The translations under genes were made by a program, and so were the position numbers. The notes under the pieces were generated by a model. That model saw nothing but the letters and a program-made list of their open reading frames with translations, had not been told where the DNA came from and searched no databases. Below, piece after piece: positions 1-64,000 of a stretch of DNA of 64,000 nt (within the stretch, counting starts at the first letter, position 1; the number at the start of each line of letters is the position of its first letter). The stretch is from a virus. The stretch is taken from positions 1 through 64,000 of the IMG/VR virus record IMGVR_UViG_3300047478_000138; one strand, written 5' to 3'.

Positions 1-2
1 CT

Positions 3-2021
3 GCTACTGAAACACTAACAAATAAGACTATAGATAACATATTAAATACTGTAGGCGCAGACCATGTACACTACAAAGTAAGAAATAGTACTGGTTCCAC
101 TATAAATATAGGAACAGTAGTATACGCTAGTAGTACTCAACCTGGAACAGACTATGTACTAATAGAACCAGTAACAGATCCACAAACACAAATAGCAATA
201 GGTATAGTACACAATACACTGTTAAATAATGATATAGGACTAGTAGTAAATACTGGTGTAAAAGATGGCGTAAACACAGATGCGTTCACTGTAGGAACTA
301 TACTATATCCAAACACTACTGGTGGATTCACAAGCACTAAGCCTACTAGTGGTATGTATCAAACATGTGCATATGTTCTAAGACAACACTCATCTAGTGG
401 CACACTACTATGTGAGTTTAGTGAACCAAACCCAATAGCTAGCACAACACAAAGTGGGTATGTGCAACTAAATGATACACTTACTAGTACGAGTACAGTT
501 CAGGCACTAACTGCTGCACAAGGCAAGGTGCTTAATGATCGACTAGATACTGTAGAAAATGGAACAGTACAAGAAGGTGATAGCGTAACACTAACTGGAG
601 ATGTATCTGGTACAGCTACGTTTGATGTAAGTGGAAATATAAGTATTGCTACTACCGTTGCAGATGATAGTCATACGCATACAATATCTACGTTAACTGG
701 ATTGCAGACTGCACTAGATACTAAAGTAGATGAGAACCTAGCGATAGTTGCTGGAACTGCTACCAAGATAACATATGACGCAAAAGGACTCGTCACTACT
801 GGCGATACGTTGGCTGCTGCTGATATACCTGTATTGGATGCAAGCAAGATAACAACTGGAACCCTACCAGTACTCCGTGGTGGCACAGGTGCAACCACAA
901 GTACTGGAACAGGAAGCGTGGTTCTAAGTACTTCTCCTACATTAGTAACTCCTTCAATCGGAGTAGCTACTGGGACAAGTTTTAATGCTATCACTGGACT
1001 AGCCTCTGTAGCTCCACTAGCTGATGGTGTTGCTGCAGTTGGAACGAATACAGAGGCTGCGAGGCAAGACCATGTGCACCCCTCTGATACAAGTAAGGCA
1101 AATTTAGATACAAGTGTTCAAAAGGATAGTAATACTGGTGCTGCGTATATACCAAGTGGCACAACTGCTCAACGCCCAGTAGCTCCAGCTAGTGGTTATA
1201 TGCGTTTCAATACAACTCTATCTAGTGCAGAAGTATGGAATGGGACTACTTGGGGAGCTATAACTGATGTTGCCAATGCTATCAATTCAGCCATGACAAA
1301 AACAACTCCAGCTGATGCAGATGAATTTGCAATAGCTGATAGTGCCGCAACCTTTGGATTAAAAAAGCTAACTTGGGCGAATACAAAAGCAACTTTAAAA
1401 ACTTATTTTGACACAATATACGCTACTTTAGCAAGTCCTGCTTTTACAGGAACACCAACAGCACCAAACTTTTCGTATAAGCCAACACCAGTAACAGTTA
1501 CATCATGGAGCTATGTCACCACAACTATCACACTCAATGTAGCATCTCATACTTTTGTAGCAGGTGATTACATTGAAGTAGGCGGATTAACAGCTACAAC
1601 AAATATTCCTAATGGTGTACATCTAGTAACAAGTGTAACAGCCACTACTATTGTGTTTACCTATGCACTAACCCCAACTGGAACTGCTGGAGTATCAAGT
1701 GCTACAGTTAAAGGGTATATGACTACTAATGGTAGAGTAGAGAGTATTGGCGTAGGACAGACTTGGCAGGATGTAACTGCTAGTAGAGTGCTAGGGACTA
1801 CTTATACAAATAGCACTGGTAAGGCTATATTAATAAGCGTATCAACCCCTAACACATCTACACCATCATCTAATGCCCTGACTGTTAATGGTACTATAGT
1901 GGCAAATAATTATACTGAAACTGGGGTGTTTGGAACAAATTTGCAGACAGTAGTACCAATTCTAGGTAAATACTCTTACGCAAGTAATAAATCAATAGCT
2001 AAATGGACGGAATTAAGATAA
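3..2021 (+). CDS. Tail fibre protein, 5' truncated by window edge
   Basis: The reading frame is open from base 3, so the gene starts upstream and at least 672 residues are visible. The protein is rich in Thr, Ser, Ala and Gly. The segment at the window edge reads TETLTNKTIDN, a pattern common in phage fibre and appendage shafts. Later there is a QARPVAP-like stretch (TTAQRPVAPASGYMRFNT) typical of phage adhesin linker domains. It is followed directly by a small fibre-associated gene and the lysis cluster. I infer a virion appendage or fibre that contacts the host surface. An ATG at 354 would give a shorter product, but the uninterrupted upstream frame with the same composition argues against it. 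Exact fibre type is unknown. Confidence 0.75.
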   Translation, partial: ATETLTNKTIDNILNTVGADHVHYKVRNSTGSTINIGTVVYASSTQPGTDYVLIEPVTDPQTQIAIGIVHNTLLNNDIGLVVNTGVKDGVNTDAFTVGTILYPNTTGGFTSTKPTSGMYQTCAYVLRQHSSSGTLLCEFSEPNPIASTTQSGYVQLNDTLTSTSTVQALTAAQGKVLNDRLDTVENGTVQEGDSVTLTGDVSGTATFDVSGNISIATTVADDSHTHTISTLTGLQTALDTKVDENLAIVAGTATKITYDAKGLVTTGDTLAAADIPVLDASKITTGTLPVLRGGTGATTSTGTGSVVLSTSPTLVTPSIGVATGTSFNAITGLASVAPLADGVAAVGTNTEAARQDHVHPSDTSKANLDTSVQKDSNTGAAYIPSGTTAQRPVAPASGYMRFNTTLSSAEVWNGTTWGAITDVANAINSAMTKTTPADADEFAIADSAATFGLKKLTWANTKATLKTYFDTIYATLASPAFTGTPTAPNFSYKPTPVTVTSWSYVTTTITLNVASHTFVAGDYIEVGGLTATTNIPNGVHLVTSVTATTIVFTYALTPTGTAGVSSATVKGYMTTNGRVESIGVGQTWQDVTASRVLGTTYTNSTGKAILISVSTPNTSTPSSNALTVNGTIVANNYTETGVFGTNLQTVVPILGKYSYASNKSIAKWTELR

Positions 2022-2383
2022 TGAAATACTATAAACAAAACAACGAAGTATATGCCTATGAATTAGATGGTTCACAAGACCATCTAATAGGCGATAAAGT
2101 AGCTATGACAGTAGAAGAAGTTGAGGCACATTTGAATCCTCCAGTAGTGGTAATTGCACCAACTGTAATCACACCACTACAAGCTAGATTAGCTCTATCA
2201 CAGATAGGGCTTAGACATCAGATAGAAGACTCAATGCTAACAGCAACTCAGGATATTAAAGACTTCTATGAGTTTGCTTTAGAGTGGAGACGTGATAATG
2301 CACAGTTAATGGCAATGGCAACATCACTAGGTATGGATAGTGTAGCTATTGATAACTTCTTTTTGTTGGCTAGTACGCTATGA
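2021..2383 (+). CDS. Fibre-associated hypothetical protein (tail fibre assembly-like)
   Basis: This 120-residue protein has an N-terminal YYKQNNEVYAYELDG segment, a Pro/Val-rich linker (PPVVVIAPTVITPLQAR) and a helical C-terminus with an EFALEWRRDNAQ stretch. The same arrangement is seen in small proteins downstream of phage fibres, such as Tfa/DUF4376-like proteins. I chose the ATG at 2021 because it overlaps the stop of the fibre gene as TAATG. An in-frame ATG at 2003 would add six residues. Translational coupling to the fibre suggests a role in fibre folding or attachment. This is inferred from context, not from a clear domain. Confidence 0.55.
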   Translation: MKYYKQNNEVYAYELDGSQDHLIGDKVAMTVEEVEAHLNPPVVVIAPTVITPLQARLALSQIGLRHQIEDSMLTATQDIKDFYEFALEWRRDNAQLMAMATSLGMDSVAIDNFFLLASTL

Positions 2384-2793
2384 TGTTTAAAACAGACCTT
2401 ATCACTAAACGAAATGTAGCTAAAGACAACTGTTGGATAGTAGAGCAACCGTTGATATGGGAAGATGATAAGTATGAAGTCAGAGTGCTAAAAGGATTCG
2501 ACTTCGACTTTGCTTCAATCCCGACTATTATCACTAACATAATGCCCAGCAATGGTCAAGAGTACGACAGAGCAGCTTGTTTACATGATGCTCTTTATTC
2601 TAGTCATTGGCTACCTAAAGCTATATGTGACAAGATCTTCTATGACGCTATGATAGATGATGGTGTATCTAAAATTAAAGCACGAAGTATGTATTTAGCT
2701 GTTAAATGGTTTGGTGATAGTGCATATAAAAACGACAACAAGAAAGAAGTTGAAATGTATAAACGTCTTGTAATTGTAGGAGTAAAGAAATGA
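2380..2793 (+). CDS. DUF1353 family phage protein
   Basis: 137 residues. The pattern FDFDFASIPTII followed by CLHDALYSSHW is the hallmark of the DUF1353 family, which is frequent in phage lysis and tail regions and has no assigned activity. The conserved Asp/Ser and His-Asp residues look like an active or metal-binding site. It starts four bases inside the preceding gene (ATGATG at 2380) and overlaps the next small gene by ATGA. Placement at the head of the lysis cluster suggests a late function, but the role is unknown. Confidence 0.7.
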   Translation: MMFKTDLITKRNVAKDNCWIVEQPLIWEDDKYEVRVLKGFDFDFASIPTIITNIMPSNGQEYDRAACLHDALYSSHWLPKAICDKIFYDAMIDDGVSKIKARSMYLAVKWFGDSAYKNDNKKEVEMYKRLVIVGVKK

Positions 2794-2924
2794 TTGAAAT
2801 AATTGTAGCAGTATTGCTCGCAATAGGCGGTGCAGTTGTTGAGAGAGAAACTAACGGTGCAGTGACGATAAATATCGGATATTCAGATAGTAATTTGAGT
2901 GAATGCAAAGAAAATAAGATATAA
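2790..2924 (+). CDS. Small membrane-anchored protein, lysis cluster
   Basis: 44 residues starting MIEIIVAVLLAIGGAVVE, one short hydrophobic helix followed by a polar tail with a single Cys. It overlaps DUF1353 by ATGA and lies before a holin-like gene. Size, topology and location fit an accessory lysis or spanin-like peptide, but no family was recognised. Translation is supported only by the coupling overlap and the lack of space for another gene. Confidence 0.5.
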   Translation: MIEIIVAVLLAIGGAVVERETNGAVTINIGYSDSNLSECKENKI

Positions 2925-2950
2925 TATAAAAAATGGTTTAAAGGTTTCGG

Positions 2951-3262
2951 ATGGATGTTGATGTAAAGCTAATATGGCTCTTTTTGATAGGTACGTTTTT
3001 GGCATTTCTTTTTTACGTTGAGGAGATGATAACTGAGAACACTTTAGTTGAAAAACTTGGAGTAGTCAAAGCGACTTTATTAGTCTTCATAAACTCCGTA
3101 ATCGGTGGCGTTGTAATGGTAACTGTTTACTATGCAATGGTGCAATTCTGCTCAGACTGGCACGAATACCTAAAAGTAGGAATAGCTGGAACTACTGCAA
3201 TGCTAGGTAAAGATATGATACGCTTATACTATAAGTTTGTAGCGATAAGGGTTGAAAAATGA
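2951..3262 (+). CDS. Putative holin (LydA-like membrane protein)
   Basis: 103 residues with two or three hydrophobic segments: about 7-23 (LIWLFLIGTFLAFLFYV), 42-64 (ATLLVFINSVIGGVVMVTVYY) and a weaker Gly/Ala-rich one near 77-90. The Lys-rich C-terminus is typical of holins. It overlaps the next membrane gene by ATGA and lies upstream of the endolysin. I infer that it forms holes in the inner membrane for endolysin release. The assignment rests on topology and context, not on a catalytic motif. Confidence 0.55.
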   Translation: MDVDVKLIWLFLIGTFLAFLFYVEEMITENTLVEKLGVVKATLLVFINSVIGGVVMVTVYYAMVQFCSDWHEYLKVGIAGTTAMLGKDMIRLYYKFVAIRVEK

Positions 3263-3561
3263 GTGTGTTATTTGGCGTTCAGATTTTCATAATTTTATCT
3301 TTTATTTTCTCCTTGAGGATGAGAGTTTGGCGAACGAGTTTGAATAGCTTTATCTTCATTTGTGGACTTTTTATCTTAACCATCAGTAGAGAGTTTCAAT
3401 ATCTTAGAGACGTATGGGAAGACTATCACATTAGTGTGATGGGTCTCACTTTGTTTCTAGTTATGTCAAGGGTAGCATATCAATCATTTAGTAAAAAATA
3501 CAAAGAGATGTTGTGTAGTGGGTGCACCAATTATAGTCGTAGATTGACAGATAAGAAATGA
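3259..3561 (+). CDS. Small membrane protein in lysis cluster
   Basis: 100 residues with hydrophobic segments near 4-20 (LFGVQIFIILSFIFSL), 29-43 (NSFIFICGLFILTIS) and 60-72 (VMGLTLFLVMSRVA), then a basic tail with two Cys. It is coupled by ATGA to the holin-like gene before it and to a 39-residue membrane peptide after it. It could be a second holin, an antiholin or a superinfection-exclusion protein. The sequence alone does not decide. Confidence 0.5.
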   Translation: MSVLFGVQIFIILSFIFSLRMRVWRTSLNSFIFICGLFILTISREFQYLRDVWEDYHISVMGLTLFLVMSRVAYQSFSKKYKEMLCSGCTNYSRRLTDKK

Positions 3562-3677
3562 AAAACGAATTATTAATAATTGGCATAATAATTTCTATAT
3601 TGTTCATAGGGTATCTTGATTATATATCTATACCATTATTAGATATCAGAAATACGCAAACATTTAGTAAGGAATAA
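3558..3677 (+). CDS. 39-residue membrane peptide, lysis cluster
   Basis: It starts MKNELLIIGIIISILFIGYL, a single strongly hydrophobic helix after a charged N-terminus, then a short polar tail. ATGA overlap with the preceding gene and close spacing to the endolysin (start 3680) support co-translation. No family recognised. A lysis-regulatory peptide is possible. Confidence 0.45.
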   Translation: MKNELLIIGIIISILFIGYLDYISIPLLDIRNTQTFSKE

Positions 3678-3679
3678 AT

Positions 3680-4108
3680 ATGGGTGACTTAACAAAAAAC
3701 TTAAGTAGAAAAGAATTTGAGTGTGAGTGTGGATGCGGGTTTGACACGGTAGATTATGAGCTTGTAGTAATGATTCAAGATGCAGCGGATAGTCTTGCGG
3801 TAGAGTATAAGTCTAACATAATGGTAGAAATTACAGGTGGCGACAGATGTCAAAAACATAATGAAGAGGTACAAAAGCAAGAAGTAAAAAACTATGTTCC
3901 ATTTAGTTCAAAATCTACGCACATAGAAGCTAAAGCAGCCGACCATAAATTCTTTTACTACAAAGACGGAATAAAAACACAAATACCCCCTAAAAAAGTA
4001 TACGATTACTATGATAAAAAATACCCTACAAGTAAAGGTGTCGGCTTATATAGTAACAGAACTCATGTTGATTCAAGAGCCGTAAAAGCTAGATGGGGGC
4101 TTAAATAG
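3680..4108 (+). CDS. Endolysin, peptidase M15 (D-Ala-D-Ala carboxypeptidase-like)
   Basis: 142 residues that match the phage M15_3 endolysin pattern over their whole length. An N-terminal SRKEFECECGCG segment is followed by GGDRCQKHN (about 53-61), the zinc site SKSTHIEAKAAD (His81, Asp88) and THVDSR (His129). It should cleave D-Ala-containing peptide bonds in host peptidoglycan at the end of infection. No signal peptide is visible, so it depends on the holin-like proteins encoded directly upstream. The start follows TAAGGAATAA closely. A terminator-like hairpin follows at 4114. Confidence 0.88.
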   Translation: MGDLTKNLSRKEFECECGCGFDTVDYELVVMIQDAADSLAVEYKSNIMVEITGGDRCQKHNEEVQKQEVKNYVPFSSKSTHIEAKAADHKFFYYKDGIKTQIPPKKVYDYYDKKYPTSKGVGLYSNRTHVDSRAVKARWGLK

Positions 4109-4113
4109 AAGCT

Positions 4114-4139
4114 AACTATCGAAATAGTTTGTTTTTCTT
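4114..4139 (+). terminator. Intrinsic terminator-like hairpin after endolysin
   Basis: A six-base-pair stem (AACTAT / ATAGTT) with loop CGAA is followed by TGTTTTTCTT. It starts six bases after the endolysin stop and just before a strong -10 sequence, so it plausibly separates two late transcription units. The stem is AT-rich, so termination may be partial. Confidence 0.55.
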
Positions 4140-4146
4140 GATATTA

Positions 4147-4155
4147 TGCTATAAT
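4147..4155 (+). promoter_or_regulatory. Extended -10 promoter (TGCTATAAT)
   Basis: TGC followed by a perfect TATAAT (4150-4155), right after a terminator-like hairpin and 27 bases before the next start codon. A weak -35-like TTTGTT lies about 16 bases upstream. The same nonamer recurs before other late genes. It fits recognition by a host sigma70-type polymerase, which N4 uses for late genes. Confidence 0.55.
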
Positions 4156-4181
4156 TATAAAATTAAAACAAAGGATTCGAA

Positions 4182-4340
4182 ATGGCTTTAGTAGCTACAG
4201 ACTGGACATTTACAACAATTTACCATTCACCTATAACACTATTTGCTAGAGTATGTGCTGGTGGTGTTAGCCCTATTAAAACGTTCGAGAATACAGTTGC
4301 CCTTGGTGGTTCTATTAGCGCTATAAGAACAGCAGACTAA
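4182..4340 (+). CDS. 52-residue hypothetical protein
   Basis: A short ORF preceded by AAAGGA seven bases upstream of the ATG and by a good promoter. It begins MALVATDWTFTTIYHSPIT and is moderately hydrophobic, without a clear transmembrane helix. No family recognised. It is the first gene of the transcription unit that leads to the small structural genes and the portal. Downstream, at 4350-4362, lies a small hairpin (CTCCT / AGGAG). Confidence 0.45.
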   Translation: MALVATDWTFTTIYHSPITLFARVCAGGVSPIKTFENTVALGGSISAIRTAD

Positions 4341-4391
4341 GATTATCGTCTCCTTCTAGGAGGGGATTATTAAATCTATAAAAGGAAACAT

Positions 4392-4601
4392 ATGATAACA
4401 ACTGTTGGAAAATTAGTCATCATTGACTTAGGAAAAGAGACTGCCCAATACTTTTGGAATGGCTCGGCTATGGGTTATATTGCTGGAGTATTCGTCTATA
4501 AAAAGACTAAGGTTACGTTGTACACAACTAATAAAAAAGAAATCCCATCAGCAGAGTTAATAGCAAATGGTATTCGTATTAAAGAGGTTAAAAATGTCTG
4601 A
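4392..4601 (+). CDS. Hypothetical protein, 69 aa
   Basis: It has a strong ribosome site (AAAGGAAACAT before the ATG). It alternates beta-like segments (TTVGKLVIIDLG, KVTLYTTNKKEI) and resembles small phage structural or connector proteins, but no family is recognisable. It overlaps the following gene by eight bases (ATGTCTGA), which indicates coupled translation. Confidence 0.5.
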   Translation: MITTVGKLVIIDLGKETAQYFWNGSAMGYIAGVFVYKKTKVTLYTTNKKEIPSAELIANGIRIKEVKNV

Positions 4602-4815
4602 TTTTATTATGATTGCACCAGAAGGCTGGATTGTACTTAGCGTTGACTATGAAAACCAAGCGTTAATCACTCCTAATATGTTTAGTCAAATATCTACTCA
4701 CGAGATTATAGATATTGCAACGGTAGCAATGATTGAGCGTGGGGATATGCTAGTTGAACAAACTATAGAGGATATACGATTAATAAACTCAGAGTTTTGG
4801 GTAAAGCTAATCTAA
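4594..4815 (+). CDS. Hypothetical protein, 73 aa
   Basis: The start at 4594 (MSDFIMIAPEGW) is preferred because AAAGAGG lies six to eight bases upstream. A longer frame from 4567 would run deep into the previous gene. The protein is mixed alpha/beta and acidic, with no recognised domain. It lies between small late genes leading to the portal. Confidence 0.5.
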   Translation: MSDFIMIAPEGWIVLSVDYENQALITPNMFSQISTHEIIDIATVAMIERGDMLVEQTIEDIRLINSEFWVKLI

Positions 4816-4816
4816 C

Positions 4817-5305
4817 ATGAGTGCTGTATCAAATGGAGTAGTAACTTTTACTCCTCAGCAGCTATGGACTGAGTATATAGACTGGTACCTCACGGGGGAT
4901 AATTCTAAATATGGGGAAGCCTTTAGAACAATTGGTGGTGACATAGTTAATTCTCAAACTGGTGAAGCTGTAGGTATATATCTATTTATGCGAAATGATT
5001 TAGGTTGGAGAGGAGTTCCTCCAACTATAGATGGTGTAGCTGTAGTTATTAACGGAGCGTTCTATGCTCAGGACTCTACACTTCCAGTAATGGAGAATAA
5101 TGTAGGACAAGAAACTGACCTAGTTATAAATAGATCGGTTATTAATACTGCAATAGTCTCAAGTGGCTCTGGAGTATCATATACACTAGCTCAAATAGCT
5201 GATGCTGTATGGAGTAGAGACAATAGAGAATTGACTAATGTGATAGAGAGTGGACCGACAAAAGAAGAAATTGCTGATGCTGTGTGGAATAAGGTATTAC
5301 CATGA
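4817..5305 (+). CDS. Putative virion structural protein with IADAVW repeats
   Basis: 162 residues. The C-terminus carries two copies of a short helical motif, IADAVWSRD and IADAVWNKV. This kind of repeat is seen at the ends of many phage tail and baseplate-associated proteins. The N-terminal half (PQQLWTEYIDWYLTGDNSKYGEAFR) is unrecognised. It overlaps the next gene by ATGA. A minor structural role is inferred. Confidence 0.5.
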   Translation: MSAVSNGVVTFTPQQLWTEYIDWYLTGDNSKYGEAFRTIGGDIVNSQTGEAVGIYLFMRNDLGWRGVPPTIDGVAVVINGAFYAQDSTLPVMENNVGQETDLVINRSVINTAIVSSGSGVSYTLAQIADAVWSRDNRELTNVIESGPTKEEIADAVWNKVLP

Positions 5306-5550
5306 CAGTAGGTGAATGGTTAGTAGAAAATTCACTGGCTGCTACAGGAAGCACAGCATTAAAAATGCTTAGAACAATTGGTGGAATAATATATTTGCCT
5401 ATGAGTCAAATTGATGCAGACATAATAATTGATGAGTATGATGTAATTGTGCAAACAGATTTGATTGAATGTGATATAATAGTACAAGAATTAGAAGCAG
5501 ATATAATAATTGATGTTATATATGCAGATGTAAAAATCATAGAGGAGTGA
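5302..5550 (+). CDS. Small acidic repeat protein
   Basis: 82 residues. After a helical N-terminus the rest is a run of beta-strand-like units built on the pattern aDxIIxDx (for example DADIIIDEYD, ECDIIVQELE, EADIIIDVIY). It resembles a small beta-repeat or cap protein. It is coupled to the previous gene by ATGA and followed by another small structural-looking gene. Function unknown. Confidence 0.45.
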   Translation: MTVGEWLVENSLAATGSTALKMLRTIGGIIYLPMSQIDADIIIDEYDVIVQTDLIECDIIVQELEADIIIDVIYADVKIIEE

Positions 5551-5553
5551 GCA

Positions 5554-5856
5554 ATGTTAGTAAGAGTAAGAGGAGACTTATATCCTATAGAGGCATCATT
5601 AAGCATAAATGGAGAACCTGTTAACTTAACAAATGCAGTAGTAAAATTTGGGTACATAAAGGATAATACTAAATTAGCCAACATAATAATTGGTGTAGTA
5701 ACTGATCCACTAGCTGGAAAAGTAAGGTTTCAACCAACAGCAGCAGACTTTAAAGAAGCTGGTGAATTTACATTTGACATAGAAGCAGTGGTAAATGAAA
5801 TACCAACTACGTATAAAGTGGATAGACTTAGAATAAAAGAAGATGTAAGTAAATAA
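5554..5856 (+). CDS. BppU-like N-terminal domain structural protein
   Basis: 100 residues with the pattern GDLYPIEASLSINGEPVNLTNAVVKF, then GKVRFQPTAADFKEAGEFTFD. This is the Ig-like beta-sandwich pattern of the N-terminal domain of phage baseplate upper proteins and similar fibre-adaptor proteins. It has a good ribosome site (GAGGAGTGAGCA). A role joining fibres or appendages to the virion is likely, though exact attachment is unknown. Confidence 0.5.
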   Translation: MLVRVRGDLYPIEASLSINGEPVNLTNAVVKFGYIKDNTKLANIIIGVVTDPLAGKVRFQPTAADFKEAGEFTFDIEAVVNEIPTTYKVDRLRIKEDVSK

Positions 5857-5922
5857 AGATGCGATTAAGTAAGTGTTGGATAAAATAGCAACAATACTAA
5901 GCAATATACTATAGGAATGCGG

Positions 5923-7896
5923 ATGAAAGTCAATAAGAAAGAAATTTTAACAGCGCTTAAAGAAGATTTCAGATCATCTGAATCGCATCAACAAGAGTGG
6001 CAAGCTCAGAGAGAAGAGTGGAGAAGTCAATCAGTTGGTGAAGAGTATGGAAATGAAGTTGATGGAAAATCTCGCATAGTAAGTAAAGATATAGCAAAAC
6101 AAATATCATGGATGCTCCCATCATTGGCAGATCCATTCCTAAGTTCGCCTGATATAGTAAAAACTAACCCAGTAACTGAAGAAGATTTACCAGGAGCAAC
6201 TCAAAGCGAATTACTACTAAATACATTCTTCTGCAGAAAATTCCCAAGACATAACTTCATAATGAAAGCATTAAAAGTGCTATTAACTGAAGGTACTGTA
6301 GTAGTAAAAACTGGATGGGATTATGAAGATGACGAAATAGATATTCAAGCAGAATCTGTTGCAGTTGATGAGTATGGAAGAGAATTTATAGAAGTAATTG
6401 ATACAACAAAAATTAAAATACTTAAAAACGAACCAACTGCTGAAGTGTGTAGAAATGAAGACATATTCATTGACCCGACATGTATGGATGAATTAGATAA
6501 ATGCCAATTTGTAATACATAGATATGAAACAGATATGAGCACACTACGAAAAGATGGTAGATATAAAAACTTAGATAAGTTAGGTGATCAAATTGGAGAC
6601 ACTACAACTGATGCTGATGGATACTTATCCCAAGATCAAACTGGATTCAAATTCAATGATGAACCAAGACGTAAACTACTTGCATATGAATACTGGGGAT
6701 ACTACGATGTGGATGGTGATGGAGAAGTTGAGCCTATAGTATGTACATGGGTTAATAATACAATCATAAGATTACAAACAAATCCATATCCTGATAATAA
6801 GCCTCCATTCGTAATAGTCCCATTCAATAGCATACCATTCCAGATGTTTGGTGAAGCATTAGCTGAGATAATTGGTGATAATCAAAAAGTTAAGACTGCA
6901 ATTACTCGTGGTATAATTGATAACATGGCTAAATCAAATAATGGACAAATAGGATTTGCTAGAGGTGCCTTAGATGATAACAATAGACGTAAGTTCCTGA
7001 AAGGGGACAACTTCGAGTACAATGGTAATATGAGCCAATTCTGGCAAGGAAGTTATAATCAGATACCTGGTAGTGCATTTGATATGTTGGGTATGCAGAA
7101 CAATGAGATAGAAGCTCAAACTGGGGTTAAATCATTCAGTGGAGGAATTACAGGGTCTGCGCTTGGTGCAACTGCCACAGGTGCGCGAGGCGCATTAGAT
7201 GCTACGAGTGTGCGTAGAACTGCGTTGGTAAGAAACATAGCAGAGAATATGATAAAGCCACTAATGAGAAAGTGGTTGGCTTACTTCGGAGAGTTCATGG
7301 AACCTGAAGAAGTAATACGAATAACAAACACTCAATTTGCTCCTATACGTAGAGATGACTTAGCAGGAAACTTAGATATAGAGATTACAATAAGTACAGC
7401 AGAAGATAATTCAGCAAGAGCTGAACAATACTCATTCCTGTTACAAACACTTGGTAATAATATGCCATTTGAAATTACTCAAAAAGTACTTGCAAAAATT
7501 GCAAAGTTGGCTAGAGATCCTGAGATGGAAAAAGATATAAAAGAGTTCAAAAAAGAACCAGATCCAGCTGCTGAACAAATGAAACAAATACAATTAGAAA
7601 GAGCTCAGTTAGAAAATGATAAACTACGTGCTGAGATTGAGAGAGATAAAGCTAGAGCTGGTGAAGATAGAATTGATGCTCAAGTAAAAATGGCTAAAAT
7701 GGAATCTGAAAAAGCAAGAGCTAGAAAACTTAATAGTGATGCTGATATGGTTGACCTTAACTACGTTGATAAAGATCATGGGTTTAGTTCAATACATTCA
7801 GCGAACGAAAAAGAAAAAGATAGACAACATCAAGCCACATTAGCAGCAATGCAAATACGCGCTGGTGATAATAATGTTGGCATAGCAAGGAGCTAA
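5923..7896 (+). CDS. Portal protein (P22/N4-like podovirus portal)
   Basis: 657 residues, the expected size for a podovirus portal. The central part has EIIGDNQKVKTAITRGIID, typical of portal wing-stem sequences. The C-terminus from about 540 is a long charged coiled coil (EQMKQIQLERAQLENDKLRAE) like the portal barrel. It would form the dodecameric DNA gate of the capsid and the binding site for terminase and ejection proteins. The ATG at 5923 is preferred over 5917 because AGGA lies six bases upstream of it. Position just before scaffold and capsid matches N4 gp59, though it is shorter than that protein. Confidence 0.85.
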   Translation: MKVNKKEILTALKEDFRSSESHQQEWQAQREEWRSQSVGEEYGNEVDGKSRIVSKDIAKQISWMLPSLADPFLSSPDIVKTNPVTEEDLPGATQSELLLNTFFCRKFPRHNFIMKALKVLLTEGTVVVKTGWDYEDDEIDIQAESVAVDEYGREFIEVIDTTKIKILKNEPTAEVCRNEDIFIDPTCMDELDKCQFVIHRYETDMSTLRKDGRYKNLDKLGDQIGDTTTDADGYLSQDQTGFKFNDEPRRKLLAYEYWGYYDVDGDGEVEPIVCTWVNNTIIRLQTNPYPDNKPPFVIVPFNSIPFQMFGEALAEIIGDNQKVKTAITRGIIDNMAKSNNGQIGFARGALDDNNRRKFLKGDNFEYNGNMSQFWQGSYNQIPGSAFDMLGMQNNEIEAQTGVKSFSGGITGSALGATATGARGALDATSVRRTALVRNIAENMIKPLMRKWLAYFGEFMEPEEVIRITNTQFAPIRRDDLAGNLDIEITISTAEDNSARAEQYSFLLQTLGNNMPFEITQKVLAKIAKLARDPEMEKDIKEFKKEPDPAAEQMKQIQLERAQLENDKLRAEIERDKARAGEDRIDAQVKMAKMESEKARARKLNSDADMVDLNYVDKDHGFSSIHSANEKEKDRQHQATLAAMQIRAGDNNVGIARS

Positions 7897-7898
7897 AA

Positions 7899-8213
7899 AT
7901 GTACGATCCAATAATGAATGATGATACAATGTCAGGTGCTGCTCAAAGAGCAGAAGAAGATAGAAGCTACAGAGCAGTTGGAAAACAAGTAGTAGAAAAT
8001 CAAAAATTCGCTGCAAAAGCTGCTCCGTTAGTGACAGAGGCAAGAGCTACTGGTGAACAAGTTGGCGCACAAAAGCTTGCTGAACAAATCCAAGCTCAAA
8101 GAGTAGAAGCAATAAAAGCACAAGAAATGGCTGCAATGGCAGCAGAACAAGCACGTAGACAAGAAAATCCGTACGGATTAGCTGCATACGCACAAAATGA
8201 AGGAATGATATAA
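7899..8213 (+). CDS. Hypothetical head-region protein, coiled coil
   Basis: 104 residues, Ala/Gln/Glu-rich and almost entirely helical. The C-terminus ends NPYGLAAYAQNEGMI. Start is supported by AAGGAG. The GLAxxY ending resembles that of the next protein (GLAEMYVAQGAV), so the two may bind the same partner, perhaps portal or scaffold. No family recognised. Confidence 0.5.
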   Translation: MYDPIMNDDTMSGAAQRAEEDRSYRAVGKQVVENQKFAAKAAPLVTEARATGEQVGAQKLAEQIQAQRVEAIKAQEMAAMAAEQARRQENPYGLAAYAQNEGMI

Positions 8214-8488
8214 TGGATGAAACAGGATTAGCAGCTTCAGCTGTACAACAACAAGCGCCAATAGCACAACAACAACAACAAGCACCAATTACGGTTGAAG
8301 AAATTGTACAGTTACTTAAACAAGGGATAACTCCTGAAGAATTAATACAAAATGGTGTTCCACAGGAACTAGTAGAACAAGCAGCAATGCTGATACAACA
8401 AGAAATGCAAGCTGGTAAAGCGCAACAACCTAGTGCTCAAGGGAGAGGTGGGTTAGCAGAAATGTATGTGGCTCAAGGCGCAGTGTAA
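8213..8488 (+). CDS. Gln-rich hypothetical head-region protein
   Basis: 91 residues with an N-terminal poly-Gln stretch, then a helical hairpin (TVEEIVQLLKQGITPEELIQ) resembling small UBA-like three-helix units, and a C-terminal GLAEMYVAQG motif shared with its upstream neighbour. It starts at a TAATG overlap. It lies between portal and scaffold genes. A role in head assembly is inferred from position only. Confidence 0.5.
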   Translation: MDETGLAASAVQQQAPIAQQQQQAPITVEEIVQLLKQGITPEELIQNGVPQELVEQAAMLIQQEMQAGKAQQPSAQGRGGLAEMYVAQGAV

Positions 8489-8536
8489 TTAACGTTAGAA
8501 AGAATAGACTTAGTATCAATCCAGTATGAGGAGTAA

Positions 8537-8593
8537 ATGATGGCATGTAAAACTAAAAAACCAACACCTAAACCAAAACCAAAAATGAAGTAG
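8537..8593 (+). CDS. Micro-ORF encoding an 18-residue Lys/Pro-rich peptide
   Basis: GAGGAG lies four bases before an ATGATG start. The peptide is MMACKTKKPTPKPKPKMK. It ends eight bases before the next gene, and its last codons and stop (AAGTAGG) could supply that gene's ribosome site. A similar 13-residue peptide (MACKTTKPPKPKK) is encoded at 35061-35102, which argues that both are real. Possibly a translated leader or a tiny DNA-binding peptide. Confidence 0.45.
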   Translation: MMACKTKKPTPKPKPKMK

Positions 8594-8601
8594 GTAGTTA
8601 A

Positions 8602-8949
8602 ATGGCGGAGTCTAAAAATAAAACTGAAGTAATCATAGACGAAACAGGGCAAAATGCTGCGGCAATAATACTTAGTAACATGAAACATAGACCAGACATG
8701 CTTGCAAAAAACTTAGTACAGACTGTTCCAGGAGCTGGAGCAGCCTTTACAGGATATTCTGCAGGTCAAGGAATAGCTGCTGCAAAAGACTTATACGGAC
8801 ATAATAATCCAGGATTAGCAGAGTATCTGGCAAGTGCAGCAGGCTCAGTTGGACAAGGATTAACCTTTGGAGTAATGTCTGCAGAAGATATTGCTAATAA
8901 AATAGTACCAATAAGTGTGGTAGATAGAGCTGAGTTGCTTAAAAAATAG
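8602..8949 (+). CDS. Hypothetical head-region protein with Gly/Ala-rich core
   Basis: 115 residues with an amphipathic N-terminus and a small-residue-rich middle (GAGAAFTGYSAGQGIAAAKD and SAAGSVGQGLTFGV), the type of sequence found in membrane-interacting ejection proteins. No recognised family. It sits between portal and scaffold genes and its ribosome site is weak, so translation probably depends on coupling to the micro-ORF before it. Confidence 0.45.
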   Translation: MAESKNKTEVIIDETGQNAAAIILSNMKHRPDMLAKNLVQTVPGAGAAFTGYSAGQGIAAAKDLYGHNNPGLAEYLASAAGSVGQGLTFGVMSAEDIANKIVPISVVDRAELLKK

Positions 8950-8957
8950 GCAATAGA

Positions 8958-8976
8958 CTGCTTAAAAAATAAGCAG
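8958..8976 (+). other. Intergenic hairpin without U-tract
   Basis: A perfect seven-base-pair stem (CTGCTTA / TAAGCAG) with an A5 loop, nine bases after a stop codon. No T-run follows. It may be a weak terminator, an RNA processing site or a 3'-end stabiliser. A TATAAT occurs at 8996-9001, before the next gene. Confidence 0.4.
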
Positions 8977-9048
8977 CAATTAAGTTATGAGAAGTTATAA
9001 TAGCTAAAGTGGAATACACTAAAATCAACAATCGAAAGGAATCATAAT

Positions 9049-9360
9049 ATGATTAACCAAATGAATTCGACTGATTCAATGGAATTAGAGTTAGTAAAAG
9101 AGTCGTTACGTAAAGATGTGTCGTTAGCCGAGGACCTGGAAGGGCTACTCAAAGATGAAAGATTCCAGAGAGTATTCGTAAGAAACTTCTGTACAGATGT
9201 GGTGATTGAGGAAACTAAAAAGTTAATCAGTCCAAATGAAGTAATCAGAGAAAGTTCTCTTGAAAAGATAAAAGCTGCTAAATACTTAGAAGCATATATA
9301 GACTATGTAACAGATTGTGGAATTGCTGCTAAAGCTGATCTAGCTGAAGGAATAAGATAA
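9049..9360 (+). CDS. Hypothetical head protein, 103 aa
   Basis: A helical, acidic protein with an AAAGGA ribosome site. It ends at a TAATG overlap with the scaffold-like gene, so the two are translated together. Its position between portal and scaffold/capsid corresponds to N4 gp58-type small head proteins, but there is no recognisable sequence motif. Confidence 0.5.
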   Translation: MINQMNSTDSMELELVKESLRKDVSLAEDLEGLLKDERFQRVFVRNFCTDVVIEETKKLISPNEVIRESSLEKIKAAKYLEAYIDYVTDCGIAAKADLAEGIR

Positions 9361-10523
9361 TGAGTCCAGATACTATGACAGATGAAGAATTTTCAAGATG
9401 GATGGATACTACTGAATTTCCTGATACAGAAGAAGAAGAAGAAATTGAAGTAGATGGTACTGAAGAAGAGGAATTTACTGAAGAAGCTGAAGAGGCTGAA
9501 TTGGAACAACCTGAAGAGGAATCCGATAATAATGGTGATGAAGATGAACCAGAAGAAGCTGAAGAAGAAGGCTCCGAAGAAGCTGAAGAAGGTACCGACG
9601 GGGACCAAGAAGAGCAAGAAGAGGAAAAACCTGAAGATGAAACAAAACCTGCAGAGTTGGAGACACAACCAGTAGAAAGTAAAACATACAGATTTAAAGC
9701 AGACGGTGAAGAGTTCGAGTTTACTGAAAAGGAAATGATTGAACAATTTGGCGGAGTATTTGCAAAAGCTGTAAACTATACTAAGAAGACACAAGCTCTT
9801 CAGAAACACAGACCAATGATAGACACTATTGAGCAAGAGAAACTCACTCAACAAGACTTGAATTTCGCAGTGGATCTACTGAAAGGCAACAAAGAAGCGA
9901 TTGCAGAGTTAATTAAGAGACATGAGATAGATACATTGGAACTTGAAACTGATAATGCATCGAAATATGTGCCTAATAGTTATGGTCGGAGTGAAGTAGA
10001 ATTAAATATCCAAGAAATTACTAACGAAATTAGTAAAGATCCTGAATATGAAGTTACTCATAGAGTACTTACTAAGGATTGGGATGATGATTCATGGACA
10101 GAAATGACCAAGAAACCGCAGTTAATTAAGTTATTGCACAACGACATAAAGAATGGGGCATTTGCAAAAGTGAATCCGATTGCTAAAAAGTTAAGAATGC
10201 AAGATGAAGTTAAGTACGGACAAAACATGCGATCAGATATTGAGTACTATAAGCTTGCTGCTAATATACATTCTGCACAAACTGAGCAAGAAGCTCAAAG
10301 AGTGAATAAAGCAGAACAAGATGCACTTACTCAAAGAAAGATCGCTGAGGTAAAAAGCAGTGAAACTAGTAGAGATGCTACAAAGAAACTTGCCGATAAA
10401 CGAAAGGCTGCAGCACCAACCAAAAGTAATGCTGGAACAAAGAAATCCGTAAACTACTTGGAAGAAGCACTCAATATGAGTGATGATGACTACTTGAAGT
10501 GGATGGAAAAAAAGCTGAAATAA
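9360..10523 (+). CDS. Putative capsid scaffolding protein
   Basis: 387 residues. Residues about 16-100 are an extreme Glu/Asp-rich low-complexity region. The rest is charged and helical, ending in a Lys-rich tail (DYLKWMEKKLK). This acidic, coiled-coil architecture immediately upstream of the capsid gene is typical of podovirus scaffolding proteins. It would direct procapsid assembly and then leave the head. The GAA/GAG repeats create misleading antisense ORFs over 9393-9854. Identification is by composition and position. Confidence 0.7.
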   Translation: MSPDTMTDEEFSRWMDTTEFPDTEEEEEIEVDGTEEEEFTEEAEEAELEQPEEESDNNGDEDEPEEAEEEGSEEAEEGTDGDQEEQEEEKPEDETKPAELETQPVESKTYRFKADGEEFEFTEKEMIEQFGGVFAKAVNYTKKTQALQKHRPMIDTIEQEKLTQQDLNFAVDLLKGNKEAIAELIKRHEIDTLELETDNASKYVPNSYGRSEVELNIQEITNEISKDPEYEVTHRVLTKDWDDDSWTEMTKKPQLIKLLHNDIKNGAFAKVNPIAKKLRMQDEVKYGQNMRSDIEYYKLAANIHSAQTEQEAQRVNKAEQDALTQRKIAEVKSSETSRDATKKLADKRKAAAPTKSNAGTKKSVNYLEEALNMSDDDYLKWMEKKLK

Positions 10524-10541
10524 GCTAAATAAGGAACTTAA

Positions 10542-11765
10542 ATGAGTTACAACACAGGTACGACTGGCGCTCCGTCAGCGATAGATAAAAAAGCAGGTAA
10601 TGGTCAGTTAACTCAGTACCACTACAACAAAAAAGCAATCATCGACATTAAAGATGAGATGTACTTTTCCCAAATGTCAGGTACTATGGCAATGCCAAAG
10701 AACCAAGGTAAAGAAGTAGTTAAGCACAGATACATTCCTGTACTAGATGACCAAAATGAAGTTGCAAACTCAGGTTTAGACGCACTTGGTGTAGCATCAA
10801 ATGGTAACTTATATGGTTCAAGTCGTGGTATGGGATTCATTACTGCAAAACTTCCAGAATTGGGTGAAAATGCTACTCGTGTAAACAAAATTAGCTTCAG
10901 CCGTAAAGAAGTACGTGGTACAATCAAGAATCGTGGTTTCTTCTACGAGTGGACTAAAGACGAGATGAACTTTGATTCAGATGCTCAATTGAAAATGCAC
11001 ACAACTACTGAAGCAGTACGTGCGGCTAACCAAGTAAATGAAGATACACTTGCTATCGAGTTAATTAATGGTGCTGGCGTAGTTTACTATGCAGGTGATG
11101 CAACTACTGTAGCTACAGTTGATGAAACTTCGGTTCCAACAATTCGTGACTTGATCAGAATTGACACAGAACTTGATAATAACAAATGTCCAAAAGACAC
11201 TACAGTTATCGTTGGTTCAAACATGACAGATACACGTACAGTACAAGCTGCTCGTTATATGTTCATTAGTCCAGATATGAAAATGGATTACATGTCAATC
11301 AAAGCATTGAATGGTACAGATGATGCGTTCGTATCAGTAGAGCAATATGCTGCTGCTAATAAAAACGGTAAATATGTAACTGCAATTCATGGTGAAATTG
11401 GTAAAGTTGGACCATTCCGTATAGTTGTACACCCTAAAATGGTTAAATACTCAAGTGTTACTGGTGCTGCATCAGGTAAAGCATGGGTTTCTGCAGTTGG
11501 TACAGATGAGTTCAGAAATGATGGTACTAAATTCGAGGTTTACGCAAACTTAGTAATTGGTTCAGGTTCATTCACACACATCGGTTTCGAGTTTGGTGCA
11601 GGTACACAAGGTAAATTCAACATTCAACACAAGACTCCAGAGTCTCTACGTACTCGTGAAAACCCATACGCTAAGTTTGGTATGACAATCATTGAATACT
11701 GGAATGGCGTCCTCATCGAACGTCCTGAGCATATAGCAAATTATGTAACTGCTTCTAAATACTAA
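10542..11765 (+). CDS. Major capsid protein, N4-gp56 family
   Basis: 407 residues. The N-terminal part (MYFSQMSGTMAMPKNQGKEV, then HRYIPVLDDQN) and the C-terminal EYWNGVLIERPEHIANYVTA match the N4-gp56 type capsid family, which has the HK97 fold. Codon use is the least A/T-extreme of the late block (many GCA, GGT, TTC), as expected for the most highly expressed protein. AAGGA ribosome site. Directly downstream are a small hairpin and then a homing endonuclease gene. Confidence 0.88.
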   Translation: MSYNTGTTGAPSAIDKKAGNGQLTQYHYNKKAIIDIKDEMYFSQMSGTMAMPKNQGKEVVKHRYIPVLDDQNEVANSGLDALGVASNGNLYGSSRGMGFITAKLPELGENATRVNKISFSRKEVRGTIKNRGFFYEWTKDEMNFDSDAQLKMHTTTEAVRAANQVNEDTLAIELINGAGVVYYAGDATTVATVDETSVPTIRDLIRIDTELDNNKCPKDTTVIVGSNMTDTRTVQAARYMFISPDMKMDYMSIKALNGTDDAFVSVEQYAAANKNGKYVTAIHGEIGKVGPFRIVVHPKMVKYSSVTGAASGKAWVSAVGTDEFRNDGTKFEVYANLVIGSGSFTHIGFEFGAGTQGKFNIQHKTPESLRTRENPYAKFGMTIIEYWNGVLIERPEHIANYVTASKY

Positions 11766-11780
11766 GGTTGGTTGAAGGTC

Positions 11781-11795
11781 CACTACGGTATAGTG
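11781..11795 (+). other. Small hairpin downstream of the capsid gene
   Basis: A five-base-pair stem (CACTA / TAGTG) with loop CGGTA, 15 bases after the capsid stop, with no T-run. It could mark the mRNA 3' end or a processing point between capsid and the inserted endonuclease gene. Low information by itself. Confidence 0.3.
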
Positions 11796-11819
11796 TTCAT
11801 AAAAGATTAGGAGTCAATT

Positions 11820-12659
11820 ATGAGTCATTATACTTACGTGGTATTCGATCCAAGTTCAGATATGAAGTACATAGGAGTAAGATCCTGTGAATGTCCTGTA
11901 GATGAGGACCCTTATATGGGTTCCTCATACGCAATGACAAATGAAGATAGAGCTAGATGCGATAAACTTGTGTTGAGTATATTCCCTACAAGAGAAGAAG
12001 CTTTAGCTGAAGAAATTAGGCTACATGCAGTTCATGAAGTACATAAAAATCCAGAATTCTGGAATATGGTTAAGCAAACTTCAACTAAATTCGTGAGTGA
12101 TAGAAAAGGCCATAAACTAACTGAAGAACATAAACGTAAATGTGGTGAAGCACTAACAGGCAGAAAGATGAAGCCTTTTACAGAAGAGCATAGACAAAGG
12201 CTTGCTAGAGCAAAGTTAGGAACTAAAGCATCAAGAGAGACTAGAGCCAAACTATCAGAAATGCGTAAAGGTACAGGCAATAGTAGGTACAAACATAGTT
12301 CTGTATATGAGTGGATGTCAAGAGAAGGTGCTGTATTTATAGGCACTCCTTTAGAGCTTAAAGAGGATAAAAACTTAGATGGTTCACATGTATACGCAAC
12401 GGTTGCCGGAAAACGAAATTACGCACACGGTTGGAGAATAGTCAAAAATATAACTAGTGGTTGTGCTACAACAGATAGATTATATATAGACAGCTATACT
12501 TGGGTGCATGTAGATGGCAGAGAATTCTGCGGCAGAATAGAGGAATTTAGAGACTTCCTAGGAGTTGCTAATATGTCCAATATAAAAAAGTTAGTAAGAA
12601 AAGACATTGGCTCATCCAAAGGGTGGTCAATAAAGTGGTATATACCAAGTAGAGCTTAA
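11820..12659 (+). CDS. Free-standing GIY-YIG homing endonuclease with NUMOD3 repeats
   Basis: 279 residues. The N-terminus TYVVFDPSSDMKYIGVRSC is the GIY-YIG variant seen in phage Seg-like enzymes (YVV at 6-8, YIG at 17-19), followed by PYMGSS. Residues about 96-150 contain repeated NUMOD3 DNA-binding motifs (GHKLTEEHKRK, PFTEEHRQR, KASRETRAK). It should make site-specific cuts in related phage DNA lacking the gene. It is wedged between the capsid gene and the next structural gene, and both starts are preceded by an AGGAGTCA-type ribosome site. No intron signature is visible, so it is probably free-standing. Confidence 0.8.
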   Translation: MSHYTYVVFDPSSDMKYIGVRSCECPVDEDPYMGSSYAMTNEDRARCDKLVLSIFPTREEALAEEIRLHAVHEVHKNPEFWNMVKQTSTKFVSDRKGHKLTEEHKRKCGEALTGRKMKPFTEEHRQRLARAKLGTKASRETRAKLSEMRKGTGNSRYKHSSVYEWMSREGAVFIGTPLELKEDKNLDGSHVYATVAGKRNYAHGWRIVKNITSGCATTDRLYIDSYTWVHVDGREFCGRIEEFRDFLGVANMSNIKKLVRKDIGSSKGWSIKWYIPSRA

Positions 12660-12668
12660 GCTCCACTC

Positions 12669-12677
12669 TGCTAAAAT
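12669..12677 (+). promoter_or_regulatory. Extended -10 promoter (TGCTAAAAT)
   Basis: This is a one-base variant of the TGCTATAAT nonamer seen elsewhere, placed 63 bases before the next start. A palindrome GAGCTTAAGCTC (12652-12663) holds the stop codon of the preceding endonuclease gene. The promoter could restore transcription downstream of the endonuclease insertion. Confidence 0.4.
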
Positions 12678-12739
12678 ACGAATTAAAAGTCATAGAGTAT
12701 CACCTCGGACTATAAAATTAAAGATAAGGAGTCATAAAA

Positions 12740-13243
12740 ATGACTTACACAGAACTAAAAGATAGAGCAAAAGAGTTGAATGTAGAATTCAAAGGGCAAA
12801 TTGCCAAGGAAGAGTTGGAAGCATTAGTTGCGTCAGCAGAAGAAGAGCTGGAAATGCAAAGTAAAGCAGAAGGTTATGAAAAACCAATTCCTGCAGTAGT
12901 TGAAACAGCAAAGAAAAAAGTTAATGCACGTCAAGCTGCGATGTTAATGCGTAAAGTGAAGATTACTCCACTTGAAGAAAGAATGAGAGGATTGCCCTCT
13001 GAGTTCTACTCAGTTGGAAACGGCTCAATTGGGTTCGTAAAAAAAGTAGTAAGATTTAATGTTCCTACATGGGAGCCACAAGTATTGTTGGACATGCTTG
13101 CTGAAAAAACTATGTTAATTCAAGAAGAAACTACAGTAAATGGTAAAGAAGTTACAATTGTACGTAGTACAGAAGCTTACTCAATAGTTGATGTCCCACT
13201 AACCCAAGAAGAAAAAGCTGAATTAGCTGCTTCAAAAAAGTAA
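12740..13243 (+). CDS. Structural protein with N-terminal HeH/SAP-like motif
   Basis: 167 residues. The first 31 residues (TYTELKDRAKELNVEFKGQI plus KEELEALV) match the helix-extended-helix pattern found in phage head-tail and termination-type proteins. The C-terminal half (VPTWEPQVLLDMLAEKT) is unrecognised. It follows the capsid in N4-like order (gp55 region). AAGGAG ribosome site. Probably a head-completion or connector-associated protein. Confidence 0.5.
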   Translation: MTYTELKDRAKELNVEFKGQIAKEELEALVASAEEELEMQSKAEGYEKPIPAVVETAKKKVNARQAAMLMRKVKITPLEERMRGLPSEFYSVGNGSIGFVKKVVRFNVPTWEPQVLLDMLAEKTMLIQEETTVNGKEVTIVRSTEAYSIVDVPLTQEEKAELAASKK

Positions 13244-13248
13244 CTATA

Positions 13249-13272
13249 TAGTGAGCTCTAAGGAGCTTACTA
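13249..13272 (+). other. Perfect intergenic stem-loop, no U-tract
   Basis: A ten-base-pair stem (TAGTGAGCTC / GAGCTTACTA, one G-U pair) with loop TAAG, starting five bases after a stop codon. The absence of a following T-run makes a terminator unlikely. An RNA-level function such as processing or 3' protection is more plausible. The G-U pair shows that pairing holds in the + strand RNA. Confidence 0.5.
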
Positions 13273-13293
13273 ATATACGTACAAAGGATTACT

Positions 13294-13719
13294 ATGGCAG
13301 ATTTCATTATACCTCAGGGGGAAGAGTTTAAGTTTACTATGAAAGTCATCACTAATGATAGCTTTCTGCCACAATCGGTTGCAGACTTAGTTGATATTGG
13401 TGTAGCAGAAAGTGCTACAAAAGTAAAACTACAAAATAGAGACACACTAGCTTGCTTAGTTAGTACAGGAGTCACTATAGAAAAAATACCAGATGATGTT
13501 GAAGCTATACCATTAACTTACCTAAATGGGATGCTTAGTGTAACACTGCCAAGTACATTAACTGCACAAATGGTATCTGATAGAGCTGATAAAATAGATG
13601 ATTACTACTTAAAACCAACATACCAAATGCTGATTACATTAGACTTCAATGATGTGTATCCAACACGAACTGCGATGATAAAAGATGTATTTGTACTACC
13701 AACTACCTGTGTGGCATAG
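13294..13719 (+). CDS. Hypothetical structural protein, 141 aa
   Basis: It begins MADFIIPQGEEFKFTMKV and is beta-rich with a final MIKDVFVLPTTCVA strand, the general pattern of BppU-like or tail-tube-adaptor Ig domains. AAAGGA ribosome site. It ends three bases before the large receptor-binding protein gene, so the two are probably partners. Confidence 0.5.
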   Translation: MADFIIPQGEEFKFTMKVITNDSFLPQSVADLVDIGVAESATKVKLQNRDTLACLVSTGVTIEKIPDDVEAIPLTYLNGMLSVTLPSTLTAQMVSDRADKIDDYYLKPTYQMLITLDFNDVYPTRTAMIKDVFVLPTTCVA

Positions 13720-13722
13720 CAC

Positions 13723-15441
13723 ATGGTAGAAATAAAAGCACCAACTACTCCAGTAAAAACTCAGAAAACTGAGATAATAACTGCTAATAGCAATGCTGCT
13801 GTAAGTATACTAGGCTCAAGTAAGTTACAAGTTACACCTGCGGATTACGTAATTGCACAAAGTACATATGATGGAAATGTACCAAAAGGTATATCACAAT
13901 GGATACAAAATGAGATAGCGTTATCGGTTGAAAGTGGTAATATTGGAACTGCAATAGAAAATATAAGAACTACATTAATGAATGCAATTAGTAGTGGGGT
14001 AAACCAATACATAGAAACATTAACCACAGATTATGTGTCACAATCGGCGCTAACTACTACACTAGGATCTGCGATAGGAGCGGTTGATGCAAAAATACTC
14101 AATGTACAGCAAACGTTTGCTACAGAAAATGAAGCATTTGCAACTGAGATAGCAGTATTAAGAGCAAAACTTGGTGATGATGGAAGTCCAGGAGCAATAG
14201 AAGCATATATAGGCAATATAGCAATCGCTGCAGCAACTGATGAATTTGCGTCAGCTACAGATATGACAAGCTTAGTAGCAGTATACAATGAGCAAACACT
14301 TAGAATAGATACATTAGATAATGTAACTGTAACACCTGAAGGATGGACATTAGGTGCTAGTAAGTTAGCTACTACACCAGATAATAGCATAGTTGGTTGG
14401 TCATTCAGTGATGGAAGTAATGAAGTAAGTGAATTCAAGATAAATGCACAGAAATTCAGTGTAAGTGATGGAGTAACTGGGTATACGCCGTTTAGTATAA
14501 CAGGTAGTAACATTCTGTTTAATGGCGTAGTGGATTTCACTAGTACGAATAACTATGGAACTACTACTATTGATGGTGATAATATTACTACTGGTAGTAT
14601 AACAGCTGGGCAGATAGCGGCGAATACGATTACAGCTGATAAAATACAATCTGTATACATAAACGGGTATACTATTGAAGGTGCTGTTATCAGAGGAGCT
14701 TCGATTGAAGGATCTGTTATCAAGAGTTCATGGATAGATTACACCACCACTGGAGATTTGACTAACTGGCAATACTATACAACTTCAACTATCCCAAGTG
14801 CATATGAGGCTAACTTTGCACATGACAATGTTACCGGCGCTTTAATAGTAGATAGTCTAGGCTATGTGCGTCTTCCAGGTGTAGTGCGTCTATTTTCGCA
14901 ATCGTACTCTTCAACTGCGTCTGGCACTAGAAGTCTTAGCCAATATGATTTAATTTTTCCATATTCGTCATATACACAGTCTAATGCTAGAAGATCTGTA
15001 TCTGATAACCCATTGATAGTAAAAGACTCTGCGTCATATATATTTAATTTTGAATGGGGCAGCTGTACCCCATACTTTACTTTTAAAATATTGAATGACA
15101 CGTATGTTATTATGTTTGGTGCGTATTTTTATTTCACTTTAGAATCACTATCATTGATCGTGAAGAAAAATGGGACACAAGTATATAATTCAGGTACTGG
15201 AACTACTACAGTAAAAACTTACACATTTACCAGCGGAATTTTTTCCTTTACAGCAGAATGGAACGGATCTGTGGGGTTTGTACGAATGAATGCTATTACC
15301 GCAGTGCTGAGTACTCTTTCATCATATCCTTCGATTTTTTCAAATTTTACTGTTGGTCTTCAAGGGTCAGTAACGTTAGCGTCGTGCTCTGATATCGGAA
15401 GTACTACGATGTCTATACCGTCATTTTTAGTGCAATCGTGA
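13723..15441 (+). CDS. Receptor-binding tail protein with J-like central domain
   Basis: 572 residues. The N-terminal third is helical (SVESGNIGTAIENIRTTL and similar). The middle, about 205-265, reads like the DUF1983-type domain of phage lambda tip protein J (WTLGASKLATTPDN, FKINAQKFSVSDG, FSITGSNILFNGVVDF). Residues 285-335 are short beta repeats (TITADKIQSVYINGYTIEGA). The C-terminal 230 residues are Ser/Tyr/Phe-rich and unrelated to the rest. By eye, their codon use also shifts (more TTT, CTT and TCG). It probably contacts the host receptor. The C-terminus looks exchanged relative to the backbone. Confidence 0.65.
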   Translation: MVEIKAPTTPVKTQKTEIITANSNAAVSILGSSKLQVTPADYVIAQSTYDGNVPKGISQWIQNEIALSVESGNIGTAIENIRTTLMNAISSGVNQYIETLTTDYVSQSALTTTLGSAIGAVDAKILNVQQTFATENEAFATEIAVLRAKLGDDGSPGAIEAYIGNIAIAAATDEFASATDMTSLVAVYNEQTLRIDTLDNVTVTPEGWTLGASKLATTPDNSIVGWSFSDGSNEVSEFKINAQKFSVSDGVTGYTPFSITGSNILFNGVVDFTSTNNYGTTTIDGDNITTGSITAGQIAANTITADKIQSVYINGYTIEGAVIRGASIEGSVIKSSWIDYTTTGDLTNWQYYTTSTIPSAYEANFAHDNVTGALIVDSLGYVRLPGVVRLFSQSYSSTASGTRSLSQYDLIFPYSSYTQSNARRSVSDNPLIVKDSASYIFNFEWGSCTPYFTFKILNDTYVIMFGAYFYFTLESLSLIVKKNGTQVYNSGTGTTTVKTYTFTSGIFSFTAEWNGSVGFVRMNAITAVLSTLSSYPSIFSNFTVGLQGSVTLASCSDIGSTTMSIPSFLVQS

Positions 15442-15463
15442 TAATCAACAAAGGAGAAATAAA

Positions 15464-15685
15464 ATGTACATAGATGTATTAATAGGGTTTGTTATAGGAT
15501 TATTCATCCTAATAGCAAGAGAAACTATAAACTATAAAAGAAACAAAGAGGCTGATATAGCTATAACAAACTACCAGGCTAGAGGTCGTGAAATAACTTC
15601 ATTAAAAGAGCAACTTACTCTAGCTAATAAGACTATAGTAGGACTAGAAGAACAGTTAGAAGGAGAAATAAATGGCAACATGTGA
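15464..15685 (+). CDS. Small TM plus coiled-coil protein (spanin-like)
   Basis: 73 residues. One N-terminal membrane helix (about 3-20, DVLIGFVIGLFILIA) is followed by a basic turn and a coiled coil (ITSLKEQLTLANKTIVGLEEQLEG). This is the topology of inner-membrane spanins (Rz-like), but it lies well away from the main lysis cluster, so a structural or exclusion role is also possible. AAAGGAG ribosome site. It overlaps the next micro-ORF. Confidence 0.5.
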   Translation: MYIDVLIGFVIGLFILIARETINYKRNKEADIAITNYQARGREITSLKEQLTLANKTIVGLEEQLEGEINGNM

Positions 15686-15740
15686 AGTTACACTACCACT
15701 AGCATCTAGACATCTGTGCGATAATTCGTATAACAATTAA
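15672..15740 (+). CDS. Micro-ORF, 22-residue peptide
   Basis: It starts within the end of the previous gene, just after GGAGAAATAA, and begins MATCEVTLPLAS. The next micro-ORF begins MACTNTLPM, and the shared MA-C-TLP pattern suggests that both are translated and related. No known family. Could also be fortuitous. Confidence 0.35.
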   Translation: MATCEVTLPLASRHLCDNSYNN

Positions 15741-15751
15741 GGAGTCTGATA

Positions 15752-15811
15752 ATGGCATGTACAAATACACTACCGATGGTAGTACTAGCTGATGGAACAC
15801 TTATGCTATAA
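15752..15811 (+). CDS. Micro-ORF, 19-residue peptide overlapping a promoter
   Basis: A strong ribosome site (AAGGAG, eight bases from the ATG) precedes the peptide MACTNTLPMVVLADGTLML. Its final codons overlap the TGCTATAAT promoter of the next gene. Resemblance to the preceding micro-ORF (MA-C-TLP) is the main support. Function unknown. Confidence 0.4.
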   Translation: MACTNTLPMVVLADGTLML

Positions 15812-15812
15812 T
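15804..15812 (+). promoter_or_regulatory. Extended -10 promoter (TGCTATAAT)
   Basis: An exact copy of the nonamer also found at 4147 and 20752, placed 31 bases before the next gene start. No convincing -35 box is visible, as expected for an extended -10 promoter. Confidence 0.5.
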
Positions 15813-15842
15813 ACGTTAATTGAATAAAATAAAGGAATAAAA

Positions 15843-16661
15843 ATGGCAGCAACAGCAATGGAATATAATCCAGGACTACCAAGAGATTTAGATGTAACAC
15901 CGATATTTACAGACTTGATGAAAGCGGCTACAGGACAGAGTAGTATCTACCTGAAAGCAAAAGCAACAGTATTAGACTATGTAGAAAAAGGTCACTTGAC
16001 TGAGGTGCAAAAAGCAGAAGTATTGGCTAAAACAATAACTGACTTAGCAAGTGGAATGACTGCACAAGCGCTACAAGCTGCAGTGGAAATAGCTAAAGAA
16101 AATAGAGATGCTCCAGTAGTGTACTTGAAAGCAATAGAAGATACAAAATTGATTAATGCACAAATGCAAAAAACAATAATAGATGCTAATAAAGCTGATA
16201 TGGAAACAGACTTGACATTGATGGCAATAAAGAAAGCTCAAGCAGAATTGACAATAGACTACGGAGTAACTGCACTTGCAGCAATGCCAGATTGGACAGT
16301 AGCACTAGCATATAATGCATCAGGTACTAAACATGAGTCAATTAAAATGGCACAAGCTAATGTATATAATGGGTATGCAACAGCGTATAGACAAAATGGA
16401 ATTGTACTGCCAGTAATTGACTCAGTAGGTTGGTTAACATCAGGAACATCAGCTGATGAGGTTGGATTAAACTATTGGCAAACGAAAGTTGCTGAGAGAC
16501 AAGAAAAAGGATTTGATGATAATACTAGACAGCATGTGGCTAATAGTTCTGCTACAATGGTAAGTATGTTGTTAAGCTCTGAAGAGGCTGCATTGGTTGA
16601 TGATGCATCTGCTGCATTAGCTAAGTGGACTGCGGCTGTTGATTATTTGAATAACGCATAA
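15843..16661 (+). CDS. Structural protein, N4 gp54-like position
   Basis: 272 residues (about 29 kDa), helical and Ala-rich, with regular amphipathic stretches (LTEVQKAEVLAKTITDLASG, MQKTIIDANKADMETDLTLM). Size and position between capsid and vRNAP correspond to N4 gp54, a 30 kDa virion protein, but the assignment rests on synteny. Own promoter and AAAGGA ribosome site. Probably a tail tube or ejection-associated virion component. Confidence 0.55.
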   Translation: MAATAMEYNPGLPRDLDVTPIFTDLMKAATGQSSIYLKAKATVLDYVEKGHLTEVQKAEVLAKTITDLASGMTAQALQAAVEIAKENRDAPVVYLKAIEDTKLINAQMQKTIIDANKADMETDLTLMAIKKAQAELTIDYGVTALAAMPDWTVALAYNASGTKHESIKMAQANVYNGYATAYRQNGIVLPVIDSVGWLTSGTSADEVGLNYWQTKVAERQEKGFDDNTRQHVANSSATMVSMLLSSEEAALVDDASAALAKWTAAVDYLNNA

Positions 16662-16675
16662 TTAAGGAGTAGCAG

Positions 16676-18424
16676 ATGTATATTGAAAGTGACTTCGTAA
16701 ACACTGCTACGCTGGATTTACAAGCCAATAGGAAAATGCATAATAGAATATTGAAGTATTGGCCTACTACAGTGCTTAATGGGGTTACTGTTATGGCTAA
16801 CCTCAATCTATATGCTGGTGGTGCTGTACAAGAGAGTCATGCGTATAAGCGATTGTACAACATACTTGGCATTAGTGTAGAAGATTTAAAGAAAGAAAAA
16901 TGGGTAGGTATAGAAGAGTACTACTTATATTTTAATCCTGTGCAAGGCACGTATGATGATATAAGTAACGAACAATTAACTACGTATTTAGAGTTTCAAG
17001 CTCCATTTACTGTAGAAAATGTACCAGTAGTACCACCATTATTACCGGTGTATGATAGGTCTGCATGGTTTACAGCGGAGATAAGCTATGAGCCATTGTT
17101 CGTTAATAGCGATGCAAATGTGCTAAGTGATGCTAGTATTATAGATGCAATTAAAGCCGATCCTTATATAGTTGAATACAGTATTGCAGATGAGCATGTA
17201 CTTACTGCATTGGCATTGCTGGATCGTAACGAGGTTATATTTGAGAGAGAGTTTAAGGTAACACATAGAAATCTTACAAATGTTACAGCTATAGCACAGA
17301 CAGATAGAACAAATACTGCTAGCTTTTTGAAAGAGGTTAATATTGAATTTAAGTTTAGACGCAAACCTTTTATATCACAGATTACGTATGATGTGTATTT
17401 GAATACTATACGTAGTGCTGTTTATAATTCAGTTAATAGTTTTCCTAACTCAGTTAAATTACAATTGCTAGAAGTATATCATGGTATAGTGCCGTTTATT
17501 GACAATGAGATATTATATCAAGGCAGATACCGATTAGATGGGCTACTGGCTATGAAGAGTAAAGAGTTTAATAAGACTATTACTGCCAGGATTAAGACTG
17601 GGTATAAGAAAAAGAAAGTTAGTACTTGGAAGAAGCTTGTCACTATAGTCTTAACTATAATAATAATAGTGGTAGCTGTACTAGTCGCTATACCTACAGG
17701 TGGGGGTTCTATAGCCTGGGCTAGTGCAGCTATGGTACTAACTGTTGGCTCACTGGCTATGATGGGATTATCAATAATACTTGCTAAGAAGGACCCTGCT
17801 TGGGCTGCATATATGGGAAAAGCCTCCCAAGTGTTGGGAATAGCTGCAGCTATAGTAGGAATAACTGCTATAGTGCAAAGTATGGCACGCGCTGCTGCTG
17901 CTGGTGCTACAGCGACGAAAGAAGCGGCTACACAATCACTAATAGCTGCGGGTAAAGAAGTAACAGTAGAGTCATTAAAAGCAGAGGCATTAGTAGTGGC
18001 TGGTAGAATGAGCTTTGTGGAATCACTAAAAGAGATAACACTTGAAAGTATGGGTGATATGCTCATAGACTATGTAAAAAACGCAGTCAGTACTACTACT
18101 TCCACTAATATGCAGAGTATGCTTAATGCAGCTACTAAAGGATTCCAACTATATGTTAAGCATATAGACCCTCCTGCTGATGGACTAGATTATATGACTA
18201 GACAGATAGAAGAACAAGAGCAGCAATTAGAGGACTTATCTAGTGCAGGACTAAAAGATAAAATGGACTATACATTCAGTAGTCCGTTTTACAATATCTA
18301 TGATTTCAATGAGATAATGCAGGCAGTTCCACATAGGATGACCCAAGGTAAGATTGATGATACGTTCAATAAATACTATGATGGTATAACAAGTAAAGTT
18401 ACTTATCGAGGATACTTAGGTTAA
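16676..18424 (+). CDS. Putative ejection protein with membrane segments
   Basis: 582 residues. A beta-rich N-terminal half (residues 1-300) is followed by three hydrophobic stretches: about 321-341 (LVTIVLTIIIIVVAVLVAI), 347-371 (ASAAMVLTVGSLAMMGLSII) and 387-401 (LGIAAAIVGITAIV). The rest is an Ala-rich helical region. Such hydrophobic segments in a virion protein next to vRNAP suggest a channel component ejected into the cell envelope. It follows gp54-like with an AAGGAG ribosome site. No named family recognised. Confidence 0.55.
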   Translation: MYIESDFVNTATLDLQANRKMHNRILKYWPTTVLNGVTVMANLNLYAGGAVQESHAYKRLYNILGISVEDLKKEKWVGIEEYYLYFNPVQGTYDDISNEQLTTYLEFQAPFTVENVPVVPPLLPVYDRSAWFTAEISYEPLFVNSDANVLSDASIIDAIKADPYIVEYSIADEHVLTALALLDRNEVIFEREFKVTHRNLTNVTAIAQTDRTNTASFLKEVNIEFKFRRKPFISQITYDVYLNTIRSAVYNSVNSFPNSVKLQLLEVYHGIVPFIDNEILYQGRYRLDGLLAMKSKEFNKTITARIKTGYKKKKVSTWKKLVTIVLTIIIIVVAVLVAIPTGGGSIAWASAAMVLTVGSLAMMGLSIILAKKDPAWAAYMGKASQVLGIAAAIVGITAIVQSMARAAAAGATATKEAATQSLIAAGKEVTVESLKAEALVVAGRMSFVESLKEITLESMGDMLIDYVKNAVSTTTSTNMQSMLNAATKGFQLYVKHIDPPADGLDYMTRQIEEQEQQLEDLSSAGLKDKMDYTFSSPFYNIYDFNEIMQAVPHRMTQGKIDDTFNKYYDGITSKVTYRGYLG

Positions 18425-18441
18425 GTTAAAGCTTTATTAGA

Positions 18442-18447
18442 TATAAT
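18442..18447 (+). promoter_or_regulatory. Possible -10 box (TATAAT)
   Basis: A perfect TATAAT 42 bases before the next gene in a 65-base intergenic gap. It lacks the TGC extension of the other promoters and has only a weak TTAAGT upstream at 15-base spacing, so support is limited. Confidence 0.3.
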
Positions 18448-18489
18448 GAGTGTATTTAAGTGCACACAAATACAAAATAGGAGATTACA

Positions 18490-18993
18490 ATGGCAGTTCA
18501 AATGGGATATAAACAAGATGGCACATATGGAATACTAGATGCAGGAGATATAATGGCAACAAATCAATCCGCATTTGCAACTACTAATCAAATAGGTTCT
18601 GTGGCAGTTGAGCCAGTAGGGCCTGCACAAACAGTAGAGTACAATGGTAATATATACGGAATGGATCCAGGATCAGTGAAATTGATGCAAAATGATGCAG
18701 AATTTGAAGGTATGAAAGGAATTCCAGATAGTACTACAGATACCTCTAAAGATCTGCTGGGAATGAATCCAGATCAGTGGGGTAGTGCTATGAAAATGGG
18801 ACAAATCGGAATTGGTGCTGGGCAATTAGGGCTAGGATTAGCCAGCTACTTCCAAAATAAAGGATTGGCTGATAAACAAAAAGAATTGCTTGGGCAACAA
18901 ATTGAGAGTAATAGGTCCGAAATTGATGCAAGAAAGAACTATAGAAGTGCACTAGATGGCTTCGGTTCACAATCACAACCGACAAGGATATAG
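18490..18993 (+). CDS. Putative internal virion protein, T7 gp14/N4 gp52-like type
   Basis: 167 residues. A loosely structured N-terminus, then a Gly-rich hydrophobic helix (MGQIGIGAGQLGLGLASYF) and a coiled coil ending in LDGFGSQSQPTRI. This layout is typical of small podovirus internal proteins that insert in the outer membrane during ejection. The next gene follows immediately after the stop. Functional call is by architecture and context. Confidence 0.5.
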   Translation: MAVQMGYKQDGTYGILDAGDIMATNQSAFATTNQIGSVAVEPVGPAQTVEYNGNIYGMDPGSVKLMQNDAEFEGMKGIPDSTTDTSKDLLGMNPDQWGSAMKMGQIGIGAGQLGLGLASYFQNKGLADKQKELLGQQIESNRSEIDARKNYRSALDGFGSQSQPTRI

Positions 18994-18994
18994 T

Positions 18995-20722
18995 ATGGCT
19001 AAGTATCAAGTAGACTTCTCTGGAGCTAGAAATATAATTGATCCACTAGAAGGTGTAAGAAACTCACTACAGCAAACTAGTACTACACTAGGTCAAATGA
19101 TTGGTCAAGATGAACAACGTGCAGAGAGATTGCGTGATGAAGCATATAGACGAGATGCACTAGCACTACAACAAACTGCTGCTAAAAGAGATGCTGATAA
19201 ATACAATCAAGAGTTAGCTGATAGAACATTTGCACAAAAGACATTTGCTGCATACAATCAAACTCCAACAAGAGATTATTCAGCATTGCCTACACAATTA
19301 ACTGACACAGAAAAAGGTAAATCAGTAATTAATGATATGTCACTAACATCTGAAGAATTGGCTAATCCAACAATGCCATCTGCAATTGCAAAGATGAAAA
19401 ATCAACAGATACTGTCGGACGTACACGACAAATCTGGGCAAACATTACTTGAATCAGAAAGGTTCAAAGCTGCAATGGCTTCTACTGCTAAAGGTGCTGA
19501 TGGAATGATACCATTAAGTATGCAAGAGAAGTTGCTTGGAATGGAGTCTGCAGAACGATCTGCAATGACTGCTAAAAGTGAACGTGCTCAAAAAGCTGCT
19601 GAATTGCTGTCTAAAGATAGAAGTGAACTGCAAAGAGCTGGATTAAAGGATGCTACAACATTGGCTGCAGCTGAGATTAGAGCTGCTGAAGGAAAAGGTA
19701 GTGGTAATAAAAAGGATAAAAAAGATGATACTCCTAAATGGAAGGACTATGAAACACTTAAAGAAGGGTTAAATAGCAAATATAGTTTCTGGAAATTTGG
19801 GGATGCAGAAAATGTAGCAGCTGTAACTTCCGCAGCAGCTGCTGCAAAAATGAGTCCTGATGAGTTATATGGAATAGTTAGTGGGTTAGAAGAAAGAGGA
19901 TTAGATAATACATTTAATAGAGATAAAGTGCTTACTACAATAGCTGCTAAAAAACCTGTATTGACAGGATCTGAGGGCACAGGATCTACTACAAAAACTC
20001 CTGGAAAGTTTGCTTCACTAAACCCAATGGCTGGGTATGATGAATTGCTGAAACAGAAAGATGCTGCGTATAGACAAGCAGTGGCAAATACAGCTAATAC
20101 ACCCCTAACACAAGCAGATGTACTTGCTGCAAGAAGTGCCAAAGGAGCAACACAGTTAGACGAGTTGATTGCTAAACTGGGAAGAACTGCTGGCAAAGCT
20201 GAAGTTCAACCGGAAGTTAAGAATACTGCTGTGATGCCTTCACCAGAGGTTAAAAAAGAGGAATCTAATACTGCCAAAAATGAAACTGCAGGCACTAAAA
20301 AAGAGGTTAATATTAAGGAATTATTCGCAACTGTACCTGATAAAAAAGAAGCTGATAATAAAACAAAGACATTAATAGATGTATTAGGAATACCTCAGAC
20401 TAATGTGCCTACGGGTCAAACTAGTAATGAATCGGCACAAACTCCATTAGTTAATCCGAGTTGGTCAGAGAAATCAGCTATGGCTAAACAAATAATGGAA
20501 GATCAGAACCTGTCGTGGGAAAAATCATGGGCACAAGTTGAACAAAAAGTACGAGATGCACAAGTAGTTACTGGAGTATCTGCTGCGGCTAAAGAATTAG
20601 CCCAAAAAGAAGGAATACCATATGAACTAGCTGTGCAGAAACTTGCTGATTTGACAAATATGAGAAATCCAAGCACTACACTACAAACTACTGCAAGCCC
20701 AATAATGAGACAAGGTAGATAA
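18995..20722 (+). CDS. Putative internal virion (ejection) protein, 575 aa
   Basis: The start at 18995 (MAKYQVDFSGARNI) is chosen because AAGGA lies six bases upstream. The longer frame from 18956 overlaps the previous gene. The protein is helical and Ala/Lys/Gln-rich, with Lys/Glu/Thr/Pro-rich linkers near 225-245 and 395-440, and ends in another helical region. No enzymatic motif. Located directly before the vRNAP, it is probably ejected with it, like T7 gp15-type proteins. Confidence 0.5.
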   Translation: MAKYQVDFSGARNIIDPLEGVRNSLQQTSTTLGQMIGQDEQRAERLRDEAYRRDALALQQTAAKRDADKYNQELADRTFAQKTFAAYNQTPTRDYSALPTQLTDTEKGKSVINDMSLTSEELANPTMPSAIAKMKNQQILSDVHDKSGQTLLESERFKAAMASTAKGADGMIPLSMQEKLLGMESAERSAMTAKSERAQKAAELLSKDRSELQRAGLKDATTLAAAEIRAAEGKGSGNKKDKKDDTPKWKDYETLKEGLNSKYSFWKFGDAENVAAVTSAAAAAKMSPDELYGIVSGLEERGLDNTFNRDKVLTTIAAKKPVLTGSEGTGSTTKTPGKFASLNPMAGYDELLKQKDAAYRQAVANTANTPLTQADVLAARSAKGATQLDELIAKLGRTAGKAEVQPEVKNTAVMPSPEVKKEESNTAKNETAGTKKEVNIKELFATVPDKKEADNKTKTLIDVLGIPQTNVPTGQTSNESAQTPLVNPSWSEKSAMAKQIMEDQNLSWEKSWAQVEQKVRDAQVVTGVSAAAKELAQKEGIPYELAVQKLADLTNMRNPSTTLQTTASPIMRQGR

Positions 20723-20750
20723 ATACAGCAAACAAATATTAAGCCAAACA

Positions 20751-20776
20751 CTGCTATAATGAGTAAAATATAGCAG
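20751..20776 (+). promoter_or_regulatory. vRNAP promoter with overlapping inverted repeat
   Basis: TGCTATAAT (20752-20760) overlaps the left arm of a perfect eight-base inverted repeat, CTGCTATA (20751-20758) and TATAGCAG (20769-20776), separated by ten bases. The gene starts at 20791 after AAGG. The repeat could be an operator covering the -10 or a hairpin at the 5' end of the mRNA. Confidence 0.5.
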
Positions 20777-20790
20777 TATAAGGTAATATA

Positions 20791-23700
20791 ATGAGCATAG
20801 ATAACTACTTAATAGACTTAGCTAAAAGTACAGCAACTGATGTGAGTACTGACTTAGCATCCGCACTAACCCCTAAAATAGAGCCAGTTGAAGAATCTGC
20901 ATTCAGTAAAGTTGGTTTGCTACAAGGAAGAACTCAACAAAAACTTGCAAACTTAAGTAGTAAAAGTACATTAGTAGATCCGCTAAAATACAATCCTGTA
21001 CAAACAAGCGTACAATCAATGACTGTTACAGATGCAGATACGGTAAACCTTAGTGGCACAGGTGCAATGCGTGTACTAAATGCAAATGCATACGAGACAA
21101 CTAAACAAGATAAATGGTTCGAAGAGCCACGTAATGTGCTACGTATGGAAAAACAACGAAATGAGTTGGCAGGTGAGTTGGGTGTTCCTGCGGCACAAGT
21201 AACAAATGATATGGTGTTCAAAGTTGGTGAACAACAAAAACAAAATGTACAAAATACTATGCAAGGCACGGTAAGAGATAGTGAGGGAAAATTGCTACCA
21301 TCACTAGTAAGTGCTGATGTAGCAACTAATAGAACTGGATTAGTAGAACCAACAAATAATTATGGTAGGGACTTGGGAGCTGTAACAAAACTTGGTGGAA
21401 TGTATAGTACAATAGATGCTGCTGGAAATATAACAGGTGAAAATAATGGTGTAGTAAAATTAGGAGATACTCCAAATAAAATGAATATTGACACAGCACT
21501 TATAAACTTAAGAAATGCTCTACGTACAAGAGAGTCAAGTGATGACTATAGTTCAGTAAATAAACTGGGTTATACAGGAGCATACCAATTCGGTGCTGCT
21601 AGATTAGCAGACTTAGGAATGGTGAAACCTGGCACTACAAATAAACAATTAAATGAACCTTCCGCATGGACTGGTAAGTATGGTGTTGCAAATAAAGAAC
21701 AATTCCTGCAAAACCCAGAAGTACAAGATGCTGTAATGAATGAACATCTAAAAGATTATGCTAAAAAATTGTCCCCAGAAGCTACAAGTATGGAAGATCT
21801 AACAGGCAAGATAGCTGCTGCACACTTGCTTGGAGTAGAAGGTGCAAAAGACTTAAATGCAATGGATGCTAATAAGACAACTGGTAAAGAATACTATGAG
21901 TTAGGAAAATTAGCAGGTATGAGTATTGAAGATAGACTGCGTGCTGAGACTAATAAAAAGCATGCGGGTAGTGCAAGTGAATATGTAGACAGAGTACAAG
22001 GTTCATTAGCAAAAGTAGGTGCTGATGCTGCTAATATGATTGAGAAGTTGGTAGGAAAAGAAAATATAGATAAATATAACACATTTGCAAGTGATGTTGA
22101 GAAGTACTTTGGCGGAGATGGAGATGTTGGGTATATAATAGGTGCAAAAGGTGAGATTAAAGGCACTGATAAAAATATACAAGACTTCAGAAACAGAGAA
22201 GTTGCTGCTATAGAAATGGGGGTTACACAAGAGACCCTAGACAAGCATAATGCAGCTATGACAAGTGGGTTAAAAGATTGGGAAAAAGCTGAAAGTGTAA
22301 CAGATTATATAAAAGTAATGGCTAGAATGGTTCCAGAGGTTCCAGGAATACTTGCAGATAGTGCTGGTGAGATGGCTGGATTAATGATTCCAGGAGGAAT
22401 TGGGTTAGTTGCTGCAACAAGAACATCAAATTATGCTGAAGAGTTCAAAAAGAATAATGATAGAGACATGACTCCAGGAGAACTGGCTAGAACATTCTTC
22501 GGTGAATTGGCTGTACTCGCACCAGAAAAAGTGCTTATAAAGACTGGGGTTGCTGGAGTATTCGGTAACTTATCAAAAGGTGGTAGAGCGACTAAGATTG
22601 CAACTGCTGCAGGTGGAGAGGGATTACAAGAACTTGCTGAAGGCACTACTGAGAAGTATGCTACTCAAAAAGTTGGTGATAAAACACTACTTGAAATAGC
22701 AACAGATCCAGAACAAACCTTCGGAGCTGCATTGGGAGTAATAAGTGGTGGAGGACTAGCTAGTACTGGTATAGTGAAAGATGTGGTATCTGCAGTACCT
22801 GGCACAGTTAAAAAAGGCATAGGATTAGCAACTGAAATACCGCTGCAAAAAGATACATTAGCAAACACAAGTGAAGATATAGAAGAGCCAATTGACTTGA
22901 AAGCAAAAATGTCAAACATAATGAGTAGAGTAGCTGAAAATGGTGTGATAAGCACAGCAGACATGACATCAATTAAAAAGATGGAAGAGCAATTAATATC
23001 TACACCAGAAGAGGCACAAGAGCAAAAATTAGCTACAATTAATAGCTTAAAAGATAAATACAAAGCTCAATTGCTAGACCCAGAAAATGATACAGTAGTG
23101 CTAAAGTCAAAACGTGACTTGATGTATGCAATGCAAGACATTGGTGAAGTAGATGATGCTGTAGATGAAGTGCTATATGCTAAAGCAGTAAAAGCAGGAA
23201 TAGTTAAAGATAAAGAAGAGTACATAAAAGTCAAAAAAGACTTTGCAGTAGTTGATGCAGAAGCTAAAAGTGGACGAATTGGGTACCTAACATTAACCCG
23301 AGACTTAGAAAATTTGCTTGATGCAAGTTCACCAAATACTGGTAAAGTAGACAAGTTAGTAAAACGATTAATAAACTACGAGAAAACTCAGCAAGATTAC
23401 TTAAATAAAGGCACTGAGCTATACAACAGAGTGCAAAAAGAGATTGAAGCATACAATGCACCTAATGAAACAAATCTGCCAAGAAAAACTCCTAAAAGTG
23501 CTTCATCAGTAGAGATGGATAATGGATACAAATTCACTGTATATACAGAACTAGATGCTAATGGTAAAGTGCAGATAAAATCAAATAAAGCACTGCAAGA
23601 TATACTAGAAGCTAAAAGATTAAACATAGTTGGAATCAAAGAAGGATTACAGAGTGTAGCAGGTAAATTAGATAGTATAGGGCTTAGTGCAGCTGATACA

Positions 23701-26700
23701 GGAGTTACCAATAAACCAATAATAAATGCTAAAGGCAACAAATGGTTAGACGCATTTGCTAAAGACTTAAAAGGCTCAGAAAGTACTCCAGAAGCAACTC
23801 ATATATACGCGATTGGCTCAGGTAAGCGTGCAACAGCAATTAAAGAAAGTAACCTAAGCGGAACAAACTTGACTGACTACACAAAAGATAGTGTAGTATA
23901 CATGACAATGGATAAAGCAACAACACAAGATGATGTTGATAAACTAAGAAAAGAGTTGTCAAATAAAAAGAGCGATTTACATAAAGCAATAGAAGCCGCA
24001 AAAGAAGCTGGTGCGACAATACGATTAGATGCTACACTAAGACCTAAATCAAAAGATAAGGCAGGCAATGCCGTTAAAGATCCACATGCACTAGAAGCAC
24101 TAAGATTACTGCAAGAAGCATTAACAAACTACGGTAATGAATACAGATCAGTACCAAGTGAAACAAGTAACTTCTCGTTCACATTCAAGCCTAAAGCTGA
24201 AGCAGAGACCCTAAAAGAATCTGCTAAAAAGGTGAAAGAAGCAAAAGAAGCTGTAACTAAGAAAGTTGATGTGGAAGGATACAAAGAATACAGAAACCTT
24301 GATAGTGTAAAAGCACAAGAAGCTTATGCAAAAAACTTATGGAATTCAGATGAAGCCATACAAGCTCAATACAAAAGTACTGATACTAAAGAAGGATGGG
24401 AGAAATTACTAAATAGATTCCATACAATTAGTGCAAATAGTGTGAAAGAAATATCTGCTGAATTAAGTAAAGCAAATGACTTAGAAAAACAGATTAAAGA
24501 TACCACTGGATTGACTGGAGTTGATAAAACTCAAGCAGTTATGTTCAATGAAGATATAGAAAATCAAATAGCTGAATTAAAAGCTACTATAGATAAAAAG
24601 TATGCTAAAAAGGACTATGTAATTGCTGAAACTAATGCAAAAGAAACATCAAAACACTTAGAGTCAATTGGTGACATAATCCAAGAGATAAAAGAGATTG
24701 CACAAAATACAAACTTAGATGAAGAAGCTAAAGCTGCTGCAATACAAGAATTGCTAAAAGATGTTGATGGAGATGTGGCTAAAACAATACTAGACACAAG
24801 TATATCAAAAGGTAAGAAAACAGATACATACAAAAATTACATAGTACCCTTGGATATAAACAACATAGTAAAAGTTGGTAAAAATACTGTGCTAAGTGTG
24901 GCTCCAGTGGAATACTTGTTCAAAAAATTAGCAAATCATCCAGAAATGAGTAGTGTAAGATACATAGATGATATGAAAAAAGCATTCGAGAAACTGTTCG
25001 TAGTGAATGCTGATAAACCATACGTTAAAGGTGAAGGTGGCACATTAGAATTGCAACTAAGAACAGAATCTGCTGTAGGGTTATTCTACAATAAAGCTGG
25101 TGAGTTAAATGATACTATGCTGATGGCTGGACAACTTGCGTTAGATGAGTATATGGCTAATAATGGTGAAATGCTAAATCCCGCATATAAAAGTAGAGAA
25201 AACATAGCACAAATGCTTGGTGTTATAGAGTCACAGTTAGGAAAAAATCAAGAAAAACTGCTCCGAGACAAAGGTATGTTCTATAAAACAGCGGCTAATA
25301 AAGTCGGTAAAGCAGCACTACAAAAGATGGGATATGTGCTTAAAAAAGAGGCTACTGATGTAGAACGCGAGGCATATGATAGATTAGCTGCTGATGTAGG
25401 CAATAGAATACTATTGGCTGGTGTTGCTAATGGAATACTTGAAAGAGATTCAATTTCCTCAAATGAATATGGTGAAGCAATTGCTAAAGATTCACAAAAA
25501 TCGACAGCAAAAAGATCTGAGTTCGTTGATTCAGATGCTGACATAGCATTCATTAAATTCACTAAAAAGTTTATTGCAAAGAACAAAGATGAGGTTAGTA
25601 AAAGAAATGTGAGAGCTGATGTGTACAGAGAAATACACTCATTAATTGGGGATGAAAATTCATTCAGAAAAATGCCTAGCGAGAATCCAATTAAAACTCC
25701 AAGATATAAGAAAGAGCAAGTTGCTAAAGACATTGCCGGAATGCAAATACCTGGAATGGTAAATACAGATAAAGATAAAAAGACTCCGGCACAATTCATG
25801 GAACACTTAGTAGGTATTAAATGGGAAGTAAATAATGCATTGATAGCTAAAATGCTAAAAGATGTGAACATAGATGTACTAAAAATGCACTTAGGTTATG
25901 CATCAGCTGAAGACTTAAATAACATGAGCTTCGATAGTAAAGAATCTGCAGAAGCTAAGAATATGGACATAGAGAAAAGTATAGAAGAGTTAAAAATGTT
26001 CGTGGATGAAAAAGGTCAAATGAATGCAGAATTGTACTTCGACTGGTTCTACTCAAGTAATGGTAGATATATGATGGATAGTAATACATTAAATCCACAA
26101 ACTGATAAGTTACATAGATTCCTAATACAACCAGCAGAGCATAAATTGAAATACACTGTAAAGGATGGTAAGTTCACTAAAAAGTCAATGGAATCATTGG
26201 TCAACTATGCGATAGCACAAGCATTTGGATTTAAAGTAGATAAAAAGTCTACGGTTAAAATAATGAAAGCTGGTGAATTGCTAAGAAAAGCTGATCCTAA
26301 AGCATTAAGTGAAGTGTTATTCGGAAGTAAAGGTAAAAATGGTGTTAAAGATGTGCATACACACTTCAAACTAACAGAGGATGGTACAATAATACTACCA
26401 ACTACAGAAGGATACAAAGAGAATCCTGCAATGGAGTTCGAACCAGATCACATATCACATACGCTACAAGCAATTGACATGCTTGAAAAGATTAAAAAAG
26501 GCGGAACATTCACATCATCCCTAACAGCAGAGTTCGATGCGTTAACAAGTGGATTCGGATTAAAATTACTACAAATACCAATCATAGGTAATGAATTGGT
26601 TGGGTTGTGGGATTGGCTAAATAAAGTGGGTGTACTAGAAAAAGGTAAAGCAACTGCAAATAGCATGAATGACATACTGGACGGTTCAGGACAAAAGTTC

Positions 26701-28284
26701 TACGATAGTTACCAAACATTGGCTAAAGAAGTTGCGGTAACTGAAGAAAGTGTACAAGAAGCAATAGCGAATAAAGGCAAAAACTACAAAAAACTAAGTG
26801 CAAATGTAGTAAATAGCTTGTGGAATGATGCTGGATTAGGTGCGCTTATGCCAAAAGTTAGTGATGATGGCACGGTAACATCTGCACTACGTTCATTGTT
26901 CAAAGACCCGTTTATGACATTCAACTACAGTGCTGGAATAGCATCAATTAAACGTAGCTTGGCTGGTGTACTAACAAGTGGGTTAATAGATAGAATAGTT
27001 GCCGGAGAAAAAGGTACAGAACAACCTGTTAAAGCATTGATGGGATTGATAACTGCTGATAAAAATAATTCATACAAAGTACCTAAAACAATTGAAGAAT
27101 TCCAACAATTGCTAAAAGAGGTTCCATTAGATAGAATCAAAGTGAAATCCAAGAATTTGCATACATTAGAAGAGTACTTGAATGAAGTAATGGACTTAAC
27201 TTACGGACACTCAGTTGAGACAATAATGAAAGAACACTTCCAAGAATTTATGGATGTGCATGATACAGTTAATAGTGCATTCAAAATCATGTTCACTGCT
27301 TGGAAACAAGAGTATGATAAAGAAGTAAAACAAGTGCCAATAGGTAAGTTAAATGATGATAAAGTAAAAGAGATACTGGACAGATTAAAAGATAAGTTCC
27401 CATTAATAAAAAGTCCATTGTCAGACGAGTTGAATGAAGGTGTTGCAATATACAAAAGCTCAAGCTTAACACCAAGTGACGAAGAAGTCAGATACATGCC
27501 TTCAAGAGCTACTACAGATGCTACAGCAATGAAAAGCATTGGAGTAAAAAATAAAGAGACTGGTGAAGGAGTAGCTTCAGTTAAAGTGCGTCACATGATT
27601 AGAACATTCGAAGCAGCGATAAGTTCAGGTTCAGTTGTGCCAATACACTATATAGACGGTGCGTTGATGGCTCAATTAAATGGTGAAGCAGTAACAGCAA
27701 TACATGATGCGATTATGCCTCCACTGAACAAGTCACTAGAAACAATTAAAAAGTACAATCAAGCAATGTTTGATATATCGAAGTCGTATAGTTGGATAAA
27801 AGAAATCAATGAAATGCTCAAACGATTGGATGTAAACACATTGGATAATACTGTAAAAGTAGAGGTTAAAGAGAAAGCAGATGGTAAAACAACTTATCTA
27901 GAGAAAGGGTTAAAAGATGCTGTTGAAGAGATGCAGAGTAAATTAGAAGCATTGACTGAGAGAGTAACAACTGCTAGAGAAGATGTGTTTGCTCAAATAG
28001 GCGCAATAGGACATATGGTGGGATTACCTGGCAGTATGTGGACAGCTGAGGGAGTTAAGTTAGTTAAAGTAGTAAATAAGCAAGAAACTAGTACAATTGA
28101 TGAAGAGAAAGTTATACTTGCTGTGTCAATAATAGCTAAAGAATGGCTTAGTAAGAATGATTCAAGATTAAGTGCTCCTGTAAAAAATAAAATTAAAACA
28201 ATAATTACAGAGGCATATGGTAAAGCAGATGGGAAACAAGCACATACTAAGCTTGCTACATTAATAGAAGAAACTTGTAAATAA
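20791..28284 (+). CDS. Virion RNA polymerase (N4 vRNAP-like) fused to transglycosylase domain
   Basis: 2497 residues. The N-terminal region holds a lytic transglycosylase-like domain: RTRESSDDYSSVN with probable catalytic Glu248, then GYTGAYQFG. The polymerase core carries single-subunit (T7/N4) RNAP motifs in order. These are the T/DxxGR-type motif SSNGR (1755-1759) followed by TLNPQTDKLHRFL, and motif A EFDALTSGFG with Asp1916. Motif B is RSLFKDPFMTFNYS with Arg2034, Lys2038 and Tyr2046, and motif C is IHDAIMPP with Asp2306. It should be packaged, ejected, and transcribe early phage genes, with the transglycosylase opening peptidoglycan on entry. N4's vRNAP is about 3500 residues. Here the protein ends soon after motif C, and two further large genes follow. 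Confidence 0.88.
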   Translation: MSIDNYLIDLAKSTATDVSTDLASALTPKIEPVEESAFSKVGLLQGRTQQKLANLSSKSTLVDPLKYNPVQTSVQSMTVTDADTVNLSGTGAMRVLNANAYETTKQDKWFEEPRNVLRMEKQRNELAGELGVPAAQVTNDMVFKVGEQQKQNVQNTMQGTVRDSEGKLLPSLVSADVATNRTGLVEPTNNYGRDLGAVTKLGGMYSTIDAAGNITGENNGVVKLGDTPNKMNIDTALINLRNALRTRESSDDYSSVNKLGYTGAYQFGAARLADLGMVKPGTTNKQLNEPSAWTGKYGVANKEQFLQNPEVQDAVMNEHLKDYAKKLSPEATSMEDLTGKIAAAHLLGVEGAKDLNAMDANKTTGKEYYELGKLAGMSIEDRLRAETNKKHAGSASEYVDRVQGSLAKVGADAANMIEKLVGKENIDKYNTFASDVEKYFGGDGDVGYIIGAKGEIKGTDKNIQDFRNREVAAIEMGVTQETLDKHNAAMTSGLKDWEKAESVTDYIKVMARMVPEVPGILADSAGEMAGLMIPGGIGLVAATRTSNYAEEFKKNNDRDMTPGELARTFFGELAVLAPEKVLIKTGVAGVFGNLSKGGRATKIATAAGGEGLQELAEGTTEKYATQKVGDKTLLEIATDPEQTFGAALGVISGGGLASTGIVKDVVSAVPGTVKKGIGLATEIPLQKDTLANTSEDIEEPIDLKAKMSNIMSRVAENGVISTADMTSIKKMEEQLISTPEEAQEQKLATINSLKDKYKAQLLDPENDTVVLKSKRDLMYAMQDIGEVDDAVDEVLYAKAVKAGIVKDKEEYIKVKKDFAVVDAEAKSGRIGYLTLTRDLENLLDASSPNTGKVDKLVKRLINYEKTQQDYLNKGTELYNRVQKEIEAYNAPNETNLPRKTPKSASSVEMDNGYKFTVYTELDANGKVQIKSNKALQDILEAKRLNIVGIKEGLQSVAGKLDSIGLSAADTGVTNKPIINAKGNKWLDAFAKDLKGSESTPEATHIYAIGSGKRATAIKESNLSGTNLTDYTKDSVVYMTMDKATTQDDVDKLRKELSNKKSDLHKAIEAAKEAGATIRLDATLRPKSKDKAGNAVKDPHALEALRLLQEALTNYGNEYRSVPSETSNFSFTFKPKAEAETLKESAKKVKEAKEAVTKKVDVEGYKEYRNLDSVKAQEAYAKNLWNSDEAIQAQYKSTDTKEGWEKLLNRFHTISANSVKEISAELSKANDLEKQIKDTTGLTGVDKTQAVMFNEDIENQIAELKATIDKKYAKKDYVIAETNAKETSKHLESIGDIIQEIKEIAQNTNLDEEAKAAAIQELLKDVDGDVAKTILDTSISKGKKTDTYKNYIVPLDINNIVKVGKNTVLSVAPVEYLFKKLANHPEMSSVRYIDDMKKAFEKLFVVNADKPYVKGEGGTLELQLRTESAVGLFYNKAGELNDTMLMAGQLALDEYMANNGEMLNPAYKSRENIAQMLGVIESQLGKNQEKLLRDKGMFYKTAANKVGKAALQKMGYVLKKEATDVEREAYDRLAADVGNRILLAGVANGILERDSISSNEYGEAIAKDSQKSTAKRSEFVDSDADIAFIKFTKKFIAKNKDEVSKRNVRADVYREIHSLIGDENSFRKMPSENPIKTPRYKKEQVAKDIAGMQIPGMVNTDKDKKTPAQFMEHLVGIKWEVNNALIAKMLKDVNIDVLKMHLGYASAEDLNNMSFDSKESAEAKNMDIEKSIEELKMFVDEKGQMNAELYFDWFYSSNGRYMMDSNTLNPQTDKLHRFLIQPAEHKLKYTVKDGKFTKKSMESLVNYAIAQAFGFKVDKKSTVKIMKAGELLRKADPKALSEVLFGSKGKNGVKDVHTHFKLTEDGTIILPTTEGYKENPAMEFEPDHISHTLQAIDMLEKIKKGGTFTSSLTAEFDALTSGFGLKLLQIPIIGNELVGLWDWLNKVGVLEKGKATANSMNDILDGSGQKFYDSYQTLAKEVAVTEESVQEAIANKGKNYKKLSANVVNSLWNDAGLGALMPKVSDDGTVTSALRSLFKDPFMTFNYSAGIASIKRSLAGVLTSGLIDRIVAGEKGTEQPVKALMGLITADKNNSYKVPKTIEEFQQLLKEVPLDRIKVKSKNLHTLEEYLNEVMDLTYGHSVETIMKEHFQEFMDVHDTVNSAFKIMFTAWKQEYDKEVKQVPIGKLNDDKVKEILDRLKDKFPLIKSPLSDELNEGVAIYKSSSLTPSDEEVRYMPSRATTDATAMKSIGVKNKETGEGVASVKVRHMIRTFEAAISSGSVVPIHYIDGALMAQLNGEAVTAIHDAIMPPLNKSLETIKKYNQAMFDISKSYSWIKEINEMLKRLDVNTLDNTVKVEVKEKADGKTTYLEKGLKDAVEEMQSKLEALTERVTTAREDVFAQIGAIGHMVGLPGSMWTAEGVKLVKVVNKQETSTIDEEKVILAVSIIAKEWLSKNDSRLSAPVKNKIKTIITEAYGKADGKQAHTKLATLIEETCK

Positions 28285-28294
28285 GGATGTGTAA

Positions 28295-29521
28295 ATGGGA
28301 TGCATAATTGACGAACTTAAAGAATTGATTGAAGAAGGTACAAAAGAAGTACTGAATAAAACTGCAAAGACTCAAATAGAGAGCTTTATAAAAGCATTAG
28401 AGGCTGCTAAACCTAAGATTGATCCAGAAACTCTACAACTTAATATGGATTATGATGATAGTAAGATAGAAGAAGCTAGAGTAGTTAACTCTAATAGAAC
28501 AGCTCAAATGAATGCTCGAAACGAAAGAATTGAAGAGTCAAAAGATAGTTTAGGTTGGAGTAAATATAAAGAAAAATTAGAATCTGTAAATGGAAAATAT
28601 AACAATTACTACGGAGCAATGGAAAAAGTAATAATAGATTTAGTAAATCCAAAAGTAATACCTAATGTAGTTGGGTTAATGCTAGAAGAAGTATTTAATG
28701 GTAAATTTGATGTAATAGTAGCTGGAGATTATGATCCAGATACACATACTGTGCAAATAGCTGGAAAACCTAGTCAGTTAGAAGTAGAATTTGCTGTAAA
28801 GGAAGGGTTAGAAACTGTTGGATTAGAGTTATTTGAAATGACAGAGGATAACTTAGACCACTTACATCCATTACTAAAAGAATTTGTTGATATAAATACT
28901 GCTAAAGTACTCACTAAAATAGTGGCTGATATAGAGTCAATTAATGGAGGACATACAGTAACTCATGAAATGATTCATGCTGGTGCATTAAGCTTCATGA
29001 GAAATAACCCAGAACATGAAGCAACTATACGAATAAATGAACTATATAAAGAAGCTATGGATAATGCAGATAACATACGAAGTATGGTTCGTGAAAATGG
29101 GGTGTATAGTACATACTGGCAAAAGAATGTAGAAGAATTTCTAGCAGAAGCACTAAGCAATCCAGGATTAATGTATGCCCTAAGTAACATTAAAACAGTA
29201 GGTAAAGAAAAGCTTAGTAAAGGTTTGCTACATGAATTAGTAAAAACATTAATAGAAATGCTTGGCTTAAATAAAAAAACTGAGGATAACTTGTTAGAAT
29301 TTACAATGGATGGATTTGCAGCAATAATGGAAGCTCAAGCTGTAAAAGCAAGTGTACCAGTAGATAAAGAATTGCGCCAATTGGTAAAATCTAGACATGA
29401 GGTACAAAACACTAAAGAATCACTTATAGTTACTAAAGCTGAGAAAGAGGTTAAAGCTGGTACAATGTCAGTAGAAGATATAAAAAAACTAGCTATGGAA
29501 GTGGCTAAGGAGTGTAAGTAA
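28295..29521 (+). CDS. Zinc metallopeptidase-like virion protein, 408 aa
   Basis: It starts ten bases after the vRNAP stop with AAGGA. A zincin motif THEMIHAG (His224, Glu225, His228) is followed about 50 residues later by NVEEFLAEAL (Glu281), a plausible third ligand. The flanks are helical and charged. The next gene contains a second, related HExxH domain. It may act on host or virion proteins during ejection, or be a severed piece of a longer vRNAP polyprotein. The TAATG junction couples it to the next gene. Confidence 0.6.
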   Translation: MGCIIDELKELIEEGTKEVLNKTAKTQIESFIKALEAAKPKIDPETLQLNMDYDDSKIEEARVVNSNRTAQMNARNERIEESKDSLGWSKYKEKLESVNGKYNNYYGAMEKVIIDLVNPKVIPNVVGLMLEEVFNGKFDVIVAGDYDPDTHTVQIAGKPSQLEVEFAVKEGLETVGLELFEMTEDNLDHLHPLLKEFVDINTAKVLTKIVADIESINGGHTVTHEMIHAGALSFMRNNPEHEATIRINELYKEAMDNADNIRSMVRENGVYSTYWQKNVEEFLAEALSNPGLMYALSNIKTVGKEKLSKGLLHELVKTLIEMLGLNKKTEDNLLEFTMDGFAAIMEAQAVKASVPVDKELRQLVKSRHEVQNTKESLIVTKAEKEVKAGTMSVEDIKKLAMEVAKECK

Positions 29522-32500
29522 TGCCATGTGATATAGATAAAAAAGCTAGATTAATGAGATTGGCTCAAGAAAAGTTAGAGATGCTAAAAGAATTGCAAGA
29601 AGATGGCTATGAAGAGTATTATTCACAAGGCGAGGATATATACTCTGTAGAAACTGAAATAGCTAACATGCAAGCTATACTAGAAGAAGATATTGATAAC
29701 CTAGTAATGAATGTCAGATTAGCTGATACTAATAAATCTGTTAAACGCAGAGACTACTCTACTATAAGAAGAACTACTAATGGCCATAAATCAGCAATAA
29801 ATGCGTATAAAGTAGAGGTAAAAGATAATGGAGATTATGTAGTAAGTTATCAAACTGCTAAAACTGCTAAGGATAAAACAATTACAATCCCTAAAAATGG
29901 TACTATGAAAAATGGTACTCAGTACAATGTATATGATATAAAAGACATGCTAGCAAAAAATGATGTGCTAGGAGCTAAAGCCAGTAAAGAAAAACCAAGC
30001 TTCGACAAGTTCACAGAATTAGAAGCTGATATACATGGAAATCCAGAGAAGATGGTAGACTTGCTCAATAAAATTAATGAGTTAGATGCATCTCCAGAAA
30101 CTGAAGAGCATATGGAGTACTTGAGAGGATTGATTAAACAGTTAAATCCAGACTTCATGCGTAAAGCTAAAACATACATACTAGAAAGTGCGATAGAAAA
30201 TGGTGGTATGGTAATTGGTAAAGACATAGGTGTAATGGTTGGTAGAAATGCAAAAACAGCAGGCAATCAACAGAGTGCAGCTGAAGCATATGCGCATGAA
30301 GTAATACATGCGTATACAAAGTTTGCGGTAAAGTTGGCTAAAGATGGTGATGTAGAGGCACGTAAAATACTACGTGAATTGCAATATGTAAAGAAAGTTG
30401 CAATGGAAAATATGACATGGAAAGACTTTCTGCCAAAAGACAGCATAGACGCAACTAAAGAAGAGGCTGAAGCTAAAGAAAGATATGACTACATATTCGA
30501 TGTAAACACAAGAGGATTAAAGGACTGGAAGCCTCACGGACACTCAGAAGATGAGTTCATGGCACATATATTGACTAACCCAATAGTAAGTAAAAAAGCT
30601 AAGTTCATAAAATTGAAAGAACAACATAAAGAGATGACATTATGGGAACAGGCAAAAGAACTGTTCGACACAATAACTGGATGGTTGTTGGGAGACTTCA
30701 GATTCAAAGATAGAACTAAAAATGTGCAAGAGTTAACACTTGAATTGGTTGGAATGTTTGCAGAGTTCAATAATAAAGCAGTGACAGAAGCTCGTAAAAA
30801 AGAGAATGTAATTGAGAAGCTAAAAGATCAATTCGATAGTATAGAAGAAGATACATCAGCATGGATAGGTGAACAGTTAGATAAAATACTCCCGAAAGAG
30901 GCTAGAATTGGACCTAAGCCAAGTAATCCATTGGCACAAACAAAATGGTATGCAACCGCATTCGCTAAATTGATGCTAACACCAATAGGTAGAAAAGAGT
31001 TGTCAAAACTGTTAAAAGCTATGGGAATGCCAATGTATGGGTCAGTGCAATCAATAATCAGAGACTTCGTAGAATCAGATCAATTAGAGAAAACAATAGA
31101 TTGGTTAGCACTGCAATCTGATAAAGTAGATCAATCAAAAATGAACATAATAGGCACAGTAAAACAACACTTAAAAGACGCATTCACAAAACCGTTAAGT
31201 GATTATGAAGAAGAAGCAATAACAAAAGTTCTGCTAGATACAGATTTGCAAAGCATCAGTAAAGAATATACAAACTTGCAGTTAAGAAATATGCTAACAG
31301 ATGAAGAGACATTGCAAAAAGAAATAAGTAAAGCTAAACATGAGCTAAAAATGCTAGATGAAAAGAATTACAACTGGCATACAGATCAAGCAACTGGATT
31401 AGGATACTACTTAGCCACTGGTAAAGGACACTTAGCACAAAATACAAGTGTGCTTGGAATTGCTAAAGGACACTTAGGTGCAGAGTATAGACGTGGATGG
31501 AAGCATAAGAAAGGTGACTTAGAATTGCTGCTAAACAAAGTAAGTACGCTAGTAGCATTGGCATATACAGGAAAACAAGAGAAAGCTAAGATAGCAGAAT
31601 TGCTAAAAACTGAGCGTAAGGGAGTAACAACAGTATTAGATACTGCTAGATTCCTAGAGAAAGAAGCTAAAGAAACAATATTCAAAGATCAAGAGTTATT
31701 CATGGTTAAGGGATATACAAAAGAATTGTTCGATGATAGTATGACAATGGAGATAGTACCAGTAAGTAAACATGATGAAATGGTAAAAAGAGGATTCAAG
31801 AAGATAAAAGATATGGAGTCACATTCATTAGTTAGAACTAAAGAGAAGTATGCAATGTATGTGTCAAACGCATTCGCAACAAATGAGTGGCATAGAACAG
31901 CAACTAGATTAACTAAGATGCAGACGAAAGGTACTAGCTTGAAAGAGCTATACTATAATGAGCAAGATAGTTACTCTGAGAAAAGACACTTGATAAACAA
32001 GTTAAAAATAGATCAAGCTAGATATGCAATAGTAAAATCCCAGTTAGATGGCACATTCGACATAAACTCAATTGAGTATGGGTTAATGCCATTGCTAGAC
32101 GAGTATGGTGAAGTTGTAGACTACAGATACATGATGGAGAAAGATGCTAAGAAAGACTTGCTAAAACAAGACACAGGAATGAGTAATGTGCTTGGTGCAA
32201 CTAGAGGTGCAATACTAGATAAGCAAGACACAATAGAGCATAATAAGAATGTGCTGAAGTTGATAAAAGAGGATGCAAAAGAGAATTACATAGAAGGTAG
32301 TGACATAGGTAAAAATAGTATGGCATACATACTACTAACACCGAATAGCATAAACACACACATAAAAGATCTGTGGGAAGTGCTTCCAAAAGAGTTCAAG
32401 AAAGAGGCAATGAGAAATAGTTACAAAGGATTGGCTGTAAGAGAGGATATGCTGACTAACTACTTCGGATATAGACACTTAAGCATCACAAATGTAAACT

Positions 32501-33591
32501 GGCTAAAAGCGATAACACCAGGATTCATACTAAACATGGTAAAAATAGCTGAAGCAATGTGGATTGAGTTCATAAAAATAACTAAAGTGGACATACTAAT
32601 AAAAATGCCATTTGTAATAGTGGGGAATATAATAAGTAACATAATGTACGGAATTAGTACAGGCAGTGATCCGATGGAAATACTAAGAATGTACAGAGAA
32701 AGTACGATAGATGTACGAAAGTACTTAAGTAAGCATAGAGAGTTGATTAAGTTAGAAGAAGCCGGCAAGATTGGAAAAATTAGCCAACATGATAAGAATA
32801 GAATTGAAGTGCTAAAACAAGAGTTGAAAAAAAGTCCGATACATGAGTTATATGAATTGGGAATCTATCAAGCGATAGTAGAGGATGTGAGTCAAGAGGA
32901 ATTAAGTAGTTCAAATAAGCTTAAAAAAGAGTACAAAAAAAGAACTTCAGCAATACCTAAAGTCATAAAAGATGGGATGAATTGGATTTACTTAACAGAA
33001 GAAACTCAGTACTACAAAGTAATGACTGAAGTGCTACAGATGTCAGACTTGGTTGCAAGAGATATAGAAAATCGTAAGTTAAAAAAGGTAATAGAACAAC
33101 AAGCAAAAGGTGAGAAAAAGATACCAATGTGGTATGTGAATTATGTGGAAAATGCGAAGGATGAAGTAGCTACGAGACTGCAGGCTACAATGGTGTGGAA
33201 GGATAGAAATAGAAAGATGGATGCAGAGGAGAGAGCATACTTCAGGGAAGCTGCTAAGAACTACAGGCTAAACAATGTGCTAAATGCCTTCGTAAACTAC
33301 AATAAGCCATCTGGCAGCATGGAAGAATACTTAAATAAGATGGGGTTCATAATGTTTACAAAATATGCGAAAAGAATACAGAGAGTAATAGCACAAACTG
33401 GAGCAAGATATCCAATACGTACATTAATGTTGCTGTTGACAGATGCATATGTGCTCGATATGGATACAATACAGGATCAGAGCATATTCACTAAGAGTTG
33501 GTACAATTTGACTCCACAGTGGCCATTAGAGCGTATAATGGATGTGTTCGTACCACCAATTATACAACCTTCGACTTATCGTATAATTTAG
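29521..33591 (+). CDS. Large zinc metallopeptidase-containing virion protein, 1356 aa
   Basis: It begins at a TAATG overlap. A zincin site AYAHEVIHAYT (His259, Glu260, His263) is followed by HSEDEFMAHIL (Glu345 as possible third ligand), the same order as in the upstream protein. The rest is long, charged and helical, with a hydrophobic stretch near 1020-1045 (ILIKMPFVIVGNIISNIMYG). Such giant multidomain proteins beside vRNAP are usually packaged and ejected. The domain resembles the metallopeptidase modules of phage polyvalent proteins. Substrate unknown. Confidence 0.6.
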   Translation: MPCDIDKKARLMRLAQEKLEMLKELQEDGYEEYYSQGEDIYSVETEIANMQAILEEDIDNLVMNVRLADTNKSVKRRDYSTIRRTTNGHKSAINAYKVEVKDNGDYVVSYQTAKTAKDKTITIPKNGTMKNGTQYNVYDIKDMLAKNDVLGAKASKEKPSFDKFTELEADIHGNPEKMVDLLNKINELDASPETEEHMEYLRGLIKQLNPDFMRKAKTYILESAIENGGMVIGKDIGVMVGRNAKTAGNQQSAAEAYAHEVIHAYTKFAVKLAKDGDVEARKILRELQYVKKVAMENMTWKDFLPKDSIDATKEEAEAKERYDYIFDVNTRGLKDWKPHGHSEDEFMAHILTNPIVSKKAKFIKLKEQHKEMTLWEQAKELFDTITGWLLGDFRFKDRTKNVQELTLELVGMFAEFNNKAVTEARKKENVIEKLKDQFDSIEEDTSAWIGEQLDKILPKEARIGPKPSNPLAQTKWYATAFAKLMLTPIGRKELSKLLKAMGMPMYGSVQSIIRDFVESDQLEKTIDWLALQSDKVDQSKMNIIGTVKQHLKDAFTKPLSDYEEEAITKVLLDTDLQSISKEYTNLQLRNMLTDEETLQKEISKAKHELKMLDEKNYNWHTDQATGLGYYLATGKGHLAQNTSVLGIAKGHLGAEYRRGWKHKKGDLELLLNKVSTLVALAYTGKQEKAKIAELLKTERKGVTTVLDTARFLEKEAKETIFKDQELFMVKGYTKELFDDSMTMEIVPVSKHDEMVKRGFKKIKDMESHSLVRTKEKYAMYVSNAFATNEWHRTATRLTKMQTKGTSLKELYYNEQDSYSEKRHLINKLKIDQARYAIVKSQLDGTFDINSIEYGLMPLLDEYGEVVDYRYMMEKDAKKDLLKQDTGMSNVLGATRGAILDKQDTIEHNKNVLKLIKEDAKENYIEGSDIGKNSMAYILLTPNSINTHIKDLWEVLPKEFKKEAMRNSYKGLAVREDMLTNYFGYRHLSITNVNWLKAITPGFILNMVKIAEAMWIEFIKITKVDILIKMPFVIVGNIISNIMYGISTGSDPMEILRMYRESTIDVRKYLSKHRELIKLEEAGKIGKISQHDKNRIEVLKQELKKSPIHELYELGIYQAIVEDVSQEELSSSNKLKKEYKKRTSAIPKVIKDGMNWIYLTEETQYYKVMTEVLQMSDLVARDIENRKLKKVIEQQAKGEKKIPMWYVNYVENAKDEVATRLQATMVWKDRNRKMDAEERAYFREAAKNYRLNNVLNAFVNYNKPSGSMEEYLNKMGFIMFTKYAKRIQRVIAQTGARYPIRTLMLLLTDAYVLDMDTIQDQSIFTKSWYNLTPQWPLERIMDVFVPPIIQPSTYRII

Positions 33592-33611
33592 AGAGATTAG
33601 AAAATACGAAA

Positions 33612-33758
33612 ATGGATAGGATTAGAAGCAATCCTATGCCAATTAAATATGATGCGTACATAGTTAGTACAGCAAAGACCACTAGAACAAGTAGCATAAA
33701 AGTAATGCCAAAACCTTTGACAATATGCATTAATACCTCCTTGAAAAACGTTGCTTGA
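33612..33758 (+). CDS. Possible small protein at the end of the late block
   Basis: 48 residues from ATG 33612, basic, with codon choices (AGA, ATA, AGT) like its neighbours. The longer frame from 33498 overlaps the previous gene out of frame and is not used. The ribosome site is poor. It overlaps the convergent - strand gene by 29 bases, so it may be an untranslated 3' end. Confidence 0.3.
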   Translation: MDRIRSNPMPIKYDAYIVSTAKTTRTSSIKVMPKPLTICINTSLKNVA

Positions 33759-34014
33759 GATCCTCTAAATCAATGTTAATAGTAGATTCAGGTAACTTAG
33801 GAAGATTTGGTGGATTGGCATAAAGATAAATACTGATAACTAAAGATGCAATAGTACCAACAACTAATGCCCCATAAGACCCGCTAAAGATGATGGTGAC
33901 CACAATGAGCAATATGAAGTCAAGAGTGGCATCTGGATAACGCTTTCGTTCATACTTGAATAAGATAAAAATGATGTTAGCAGCTACTGCTAAACCGATT
34001 AAAATAAACTCCAT
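33730..34014 (-). CDS. Membrane protein, last gene of replication block
   Basis: 94 residues with hydrophobic segments at about 1-18 (MEFILIGLAVAANIIFILF) and 32-66 (FILLIVVTIIFSGSYGALVV and GTIASLVISIYLY), then a Pro-rich polar tail ending in RFSRRY. It starts at a TAATG overlap with the upstream gene. No family recognised. Distal position and topology suggest an accessory membrane function such as exclusion or lysis timing. Confidence 0.5.
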   Translation of the reverse strand: MEFILIGLAVAANIIFILFKYERKRYPDATLDFILLIVVTIIFSGSYGALVVGTIASLVISIYLYANPPNLPKLPESTINIDLEDLKQRFSRRY

Positions 34015-34235
34015 TAGTTTGGTTCCTTAAGTTCAGATAAAAGAGATTGATTAAATTTAATAGCACGATGAATGTTTGCTATACGTTCGTAGTCGCGTAT
34101 TGAATAATGTGGTACTAGTAGTTTAGCTAAAAGCACATTAGCGGAGGAAAGTTTATATTCAAGAGCTTGCTTGTACTGCATATCTGCTAATACCGTTGGG
34201 TTTATATCATATAAATATGCGGTTGATTTTGCCAT
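34014..34235 (-). CDS. Hypothetical protein, 73 aa
   Basis: The start at 34235 (MAKSTAYLYDINPTVL) is preferred: AAAGGA lies ten bases upstream, whereas the longer frame runs into the preceding gene. Mostly helical, no recognised domain. It joins its neighbours by stop/start overlaps on both sides. Confidence 0.45.
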   Translation of the reverse strand: MAKSTAYLYDINPTVLADMQYKQALEYKLSSANVLLAKLLVPHYSIRDYERIANIHRAIKFNQSLLSELKEPN

Positions 34236-34236
34236 A

Positions 34237-34584
34237 TTAAATACGTCCTTTGGTTCGATAATAAAGTAATTCCTCAAGTAACTGAGTTGCAAGAGTTGGT
34301 TCAGTAAATGCTAGATGATGTGCTAAATACTCTGGATGTACTGCGAATGCCGTAGTAACAAGTTCCATAGATAGATTACCGTTCTCCACATTGTCAGAGA
34401 TAAAGTACTTATTAGATAGTGCAATTACCTCTGCATCTTCCGGTAATATATGTTGTTTAGCAAAATCCTGGCGATGCAATATAAAATCAGAGCATTCGAA
34501 TATGATGTTTAATGCTTCCTGCTCATCTGCATCATTTACTGATGTTGTGTCATAGAAGGCTTGTACGAGTTGTGGTAAGTTCAT
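34237..34584 (-). CDS. Hypothetical protein, 115 aa
   Basis: Helical and acidic, beginning MNLPQLVQAFYDTTSVNDAD, with an AAGGA ribosome site. No catalytic or binding motif stands out. It lies between the MazG-like gene and two small membrane or hypothetical genes. A UUCG-loop hairpin separates it from MazG. Confidence 0.5.
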   Translation of the reverse strand: MNLPQLVQAFYDTTSVNDADEQEALNIIFECSDFILHRQDFAKQHILPEDAEVIALSNKYFISDNVENGNLSMELVTTAFAVHPEYLAHHLAFTEPTLATQLLEELLYYRTKGRI

Positions 34585-34643
34585 GGTTGGTTCCTTGTGA
34601 ATAAGTTAGTTATATACAACTAGCAATAGTTAGTAATTATGCA

Positions 34644-34665
34644 GAACACTTCCGAAGAAGTGCTC
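34644..34665 (-). other. Intergenic hairpin with C(UUCG)G tetraloop
   Basis: In - strand RNA the sequence folds as GAGCACTTC - TTCG - GAAGTGTTC, a nine-base-pair stem with one G-U pair capped by a stable UUCG tetraloop. It starts three bases after the MazG stop. No T-run follows, so 3'-end protection or processing is more likely than termination. Confidence 0.5.
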
Positions 34666-34667
34666 AA

Positions 34668-35057
34668 TTAATTACTTGGTAACTTGCAGGTTGAATAGTC
34701 TGCAGTGTACAAAGTTGATTGTGGTTGAGAAGGATTCTTCAGCCACTTCTCTCCAGGTTGTTTGTTGTCTGTGGCCCAACGAGCAGCTTGCTCAGGACAT
34801 TGAAGACGTGAAGAGATTTCCTTCACAGTCTGCTTGAGGCATAACTCAGGATTGAATCCAAGCTTAACGATTTCCCCTGCTGCAATTACGATGATGTCTG
34901 CTAATGCATCCACCATCTCGTGAGTGTCGGCTTTGGTGAAGCCTTCACTAAATTCGTCTAATTCCTCTTGGAGTTTACTCATTGCCTTGTTAAAGTCGAA
35001 AGTAGTTCCATAACGAGTCTGGTTGAGTGACATGATGTCAAGTAAAGGTTTACTCAT
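34668..35057 (-). CDS. MazG-like nucleotide pyrophosphohydrolase
   Basis: 129 residues. The all-alpha NTP-PPase pattern is visible: KLQEELDEFSEGF (EExxE-type site) and MVDALADIIVIAAGEIVKLG (ExxD-type second site), followed by the phage-typical tail PGEKWLKNPSQPQ and LYTADYSTC. It would hydrolyse nucleoside triphosphates, perhaps cleaning or reshaping the dNTP pool beside the reductases encoded upstream. Its ribosome site (AAGAAG) lies inside the last codons of the preceding micro-ORF. Confidence 0.75.
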   Translation of the reverse strand: MSKPLLDIMSLNQTRYGTTFDFNKAMSKLQEELDEFSEGFTKADTHEMVDALADIIVIAAGEIVKLGFNPELCLKQTVKEISSRLQCPEQAARWATDNKQPGEKWLKNPSQPQSTLYTADYSTCKLPSN

Positions 35058-35060
35058 ATG

Positions 35061-35102
35061 TTACTTCTTTGGTTTAGGTGGTTTAGTTGTTTTGCAAGCC
35101 AT
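35061..35102 (-). CDS. Micro-ORF encoding the 13-residue peptide MACKTTKPPKPKK
   Basis: AGGAG lies eight bases upstream of the ATG, which itself overlaps the previous stop (TAATG). The stop codon is three bases before the MazG-like start, and its AAGAAG codons form that gene's ribosome site. The sequence resembles the micro-ORF at 8537-8593. Likely a translated coupling leader, or a tiny basic peptide. Confidence 0.45.
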   Translation of the reverse strand: MACKTTKPPKPKK

Positions 35103-35500
35103 TAGCAATCTCCTAACATTTGTTTAAGATGAGCTAACTTGAGCATGTTGTCACACGAGTATGTTGAAAGTTGTCCTTCCTGCAATAGTGTGTTGTTGAT
35201 GATTTGGTCAATTAACATGATGTTGTGGCAAGTGATACAATAGTCCTCTTCTTCAAAAATTGAGGGCTCCTCTGTAAGTGATTGCATATTATCTGCCGCA
35301 GCTTGTAATTGCTCTTCAGTAACATCTACTTCAACTAGTTCAGTAGGACTTACAATCTGGAATGTCATATTATCAGATGACTTGATAAATGAGTATTCCT
35401 CAGAGTATGCGAAGTTAATATCTGCCTCAAAGTGCATTTGCTGGCGTTTAGTAGCTTCTGGTGAAGCCGGGAATTTGGAGATGTAGATAAATTGTGACAT
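35102..35500 (-). CDS. Hypothetical protein, 132 aa
   Basis: It begins MSQFIYISKFPASPEATKRQ and is acidic, with a CITCHNIML segment (a CxxC pair) near 88-95 and a further Cys at the C-terminus. AAAGGA ribosome site. No family recognised. Within the nucleotide-metabolism cluster. Confidence 0.5.
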   Translation of the reverse strand: MSQFIYISKFPASPEATKRQQMHFEADINFAYSEEYSFIKSSDNMTFQIVSPTELVEVDVTEEQLQAAADNMQSLTEEPSIFEEEDYCITCHNIMLIDQIINNTLLQEGQLSTYSCDNMLKLAHLKQMLGDC

Positions 35501-35564
35501 AAGGTTCCTTTAAAATTTGAGATTAAATCGTCATGCATTATGCAATTGGATAAACGCGGTTTGT

Positions 35565-35903
35565 TTACTTTGTATTGGAAGCATTAGTTAAATTAAGTTG
35601 TAATCTAACAAAATAATGAATTGCTTGTGCGTTAAACATAAGAGCTGCTCCATGTTGTAATCCACTGTCAGAATCAATCAATAAAGAAAAATCTTCATCT
35701 ACTACAGATTTCTTTATTTCTGCCAGATGGCGTTCTAATGCAGATATATAACGCTCAATGTCTCCAAGTTTCCAATTTCCAGGGGCATACTTTTTTGCTC
35801 CAAAAGTCATAACCTTGGCAAGATCCTCATAGGCATATGGATCTACTAACGAATACATAGGTTTGTCATTATCAAATTTCATAAAGTTGCTATTTTGGTT
35901 CAT
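35565..35903 (-). CDS. dATP/dGTP diphosphohydrolase N-terminal domain-like protein (DUF5664)
   Basis: 112 residues from the ATG at 35903, which has AGGA six bases upstream. The family signature is clear: KPMYSLVDPYAYEDLAKVMT, FGAKKYAPGNWK, and DSGLQHGAALMFNAQAIHYF. Members occur widely in phages and are named after a dATP/dGTP diphosphohydrolase. It probably acts on the nucleotide pool with the nearby MazG-like protein and reductases. No adenylosuccinate synthase-like PurZ is visible in this window, so 2-aminoadenine DNA cannot be inferred. Confidence 0.7.
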   Translation of the reverse strand: MNQNSNFMKFDNDKPMYSLVDPYAYEDLAKVMTFGAKKYAPGNWKLGDIERYISALERHLAEIKKSVVDEDFSLLIDSDSGLQHGAALMFNAQAIHYFVRLQLNLTNASNTK

Positions 35904-36018
35904 GAAGTTTCCTATAATGAATGTACCAACGTGTTTGTAAAACTGCATTCCAAGTAGTGGCTATTGCACTGATTAGTATGAGTGGAGTTGCTATTAGATA
36001 GTAAAGTTCTGGTGTCAT
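35890..36018 (-). CDS. Small membrane protein, 42 aa
   Basis: It starts MTPELYYLIATPLILISAIA, one hydrophobic helix followed by a basic tail. The stop overlaps the next gene's 5' end. Its ribosome site is poor and the preceding stop codon lies in a hairpin (36022-36039), so translation is uncertain. Confidence 0.35.
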   Translation of the reverse strand: MTPELYYLIATPLILISAIATTWNAVLQTRWYIHYRKLHEPK

Positions 36019-36021
36019 GGT

Positions 36022-36039
36022 GCTAGGGAGTTCCCTAGC
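36022..36039 (-). other. Hairpin over the stop codon of the glycyl-radical peptide gene
   Basis: GCTAGGG - AACT - CCCTAGC, a perfect seven-base-pair stem containing the TAG stop of the preceding ORF. There is no T-run. It could protect the mRNA 3' end or attenuate translation of the next ORF. Confidence 0.35.
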
Positions 36040-36199
36040 AAGATGGACAAGATTGAGATTCGGTAAAGAACTGACGTTCCTTGTGCTCTCCCTGCTTGCC
36101 GATGTTGAAGCGTTCCACAGGTACTGTGTAACCCATAACTCTACTGTAAACAATTGGTTTAGTGCGCTCAGTTGAATGAGCTGATAAAATGCTTGACAT
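36035..36199 (-). CDS. Stand-alone glycyl-radical domain of class III ribonucleotide reductase
   Basis: 54 residues with a very strong ribosome site (AAGGAGATCTT). The core YSRVMGYTVPVERFNIGK, with Gly23 in RVMGY, matches the glycyl-radical loop that normally ends NrdD (E. coli-type RxCGY followed by a Phe-Asn-x-Gly-Lys segment). The peptide ends CPSC. The main nrdD gene directly upstream ends after its zinc-binding Cys cluster and has no RVxGY loop. I infer that the radical domain is supplied in trans as a separate subunit, in the way YfiD substitutes for the C-terminus of pyruvate formate-lyase. Confidence 0.75.
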   Translation of the reverse strand: MSSILSAHSTERTKPIVYSRVMGYTVPVERFNIGKQGEHKERQFFTESQSCPSC

Positions 36200-36250
36200 A
36201 AGATCTCCTTAAAATGGTGCAGGACTTACACTTGCGATGCCTGTTAGTAA

Positions 36251-38083
36251 TTAACAGTCGTTGCTGCAGCTTGGTTGGTACTTCTGTATGATTTCCTCGT
36301 CACATTTAGGGCAGAAATCATGCTCTCCATTAAGGTATCCATGTTTAGGGCATACAGAAAATACTGGAGTAATTGTAATGTAAGGCAACTTATAATTTGA
36401 TATAACTGACTTAACCAATGCCTTACAAGTATCTGCTGATTTTAGGCGCTCATTCATGTATAAGTGGAGAACTGTTCCGCCTGTGTATTTACACTGGAGG
36501 TTATCCTGTAGGTTAAGGGCTTCAAAGGCGTCCTTGGTGTGTCCTGCTGGGATCTGGGAAGAATTAGTGTAATAGATGTTCTCTCCGAATCCTGCTTGCA
36601 AAATGTCTGGGTAACGTTTCTTGTCCTCTTTGGCAAATCTGTAAGTTGTTCCCTCTGCAGGAGTTGCTTCAAGATTATAAAGGTTTCCAGTTGCTTCTTG
36701 AAACTCAACCATACGAGAACGGATATGTTCTAGGATTTCAATAGCAAAGGACTCACCTACTTCTGTAGTGATGTCTAGTGAATCATCGGAGAAGTTGCGT
36801 GCCATTTCGTTAAGTCCATTTACCCCAATAGTAGAAAAGTGATTACGGAAGTGTGGTAAGTAGCGTTTGGTGTATGGGTATAGTCCACGATCATACATTT
36901 CCTGTACAAATACACGTTTCTTCTCAAGAGTTGATTTAGCCATTTCCATTAGTTCATCAAGACGTTTATACAATGCTGGTAAATCTCCTTTGTAGAGATA
37001 TCCTAGGCGAGCCATATTTATAGTGACAACGCCGATAGATCCTGTCATTTCAGCAGAGCCGAATAGTCCGCCGCCACGCTTGAGTAGTTCACGGAGATCG
37101 AGTTGCAAACGGCAGCACATTGAACGGACATGTCCAGGTTTATATGCTTCGTCGTTAGGCACTAGTTTACCTTCTGCGTTACGCTTGTATTGCGAACCTA
37201 TAAAATTTTGGAAATAAGATGAGCCAACTTTTGCTGTGTTCTCAAATAAAACATCAGTGTTCGGACCATCCCAATCAAAGTCCTCTGTAATGTTTACAGT
37301 TGGAATAGGGAAAGTGAAGGGATTCCCTACTGCATCACCCTCGGTTAATACTTCGTAGAATGCACGGTCAATTATTTGCATCTCTGGATGAAAGTCTCCA
37401 TAAGTTGCATCAGTAAGTGATTCAATAGATGATCTGCGATTCTTCAATTCGGATAGAAGTTCTCTAGAGTTCATGCCAAGGAATAGGTGCTTCTGCTCAC
37501 AAGTAGGGATTTGCGGAGCTAGATCAGTTGGTACAGTCCAGTCAATTGTAACATTCGTAAATGGAGATTGTCCCCATCTAGCCGGTACATTGAGGTTATA
37601 TACAAATTGACGTATTGCCTTCTTTACTTCAACAAATGGCAGTTGATCTTTGAAGATATAGGGTGCAAGATACGTATCAAATGAGCTAAATGCTTGAGCC
37701 CCTGCCCATTCGCTTTGCAAGATACCTAAGAAATTTGCCATCTGTCCGAGTGCTTCGCGGAAGTGGCGGGGTGCGCGAGATTCAACTCTGCCACGGACAC
37801 CATTAAAGCCCTCGTCAAGTAATGCGCGAAGCGACCATCCTGCGCAGTATCCTGTAAGACAGTCGAGATCGTGGATGTGATAGTCACCCTCACGATGTGC
37901 CTCTCCCTCTGGTTTGTTATATACTACATCAAGCCAATAATTAGCTATTGGTTTGCCTGCAAGGTTATTTACAAGTCCTGCGTTTGTGTAGTCTGTGTTA
38001 GCATTGGCATTAATACGCCAGTCTGCTTTAAGTACGTACTCTTCAACTGCTGTTGTAGAGTTAATCATTGTAGTTCGTTTCAT
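36251..38083 (-). CDS. nrdD: Anaerobic (class III) ribonucleotide reductase catalytic subunit NrdD, lacking its glycyl-radical tail
   Basis: 610 residues. The N-terminal third contains EGDYHIHDLDCLTGYCAGWS and later NLNVPARWGQSPFTN, both characteristic of class III reductases. The C-terminus has the zinc cluster pattern CPKHGYLNGEHDFCPKC and ends PSCSNDC. Start at 38083 is chosen for its GGGAGG site and TAATG coupling to nrdG. It reduces NTPs to dNTPs without oxygen once the radical is installed. The usual C-terminal RVCGYL-type loop is absent from this ORF and is found in the 54-residue gene just downstream. Confidence 0.9.
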   Translation of the reverse strand: MKRTTMINSTTAVEEYVLKADWRINANANTDYTNAGLVNNLAGKPIANYWLDVVYNKPEGEAHREGDYHIHDLDCLTGYCAGWSLRALLDEGFNGVRGRVESRAPRHFREALGQMANFLGILQSEWAGAQAFSSFDTYLAPYIFKDQLPFVEVKKAIRQFVYNLNVPARWGQSPFTNVTIDWTVPTDLAPQIPTCEQKHLFLGMNSRELLSELKNRRSSIESLTDATYGDFHPEMQIIDRAFYEVLTEGDAVGNPFTFPIPTVNITEDFDWDGPNTDVLFENTAKVGSSYFQNFIGSQYKRNAEGKLVPNDEAYKPGHVRSMCCRLQLDLRELLKRGGGLFGSAEMTGSIGVVTINMARLGYLYKGDLPALYKRLDELMEMAKSTLEKKRVFVQEMYDRGLYPYTKRYLPHFRNHFSTIGVNGLNEMARNFSDDSLDITTEVGESFAIEILEHIRSRMVEFQEATGNLYNLEATPAEGTTYRFAKEDKKRYPDILQAGFGENIYYTNSSQIPAGHTKDAFEALNLQDNLQCKYTGGTVLHLYMNERLKSADTCKALVKSVISNYKLPYITITPVFSVCPKHGYLNGEHDFCPKCDEEIIQKYQPSCSNDC

Positions 38084-38553
38084 TAGTCCTCCCAAAATTT
38101 GTGTGTAATATCTGTATGTGTGAGTAAATCATACATACGCTGATTAGTTGTTCGATTTGTCAATCCACCCATACTTGATACATAAGGTCCAGTCTTGATA
38201 TAACGACATACATTAAGTATCTCTGGATGCACATCAGATAACTCAGCTCCTGTGTATAGGCATACTTGCAAATTCAGTGAGTTAACAAAAGTTGCTAGTT
38301 CAATAAATTCCTTGTGATGCTGTTCACCACCAAAAAAGACTACACAAGTTACTGTGTATGCTCCTGTGTGAGGCGATTGGTACTTATTAAGAAGCTTCAA
38401 CAATACATCAGAAGTAAGAGGATATCCAACATCAGTTTGTAAGTATGCTGAATGACATCCACTACAACGGAATGGGCAATTAGATATGCTGATTGCAAAA
38501 GATGTCTCTCCTGGGACTTCCTGAAAAGAAAGTGTGTAGCCTGTGTATTTCAT
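38083..38553 (-). CDS. nrdG: Anaerobic ribonucleotide reductase activase NrdG (radical SAM)
   Basis: 156 residues. The radical SAM cluster motif is CPFRCSGCH (Cys26, Cys30, Cys33), followed by VVFFGGEQHH, the SAM-binding GGE segment. The start at 38553 (MKYTGYTL) has AAGGA four bases upstream. It generates the glycyl radical, presumably on the separate 54-residue peptide in this phage. It is translationally coupled to nrdD by TAATG. A long stem-loop precedes it. Confidence 0.92.
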   Translation of the reverse strand: MKYTGYTLSFQEVPGETSFAISISNCPFRCSGCHSAYLQTDVGYPLTSDVLLKLLNKYQSPHTGAYTVTCVVFFGGEQHHKEFIELATFVNSLNLQVCLYTGAELSDVHPEILNVCRYIKTGPYVSSMGGLTNRTTNQRMYDLLTHTDITHKFWED

Positions 38554-38587
38554 GTGGTCCTTAGGTAACAAGTGTGGTTGGATAATA

Positions 38588-38647
38588 AAGCAAGTGAATG
38601 CTTCAAGTTGAACAAAGTCGAACCTGAATCATAGCACTCACTTGCTT
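38588..38647 (-). other. Long structured RNA leader upstream of nrdG
   Basis: In - strand RNA, outer arms 38633-38647 and 38588-38602 pair over 15 bases with one G-U. An inner hairpin of about ten pairs with one mismatch (CAGGTTCGAC / GTTCAACTTG) has loop TTT. TTTATTAT follows. It lies between the nrdB-side operon and nrdGD, 35 bases upstream of the nrdG start. It could be a terminator/attenuator or regulatory leader that separates aerobic from anaerobic reductase expression. A tRNA was considered and rejected. Confidence 0.55.
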
Positions 38648-38664
38648 AAAGTTAGCTACTGTGC

Positions 38665-38820
38665 TTAGTTAAAGTCATCAATATCTCCCTCAGCTGCTAT
38701 GGCTTGATGCTGTGCAATCCATTGAGCATCAAGTGCTTCAATTGCTGCTTGCTTGACCTCATAAGATGCTTCCGACAATTCGTAATTCCTGCGTTTAGTT
38801 AAGTAATCAGATTCGGTCAT
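38665..38820 (-). CDS. Small hypothetical protein downstream of nrdB, 51 aa
   Basis: It begins MTESDYLTKRRNYELSEASY and is helical and acidic, ending DIDDFN. Its ATG overlaps the nrdB stop (ATGA), so it is co-translated with NrdB. No family recognised. Possibly a reductase accessory or stabilising peptide. Confidence 0.5.
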   Translation of the reverse strand: MTESDYLTKRRNYELSEASYEVKQAAIEALDAQWIAQHQAIAAEGDIDDFN

Positions 38821-41009
38821 GGTAAGTTGCTCCAAAATTCAGGTGTTGTGTTAGTATCCACAATTCCAAGTAAATAGTTACCTGAAGTCTTCTCTTTCTG
38901 TGCTGTTTGCACATTAGATGGACGAGTATACTTATTAGCCCATACACAAGGATTTGGCACCTTGTCAACAATTGGAGGTTGTCCAACTGATGTCATAACA
39001 GAATGCAGATTATGTGTAACATACTGCTTAAGAACTGCGTTGTTCACGCCTAACAGGCGTGTGTCAGCATCGTAACAATAATCAATCCAATCAAAGTCTG
39101 CTTCTATAGCATCTCTATACAATTGATCAATAACTTCAGAATGCTCGTGAAAGATATAGGCCCAGTCAGGATCCTTACGTAAACGATTCAATAGAGTTAT
39201 GGTCATAGCATAATGCCCGGCTTCCGTTATATTCGAATAAGTTCGTTAAACTTATTCCGAGAGTTCTATAGTACTCTCTGCTATATGTTTCCATATAGAC
39301 TAGACTATATCATAGCCTCCACCATAATGTGGTAAGGCTCCTTCCGTTTCCAACTCACTTGAGCTGTACTCTACTTGCTTCCTATTAATATTCTTTCAAT
39401 TAATGGTGCTTTCGATAGTCGTTAAACTCGGAAATTATAAGTATTTTTCAATAAATGGTTTAAAGTAAGAGGGGCACTTTTTACTAATATTTCTGATATG
39501 GCATATTAAACTAGCATCACATCCAAATTCCTCTGCTATATCAGCGTTAGATCTTGTCGTTGTGTATGCTACTTTAGTGATTGTAGCAGCAATATCAATA
39601 TATTTACCTTTAAGTTTCTTACTTACTGGAGCAGAAACATTAGGAAATTTGGTATCCCATAAATGCTTCCATCTTTTTTGATGTCTAATAAGAGAAACAT
39701 ACCTAGAATGTAGTTCATACTTATGGGCTATATCTTCATTTGATGCACCATTTAGTATTAAATTAATAATATCAATAGCATCTTGGTTAGATAATTTAGC
39801 TGAAACATGGTCTTCACCTTGGATACGGTCTTGTAAACCTGTCTCAAACGCATGTAATTGGTTTTCTGCTCTAGTACACCACTCTAAGTTAGAGAAGTGA
39901 TTATTTTGCTTATTTCCATCAATGTGGTTTATTTGAGGTTTATTATCCTTATTAGGTATAAAAGCTTGTGCAACTAGTCTATGTACTAGGAAAGGTTTAG
40001 ACTGTCCTTGTGTATAAACTAATGATACATGTACATAACCACAGTTAGTAGTCACTGTAGCCATTTTATGACCGTTTGCTTTCTTACCTTTATATGAGAA
40101 TATGTCTCCGTTTTCATTTATTGTGTACCCTGGTAATCCAGGCACTGGTTTTTCGTTCATAATGCTCCTTTGCATCTATAATTTAAGTATGGATGAATTA
40201 TAACATTATGTAACTTATAATTGCCTTAGTAATTGATTGTCTTCACCATTATGTGTTAAGAGGTCCCAATTTTAGAAAGGTTATTCGACAGATATTTCTA
40301 CCTGAAGGGACAATTTGTGTTTATCCTGTGCGATTTTGCTAATGATGTCTGCAGTTACTGAGAATAAACCATTTTCCTTAAAAGCAAAGCTTGTAAGGAA
40401 TGATGACTTGAACAGAATAGCTTCAAGAATGTTTAATGCAAATAGTGACATAACAATAGAAACTTTGTGTGCTTCTATATCATATGTTGATGTTTGCAAA
40501 ATCATGTGGGAATTGTGTTGTACAGTATCATCGAAGCAAGCTACAATTGAGCTTGCACGCTTGAGTATTGCTGGATTGACCATAATATCATCAAAGATTG
40601 CTTTAGCATCAACAGGCAAGCCCTTGAGAATGTCTGCATACGATTGGCTATGAATGTTACCTTCAAAGAATGCATGTTGATACCACCAGACTTCCAATTG
40701 TGGGTTAGTAGTTACTGGAATAAATACTTCAGCAACTGATCTAGCAGCAAGTGAGTCAAGTAAGGTCTGGAATTTCAAATTCTTCATATATAGTTGTTGG
40801 AGTTTAGGCCCACAACTAATGTAGTCCTTGCCATCCTTAGATGGTGAGAAATCTCCTGGGAACCACATCTTCCCAATAGCAGCTGCAGTTGCAGCACTAA
40901 TATGAGCTTCGATAGATAAATCAAGTCGGGATATATTACGACCATTCGGATCCAAAAATAGTGAGGACTTAGTAAAATCTACTGGATTAGGATTAAATAA
41001 ATGACTCAT
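38817..41009 (-). CDS. nrdB: Class Ia ribonucleotide reductase beta subunit NrdB, interrupted by a group I intron
   Basis: Two exons, 41009-40323 and 39224-38817, join to 364 residues in frame. Exon 1 has the diiron region FFEGNIHSQSY (one residue longer between Glu and His than E. coli FSETIHSRSY) with the radical Tyr in SQSY, and NILEAILFKSSFLTSFAF. The join restores IAQD|EAGHYAM, matching E. coli IARDEALHLTG, so Glu and His iron ligands come from exon 2. Exon 2 continues WIDYCYDADTRLLGVNNAVL to SGNYLLGIVD. Exon 1 read on without splicing stops after 13 intron-encoded residues. It overlaps nrdA by ATGA. NrdB supplies the tyrosyl radical under oxygen. Confidence 0.9.
39225..40322 (-). mobile_element. 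Group I intron in nrdB
   Basis: 1098 bases. The 5' exon ends in T (GAT) and the intron ends in G (ATAACG), as group I introns require. The 3' core is visible: R-type element AACGACTATC (about 39411-39423) and S-type element GATATAGTC (39303-39311), whose ACTAT/ATAGT segments pair as P7. It also shares TCTATATGGAAACATATAG with the helicase intron (one base different there). It encodes an HNH homing endonuclease. The insertion is in the codons for the second iron-ligand motif. Confidence 0.85.
39435..40160 (-). CDS. Intron-encoded HNH homing endonuclease (NUMOD4 + HNH)
   Basis: 241 residues from the ATG at 40160, which has AAAGGAG. N-terminal NUMOD4-like segment (VPGLPGYTINENGDIFSYKG), then the HNH core HRLVAQAFIPN and INHIDGNKQNNHFSNLEWC. 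The C-terminal part has two helix-turn-helix-like regions (NGASNEDIAHKYELHSRYVS and NADIAEEFGCDASLICHI) that may read the target. It should cut intronless nrdB alleles and drive intron homing. Confidence 0.85.
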   Translation of the reverse strand: MNEKPVPGLPGYTINENGDIFSYKGKKANGHKMATVTTNCGYVHVSLVYTQGQSKPFLVHRLVAQAFIPNKDNKPQINHIDGNKQNNHFSNLEWCTRAENQLHAFETGLQDRIQGEDHVSAKLSNQDAIDIINLILNGASNEDIAHKYELHSRYVSLIRHQKRWKHLWDTKFPNVSAPVSKKLKGKYIDIAATITKVAYTTTRSNADIAEEFGCDASLICHIRNISKKCPSYFKPFIEKYL

Positions 41010-43228
41010 ACTGAACAACCTCCGCCTTGGCATGTAGAAGTAAGTTCCTGTTCATCTGGAAGCTTAACATTCATATAATATCTCCCTTTGCAACCGTAAT
41101 ACTTCGCTAGAAATAAGTCACTAATAACTGATGTTGATAGCACTTTCCCGCCATTCAATTCAGGATTGTAGAATGTATTTGCTGATATGCCCTTGTCGAT
41201 CCACTTCTGCGTAACTGCAACGTGCTTGATGAAGTCAGCATTAATGTCCCTATCGTATGCAAAGTCATATTTATCTGCTAATCGAATACAATCAGGTGCG
41301 AATTGTTTGTAATTCACTCCAGATTTGTCCTTGATTGTCATCAAATTACGAATTGGCTCAAGACCGGTTGTCTGATTAGATGGACCGGCAGAGGTTTCTG
41401 CAGGAGGTACCATCATTAGACCGACATTATACATACCATGTCGGAGAATTTGCGTGTCTAACCATTCCCAATCACAATAAGTTGCTGATGAAACAAGTTC
41501 GTCAACATTGCGATTGTAACGATTGATAGGCAATAACTTGTCATGATAGATAAAGCCTGGAGCTGCTCCAAGTTCTTGTGCAAGTTGCATAGATGCTACA
41601 TGACAGTCAAATGAGAAATTCTCCATCCATTCGTTATGTGCTTCAAGTGCTGCTGAATTGCCGTATCTCCAACCGTGATGAGCCAACCAAAATGCATGAT
41701 TAGATAATCCAAGACCAATATCACGATAAGTAGCTACATAGGCGTTTGCTTGAGATGTAGGGTGTACTTGTCGTTGCATGATATGCGATTGTGCGCGAAC
41801 CAATAGATTAGTGACGTGTGGTAATTGGTCAATGGAAACAAGTCCCTGATTGACGTTACCAAGTACACATACACCAATATCAGGATTGTCAGGTTGCTTC
41901 GGATCAAGGGGTTGCACACTAGTCATAAACTCAATACAAATGTTTGCCATATTAATAGGACGAGGAATACAAGAGTTTGCATTCATTTCATCAATATTCA
42001 ATATGTAGTATGATGAAGTTTCCGTGGATTCAACTGCAACTAAACGATTCCAGAAGTCCTGTGCATCAATCTGTCCGCTATAAAGCTCTGCTGCTTCACA
42101 TTCCTCATAATACTTTGTAAATGAATCAACATCTGCTGAGTAAAATAACTCAAGCATGCGTGGACACTTACGAGTAGAGAATAGTGAAATAGGTCTACCA
42201 TCCTTGGCACGATCATATACAAGTTGGTTGACTTTGATACCATAAGATAAATCGTTAACACGATCCTCTACCGGCATACGAGGTGACTTAAGTGCAAAGA
42301 TAGTTTCTATCTCTGGGTCAAAGAAATTCAGATATGGAGTAGCTGATCCGCGTCTGCCGTTCTGGGAGGCTTTGCTGATGTTTGCATCAATTGATTTGAT
42401 AATAGGTAACTTACCAGAATGAGATATTCTGCCTTGCTTAACCTTATCCCCAATTGAGGCTAAATCTGCAATATCCTCACCAATGCCGGCTGATGCTACT
42501 GTATGCAATACTAAAGCCTTGTCACATTCAACCCATGAATCAATAGAGTCTCCTCTACGAAAAACTATACATGAAGCATAATCAGTTGATATTGTGCGAA
42601 GAGACTTCATTTCCGGGGTTGGAAGAGTGATATGAAATAGTGATAAAGCATTGTAAAAGTCAATAATGTACTGGGTTGGGTTAATATGATAGTCATGAAA
42701 TGTGTCAATAGCAATTGCCATAAACATAAATTGTGGGGTTTCATACTTGCAAACACCATACCCATTAACTAAAGCATCAAGTCCAGATGAGGTGAAAGTA
42801 AAATCACGTGAGTGATTAATTGCTTGCTCAAGTGCTTGTATGTCAATTCCATTATAAATTAATCTAGGTGGAGATAATTCTGGTGAATAATGTCCAGCTA
42901 GAACTCGTTCAGTTAAGAATTCAGTTAAACTAGGTGGATTGATTGACTTGAAAACATGCTTGTACAATTTCTGCAACTTGAGATTGCGTGCTACTGTATC
43001 GTAATTGGGATTACGCAAGTCTGCTAAATCATCACATGTCTTGATAAAAATATCAGTGATATAACTAGTATGGATTCCGTCAAATAAATGTAATTTTGAC
43101 TGAATCTCTATATCAGACACTGATACTCCTGATACTCCATTAACAGCCCACTCAAGACTTGCTGTTGCTTTAGATATGTCCAAAGGTTCCAGCTTCCCAG
43201 AGTGCTTAACTACATGAATAGTGGACAT
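41006..43228 (-). CDS. nrdA: Class Ia ribonucleotide reductase alpha subunit NrdA
   Basis: 740 residues from the ATG at 43228, the start that aligns with E. coli NrdA (MSTIHVVKHSGKLEPLDISK). Active-site regions are visible: YASCIVFRRGDS, NMANICIEFMTS, GVCVLGNVNQG, and the radical-transfer Tyr pair in GRYYMNVKLP. It ends CQGGGCSV, the C-terminal redox-active Cys pair. The N-terminal ATP-cone appears short or degenerate (LDISKATASLEWAVNGV). It reduces NDPs together with NrdB, which overlaps by ATGA. An HU-like gene lies directly upstream. Confidence 0.93.
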   Translation of the reverse strand: MSTIHVVKHSGKLEPLDISKATASLEWAVNGVSGVSVSDIEIQSKLHLFDGIHTSYITDIFIKTCDDLADLRNPNYDTVARNLKLQKLYKHVFKSINPPSLTEFLTERVLAGHYSPELSPPRLIYNGIDIQALEQAINHSRDFTFTSSGLDALVNGYGVCKYETPQFMFMAIAIDTFHDYHINPTQYIIDFYNALSLFHITLPTPEMKSLRTISTDYASCIVFRRGDSIDSWVECDKALVLHTVASAGIGEDIADLASIGDKVKQGRISHSGKLPIIKSIDANISKASQNGRRGSATPYLNFFDPEIETIFALKSPRMPVEDRVNDLSYGIKVNQLVYDRAKDGRPISLFSTRKCPRMLELFYSADVDSFTKYYEECEAAELYSGQIDAQDFWNRLVAVESTETSSYYILNIDEMNANSCIPRPINMANICIEFMTSVQPLDPKQPDNPDIGVCVLGNVNQGLVSIDQLPHVTNLLVRAQSHIMQRQVHPTSQANAYVATYRDIGLGLSNHAFWLAHHGWRYGNSAALEAHNEWMENFSFDCHVASMQLAQELGAAPGFIYHDKLLPINRYNRNVDELVSSATYCDWEWLDTQILRHGMYNVGLMMVPPAETSAGPSNQTTGLEPIRNLMTIKDKSGVNYKQFAPDCIRLADKYDFAYDRDINADFIKHVAVTQKWIDKGISANTFYNPELNGGKVLSTSVISDLFLAKYYGCKGRYYMNVKLPDEQELTSTCQGGGCSV

Positions 43229-43229
43229 G

Positions 43230-43490
43230 CTAGTTAAGTACTCGTTTAAGTGCTGCTGAAGGGCTGAACTTAACTGTCTTAGTTGTATACGGATTGCCTG
43301 TACCAGGTGCTTTACCAGAACGTGTGACTGGTTTGAAGATACCAAATGTACTGCTAATAGTAACAGAATTGCCTGCTGCAAGTTGCTTACCTATAGTAGA
43401 TTCTAAATGATTCAAGATTGCTGAAGCAGCTTTCTGTGACTTAACTTCTGGGCAATTTGCCAACTCGATTAATAGTTCTTTTCTAGTCAT
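43230..43490 (-). CDS. HU/IHF-like DNA-binding protein
   Basis: 86 residues, matching HU throughout: MTRKELLIELANCPEVKSQK, the VTISSTFGIFKPV strand, the arm segment GTGNPYTTKTVKF (compare RNPxTGE) and a final FSPSAALKRVLN. AGGAG ribosome site. It would bend and compact phage DNA or assist replication. It sits one base upstream of nrdA, which lacks a good ribosome site of its own, so nrdA is probably coupled to it. Confidence 0.85.
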   Translation of the reverse strand: MTRKELLIELANCPEVKSQKAASAILNHLESTIGKQLAAGNSVTISSTFGIFKPVTRSGKAPGTGNPYTTKTVKFSPSAALKRVLN

Positions 43491-43542
43491 GTGTGACTCC
43501 TGTAAAATAAAGTTTGAAGTTTATCCACATTACGGTGGTGTG

Positions 43543-43992
43543 TCAACTGCAATTGTATAAATAGTAAGCTGTTCCGTTTACTGTTTCGGTATACTCATTC
43601 CCATCTCGGGATGCTATGACTGATCCTCTATCAGAATCGTATATGTAGTCTTCTAAGTATTGTTCAGTGTCAAAATACTGTTTAATAACTTCGTTAACTC
43701 CATATAATACGTCATCAAGTGAGTATTCCGCATAGTTTGCTACCTGTTCATCAGCTTCCTCATCAGTTAATACTAGCCACTCATGATTGTCTATAGCTCG
43801 ATCGCAATCCGAAAACATGTCTCCTGTGTGTTGCATAAGAGCAAGTACTCGTTCATCAATATCAGATTCAATTTCATCAAGATAGAATTGCTCAAGGTTG
43901 GTGTTATCTGGATCCATTTGCCATATGAAGTACTCCTTGGAATAGCGTTCGTCAGAATCAATTAAGTCCTGAATTTGCTCTTCTGAAATCAT
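43543..43992 (-). CDS. Acidic hypothetical protein, 149 aa
   Basis: Very rich in Asp and Glu (for example DEIESDIDERVLALMQ, TDEEADEQVANYAEYSLDD). It ends with SDRGSVIASRDGNEYTETVN and AYYLYNCS, a pattern seen in conserved phage hypotheticals. The charge is compatible with a DNA-mimic or inhibitor role, but nothing proves it. The start overlaps the upstream small membrane gene (ATGA). Confidence 0.5.
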   Translation of the reverse strand: MISEEQIQDLIDSDERYSKEYFIWQMDPDNTNLEQFYLDEIESDIDERVLALMQHTGDMFSDCDRAIDNHEWLVLTDEEADEQVANYAEYSLDDVLYGVNEVIKQYFDTEQYLEDYIYDSDRGSVIASRDGNEYTETVNGTAYYLYNCS

Positions 43993-44120
43993 AAAACTTC
44001 TTTCAATAAGATAATAGCAACTGTTGCAAATATAACAAATAAGAGTGCTTTAAATTGCAAATCTGGTGGAATTGGAATGAACCCGTTGAGTTTAATAAGT
44101 TTGTAGGAATTTGGTATCAT
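43989..44120 (-). CDS. Small membrane protein, 43 aa
   Basis: It begins MIPNSYKLIKLNGFIPIPPD and ends in a hydrophobic helix (FKALLFVIFATVAIILL). AGGA ribosome site six bases upstream, and ATGA overlap with the acidic protein. The pair may be functionally linked. Unrecognised. Confidence 0.5.
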   Translation of the reverse strand: MIPNSYKLIKLNGFIPIPPDLQFKALLFVIFATVAIILLKEVL

Positions 44121-44128
44121 GTAATGTC

Positions 44129-45217
44129 CTATACTAACGGTTTGCCGTCTGGTGTACAGTCACGGAGTCCGATGAAAATTGGTTTAAGAGGCTTAAGGTC
44201 GTTAGACAGTACCTCGAATTCACACGTAGCCCATTTGCCAATATATGATTGCGGATCAAGAGATTCAACAAATGCGTGTGTACCGACTGGTTTAGCCTTG
44301 AAAGTTAATGGTGGAGTTGTATGTGTATTCAAATGGAATACTGGGTGATTTCGTTTATCAAGCTCATACCCAACAATTAAGAATTCTGCTGATTGTGCTT
44401 TCTTGTACTTGAACATATCGGATGAACGAACGTTGTGCTTATATAATGCTGATGTATTCTTTACAACTGTGCCTTCATACCCAAAAGTAGTACACTCCAT
44501 GTAATGATGGTCAATAGCTTCTGTAGATAAACAAGTTACATTATAAATAACTGCTACAGTAGAATGAATAGTTGTGTCAAAGTTGTTGTATGAGTGCATC
44601 AACATAGCGCGTTCATAGAACTGTTCAGTGGAGTCTGCTATATCAAATATGCAGAAACTAAGTAATGAGGAATTGTCATTAGTTTTGATTACTGCTGATG
44701 TGATATCTTGCAACGCAAAGCCGTGAATATACAATTCACCATTAAGTTCATTGGAGTTAAATAAATCCATAGCCTGATGTACTAGTGGCTCAAGATGTGG
44801 GATTGGTGGATACAATTCACCTCCACGAGAATATAGGCGGAGAGTCCCATTAGTACGTTTGTATATGCCATTAACTCCGTTAAGCTTTGAGGAACTAAAG
44901 CATGGAAACTTAACGTTGTGTAGTTGGTCCTGATAGGACTTGACTTTCATCGGAAGTTGCACAGTAACTGGTGCGGAGGGATCAGTTGAATATCCGGACT
45001 TGAGTTTCTTTGCAACAAGAGCTGCTGCTTCAAGTTCTGCTTGCTGATTAGCCGACGTCTCATTGGATTTGCCAAGATGTTTGCTTGTACAAGTAGTAAC
45101 TGCAGTTTGCATAGCTCCATCAACTTGGCCAAATTGCACGGTATAAGTATCCTCAAAAGTTGATACTGACCATTGCTGGATTGAGCCGTTCTTGTTAGAT
45201 TTGAATAATGTTGTCAT
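44129..45217 (-). CDS. ATP-dependent DNA ligase with N-terminal WGR-like domain
   Basis: 362 residues. A WGR-like N-terminus (QQWSVSTFEDTYTVQFGQVD and SANQQAELEA) is followed by the nucleotidyltransferase motifs. Motif I is SKLNGVNG (Lys111, normally KxDGxR), motif III is ELNGELYIHG, motif IV is YEGTVVKN and motif V is FKYKK. An OB-like C-terminus (LTFKAKPVGTHAF, GKWATCEFEVLS) follows. It should seal nicks in phage DNA. The two substitutions in motif I (Asp to Asn and Arg to Asn) are unusual but the catalytic Lys is present. AAAGGA ribosome site. Confidence 0.82.
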   Translation of the reverse strand: MTTLFKSNKNGSIQQWSVSTFEDTYTVQFGQVDGAMQTAVTTCTSKHLGKSNETSANQQAELEAAALVAKKLKSGYSTDPSAPVTVQLPMKVKSYQDQLHNVKFPCFSSSKLNGVNGIYKRTNGTLRLYSRGGELYPPIPHLEPLVHQAMDLFNSNELNGELYIHGFALQDITSAVIKTNDNSSLLSFCIFDIADSTEQFYERAMLMHSYNNFDTTIHSTVAVIYNVTCLSTEAIDHHYMECTTFGYEGTVVKNTSALYKHNVRSSDMFKYKKAQSAEFLIVGYELDKRNHPVFHLNTHTTPPLTFKAKPVGTHAFVESLDPQSYIGKWATCEFEVLSNDLKPLKPIFIGLRDCTPDGKPLV

Positions 45218-45218
45218 A

Positions 45219-45407
45219 TTAATCCTTTAAATGTTTTGCTGCAAGATAAAATTGCATAATTTCTGATTTGTCTTCTATATTCTGTAGTGAGCCATATTCA
45301 AAATTGTCGATCATAGACGGTTCTAAGTGCCGATAAACTGCTTCTGCTATTTCATATGGAAGCAGTTCAGATTCATTCAGTACAGTAACCAGTTGTTCGA
45401 TATCCAT
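45219..45407 (-). CDS. Hypothetical protein, 62 aa
   Basis: Short acidic helical protein beginning MDIEQLVTVLNESELLPYEI, with AAGGA seven bases upstream and the ligase gene starting one base after its stop. No recognised motif. Confidence 0.45.
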   Translation of the reverse strand: MDIEQLVTVLNESELLPYEIAEAVYRHLEPSMIDNFEYGSLQNIEDKSEIMQFYLAAKHLKD

Positions 45408-45417
45408 AGATATTTCC

Positions 45418-45504
45418 TTATAAAAATTTGCAGTTTAGTAGTTGGTGACGATGCCTACTACAACTCACATTTGGACGACTTAAACTTGGTTTAATCAATT
45501 GCAT
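45418..45504 (-). pseudogene. Displaced remnant of the helicase 3' end (28-residue ORF)
   Basis: The ORF has AGGAG upstream. Its last 13 residues, SRHRHQLLNCKFL, closely match the helicase C-terminus TRHRHQLIGARFL at 46477-46518: eight identities plus conservative changes, with AGGCAT, CAA and TTT codons shared and other differences mostly silent. The residues before them do not match. I read it as the original helicase 3' end, cut off when the inverted HNH gene between the two copies was inserted. It could still be translated as a micro-peptide. Confidence 0.5.
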
Positions 45505-45512
45505 GATATAAT
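45504..45512 (+). promoter_or_regulatory. Extended -10 promoter for the inverted HNH gene (TGATATAAT)
   Basis: TGA followed by a perfect TATAAT (45507-45512), 30 bases upstream of the HNH start on the + strand, against the direction of all neighbours. It would give the inserted gene its own transcription. It lies within the start of the antisense remnant ORF. Confidence 0.45.
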
Positions 45513-45542
45513 CTCCTATGAAAATAAGTAAAAAGGCCCTAT

Positions 45543-46499
45543 ATGAGAGTTTGTAGAACCTGTAAAGTAGAAAAAGATGAAAGTGAATTTTCTGTTAACA
45601 AACGTAATAAAGACAATTTAGAATATCATTGTAAAGAGTGTATTAAAGTATCTACTAAGGTGCAAAGAAACAAAAGATTAGCCGATAGTAGATTTGCCAA
45701 AATAGAAAAAAAGAAACAGGATTTACTGGATAGGCAAAATGCCGCTGAAAAAGTTTGCTACACATGCAAAATTACTAAACCTTTAGGTGAATTTAATAAA
45801 AATAAACATGCAGTAGATGGATTATATCCTTCATGTACAGAATGTAAAAATTATAAAGCTAAAGAACGTCGTAAATTAGACATTGAATCAGCTAGAGCAA
45901 GAGATCGTGAATATAGGCATAAAAATAAAGACAAAAAAGCTTTATCAGATAAAAAATACCGAGAAACTAATATAGAAACTCTAAAAATTAAGAAACAAGA
46001 GTATTATAAAGAAAATCGAGAAATATTAAGTTATAAAAATAAGCTTCGTAGAATAAACTTACCTCAATCAGATAAGTTAAACTTAAAGACTAAATCTCAT
46101 AATCGTTATAAGAATCGTTCTGAAAAAGAAAAAGAAAATAGAAAAGAGTATGGTAAACACTATCATAAAACTCCAACTGGAATGTTATCAAGCAGAAATA
46201 ATAGAGGAAAAAGACGTGCTAATATACTGTCAGGTTCAGATGGAACAGTGACTTCACAAGCACTTGAAACGCTTAAAGAAAAGCAAAATAATAAATGCTA
46301 TCATTGTGAAGTAGAATTAGACTTTAGTATAAAAGGCACTGTAAATTTAGATCATTATATACCCTTATCTAAAGGAGGCTTACATTCCATAACAAATGTT
46401 GTATGGAGTTGTGCTTCCTGTAATAAGAGTAAAGGTAATAAAATGCCTGAAACTGTTTTAAACTTTAATAAATTTAAGGTAGAAACCTTGCCCCAATGA
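45543..46499 (+). CDS. HNH homing endonuclease with tandem zinc-finger-like units, inverted
   Basis: 318 residues, the only + strand gene in this block. Two N-terminal Cys4-type units (CRTCKVEKDESEF to CKEC, and CYTCKITKPLGEF to CTEC) are followed by a long Lys/Arg-rich helical linker. The C-terminal HNH domain reads CYHCEVELDF, LDHYIPLSKGGLH and VVWSCASCNKSKGNK. It should cut DNA at a specific site, probably the helicase gene it abuts. Its last 26 bases run antisense to the last helicase codons, so the insertion itself appears to supply the present helicase C-terminus. Confidence 0.82.
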   Translation: MRVCRTCKVEKDESEFSVNKRNKDNLEYHCKECIKVSTKVQRNKRLADSRFAKIEKKKQDLLDRQNAAEKVCYTCKITKPLGEFNKNKHAVDGLYPSCTECKNYKAKERRKLDIESARARDREYRHKNKDKKALSDKKYRETNIETLKIKKQEYYKENREILSYKNKLRRINLPQSDKLNLKTKSHNRYKNRSEKEKENRKEYGKHYHKTPTGMLSSRNNRGKRRANILSGSDGTVTSQALETLKEKQNNKCYHCEVELDFSIKGTVNLDHYIPLSKGGLHSITNVVWSCASCNKSKGNKMPETVLNFNKFKVETLPQ

Positions 46500-49233
46500 G
46501 TTGATGTCTATGCCTAGTCATAGCAACAAAAGCTAAACATAGTTCAGCATGAGTTGATGGTGTAGGGAGAGTTTGGTGTGCTTCAATGGCTTCGATAATT
46601 GACTCGTTCAAATCGTTGTCAAGTTCAACAATATCCCATGTTCCCTTATATGTTCAAGTGCACCTCGTTAATGTGCATTCTGGTAATTTAATACCAACTA
46701 TATGTCTCCATATAGAACAGACCATATCTTCATCCAATAATGGATGCTCACTATTTCGGATCACTTGATCCTACTCCCTCGCGGGATGGTCGTTGAGGGT
46801 TCAACAGTAAATTAATACTACGTTGCTTCCCTGCTGATTGTCCATAGCTTATAGATTTTCAGGGTTCGCTATCTACTTTCGTGATAGTATCCTACTATAA
46901 GATTGACTGGAGTTTCCAGCATAAAAATGAGTTTGCATATGCAGATTACTCTGCATAGGGGCAATTAAATTTAATTATTATACATTATTGCTATAACACC
47001 ACTTATAACCATAACTTGTTTTTTGTCTATTTCTGCAGGTACTTGTAATACTATCTCCAGAAAGAGCGCCTACAAATTCCGCTGCTTCTATAGCAGAATT
47101 AAAAGATCTTAAATACACTCCATCAAGAGTGAGTTGATCAATTTTACGTCCACAAGCTTCTCTAGTATTAATTGAAGAAGACACAAAAGAAATTGTGTGC
47201 GGAGCATATACTGCAGGAGATATTCCAAGTTCTCTACATTTGATATCCTTATCAATTTCAAGGCCTTTAGCCCATCCATTTGAAGTACACCATGTTATAA
47301 ATGCTACTGGATCATCTATCCATTCAGGTGCCATAGTCACGCCTTTACCACCATAATTATGATAGTCCTTACGTAGAGGAGAGTAGCAACGTTGTTTAAT
47401 TCCGTTCCATATAGGATATAAAGGATGAGTATGCATTCGTTTATTCTCAGAAGCACAAGTAATACACTTAGTTTGGGACTTTGCTGTAGTCCCTGTTGCT
47501 CGTGCTTTAAAATGTGCTTTACATTCAGTACATTCAAATATGGCATATCTTGCTATATTCGTAGAAGAGTCTGAGGCAGTAGTCATTCCTAAATCTTCAA
47601 TAATAGTCATCTGAAATTCAGATTGTATTAATGGTTTAGTTATAGCTTTCTGTTGAGACTCTTTTGCACATTCTGTACAGTATAAACTTTTCTTTGCATT
47701 TTGCACATCTCGTTCAATGTGCTTTGCACAAACTGTACATGCAAATATTGCATAACGTTTAGGGGACTTCATTCCTGGTTTATGTATTGTTCCAAGATCC
47801 TGTATAATAAGCATTTTATACTCTGCTTGATTTAGTGGTTTTCGTGATGTATGTTTCATATAAGCTCCTTTATGATTTGTTAGTATAACTAAACAAAGTT
47901 AATAGTTTGCTTAAATGAGCGGTGTGTATAATAATTAAAATTTACCCTTAGAAGTGTGGGCAGTTAACAAATACAAGTTAGATGCTACCATAGTTTGCTC
48001 TTTGGCATGATTGTATGCGTTGAGAATGTCGTCAGATCCGTGATTAAGTACTAATTGAATAGCTGACTTAAGTCGTGCATCCTCCGGATTTGCTTGTAAT
48101 AAGTACTTATACAAGCTGATAGATTCACGTTTCTTCGCTGATAGTGAACCCCAATCATCAATGTCGTGTTGTAAATGCTTCAGTTCAAAGTCCTTCTGAT
48201 CAAACGCTGGTTTAGCAAAGATTAGAGCACGTGGAAGCTTGAAAATTTGGTCAAGTTTGGTTTTGTGTGATAGATGATATGTCAGGTTTGCTTTGTTGTA
48301 CTCAATCATCTTGCCAATAAGAGTGTTGTTATTACGTACAAGATATGCTTTGGTAACAGATTTGACTTTAGTTGGATATTCCATGCCTTCAAATACTGCG
48401 TCAGGATCAAGGTAAGTTTGCAAGAAAGTCTCAATTGCTGGTGCATAGGATTGATCAACTCGGAAGGATTTACTGAGTTGCAATACCTTCGCATCAGGAT
48501 AAAACTGAAAACCATCCTTCAGATTAAGGAATTCGAAAATTGATTGATTAGAATCACCAACGAATATCTTCTGCGTTGCTGGAATTGCATCAATGATGTC
48601 AAGTGCCATACCTGACATATCCTGAAATTCATCCACAAGTAAGCGGTCTACTGACGGTAATTGGATAGTTCCATTCATAACAAATATGTGAAATAACTTG
48701 AGGTAAAATGAATGGGTGATAGGCATTCCCCCAGAAGCCATTTGGTTCAGCAGTTGCTTCAGTAATGGTACAAGGCGATAATTAAACTCAGGATTGTCGT
48801 GATTAGCGTTAGAGTAAGCATCGACTGATGTGAAGTCGGATAAACAGTACTGCTCAATCATTTGGATCAATTCAAAATCAGAACCAAAAGGTCGCTTGAT
48901 AGACTTAGGTAGATCACGCCAAGTAAGAAATGGACGGACCATACCAAGTGAGTACTGCTTCACAGTGTACGAGTATGCAAATGCATGTAAGGTGGATACA
49001 ATTGAATTGCTGCCAAACTCGCGTTTAGCCTCTGCTGCAGCCATAGATCCGAAGATTAAATAACGACAAGTAGCTTCAGGATAAATTGATTTGTAGCGTC
49101 GAATAGCTTCCACAAGAGATGATGATTTAGCGGCTCCAGCGACTGCCTTAATAAGAACGATTGGAGAAGTTGGATTGATAACCTCATCAAAGATTGCTAC
49201 TTGCTGTGGGGAGTATGAAAATAAATTGCTCAT
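46474..49233 (-). CDS. SF1 (UvrD-like) DNA helicase interrupted by a group I intron
   Basis: Exon 1 (49233-47944, 430 codons) and exon 2 (46644-46474, 57 codons with stop) join in frame to 486 residues. Exon 1 carries Walker A AVAGAAKSS (Lys36), motif II VDEFQDM (Asp201, Glu202), motif III FVGDSNQSIFEF and the start of motif V, TAHTSKG. Exon 2 gives GTWDIVELDND and motif VI LAFVAMTRHRHQL. Joined, HTSKG|GTWD matches the UvrD pattern HTSKGLEWD. The unspliced frame stops two codons into the intron. The start at 49233 has AGGA and overlaps the preceding gene (ATGA). It would unwind DNA during phage replication or recombination. Confidence 0.87.
46645..47943 (-). mobile_element. Group I intron in the SF1 helicase gene
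   Basis: 1299 bases. 5' exon ends in T (GGT), intron ends in G (ATAAG). Core elements: R-type TCAACGACCATCC (46784-46796) and S-type AAGATATGGTC (46720-46730), whose GACCAT and ATGGTC pair as P7. A neighbouring segment, TCTATATGGAGACATATAG, is nearly identical to the nrdB intron, so the two introns are related at the RNA level although their ORFs are not. The insertion is within helicase motif V. Confidence 0.85.
46978..47859 (-). CDS. Intron-encoded endonuclease with zinc ribbons and NUMOD1
   Basis: 293 residues, AAGGAG ribosome site. Two imperfect repeats with Cys pairs (CTVCAKH to CTEC, and CTECKAHF to CITC), then HPLYPIWNGIKQRCYSP, YHNYGGKGV and APEWIDDPVAFITWC, the pattern of phage HNH/Vsr-like endonucleases with AP2-type targeting. 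A C-terminal NUMOD1-like segment (LRSFNSAIEAAEFVGALSGD to YGYKWCY) follows. It probably drives homing of the intron into helicase genes. The exact nuclease fold is uncertain. Confidence 0.75.
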   Translation of the reverse strand: MKHTSRKPLNQAEYKMLIIQDLGTIHKPGMKSPKRYAIFACTVCAKHIERDVQNAKKSLYCTECAKESQQKAITKPLIQSEFQMTIIEDLGMTTASDSSTNIARYAIFECTECKAHFKARATGTTAKSQTKCITCASENKRMHTHPLYPIWNGIKQRCYSPLRKDYHNYGGKGVTMAPEWIDDPVAFITWCTSNGWAKGLEIDKDIKCRELGISPAVYAPHTISFVSSSINTREACGRKIDQLTLDGVYLRSFNSAIEAAEFVGALSGDSITSTCRNRQKTSYGYKWCYSNNV

Positions 49234-49592
49234 TGCATTCCTAATAAAATTGGTTGAAGTTTCTCTGGAGCTGTATATGCACTTGCAGTCCACATAATTG
49301 GATCACTAGTAAATATATGACGAAATTCAGATTGAATCCAGTCTATAAGAAATGGAGTTACGGTAATCGCACCAGGATTGTGCCAGATAAAACCAATTGG
49401 TCTACTCCCACCTCTACTAATTCCTCTTGCTAGAGTACGTGTAGATTGAGCTAATAACTTAATAGCCAGTCCACTTCCATCAGGAAATCGGAGTTCAATC
49501 CATGAGACAGATTTACGTCGAATTGGATGTCGTTCAAATTCCTGTTCAAGTACTGATAAGTGACTTATAGATCCTGTAGTAATAAATGACAT
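49230..49592 (-). CDS. Hypothetical protein, 120 aa
   Basis: It begins MSFITTGSISHLSVLEQEFE, contains an Arg/Gly-rich stretch (STRTLARGISRGGSRPIGF) and Trp-rich segments, and overlaps the helicase start by ATGA, suggesting a helicase-linked role. The 103-base gap upstream holds a long stem-loop. Not recognised. Confidence 0.5.
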   Translation of the reverse strand: MSFITTGSISHLSVLEQEFERHPIRRKSVSWIELRFPDGSGLAIKLLAQSTRTLARGISRGGSRPIGFIWHNPGAITVTPFLIDWIQSEFRHIFTSDPIMWTASAYTAPEKLQPILLGMQ

Positions 49593-49618
49593 GAGAAAGC
49601 CTTAATAAAATTGGTTGG

Positions 49619-49673
49619 AGTAGTTGGTTCAACAGGTACAAAGGACTAACAAAGACCTGCTGAACCAACTACT
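49619..49673 (-). other. Long intergenic stem-loop (19 bp)
   Basis: Arms 49655-49673 and 49619-49637 are complementary over 19 bases, with one G-U pair that forms only in the - strand RNA (A-C on the other strand), and a 17-base loop. It lies between a small replication-cluster gene and the 120-residue gene upstream of the helicase. There is no immediate T-run. A structured leader, processing site or cis-acting element is inferred. Confidence 0.6.
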
Positions 49674-49695
49674 ATATACTAGTAGTTGGCGTAGA

Positions 49696-50043
49696 TTACT
49701 CTACGTAAGCTGGAGATTCAGACTCTTCATCTTCATATGGAGGTTGTGTATCTATCGATTCATAATCAGTAGACTCCTCTTCGATGACGCCTGCTGAAGG
49801 TTTAACTGCAGTAGTTGATTGCTTAGGTTGTCTAAGTACAACAGTAGTGATTCCATCTGCATCTGTATCGCCTAAAGTGATGGTAGTGAATGTTGGGAAC
49901 TGAGTGAATGAACTTGCTAAAAATGGGTTAAGGATACGCTTGATAGCGTTCGATGCTAATGGATCAGTCATAGCTTCTGCGATGATTGAGTTTAGCTCAG
50001 ATTTAGTTAATTCGATGTTAATTTGTGGTTTAATGATTTCCAA
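49696..50043 (-). CDS. Hypothetical protein, 115 aa, TTG start
   Basis: The start is read as TTG at 50043 (EIIKPQINIELTKSELN follows) because AAGGA lies six bases before it. An in-frame ATG at 50091 lacks a ribosome site and overlaps the previous gene. The acidic C-terminus (DYESIDTQPPYEDEESESP) resembles protein-interaction tails of single-strand-binding partners. The stop codon lies in the GTAA loop of a six-base-pair hairpin (49690-49705). Unrecognised; placed two genes after SSB. Confidence 0.45.
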   Translation of the reverse strand: MEIIKPQINIELTKSELNSIIAEAMTDPLASNAIKRILNPFLASSFTQFPTFTTITLGDTDADGITTVVLRQPKQSTTAVKPSAGVIEEESTDYESIDTQPPYEDEESESPAYVE

Positions 50044-50074
50044 TTGGATTCCTTTCTGGAGTTGATGTAAAAAT

Positions 50075-50281
50075 TTAGTTTGCTGGATCATTACTGATCA
50101 CCAATAGTTTCTCATTAGTGAGTAACTCTTTACGAAGTTGAGTTGACATGTTGTCAAGATGCTTAGAGCACTCACGAATGACTCTGCTAGATTCACGAGA
50201 TTGTACTAATGAATGTGCTGCAATAGCACCTAGAGCGGACTCTAGTGCTGATTGATACTGGTTGAGAGTAGACTCATCCAT
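50075..50281 (-). CDS. Hypothetical protein, 68 aa
   Basis: Helical protein beginning MDESTLNQYQSALESALGAI. It starts at a TAATG overlap with SSB and so is co-translated with it. No recognised domain. Possibly an SSB-associated factor. Confidence 0.5.
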   Translation of the reverse strand: MDESTLNQYQSALESALGAIAAHSLVQSRESSRVIRECSKHLDNMSTQLRKELLTNEKLLVISNDPAN

Positions 50282-51069
50282 TAGAATGGCTTAACTGCTG
50301 CTCCAGCTGCAGCTCCACCAGTAGTTGCTGATTCAGTTGCAGGAATAGTTCCACCTGATTGAATTATCTTTAATTCCTGTATACAAGCACGATTAGTTCT
50401 GTCATTGTACTTGATAGATGCAGCTGCTTTGGCTTTCTTCACTGCTTCAACGATTGCTATTGGTTCAGTTTTGCCTGCTTCAACTTCTGCGAGAGAAAGT
50501 CTATTAACATTGAATAGTGCATCCATGTTAAGTTCCTGGTTTCTCCAGCATTTATTTGCATCTTTGCCATCTGCTGAGATTACGTAAGATGAAATACCTG
50601 TGAATTGCTTGCCAATAAGTGCTGTCCATGATTCAACTGCTACTTGACCTTTCTCTGGGAAAGTTACTGTTGCTGGTTTAATACCTGCACCGAATTGATT
50701 TGCATCAAGGCCTACTACTTTCCATAGGTTGTTAAGTTGACCGATTGCGCGTACGTTGTCGTATTCTGCACCTTCCGTGTCAAGGTATGTTTTCACACCG
50801 TTAACTGAGTATTCTCCAGCTTTAACAACGCCTTTATCGTCTTTGCCGACTTTCTGCTTCAAGAAGCCTGTCCAGTCGATTGTCTTGCCTTCAGCATCTT
50901 CCATCTTCAATACGAAACGTGGATATGTTCCGTTCTCTGAAGCGATTTCGTATGCTTCTTTGATAGTTAACTTGTGCTCTCCGTCAGAGTTCACTTTAAC
51001 ACCTGATTTGCCTAATTTTGCCTTGTCTTCTGCTGACATGTTAGTTAATATGTTTGCGATAATACTCAA
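50281..51069 (-). CDS. Single-stranded DNA-binding protein, N4SSB-like
   Basis: 262 residues, close to the 265 of N4 gp45. The N-terminal LTIKEAYEIASENGTYPRFV, the middle GQLNNLWKVVGLDANQFGAG and the C-terminal TNRACIQELKIIQSGG fit the N4SSB layout, with a flexible Thr/Ala/Gly tail ending VKPF. N4SSB is needed for replication, recombination and activation of late host-polymerase transcription. It lies with the helicase, primase-like and polymerase genes. Assigned by size, composition and synteny. Confidence 0.7.
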   Translation of the reverse strand: MSIIANILTNMSAEDKAKLGKSGVKVNSDGEHKLTIKEAYEIASENGTYPRFVLKMEDAEGKTIDWTGFLKQKVGKDDKGVVKAGEYSVNGVKTYLDTEGAEYDNVRAIGQLNNLWKVVGLDANQFGAGIKPATVTFPEKGQVAVESWTALIGKQFTGISSYVISADGKDANKCWRNQELNMDALFNVNRLSLAEVEAGKTEPIAIVEAVKKAKAAASIKYNDRTNRACIQELKIIQSGGTIPATESATTGGAAAGAAVKPF

Positions 51070-51143
51070 ATTGTATCCTTTATGATTTAATTAAATTGTT
51101 ACTACTTACGTAGTGCCTCTGGTTAAATGTTGTGCAGTTATAG

Positions 51144-51374
51144 TCAGGCTGACAAAGCTCTAAGAGCTGTAACTAATGCTTTAACTTGTTCGTCTGTGCA
51201 AGTTTCTAGTAAATGCTTGAGACGTTTGCCGTTCGATTCAGTTGATTGCATGTCTATGTCAAGATCATCCACTAAGTCCTCAAATTCTGCTCTAGTTAGG
51301 TTAAGCACATAACCCGCACTTGGAGAGAATTCAGCCATGTAAGACTTGATTTGCTTATGAGTTAGTGAGTTCAC
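51144..51374 (-). CDS. Hypothetical protein, 76 aa, GTG start
   Basis: GTG start at 51374 with GGAG seven bases upstream. The N-terminal pattern HKQIKSYMAEFSPSAGYVLN followed by LTRAEFEDLVDDLDID resembles small conserved phage and bacterial proteins found near replication genes. Overlaps the preceding gene by 20 bases. A small hairpin with a GTAA loop (51101-51114) lies between it and the SSB gene. Confidence 0.45.
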   Translation of the reverse strand: MNSLTHKQIKSYMAEFSPSAGYVLNLTRAEFEDLVDDLDIDMQSTESNGKRLKHLLETCTDEQVKALVTALRALSA

Positions 51375-51546
51375 TTAATAGCTCCGTTTCGTCTGTGAGT
51401 TCGTATTCCGCAGAATCTACTACATAATTCCAATCATGCTCAGAGTAATTCTCCTCTGCAAGACGTTCTGCTTCTAGTACAGAATTTGCTTCTATGTCTG
51501 CATATTCATATTCTTTACGAATATAAAATACTCTATAAGTTGCCAT
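51355..51546 (-). CDS. Hypothetical protein, 63 aa
   Basis: It begins MATYRVFYIRKEYEYADIEA and continues with a helix (VLEAERLAEENYSEHDW), the beta-alpha pattern of small phage proteins of the DpnD/PcfM-like type. Acidic. One base after the AAA ATPase gene's start-proximal neighbour block; no specific function can be assigned. Confidence 0.45.
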   Translation of the reverse strand: MATYRVFYIRKEYEYADIEANSVLEAERLAEENYSEHDWNYVVDSAEYELTDETELLSELTNS

Positions 51547-51547
51547 A

Positions 51548-52294
51548 CTAAATCTCTACTAACTTGCCATCAACAACGTGCTTACGCTTGGATAAAACTT
51601 GTTCGAGATCATCTACCGATACACGAGGGATCTTAAAATGCCCTGCTGCAAGTTTAGTCTTCGTAGTGTTTGCTGGATCGAATACATCAGATTCAAAATA
51701 GAATTGACGATCTTCAAGGACTGTCTCTACAACTGTTGAGAATGACTCCTCAATGATGTTAGTATGCTCCTTGCCTTTCGTGGTTACGTATCGCTTCTCG
51801 TTAACATTGTGACCAAGTTTCGGCGGATAGTGTGCTGACACGTATGTGAACTTACCATAAGTAAGTGTGCAAGATTTGATAGTTTCCAAAATTTTCGTGA
51901 TTGAGTTGTTATAACCGTTCCAAATATCAAAGCCCTTGAACTGCGCTGCTGCCCAACGGTTAAGTAACTTAGTCATAAGAGTAAATGTATCTAGAAAAAT
52001 TCTATCACATCCGTCATATGCTGCTACTGAAATGATGTCCTTGCAGATGTTGTCTACCATATCGTAATCATCTATATTGAAGTCACGGTATACCTTTGCA
52101 AATACTGCATCGTCATCCTCATCCTCACAAATTGCTTTGTTGTCGAAGTTAAAGATAACTGTACGCTTACGCTCCTCATCAGATAACTGTGAGAATGCAT
52201 AAGACTTTCCTGAACCGGTTTCACTTGCTAGTAAAACTGGGTAATGTGATGTTAATCGCTTACGGTCAGTAAGGGTTAAACCTGATAAATTCAT
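51548..52294 (-). CDS. AAA/RecA-like ATPase (AAA_24 type)
   Basis: 248 residues with Walker A SETGSGKSY (Lys30, Ser31) and Walker B DRIFLDTF (Asp102), and a sensor-like FTYVSAHYPPK segment. The order and length match phage AAA_24/Sak4-type recombination ATPases. Beside SSB and the primase-like genes it probably helps load or anneal DNA strands. The start overlaps a small membrane-protein gene by ATGA. Confidence 0.75.
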   Translation of the reverse strand: MNLSGLTLTDRKRLTSHYPVLLASETGSGKSYAFSQLSDEERKRTVIFNFDNKAICEDEDDDAVFAKVYRDFNIDDYDMVDNICKDIISVAAYDGCDRIFLDTFTLMTKLLNRWAAAQFKGFDIWNGYNNSITKILETIKSCTLTYGKFTYVSAHYPPKLGHNVNEKRYVTTKGKEHTNIIEESFSTVVETVLEDRQFYFESDVFDPANTTKTKLAAGHFKIPRVSVDDLEQVLSKRKHVVDGKLVEI

Positions 52295-52419
52295 TGTAAT
52301 TCCTTTCCTGTAAAATAGATTGCTAATCCTGCAACTGCCAAATCAGCACTTCCTGCTAATCCTGCAATAGTTGTTGTACCTAATAAAATAAAGTTAATCA
52401 TTTTATAATATTTACTCAT
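52291..52419 (-). CDS. Small membrane protein, 42 aa
   Basis: MSKYYKMINFILLGTTTIAG followed by a second Ala/Gly-rich hydrophobic stretch. It overlaps both neighbours (ATGAGTAA with the primase-like gene, ATGA with the ATPase gene), which supports translation. Function unknown. Confidence 0.45.
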   Translation of the reverse strand: MSKYYKMINFILLGTTTIAGLAGSADLAVAGLAIYFTGKELQ

Positions 52420-53203
52420 GTGTGATCCTTTGTTGTTTGATAAAATTAAGTACACGACGGGATAGTTCCTGTTGGGACTTAGGGATTAAGAACAAGGAGT
52501 TAACATAATTAACTACCTGTTCCACTTGAGAATAGGATAAACCCATCTCCATTGCTTTATATGCAGCGCTAAGTAATGACTTAGTGCGCCTGCCTTTCGT
52601 TGCATGCTGATACGAGTTGAACTCATGCAATAGCTCAGATATATCCTCCGTAGGACTAGTGGTTCGGTACTCCGGTAAAGATAAATCAACTAGATAATCC
52701 TCAACAATTAATGGTGATTCAGTAAAGTTAAATAGTACTAGTGAACCAGCATAGGAATAGTACTTTTGTGCGGGCTTAGACGATGCCGTATCCATATCGG
52801 AGATTAATCCATTCACACGAATCCCAGTGACTACTGAGCGATACTCCGTTGAATCAACAGATCGACTAAGTGGGATTAACACACGATACTTATATAAATT
52901 GTTGGTGTTTGATGTTGTTGCTATAATACACTCCAAATCCTCATCAATGAGTTGTTGCAAACGATCATAAATCGACAATGATGTCGAGTCAACATCAATA
53001 ATTACGAATTGTGCATCCGAACAAATGTTGAATGTTCCTTGTTCATATCCGATGTAATTGAATGGTGAGAACATATAGTCCTTCACCAAAAGTTCAGTTA
53101 AGTCAGTAAAATTACACTCTACAAAGCGTTCGTAGTGCTTAATCCACTGACGTTCATCCTTGGAGTAATTGGGTAGTTCACGTACTGAAAGAGTTACTTG
53201 CAT
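52412..53203 (-). CDS. AEP/PrimPol-like primase domain protein
   Basis: 263 residues. The pattern FVIIDVDSTSLSIYDR (DVD metal site), IIATTSNTNNLYKYRVLIPL (Ser and Arg positions) and SDMDTASSKPAQKYYSYAG follows the catalytic order of archaeo-eukaryotic primase superfamily domains in phage replication proteins. The C-terminus is helical. It probably makes primers for phage replication, perhaps with the large P-loop protein encoded upstream. Overlaps both neighbours. Confidence 0.65.
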   Translation of the reverse strand: MQVTLSVRELPNYSKDERQWIKHYERFVECNFTDLTELLVKDYMFSPFNYIGYEQGTFNICSDAQFVIIDVDSTSLSIYDRLQQLIDEDLECIIATTSNTNNLYKYRVLIPLSRSVDSTEYRSVVTGIRVNGLISDMDTASSKPAQKYYSYAGSLVLFNFTESPLIVEDYLVDLSLPEYRTTSPTEDISELLHEFNSYQHATKGRRTKSLLSAAYKAMEMGLSYSQVEQVVNYVNSLFLIPKSQQELSRRVLNFIKQQRITHE

Positions 53204-53682
53204 GGCTTTGACTCAGCCCACACACGTTCAAAATATGCTGTTTGCTCTCCATGCATAATAAAAAAGTCAGGATTAAACATATATTGATGTCTGCGCACTC
53301 TGCGTACAAGATCCTCCTTACATAGAAGGTTAAATCCCTTCAAGAATGTTTCGTATTTAATAGAACCATGTGCTGCTGGATCAAAGAATGCTGAATCAGG
53401 GGCTAAGGTTGCTATATAATTTAATGAATTTAGTTCCTTATCCCATATAATTGAGTCCTTGATGAATTTAATGACAGTACGTTCATTGTTGCTAATGCGA
53501 GTCACCACATCAATGAAATCTATTCCAGTAAATTGCCAATCTGCTTTCTGGCCTTCTTCTGCTACGTTATTCCATGATTCTCTACCAACCATATAAAATC
53601 CTCTGTTTGATTTCTGTTTAGTGCGCTTAATAAGCTCTTCATTAGCTCTTAAGGTAACCTGTACTATACTTTGCTTGTCCAT
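53194..53682 (-). CDS. RepL-like winged-helix protein
   Basis: 162 residues. The C-terminal IKYETFLKGFNLLCKEDLVR followed by RRHQYMFNPDFFIMHG matches the winged-helix plus Asn-Pro tail of RepL-type plasmid replication proteins. It may bind DNA at a replication origin or act as a regulator. AAGGG ribosome site, with an extended -10 promoter 36 bases upstream. Confidence 0.55.
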   Translation of the reverse strand: MDKQSIVQVTLRANEELIKRTKQKSNRGFYMVGRESWNNVAEEGQKADWQFTGIDFIDVVTRISNNERTVIKFIKDSIIWDKELNSLNYIATLAPDSAFFDPAAHGSIKYETFLKGFNLLCKEDLVRRVRRHQYMFNPDFFIMHGEQTAYFERVWAESKPCK

Positions 53683-53717
53683 ATAAAATCCCTTTGCATG
53701 ATTTGTTTCGCAAGTAA

Positions 53718-53726
53718 ATTATAGCA
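53718..53726 (-). promoter_or_regulatory. Extended -10 promoter (TGCTATAAT) on - strand
   Basis: The same nonamer as the late promoters, reading leftwards, in the 186-base gap between the Cys-rich gene and the RepL-like gene. The rest of the gap (53727-53868) has AT-rich sequence and short direct TTTGC/CATGC-like repeats but no ORF. Confidence 0.5.
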
Positions 53727-53868
53727 AAGGACTACTTAAACTCCGCATAAATCATGCACAAAATCAAGAAATTCTTCCTAAATTATGCTTAAATTAACAT
53801 GGTAAAAGTCCTGAAATAGGGAGTTAATTGCATGTTGCTACATTATATAATATACTATACGGAAAGAG

Positions 53869-54099
53869 TTACTTGCACGATTCGAAACTGTTGCATCCGA
53901 AAGTGGTAAATGTTGCTTCTGGATCTACTTGCAGAATTGAGTCCTGTACAGAACATCCATAACCATCATGTTTACAATTCGTACAAGTCTGCTGTTCAAA
54001 GTTATCATAAATACGATCTACTGCATGTTTAAGGTTCTGATAATCATATGAATTAATTGTACAATTGGTTACTAATGCTATTGCATCATTTCGTGTCAT
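53869..54099 (-). CDS. Small Cys-rich (zinc-binding-like) protein
   Basis: 76 residues. CTNCKHDGYGCSVQDS and TTFGCNSFESC form a plausible four-Cys metal site. GGAG ribosome site. Located between the large P-loop replication protein and the promoter for the RepL-like gene. Could be a small regulator; no family recognised. Confidence 0.5.
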   Translation of the reverse strand: MTRNDAIALVTNCTINSYDYQNLKHAVDRIYDNFEQQTCTNCKHDGYGCSVQDSILQVDPEATFTTFGCNSFESCK

Positions 54100-54108
54100 T
54101 TGCTACTC

Positions 54109-56388
54109 CTATAAATTTATAAATGGTTCGATTAGATATTCCTGCTTAACAGATTCTCCAAAAGAAACATTAAGTGAAGCGTTAATTGAATCAATAGTTT
54201 CTGCAACTCGTGCTGAATCAACCCCATGAACCACCATATCATACACAATAGATGCTGCTAGAAGTAATGGTGTATTCGACACGTTCAACATATCCACAAT
54301 AATTGCTTGATTATCAAGTATCTCAGACTGCAAATACTTGTCAATCTGCTGCTTAGTTGGCTTAACCTCAGGCTTAGTTGCCAATAATGGAATTGGAGTT
54401 TGCGATGCTATGTTACCAAGAATTGCGCTAATATCAAATGCAGTTGCTGGTTCGGTGTGAGTTAGCAGTGATGAATTAGCATATCCATGATGATTGTTCT
54501 CGTATTCACAATGCTCAGGAGCTATGCGTAACATAAGTTGATTAGCAATTGACATAGTGACATACTTATACTCAGAAGGCTTGATAGCTGAACTGATTGG
54601 TAAATTAAGCACAAAGGCATGATGATTAGTTGGATCGGATGAGGTTGCTATAAAGTGCTTGATGTTACTTAAGTACTTGCTAATCTGCTGCATTGACAAG
54701 AATGAATCTGTCACGGTTAAAACTACAAAAGTTGCTTCGTTTCCGCCAAATGGATTGAATGAGGAATTGACTTTCAGCAATTCACCAAGCATCTCAATAG
54801 GCTTGTCCTTGGAGATGTTGGCGATTGGGCGAGTCGATACATGTCCACCACAAGCTCGGTAAGTATACGTGAGTTCAGTGTTCTTCACAACTGGCACAAA
54901 TATGAAACAATTGGACTTGTCCGAATAGCTTACAGTTGCAACACCCTCCAAGCGAGAATTAACGGGTTTGAGAAAGTTGTTGATTGATTGGGAGTTAAGC
55001 GACTTAACATTGATGTAACCTCTGATAATAGCTTCATCAAGTGGTAAGACATTACTAAAAAAACCTTGTTGCCAGTCTGCAATAAATAGTTCGTAGTCCT
55101 TCATATTTAAAGTATCTGAAAAACGTAATAAATGCTGTGCTGTATAGTCTGCAAAATAAATTGCTGCAATAATAGTTTCCTTCGTGATACGCGTTTCGCC
55201 AGATGCCATAGCCCAAATTGCTGCTATACGACCTATCTTAAATGCACGACCTGACATTTCTATGCCTTCTACAGAATCGCCATTACGTAGTAATAGTGCT
55301 TTGCTATAGTAGTAGTTGTACTTCTTGTAGTCTGCATAGATCTGTCCAGCTTCGTCAGTGAACATAAGTATACGATTCTCGTCAATTTGCTTAACACAAT
55401 TGAGAAAATGAGTGTTCAAATTTCGTGTAGATTCTTCTAGAACTTGGCGTTGCTTGGCTTCGAACATACGATCCTCTGCTGGAGTTGATGGTATATACTC
55501 GTTTTCAAATTCCTCTTTAGCGTTGCTGAATACGATTGTAGTACGACGTGCTAGTGAAGTAAGTAGCATAGGAATTAACAACTTCCGGACATTGCCTTCA
55601 GTGTAGAATGGTGCCGGGCTAGAGATGCCAAGTAAATTGGGAAACATACCTGTAACAGATTCTTCCTTGGCTTCCTCGGTTTTAAACTCAGGTGCAACTG
55701 ATTGACCCATATCGTAGAGGATTGAGAATAACTCAAGGACATCAACTATGTTAGAATTAGATTGAATTGCCATACCAAGTTCAGATGAAAATAAAGATTT
55801 AGTTCCATATGAAGCTTTAGCCATGCGATTAAGAGATGTAGTTAATCCTCCACGAGTTGAGGCAAGTGAAGTAATTGGGATTTCAAGCTTTGCAACATAC
55901 TCCAGATAATCTGATAATTGTACTGCTGATTCGTCAAATTCCGGATTGCCTTTCTTCATATCCTTGACATACTTAGTACGTGCAAGTTCCTGTGCTTCAA
56001 GTGCAGTTTGCTCACTGATAAAATCTGCTGCAAGTTGAGTTGCCTTTGTAAGAGCTTGATAAGTTGAGTCCTTACCACCTCCAGAACGCGCGATAACAAT
56101 TGAGTAAGTGTTTATGCCTATCTCGTCATCCGAGTACATAGGATCGTTTATACGAGGTCGTAGTTGACCGAATAGATGACCTAATACAAAGTTAGCCACA
56201 GCTAAAGCAGAGATGTTGGAAAATGATGGTGTTTTAGCGATGGCTAGTTGAATCATTTGCTGAATGACTGGTGGTAAAAGTGTGACATCAAATGAAGTCA
56301 TACTGCGATTCTGTAAGAAAGTTAGTTCAGATTTGTACTGATTGCTAAGGCTTTCTAGTTGGCTAATTATTTGATCTTCTTGTTTCAT
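54109..56388 (-). CDS. Large P-loop replication protein (DUF3987/N4 gp43-like primase-helicase)
   Basis: 759 residues. A helical N-terminus precedes a P-loop, IVIARSGGGKDST (Lys106), then TSLASTRGGLTTSLNRMA and KSLFSSELGMAIQS (acidic Walker B-like), and VTGMFPNLLGISSPAPFY. This layout is typical of DUF3987-type phage primase/helicase proteins, and N4 has a comparable gene next to SSB and polymerase. It is expected to act at the replication fork with the AEP-like protein encoded downstream. The last 250 residues are unrecognised. AAAGGA ribosome site. Confidence 0.6.
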   Translation of the reverse strand: MKQEDQIISQLESLSNQYKSELTFLQNRSMTSFDVTLLPPVIQQMIQLAIAKTPSFSNISALAVANFVLGHLFGQLRPRINDPMYSDDEIGINTYSIVIARSGGGKDSTYQALTKATQLAADFISEQTALEAQELARTKYVKDMKKGNPEFDESAVQLSDYLEYVAKLEIPITSLASTRGGLTTSLNRMAKASYGTKSLFSSELGMAIQSNSNIVDVLELFSILYDMGQSVAPEFKTEEAKEESVTGMFPNLLGISSPAPFYTEGNVRKLLIPMLLTSLARRTTIVFSNAKEEFENEYIPSTPAEDRMFEAKQRQVLEESTRNLNTHFLNCVKQIDENRILMFTDEAGQIYADYKKYNYYYSKALLLRNGDSVEGIEMSGRAFKIGRIAAIWAMASGETRITKETIIAAIYFADYTAQHLLRFSDTLNMKDYELFIADWQQGFFSNVLPLDEAIIRGYINVKSLNSQSINNFLKPVNSRLEGVATVSYSDKSNCFIFVPVVKNTELTYTYRACGGHVSTRPIANISKDKPIEMLGELLKVNSSFNPFGGNEATFVVLTVTDSFLSMQQISKYLSNIKHFIATSSDPTNHHAFVLNLPISSAIKPSEYKYVTMSIANQLMLRIAPEHCEYENNHHGYANSSLLTHTEPATAFDISAILGNIASQTPIPLLATKPEVKPTKQQIDKYLQSEILDNQAIIVDMLNVSNTPLLLAASIVYDMVVHGVDSARVAETIDSINASLNVSFGESVKQEYLIEPFINL

Positions 56389-56389
56389 G

Positions 56390-56599
56390 TTAATCCTTTG
56401 TAGACAGTATAGAAAGTATAGTCATATGTCTACTTATAAACTCTAAATACTCTGTGCGATTATTATACACCTTCCAAGTTGCTTTTACTGCATACTGATT
56501 TGCTGTTCTACTAGCTTTATCAACTCCTAGATGCAGGTTCTCGAGCTTAATAACTGAGTAAATCAGTCTATATACTTGTGTTTGTGTGTATGATTTCAT
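56390..56599 (-). CDS. Hypothetical protein, 69 aa
   Basis: Basic helical protein starting MKSYTQTQVYRLIYSVIKLE, AAAGGA ribosome site, ending one base before the large P-loop gene. First gene of this sub-operon, just downstream of the strongly structured 56629-56728 element. No motif recognised. Confidence 0.45.
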   Translation of the reverse strand: MKSYTQTQVYRLIYSVIKLENLHLGVDKASRTANQYAVKATWKVYNNRTEYLEFISRHMTILSILSTKD

Positions 56600-56628
56600 G
56601 TGTTGTCCTTTGTAAAATTAAAATTATG

Positions 56629-56728
56629 TAATCTATCTGAGAGCATTACTGGGCCGGTAGCACTGAGGATGAATCCTGCTGCAGGCGGCTTCATTCCTGT
56701 CTTATAAGTAATGCTCTGAGATAGATTA
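56629..56728 (-). other. Strongly structured intergenic RNA/DNA element
   Basis: Two 21-base arms, 56629-56649 and 56708-56728, are complementary at 20 of 21 positions. Pairing extends by ATGT/ACAT after a two-base bulge. Inside lie a GGATGAA/TTCATTCC stem and the near-palindrome CCTGCTGCAGG, so the whole can fold as a multi-branched structure of about 100 bases. Its interior is visibly GC-richer than the surrounding DNA. It occupies the 141-base gap between the DNA polymerase gene and the next operon segment. It contains no ORF or tRNA. A replication origin, packaged ncRNA, or transcription boundary are possibilities. Confidence 0.6.
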
Positions 56729-56740
56729 TACATTAACAGA

Positions 56741-59407
56741 TTACTCTGCTAATGTTGCTAATTTAGCTTCAATAGTAGCTAAATCTGCATGGTTTGGTAA
56801 AGTTACCATGTGGGATTGATCGTATCCAAAATCACACTCCGCTCGTAAGTGTACTGTTTGGTCATGTAGAAAGTCCTGTACCATAATTGGTATAAGATGA
56901 TCGTTCAACCACTTGATTGCTTCTGGTGTGTCATCCAATTCATAGTAAAGAGCGTCATGAATAATGTTCAGTCCCTGGATATTGTGTGGATTGCCGTTAG
57001 CTAAGTATGCATTACGAAAGTTAATTGCCGCAATTAAAGTTAAGTCAGAATACCCCTGAAAGTTAGCGTTGTTCAATGCTAATAAGTCTCGCTTAGGATC
57101 GTCCGAGTAAACTCGTAGACCCCAATTAAGGTGCAGATACTTCTGTTTACGAGAAGTTGGTATCACATACTCGTCACGAAATTGTGCTACTCCAGGATAT
57201 AGTTCCCCATGATAACGGTCAAATATCTCTTGTGTGATAGAACCTCCCTTATGTGCATCAGGAAAACCCCCATAAGCGAGTTTGAAGGTGCAGGGTTTGC
57301 TGTCATTACGCAATTGCTTCGCTCGTTTATTGGTATCTGTTAAATCGTAGCAAAGTTTATTGTACTGTATAGTATTCTCAAATGGTTGCTGTGTTGTGTC
57401 TTCCCACTGCTCTTTGAAAAAGATAGTTGAATGAAGAGTGTGCATATCCCACATAAGTCCAGTTTCTGGGTCAGAACTTAATAACTTGATAGTTGTTGGG
57501 TCCTTGGTTAGACAAGCATTGATGTGGTTCTCTAATCCATTATAATCAACTGCTGCAAGTATACGTCCAGGAGGTGCTATGAACATAGACTTAACTGTCT
57601 TGCCATATACTTTGTGTCCAACAGGTTGTGTAACTCCATTAGCTCCTAGTTGATGCTTAACTGATTCGTCTAGTTTGTCTCCACCGGCTTTGCCAGATAA
57701 GCGTCCGGTGAAAGTTCCAAAAAGCTTAAGTGCATAATGTAATCGTCCATCTACAGTTGATCCGAAATACTTCGGAATATACTGAGTAATCATGTTCTTC
57801 GATTGTGCAATTTCCAGATAGTGCTTGATGATCTGCTGTACGTCGCCAGTAGTGGTGTGTTGCAAGCGCTCAAGTACCTTGCCTGAAAATGATGGTTGGC
57901 CGGTATCCTTAGAGATTTCATCAGATTCAAGTCCAAAATTCATCCACATCTTCGTAAGTTGTGAGTAATTCCATGGATTGAATCCAAGAGTTAGATAATT
58001 CTGTGGATTGGCTACTTTGTCAATACGATTGTTATCTAGATTTTGCTGATGTGCCTTCTGTTCTGCGAAAAGATTGCATGCCACTACAATGTTTGGATGA
58101 TCGTACTGCTTGTTAATGAGTGGTTGTACTAGCGGATCTGTAATAGACTTCAATTCCTTGTCAGATAATGTTGTATAAGTAGATCCGGTTAAATGGTTTA
58201 CTACAAATGCTCGCATCGCTGGATTAGATTGATAGCCTATATACTTAGGATGCGCCCAAACTTTATGAATAGGGGCAAGGAATTTATCTATGCGTTCCTG
58301 ATCAATTACTGATTGAAAGTCCTGTACAAGTTTGTATGAGTTAATTGATTCAAGAGTAAGCTTATTGAATGCTTCAACCTCTCCTAATAGCTTAGTAACT
58401 TTAGCCAAATCAATTGCTTGACCTGTGTTCAACATCTCTATAATAACTGGTATTGCAGGCTTGAGAATGAAGTCGTAGTAATAACGTTGGTTAAATTGCT
58501 CAGTGTTGTGTCTAGGTTCGCTAGTCTGCGAGATCCATTCGGTCGGATATGCCGGTTCAAAGTCGTACTTAGACCAAACTAGGTGTGTAGCACATGCGTC
58601 AATTCCACAATAATAAATTAATGGTAGATTGTACATGTATGGAGTTGGATTAGAGCCAACATAATGCAAATTAGTATTTACATAATCAGAGGAATCAACA
58701 TACAAATCAAAAGAGGACTTATCTGTAGCCCAATCGAGATATGGGTACTTGGCAAGTTGCTTCAGACCGGTCTTGCGTTTGTCCGGATTAACATGATTAT
58801 GGTAAACTGCAGCAAGTAGCTGGGAGTCCTCGATGTTGTGCGGTAATTTGCCAGTATGGTAAATCAAAAAACGTGTGTCAAAAACGGCGTTGTGATATAC
58901 TTGTCGACACTGAGTGGTTACTAACCAATTCAGTACAAAATCACGAATGATGTCGTCTTTAAATACAATAACAACAGACTTAGTAAGATTCCATCCAATA
59001 GTTACCATAGTCAAATGATTGAACTGAGGTAAGGTAAGATCGCGTGCTTCAAAGTCTACTGCAATAGTTGTGTATGCTTGCTCAATGCCAATTAGCCATT
59101 CTGCTGCTATTGAAATATCATCAGTCCATGTTATCTGTGGTTTGATGTGCTGTGAAGCGATGACATCTGCAATAACTGATGCATTCGATATATCATCAAC
59201 ATACATACAGGAGTCTTTTAGTGGATAGTAATCCGTGATACACATATCCTTCAAATGATATGTGGAGTATCCTGATTCATTCCTTGGTAAGTCTCGTATG
59301 AAGCGTGTTGAAATCTCTATACCAGTTAGGTTGTAGCGATGCTGTAATTGAGCATGGACTTGCTGAATAATTCCAGGGATATGTTCTGTGAGGAGTAAGA
59401 TAGCCAT
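56741..59407 (-). CDS. Family A DNA polymerase with 3'-5' exonuclease
   Basis: 888 residues, close to N4 gp39. The DnaQ-like exonuclease site is VDFEARD (Asp118, Glu120). The polymerase domain has TFTGRLSGKAGG, motif A AAVDYNGLENH (Asp621), motif B SKPCTFKLAYGG (Lys709, Tyr712) and motif C IIHDALYYEL (Asp818). It replicates the phage genome. The Tyr of motif B predicts normal dNTP/ddNTP discrimination as in T7 polymerase. AGAGG ribosome site; it overlaps the stop of the preceding gene. Confidence 0.93.
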   Translation of the reverse strand: MAILLLTEHIPGIIQQVHAQLQHRYNLTGIEISTRFIRDLPRNESGYSTYHLKDMCITDYYPLKDSCMYVDDISNASVIADVIASQHIKPQITWTDDISIAAEWLIGIEQAYTTIAVDFEARDLTLPQFNHLTMVTIGWNLTKSVVIVFKDDIIRDFVLNWLVTTQCRQVYHNAVFDTRFLIYHTGKLPHNIEDSQLLAAVYHNHVNPDKRKTGLKQLAKYPYLDWATDKSSFDLYVDSSDYVNTNLHYVGSNPTPYMYNLPLIYYCGIDACATHLVWSKYDFEPAYPTEWISQTSEPRHNTEQFNQRYYYDFILKPAIPVIIEMLNTGQAIDLAKVTKLLGEVEAFNKLTLESINSYKLVQDFQSVIDQERIDKFLAPIHKVWAHPKYIGYQSNPAMRAFVVNHLTGSTYTTLSDKELKSITDPLVQPLINKQYDHPNIVVACNLFAEQKAHQQNLDNNRIDKVANPQNYLTLGFNPWNYSQLTKMWMNFGLESDEISKDTGQPSFSGKVLERLQHTTTGDVQQIIKHYLEIAQSKNMITQYIPKYFGSTVDGRLHYALKLFGTFTGRLSGKAGGDKLDESVKHQLGANGVTQPVGHKVYGKTVKSMFIAPPGRILAAVDYNGLENHINACLTKDPTTIKLLSSDPETGLMWDMHTLHSTIFFKEQWEDTTQQPFENTIQYNKLCYDLTDTNKRAKQLRNDSKPCTFKLAYGGFPDAHKGGSITQEIFDRYHGELYPGVAQFRDEYVIPTSRKQKYLHLNWGLRVYSDDPKRDLLALNNANFQGYSDLTLIAAINFRNAYLANGNPHNIQGLNIIHDALYYELDDTPEAIKWLNDHLIPIMVQDFLHDQTVHLRAECDFGYDQSHMVTLPNHADLATIEAKLATLAE

Positions 59408-59643
59408 TACATTCCTCTCTTACGAAGTTCTTCTTCAAAATAAGGAATTGCTTCTATTCTCCGGTTGTCGCGTTTACACTTTGCAAGAGAAAATTGTATA
59501 TGAGATGTTTGCATATCTTCTATATACATTTCTCTGCCGTCTTTAGTTTCCCAAATTGGTTTAGCTTGTTTAAACGGTTGCTTTGGACAACTCATATAAT
59601 ATTCAAATTCGTTTGCTAAAGCTAATTCTGCATATTCTCCCAT
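59407..59643 (-). CDS. Small conserved phage protein, 78 aa
   Basis: The central segment IWETKDGREMYIEDMQTSHI follows the W-x-T-x-D-G-x-x-I-x-D-M-x-x-x-H pattern of small phage proteins of unknown function. A second gene here (61088-61264) has a related WITRDGKSIPIKDLSERH. GGAG ribosome site. Upstream neighbour and partner in translation of the DNA polymerase. Confidence 0.55.
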   Translation of the reverse strand: MGEYAELALANEFEYYMSCPKQPFKQAKPIWETKDGREMYIEDMQTSHIQFSLAKCKRDNRRIEAIPYFEEELRKRGM

Positions 59644-59646
59644 TAC

Positions 59647-59865
59647 TTACTCCTCAAAATCAGGACTGTTGTAAAACTCAAGCAATTGTTCAAATTGCTG
59701 TGTGCCAATTGTGTTAATGAACTCTTGATAAGATACTGCATCAAATAATTGATTTAGTAAATTGTTGAGTAATTCATCATCACTTGAAATAGTGAGCATT
59801 AAGTTGCCTCCAGATTTCACTGATAAGTGTACATCTGAATATTTATAAGGTATTAATAATTGCAT
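59647..59865 (-). CDS. Hypothetical protein, 72 aa
   Basis: It begins MQLLIPYKYSDVHLSVKSGG, a short beta-rich part followed by acidic helices. Weak ribosome site (AAAGATAAG), probably coupled to the gene before it. Unrecognised. Confidence 0.4.
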   Translation of the reverse strand: MQLLIPYKYSDVHLSVKSGGNLMLTISSDDELLNNLLNQLFDAVSYQEFINTIGTQQFEQLLEFYNSPDFEE

Positions 59866-59868
59866 AAC

Positions 59869-60069
59869 TTATCTTTCATAATTAGAATTCTCTTGGATGA
59901 ATCCAAAATGTATTGCGAATCTAAGTAGTCGCATTGCGTCTTCTACCTCCATAGATTCATCATCAATAATTGAGTACATGATGTCTGTAAATAATAAATC
60001 GCTATTCTTGCATAATCGTACTGCATCTTGCCAATTTCCGTTGATGATGTTTGATTTAATGTCTTCCAT
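59869..60069 (-). CDS. Hypothetical protein, 66 aa
   Basis: Acidic helical protein beginning MEDIKSNIINGNWQDAVRLC. Nine bases downstream of the nuclease gene stop. Its ribosome site is AGAAG. No motif recognised. Confidence 0.4.
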   Translation of the reverse strand: MEDIKSNIINGNWQDAVRLCKNSDLLFTDIMYSIIDDESMEVEDAMRLLRFAIHFGFIQENSNYER

Positions 60070-60078
60070 AAAATACTT

Positions 60079-61074
60079 CTATAAAGGTTGTGTACAAATT
60101 GTGTTGAACTGACAAAAATTGCATAAAACATATCTAGCAGGTTGAATGACTTCCTGGTCTCCAGGCTTGCCAGATTTGCGAATGAATGCACGGAACTCAG
60201 ATTCGTTGCTGAACTTAGAGCCACGTACAGTTGACATAGTGCCATTAGTTGGTGATACGCGCTGCAATTTGAATTCAGCAGGAATGTAGCCACGTTCGGA
60301 ATCGCTGCAATCAGGTAATGTGCCGTTTGCTAAATGCTCATGCAATTCGTTAGTATGCTCAATTAAGAATTCCTCTATCTCTTCATAAGGCAATAGTGGA
60401 AATCGGTGGAAGTTATCGATTGGATAGCGTTCCATGCCTCCACCGTCGTTGAGCATAAAGATAATGTCCCCCCAAGGATTGAGGTTAAGAGCGGAATTAA
60501 GCCAACGATAAACTGATAATTGAAATTGAAACTTAGTGTAAGTTGGAATAACTTGAAAACGTTCCTTCAGAGTTAATGAATTGTCTAGTGAATCAAGTAA
60601 CTTAATGTCATCCATGAGTTTCTTGTATGCATAATTGCTTACGTTCTTTAAATCCTTGATGGTGTTTACTTCATTATCAATTAAGTCAAATTTGCCATGA
60701 ACTAGGACTTCATTGATAAGTTTCTCAGAACGGATTTCCTGTGTGTATCCTCCATACCATGCTAATGCTTGCTCCAAAACTGAGTGCATTGCAGTACCTT
60801 TAGAAGACTTCATGATAGTTGCTACATCAATAGGTTCAGATGATGCGGAAGTTGGGTACTGGATCTTGTAAATGAGTTTACGCATAGGCGTCATAAAATC
60901 AGACACAGAAATGAAATTTGCAGTAGTCTGCTTGCCGTCATATTGAGCCGCGCAAAATATTGCAAAAATGGCTAATTCTCGTGGTATATTGGAGTTGTTT
61001 GTAAACCTTTGTCCATTAGGACCTATAAGTAAGTTAGATTGTTGTCCCTGTGACATTTGTGTTAGTGTGCTCAT
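60079..61074 (-). CDS. RecB/Cas4-like PD-(D/E)XK nuclease
   Basis: 331 residues. The nuclease core reads VHGKFDLIDNEVNTIKDLK (Asp130, Asp141, Lys143) followed by FQLSVYRWLN. The C-terminal cluster VLCNFCQFNTIC (Cys318, Cys321, Cys327), with Cys41 as a possible fourth ligand, suggests an iron-sulfur site as in Cas4/AddB-type nucleases. N4-like phages carry such a nuclease beside the polymerase. It probably trims DNA ends in recombination or replication. Start has AAGGA nine bases upstream. Confidence 0.75.
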   Translation of the reverse strand: MSTLTQMSQGQQSNLLIGPNGQRFTNNSNIPRELAIFAIFCAAQYDGKQTTANFISVSDFMTPMRKLIYKIQYPTSASSEPIDVATIMKSSKGTAMHSVLEQALAWYGGYTQEIRSEKLINEVLVHGKFDLIDNEVNTIKDLKNVSNYAYKKLMDDIKLLDSLDNSLTLKERFQVIPTYTKFQFQLSVYRWLNSALNLNPWGDIIFMLNDGGGMERYPIDNFHRFPLLPYEEIEEFLIEHTNELHEHLANGTLPDCSDSERGYIPAEFKLQRVSPTNGTMSTVRGSKFSNESEFRAFIRKSGKPGDQEVIQPARYVLCNFCQFNTICTQPL

Positions 61075-61087
61075 GTGAGTCCTTGGT

Positions 61088-61264
61088 TTATAATTTAATT
61101 TTAAACATCTTTTCTATACTACGTTTATGACGCTCTGACAAATCTTTTATTGGAATTGATTTACCATCTCGGGTTATCCATATTCCGTTATCTATATTTC
61201 GTTGAATAAAAGATTTATTGCTATAGTGTTCTGGTTGAGGCTCTCTATCAGATCCTAGACTCAT
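61088..61264 (-). CDS. Small conserved phage protein, 58 aa
   Basis: AAAGGA five bases before the ATG. The segment IWITRDGKSIPIKDLSERHK follows the same W-x-T-x-D-G pattern as the gene at 59407-59643. Starts within the last codons of the preceding gene. Function unknown but the pattern is conserved in many phages. Confidence 0.55.
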   Translation of the reverse strand: MSLGSDREPQPEHYSNKSFIQRNIDNGIWITRDGKSIPIKDLSERHKRSIEKMFKIKL

Positions 61265-61751
61265 GTAAGTCCTTTAAATAGTTAAAAATTGTATACATAA
61301 ATTCCGTTAAAGTTGAATTTAACTTAATTTTATGTTGATTTGCTTCGTAATAAGATTGTGCTGTTCCTCCAAATTTATATGACATCGCAGTCCAATCAAT
61401 TATCATATGAAGTACATCAAGTTCGGTAGTTGCTGATTCCCAATGATGTGTGTTGACTATGTAATGATGTTTCCAAGCTTGTTCAAAATCGGTTACATGG
61501 GATTGGTCATCAATTAATGGAAAGAATTTATTACGATATTGTGTGAATTCTTCTACTGAGAATTTGCTAATATCGTGATATCGAACTGCTTGATGTAGTC
61601 TTTGATAATTGTCTTCATTAGCAAAACATGGTGATTGTTTGCATGCTTCTGTAACTTCCTCGAATGCTTTAGCAATGTTTATGAAGTGCTCTTCCAAATA
61701 ATCACAATATGCTCGTGTTTGCTTGATATATTCATGTCCAATTAGTTGCAT
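61248..61751 (-). CDS. DUF5662 family protein (HD-like)
   Basis: 167 residues from the ATG at 61751 (MQLIGHEYIKQTRAY), which has AGGA six bases upstream. The motif set AVRYHDISKFSVEEFTQYRN and AWKHHYIVNTHHW is that of DUF5662, a phage family with an HD-like metal site (His-Asp and paired His). A nucleotide or nucleic-acid phosphohydrolase activity is plausible but not shown. Confidence 0.7.
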   Translation of the reverse strand: MQLIGHEYIKQTRAYCDYLEEHFINIAKAFEEVTEACKQSPCFANEDNYQRLHQAVRYHDISKFSVEEFTQYRNKFFPLIDDQSHVTDFEQAWKHHYIVNTHHWESATTELDVLHMIIDWTAMSYKFGGTAQSYYEANQHKIKLNSTLTEFMYTIFNYLKDLHESRI

Positions 61752-61752
61752 G

Positions 61753-61992
61753 TTATTCCTTATTAACACATTGTATTGGGGGATGTACACATGCTTCAGT
61801 CCAAGATGAGTAATTATAACATACTGGTTGTTCTACAAAATTAGTGTTATCTGGGCTTATAATTTTTTCTACAAGTACATTGTGTTTACATATTATTTCC
61901 ACTTTATATCCTTTAGATAATATGTTGTTATAGTTCCACTTAGTTGCAAATAGTGCTGGGGTTAATAATAATAATAATAATACATATTTCAT
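61753..61992 (-). CDS. Small exported Cys-containing protein
   Basis: 79 residues. The N-terminus MKYVLLLLLLTPALFATKW is a signal peptide with a likely cut after ALFA. The mature part has four Cys (IICKHN, QPVCYN, EACVHPP, IQCVNK), suited to two disulfides in the periplasm. AAAGGA ribosome site. A phage-encoded periplasmic protein could act in superinfection exclusion or envelope modification. Unrecognised. Confidence 0.55.
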   Translation of the reverse strand: MKYVLLLLLLTPALFATKWNYNNILSKGYKVEIICKHNVLVEKIISPDNTNFVEQPVCYNYSSWTEACVHPPIQCVNKE

Positions 61993-61993
61993 G

Positions 61994-62650
61994 TTAGTCC
62001 TTTAAAGTGTTTATAAATTCAAGTGGATATATTTCTTGAAACCAAGTTTCTATAGATTTAGCCCAATGCTTATCACCCTCAGTTTCTTCAAATTGGTCTA
62101 CTATATAATGCGATTCATCAATATCTTTAAATACACACCATTCGTTAGGCTTAGGAGACCAAAGTTTAACGATACTTCTGTCAAATTTTGGTATATGGAA
62201 TTTGGTTCCAGATAACATTTCAACATTTTCATAGTCTAATGATTTATTCCATTCAGGTAAGTCTTTAGTAAATCTTTTGAATTGATGAGGTCTTCCATCA
62301 TTTACTGTTACCCAATCCCCAACTTTAAATGTGGGTTCTTCTGGTTTGATACGCATAATGTCTGCTGTGTATAAATTAAACATTTTACCGGTTTGATCAC
62401 AAACGTCTATCCAATGCTCATAAGATTTATTGTAATTTGAATTCCATTGAATAATTTTACCTTCAGCCAATGCTTTACGAAATTCTACGTATTCATCGTT
62501 GATAATGTATATTGCTGTATCATCTTTCCATTTTACACCTATTGCAGGTACAAATTCTCCATGTGTTTCTGGGTATTTTGCTAATAGTTCTCCACCATTT
62601 AACCAGTAGTCAAATTCAGTTTTGTACTTTTTAATTAGTTCTTTGTTCAT
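61994..62650 (-). CDS. Hypothetical protein with KPEEP/KVGDWV motifs
   Basis: 218 residues. It starts MNKELIKKYKTEFDYWLNGG. RIKPEEPTFKVGDWVTVNDG, about 130 residues in, is a segment repeated in many large phage genomes and followed by a small SH3-like beta unit. AGGA ribosome site. No enzymatic motif. Confidence 0.55.
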   Translation of the reverse strand: MNKELIKKYKTEFDYWLNGGELLAKYPETHGEFVPAIGVKWKDDTAIYIINDEYVEFRKALAEGKIIQWNSNYNKSYEHWIDVCDQTGKMFNLYTADIMRIKPEEPTFKVGDWVTVNDGRPHQFKRFTKDLPEWNKSLDYENVEMLSGTKFHIPKFDRSIVKLWSPKPNEWCVFKDIDESHYIVDQFEETEGDKHWAKSIETWFQEIYPLEFINTLKD

Positions 62651-62665
62651 TATTTATTCCTTAGG

Positions 62666-62881
62666 TTATACACGTTTTAGATAATCTATAATTATTGCAA
62701 GCATACTTTTTTGACCTTGCAGATATAGAGTTGATTCATTCATAGAGTGTGTGCTAAAGTTATTATATACTTCTTGCAATTCTATAATAATTGAATCTAT
62801 ATCTTTTAAGTTACCGGCTAGTGAACATGCATGATTATCTGCTATTGAGTACCCGTAATTATCTAATATGTGTTCATTCAT
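62666..62881 (-). CDS. Hypothetical protein, 71 aa
   Basis: Helical acidic protein beginning MNEHILDNYGYSIADNHACS, AAAGGA ribosome site, one base after the helicase stop. No recognised motif. Confidence 0.45.
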   Translation of the reverse strand: MNEHILDNYGYSIADNHACSLAGNLKDIDSIIIELQEVYNNFSTHSMNESTLYLQGQKSMLAIIIDYLKRV

Positions 62882-62882
62882 G

Positions 62883-64000
62883 TTAATCCTTTGGTTGTAA
62901 TTTGCTAAAATATTTAATCAATTGTGAACGATCAATTTGGTTAGAATTAAGAAAGTTGAGGGTTGCTTTCTGATTGTCGTCAGTTACATTCTTCATATTC
63001 ATGTAAGTGTATCCCGGTTTCATACCGAAGAAGGATACTAGCTCAGATAACTTGGCTTTGATTAAGTGGCGAATGAAACCTTTGTTGTCCGATTCCCACT
63101 TGATTGCTGGTTCAGCAGCTAGAAGTGACTTATCTACTGATACATTAGGCAACTTAGGCATAGCATGAGATGCTAGGATTTGGAACGGCTTAGATTTGAA
63201 AAAATCGCAAGCTTGTTTATACAGTTCCTCAGATGAATCAAACATAAGTATGCGATACTTAGAAGTTGTGATATCATCAAATACTGCTAATGCTTTGTGA
63301 TGTTCAGGCGAATAAATGATTGATACAGTGTTCATTGGTTTACTGTCGTCATATACCTGAATAAGTTCAACTGGATCAGTGAGTGTCTTCACATCGTAAA
63401 AAGTTACGCAACCACAGTTGCATTTGCTCCATTTGCGAATTAAACCAAGCGAGATGTCCTGTGATTTATACTCATATTCCCAAACCGGTCTACTTTCCAT
63501 GCATGGAACACCCTCAAATACTGTGTAATTGCTGATGTAGGGATTGTCAGTTAGGCTTGGTGATAATTTGCCGATACAAGGTACAAGAATTGGGTTAGAT
63601 GTACACGACTCCATACAGAAGTACTGTGCTAATAGATCATCTGGGTATTGCTTAATACACTGGTCTTTGCAAGATAGCTTATATTTAGCCCATTCATTAC
63701 TATACGGATTAACTTTATTCAGCATGCCGGAATAATCATATACAGTTGCTTGCTTGTTCCCGTACTTAGTAGATGCACGAAAGATAGATTGTAAGAATAA
63801 TGAATGAATCATAGTAGGAAGTAAATAAATAACAGTATCTGCTGATGGTATGTCCACACCAACAGTAAGCATACGACAATTTACAATAATTCCGTGGTCA
63901 GTTGATTCAAACCATTGTCTAACAGATTCAAGTTCGATTTTACTAAGCTTAGAATGAATTGCACGTACATTGGATGAATTAAAAGCAGTTACAATGCGTT
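62883..64000 (-). CDS. SF2 DNA helicase, 5' truncated by window edge
   Basis: 371 residues are visible, and the frame is open through base 64000, so the N-terminal half lies outside. Helicase C-terminal motifs: VRAIHSKLSKIE (motif IV-type), VNCRMLTVGVDIPSADTVIYL (motif V) and QSIFRASTKYG (motif VI). Beyond them are a Cys cluster (SCKDQC, FCMESC) and CNCGC, probable zinc ligands. It probably unwinds DNA at the phage replication fork. An ATG at 63872 begins after the helicase core and is not a credible start. Confidence 0.85.
   Translation of the reverse strand, partial: RIVTAFNSSNVRAIHSKLSKIELESVRQWFESTDHGIIVNCRMLTVGVDIPSADTVIYLLPTMIHSLFLQSIFRASTKYGNKQATVYDYSGMLNKVNPYSNEWAKYKLSCKDQCIKQYPDDLLAQYFCMESCTSNPILVPCIGKLSPSLTDNPYISNYTVFEGVPCMESRPVWEYEYKSQDISLGLIRKWSKCNCGCVTFYDVKTLTDPVELIQVYDDSKPMNTVSIIYSPEHHKALAVFDDITTSKYRILMFDSSEELYKQACDFFKSKPFQILASHAMPKLPNVSVDKSLLAAEPAIKWESDNKGFIRHLIKAKLSELVSFFGMKPGYTYMNMKNVTDDNQKATLNFLNSNQIDRSQLIKYFSKLQPKD

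Follow-up and report, generated by a model that had tools for sequence, protein, structure and literature searches.

A phage class III ribonucleotide reductase predicted to carry its glycyl-radical site on a separate 54-residue peptide, in a split arrangement widespread in bacteria

In the canonical class III ribonucleotide reductases, such as the NrdD enzymes of T4, Thermotoga maritima and Prevotella copri, a barrel fold with finger-loop cysteines, a zinc site and an RVxGY loop is served by an NrdG activase, and the radical domain is the C-terminal part of the same polypeptide. Small, diffusible glycyl-radical proteins that act in trans, part of them phage-encoded, have been described for another enzyme, pyruvate formate-lyase (PFL). 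These are YfiD/GrcA and the T4 protein Y06I, repair parts of 127 residues belonging to the PFL radical-domain family, and they are the only two such spare parts that have been validated (Andorfer et al., 2021; PMC8683613). Ribonucleotide reductases (RNRs) divided between genes are also known. The class II enzyme of Pseudomonas aeruginosa is encoded by two consecutive genes, nrdJa and nrdJb; the detached C-terminal portion, NrdJb, has a Cys-rich zinc/redox domain and not the radical residue (PMC5704485). Phage RNR genes, in turn, are interrupted by introns, inteins and homing endonucleases, as in T4 nrdD or Aeh1 nrdA-a/b, and it is in these terms that split phage nrdD genes have been treated (Dwivedi et al., 2013; PMC3653736). 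For NrdD itself, searches of the open-access literature gave no account of a split.

Here we describe a phage locus that shares features with these systems and in which the glycyl-radical domain of NrdD is encoded as a separate small protein. The window, i.e., the whole stretch of 64,000 nucleotides that was analysed (positions 1 to 64,000 of the IMG/VR record IMGVR_UViG_3300047478_000138), carries on its minus strand, in this order, nrdA, nrdB, nrdG, nrdD and a 54-codon open reading frame (ORF). The first two genes encode the large and small subunits of a class I enzyme: nrdA (41006..43381) matches PF02867 with an E-value of 2e-72, and nrdB (38817..41033) consists of two exons (40281-41033 and 38817-39206), both recognized by PF00268. 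Between the exons lie a group I intron core (39281..39472, minus strand; RF00028, E 3e-6, under the gathering score) and an HNH/NUMOD4 endonuclease ORF (39435-40175; PF13392). In T4, too, nrdB contains a group I intron that holds an endonuclease gene. The activase gene nrdG (38083..38553, minus strand) is found immediately upstream of nrdD, its stop overlapping the nrdD start by one base, and encodes a radical-SAM protein with the CxxxCxxC motif, which scores 140 bits with TIGR02826 (nrdG3), slightly below the cut-off of 151.7.

The nrdD ORF (36251..38083, minus strand; ATG at 38083, stop ending at 36251) encodes 610 residues that match PF13597 (NRDD) at profile positions 2-534 of 562 (E 1e-157) and score 987 bits with NF006126/PRK08270, for which the cut-off is 548. 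As regards membership in class III, the catalytic domain is present, and so are the finger-loop cysteines (MCCR), those of the first strand and the zinc ligands, C-x2-H ... C-x2-C, at the C-terminus; in a 53-row alignment the protein retains the invariant C80, C323, C324, C578, C591 and C594. Right after the zinc ligands it ends with ...FSVCPKHGYLNGEHDFCPKCDEEIIQKYQPSCSNDC. The initial annotation had claimed that this ORF stops after the zinc Cys cluster with no RVxGY loop, and both the coordinates and a loop scan agree: no RVxGY-type loop occurs in the nrdD ORF, and the sole plausible one within the window is that of the 54-residue peptide. The loop being missing from the NrdD chain, the enzyme was filed as a split variant of class III RNR. 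The window NrdD also begins directly at the catalytic domain, and since it does not have the N-terminal ATP-cone of its bacterial relatives, it may escape inhibition by dATP.

The small ORF (36199-36035, minus strand) translates as MSSILSAHSTERTKPIVYSRVMGYTVPVERFNIGKQGEHKERQFFTESQSCPSC. Its radical glycine would be residue 23 (YSRVMGY), its C-terminus reads SQSCPSC, and a Shine-Dalgarno sequence, AAGGAG (36205..36210, minus strand), precedes its ATG by 5 nt; the radical loop, the strong ribosome site and the CPSC end are thus as first reported. A search against class III reductases had been proposed at that time. The peptide takes up PF13597 exactly where the core leaves it, at 535-562 of 562 (E 8e-6), so that core (2-534) and peptide (535-562) share the Pfam model with no gap between them, and an HMM made here from fused NrdDs matches it with an E-value of 8e-8. 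It also matches phrog_4132, a phage family of unknown function (E 3e-7). A PFL-type radical domain (Pfam Gly_radical, the family of GrcA/YfiD) was considered and rejected, the peptide matching only NRDD at E up to 10. Unlike YfiD/GrcA and Y06I, it is therefore a member of the NrdD family, and it would be an obligatory subunit instead of a repair part; unlike NrdJb, it carries the radical residue instead of a zinc/redox domain.

It is very probable that the pair is a true two-protein class III RNR, in which a core with the NrdD barrel is completed by a peptide that replaces its missing C-terminus and is the substrate of NrdG. The two proteins would be translated independently. The core is predicted to fold as an NrdD barrel with the zinc site at its end, and the peptide would bind where the C-terminus is missing, placing its RVMGY loop beside the finger-loop cysteines; NrdG, which is expected to activate the window peptide, would install the glycyl radical on it, and the pair would then carry out turnover. 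An AlphaFold2 model of the core, the read-through linker and the peptide as one chain reached a pLDDT of 83 and a pTM of 0.85. In this model the helix of the peptide has a pLDDT of 86; confidence is low in the linker and in the radical loop (mean about 37-66 around residue 651). Its best PDB match by Foldseek is the P. copri NrdD (8p2s, E 7e-25), class III RNRs ranking first and other glycyl radical enzymes next. Two benefits are likely. Oxygen cleavage at the radical would require the replacement of only about 6 kDa and not of the whole reductase, and the peptide could be supplied from another replicon, a phage included. If this is true, a 50-aa peptide, a core and an activase would constitute a simple system for studying the access of an activase to a buried active-site glycine.

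The split architecture is widespread in bacteria and is not a phage oddity. IMG/VR was scanned with a codon-degenerate pattern for RVxGYxxPVxxxNxGK, and GTDB genomes with the narrower RVMGYxxPVxx[F/Y]NxGK, so that counts based on these patterns cover the GYxxPV type only. NrdD radical domains of this type very often stand alone, both in GTDB and among the IMG/VR matches listed, and at 83 of the 119 bacterial loci of the GTDB pattern set an NrdD core stopping at the same point is followed by a separate peptide. As the pattern set is biased, the Pfam model was also run on genomes sampled evenly. NrdD was found in 19 of 150 genomes of Pseudomonadota (12 fused, 7 split), in 36 of 81 of Campylobacterota (6 fused, 30 split) and in 8 of 99 of Bacteroidota (3 fused, 5 split). 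Pooled, these 63 genomes comprise 42 split and 21 fused, or 39 split out of 60 without the centre genome that each phylum set includes and that was picked as split. We call split class III RNR a core ending at PF13597 positions 528-537 accompanied by a separate peptide spanning about 530-562, an arrangement found in the window pair as well. A separate radical peptide is encoded in all 42 split genomes and in none of the 21 fused ones, and it is chiefly on this that the case for a joint function of core and peptide rests. If so, in at least three phyla a large proportion of the bacteria with NrdD would have a separate and replaceable radical-site subunit.

An action of the peptide in trans is indicated by one genome of Campylobacterota (G319; contig of 1,849,719 bp), whose core lies at 104 kb with no adjoining peptide. 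A radical peptide is found at 9 kb, beside an activase of the NrdG2 type (TIGR02495, 182 bits, cut-off 131), and, core and nrdG-linked peptide being 95 kb apart, this peptide would have to act in trans. Two further peptides are located in prophage lysis cassettes with holin and spanin genes, at 864 and 1157 kb. The proposal of a glycyl-radical domain supplied in trans by a separate peptide is thus strongly supported, both by this separation and by the co-occurrence across genomes. The activase of the window is of the NrdG3 type (TIGR02826) and that linked to the peptide in G319 is an NrdG2, for which reason the phage cassette seems to be a mosaic.

As to the origin of the window pair, in a tree of 105 cores the cellular split cores all belong to a single supported clade (88 rows). 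Nested within it are fused members (Actinomycetota, some alphaproteobacteria and Rickettsiales, and Maricaulis); they look like re-fusions, although the tree has no fixed root and the split may have arisen several times. The window core groups with the split core of Campylobacter concisus (97% SH-aLRT) inside this large clade and is 77% identical to a split core of Sulfurimonas, from which it appears that the enzyme was taken over already split. The window peptide, in turn, is closest to those of Campylobacter and other Campylobacterota (68-78% identity to their stand-alone peptides over the domain). Both partners being nearest to Campylobacterota sequences, the phage most likely took core and peptide together from a bacterium. 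Neither the peptide nor the core of the window gave a match when searched against IMG/VR, and in the closest phages of the databases NrdD is of the ordinary fused form only. In the core tree, two large phages (L030 and L071) represent independent splits.

This ancestry bears on the alternative that a fused phage nrdD was broken by mutation, and that the pair reflects a sequencing error, a pseudogene or a recent decay. In its favour, three residues conserved around the radical loop are gone from the window peptide. The Arg of GYxRPV, present in 118 of 118 cellular peptides and in 116 of 118 viral ones (among the matches listed), is a Val; the His preceding it is a Thr; and a Pro stands in place of the Cys conserved in the N-terminal ERTxC motif. 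The change from HR to TV could stem from two compensating indels. On account of these replacements, the window copy may be altered, weakened or decaying. The E. coli NrdD reads GYLGSP at the GYxRPV position, and hence an NrdD can do without this Arg. Against decay as the source of the split, the split point is the same in the nearest relatives (77% identity), the core keeps all the invariant residues, the frames of core, peptide and nrdG are open throughout, and two stops plus a new ribosome site exceed what one error can produce. Indeed, the interval from core to peptide (36200..36253, minus strand: the nrdD stop and the spacer) contains two in-frame TAA codons and not one, so no single sequencing indel fuses the ORFs. 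A frameshift of this kind, named at the outset as a refutation, is excluded by the two stops and by the recurrence of the architecture in dozens of independently sequenced bacteria. The decay alternative is accordingly very unlikely.

Neither does the break correspond to the interruptions described for other phage RNRs. No intron, intein or endonuclease gene was found in the 51 nt between the window core and peptide, which hold only the second stop and the ribosome site, and an intron- or intein-split nrdD was therefore rejected. Whereas in those phages the reading frame is interrupted by such elements, the window nrdD is split at a domain border, in a form that would be inherited from bacteria, and the intron and HNH gene of the window reside in nrdB.

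The peptide family is under purifying selection, with pN/pS values, computed without the codons fixed by the search pattern, of 0.20 for cellular and 0.27 for viral peptides (the latter among the matches listed). A Glu and an Arg lying outside the pattern are near-invariant across the peptides. A Cys pair ends 22 of 98 cellular stand-alone peptides, where about 0.6 would be expected, as well as the window peptide (CPSC), and two fused phage NrdDs (L002:3677-6106 and L119:280-2334) have a glutaredoxin-like domain following the radical domain; the C-terminal Cys pairs might possibly be a redox tail.

Many phages carry the radical peptide alone. Among the matches listed, 69 distinct viral records, of 18-146 kb and some of them fragments, were searched whole: 56 contain only the peptide, 10 a fused NrdD and 3 a core plus a peptide. 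The lone viral peptides adjoin terminase, portal, protease, baseplate, endolysin and integrase genes, often of head, tail or lysis regions, and a search for a shared neighbour showed diverse phage genes around them, none recurring widely. Extra peptide copies in cellular genomes similarly adjoin integrase, Erf, Gam and endolysin genes, and in a sample of bacterial genomes with both extra peptides and an NrdD core, the core was split in 8 of 8. Like the window peptide, the lone phage peptides match phrog_4132. Some phages and bacteria hold two to four copies of the peptide; in L046 a 60-aa peptide is encoded twice, at a distance of 3.5 kb, and G066, G063 and G061 are also multicopy.

These observations could be taken to mean that the peptide is only a spare part, serving a complete reductase cleaved by oxygen as YfiD serves pyruvate formate-lyase. 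The numerous viral records with a peptide and no core are what is expected of a spare, and T4 Y06I and YfiD are precedents (PMC8683613). However, the radical loop is absent from the split cores themselves, for which reason the peptide is there a required subunit and not a spare, and no stand-alone peptide occurs in the fused genomes of the even samples. As a general account, the spare-part explanation is highly improbable. The YfiD analogy, proposed from the start, is thus to be divided: it applies most directly to the peptide-only phages, for which a spare part for the host NrdD, comparable to YfiD/Y06I, is suggested and would be the best account, and it does not extend to the split cores. 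We are inclined, with some reserve, to the idea that phages and prophages across many hosts supply a lone NrdD radical subunit in trans to the split class III reductase of the host, as the RNR counterpart of T4 Y06I, so that a gene of about 50 codons would keep anaerobic dNTP synthesis going in the infected cell. If this is true, a phage protein family of unknown role would acquire a function, and the spare-part idea would be widened from pyruvate formate-lyase to the synthesis of DNA precursors.

There is finally the question of whether one chain or two are made. In the window, core and peptide share the reading frame, the nrdD TAA being followed by 17 codons that include the second TAA. TAA ends 46 of the 71 predicted genes of the 80.8-kb viral record and is thus the commonest stop, which rules out a recoded sense codon. 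In all 82 adjacent core-peptide pairs of bacteria both genes are on one strand, but the frame is shared in only 32 and differs in 50, and the spacing varies; a general read-through or bypass is ruled out on these grounds. T4 gene 60 is a case of translational bypass. That translation joins the two ORFs into one working chain, by stop-codon read-through or a bypass of the gene 60 type, is extremely improbable, for although the window ORFs are in frame and in four Campylobacterota genomes (G054 included) a single TAA separates the peptide from the core within one frame, the window has two TAA and a strong Shine-Dalgarno, the frame differs in most bacterial pairs, 95 kb lie between the two genes in G319 and prophages carry the peptide alone.

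The two-protein reading is also favoured by Cupriavidus necator H16. On its megaplasmid pHG1, the core (WP_011154155, 676 aa), the peptide (WP_011154154, 66 aa, annotated "nrdD") and nrdG are consecutive, and nrdDG of this strain has been reported to be essential for complete denitrification (PMC2864759). If the reading is true, the annotated nrdD and nrdG expressed alone from a split species would yield a dead enzyme. In the public records of C. necator pHG1 (L245) and C. metallidurans (NC_007974), the small peptide is either annotated as "nrdD, anaerobic ribonucleoside-triphosphate reductase" or unlisted, and such annotation masks the absence of the radical site from the large "reductase".
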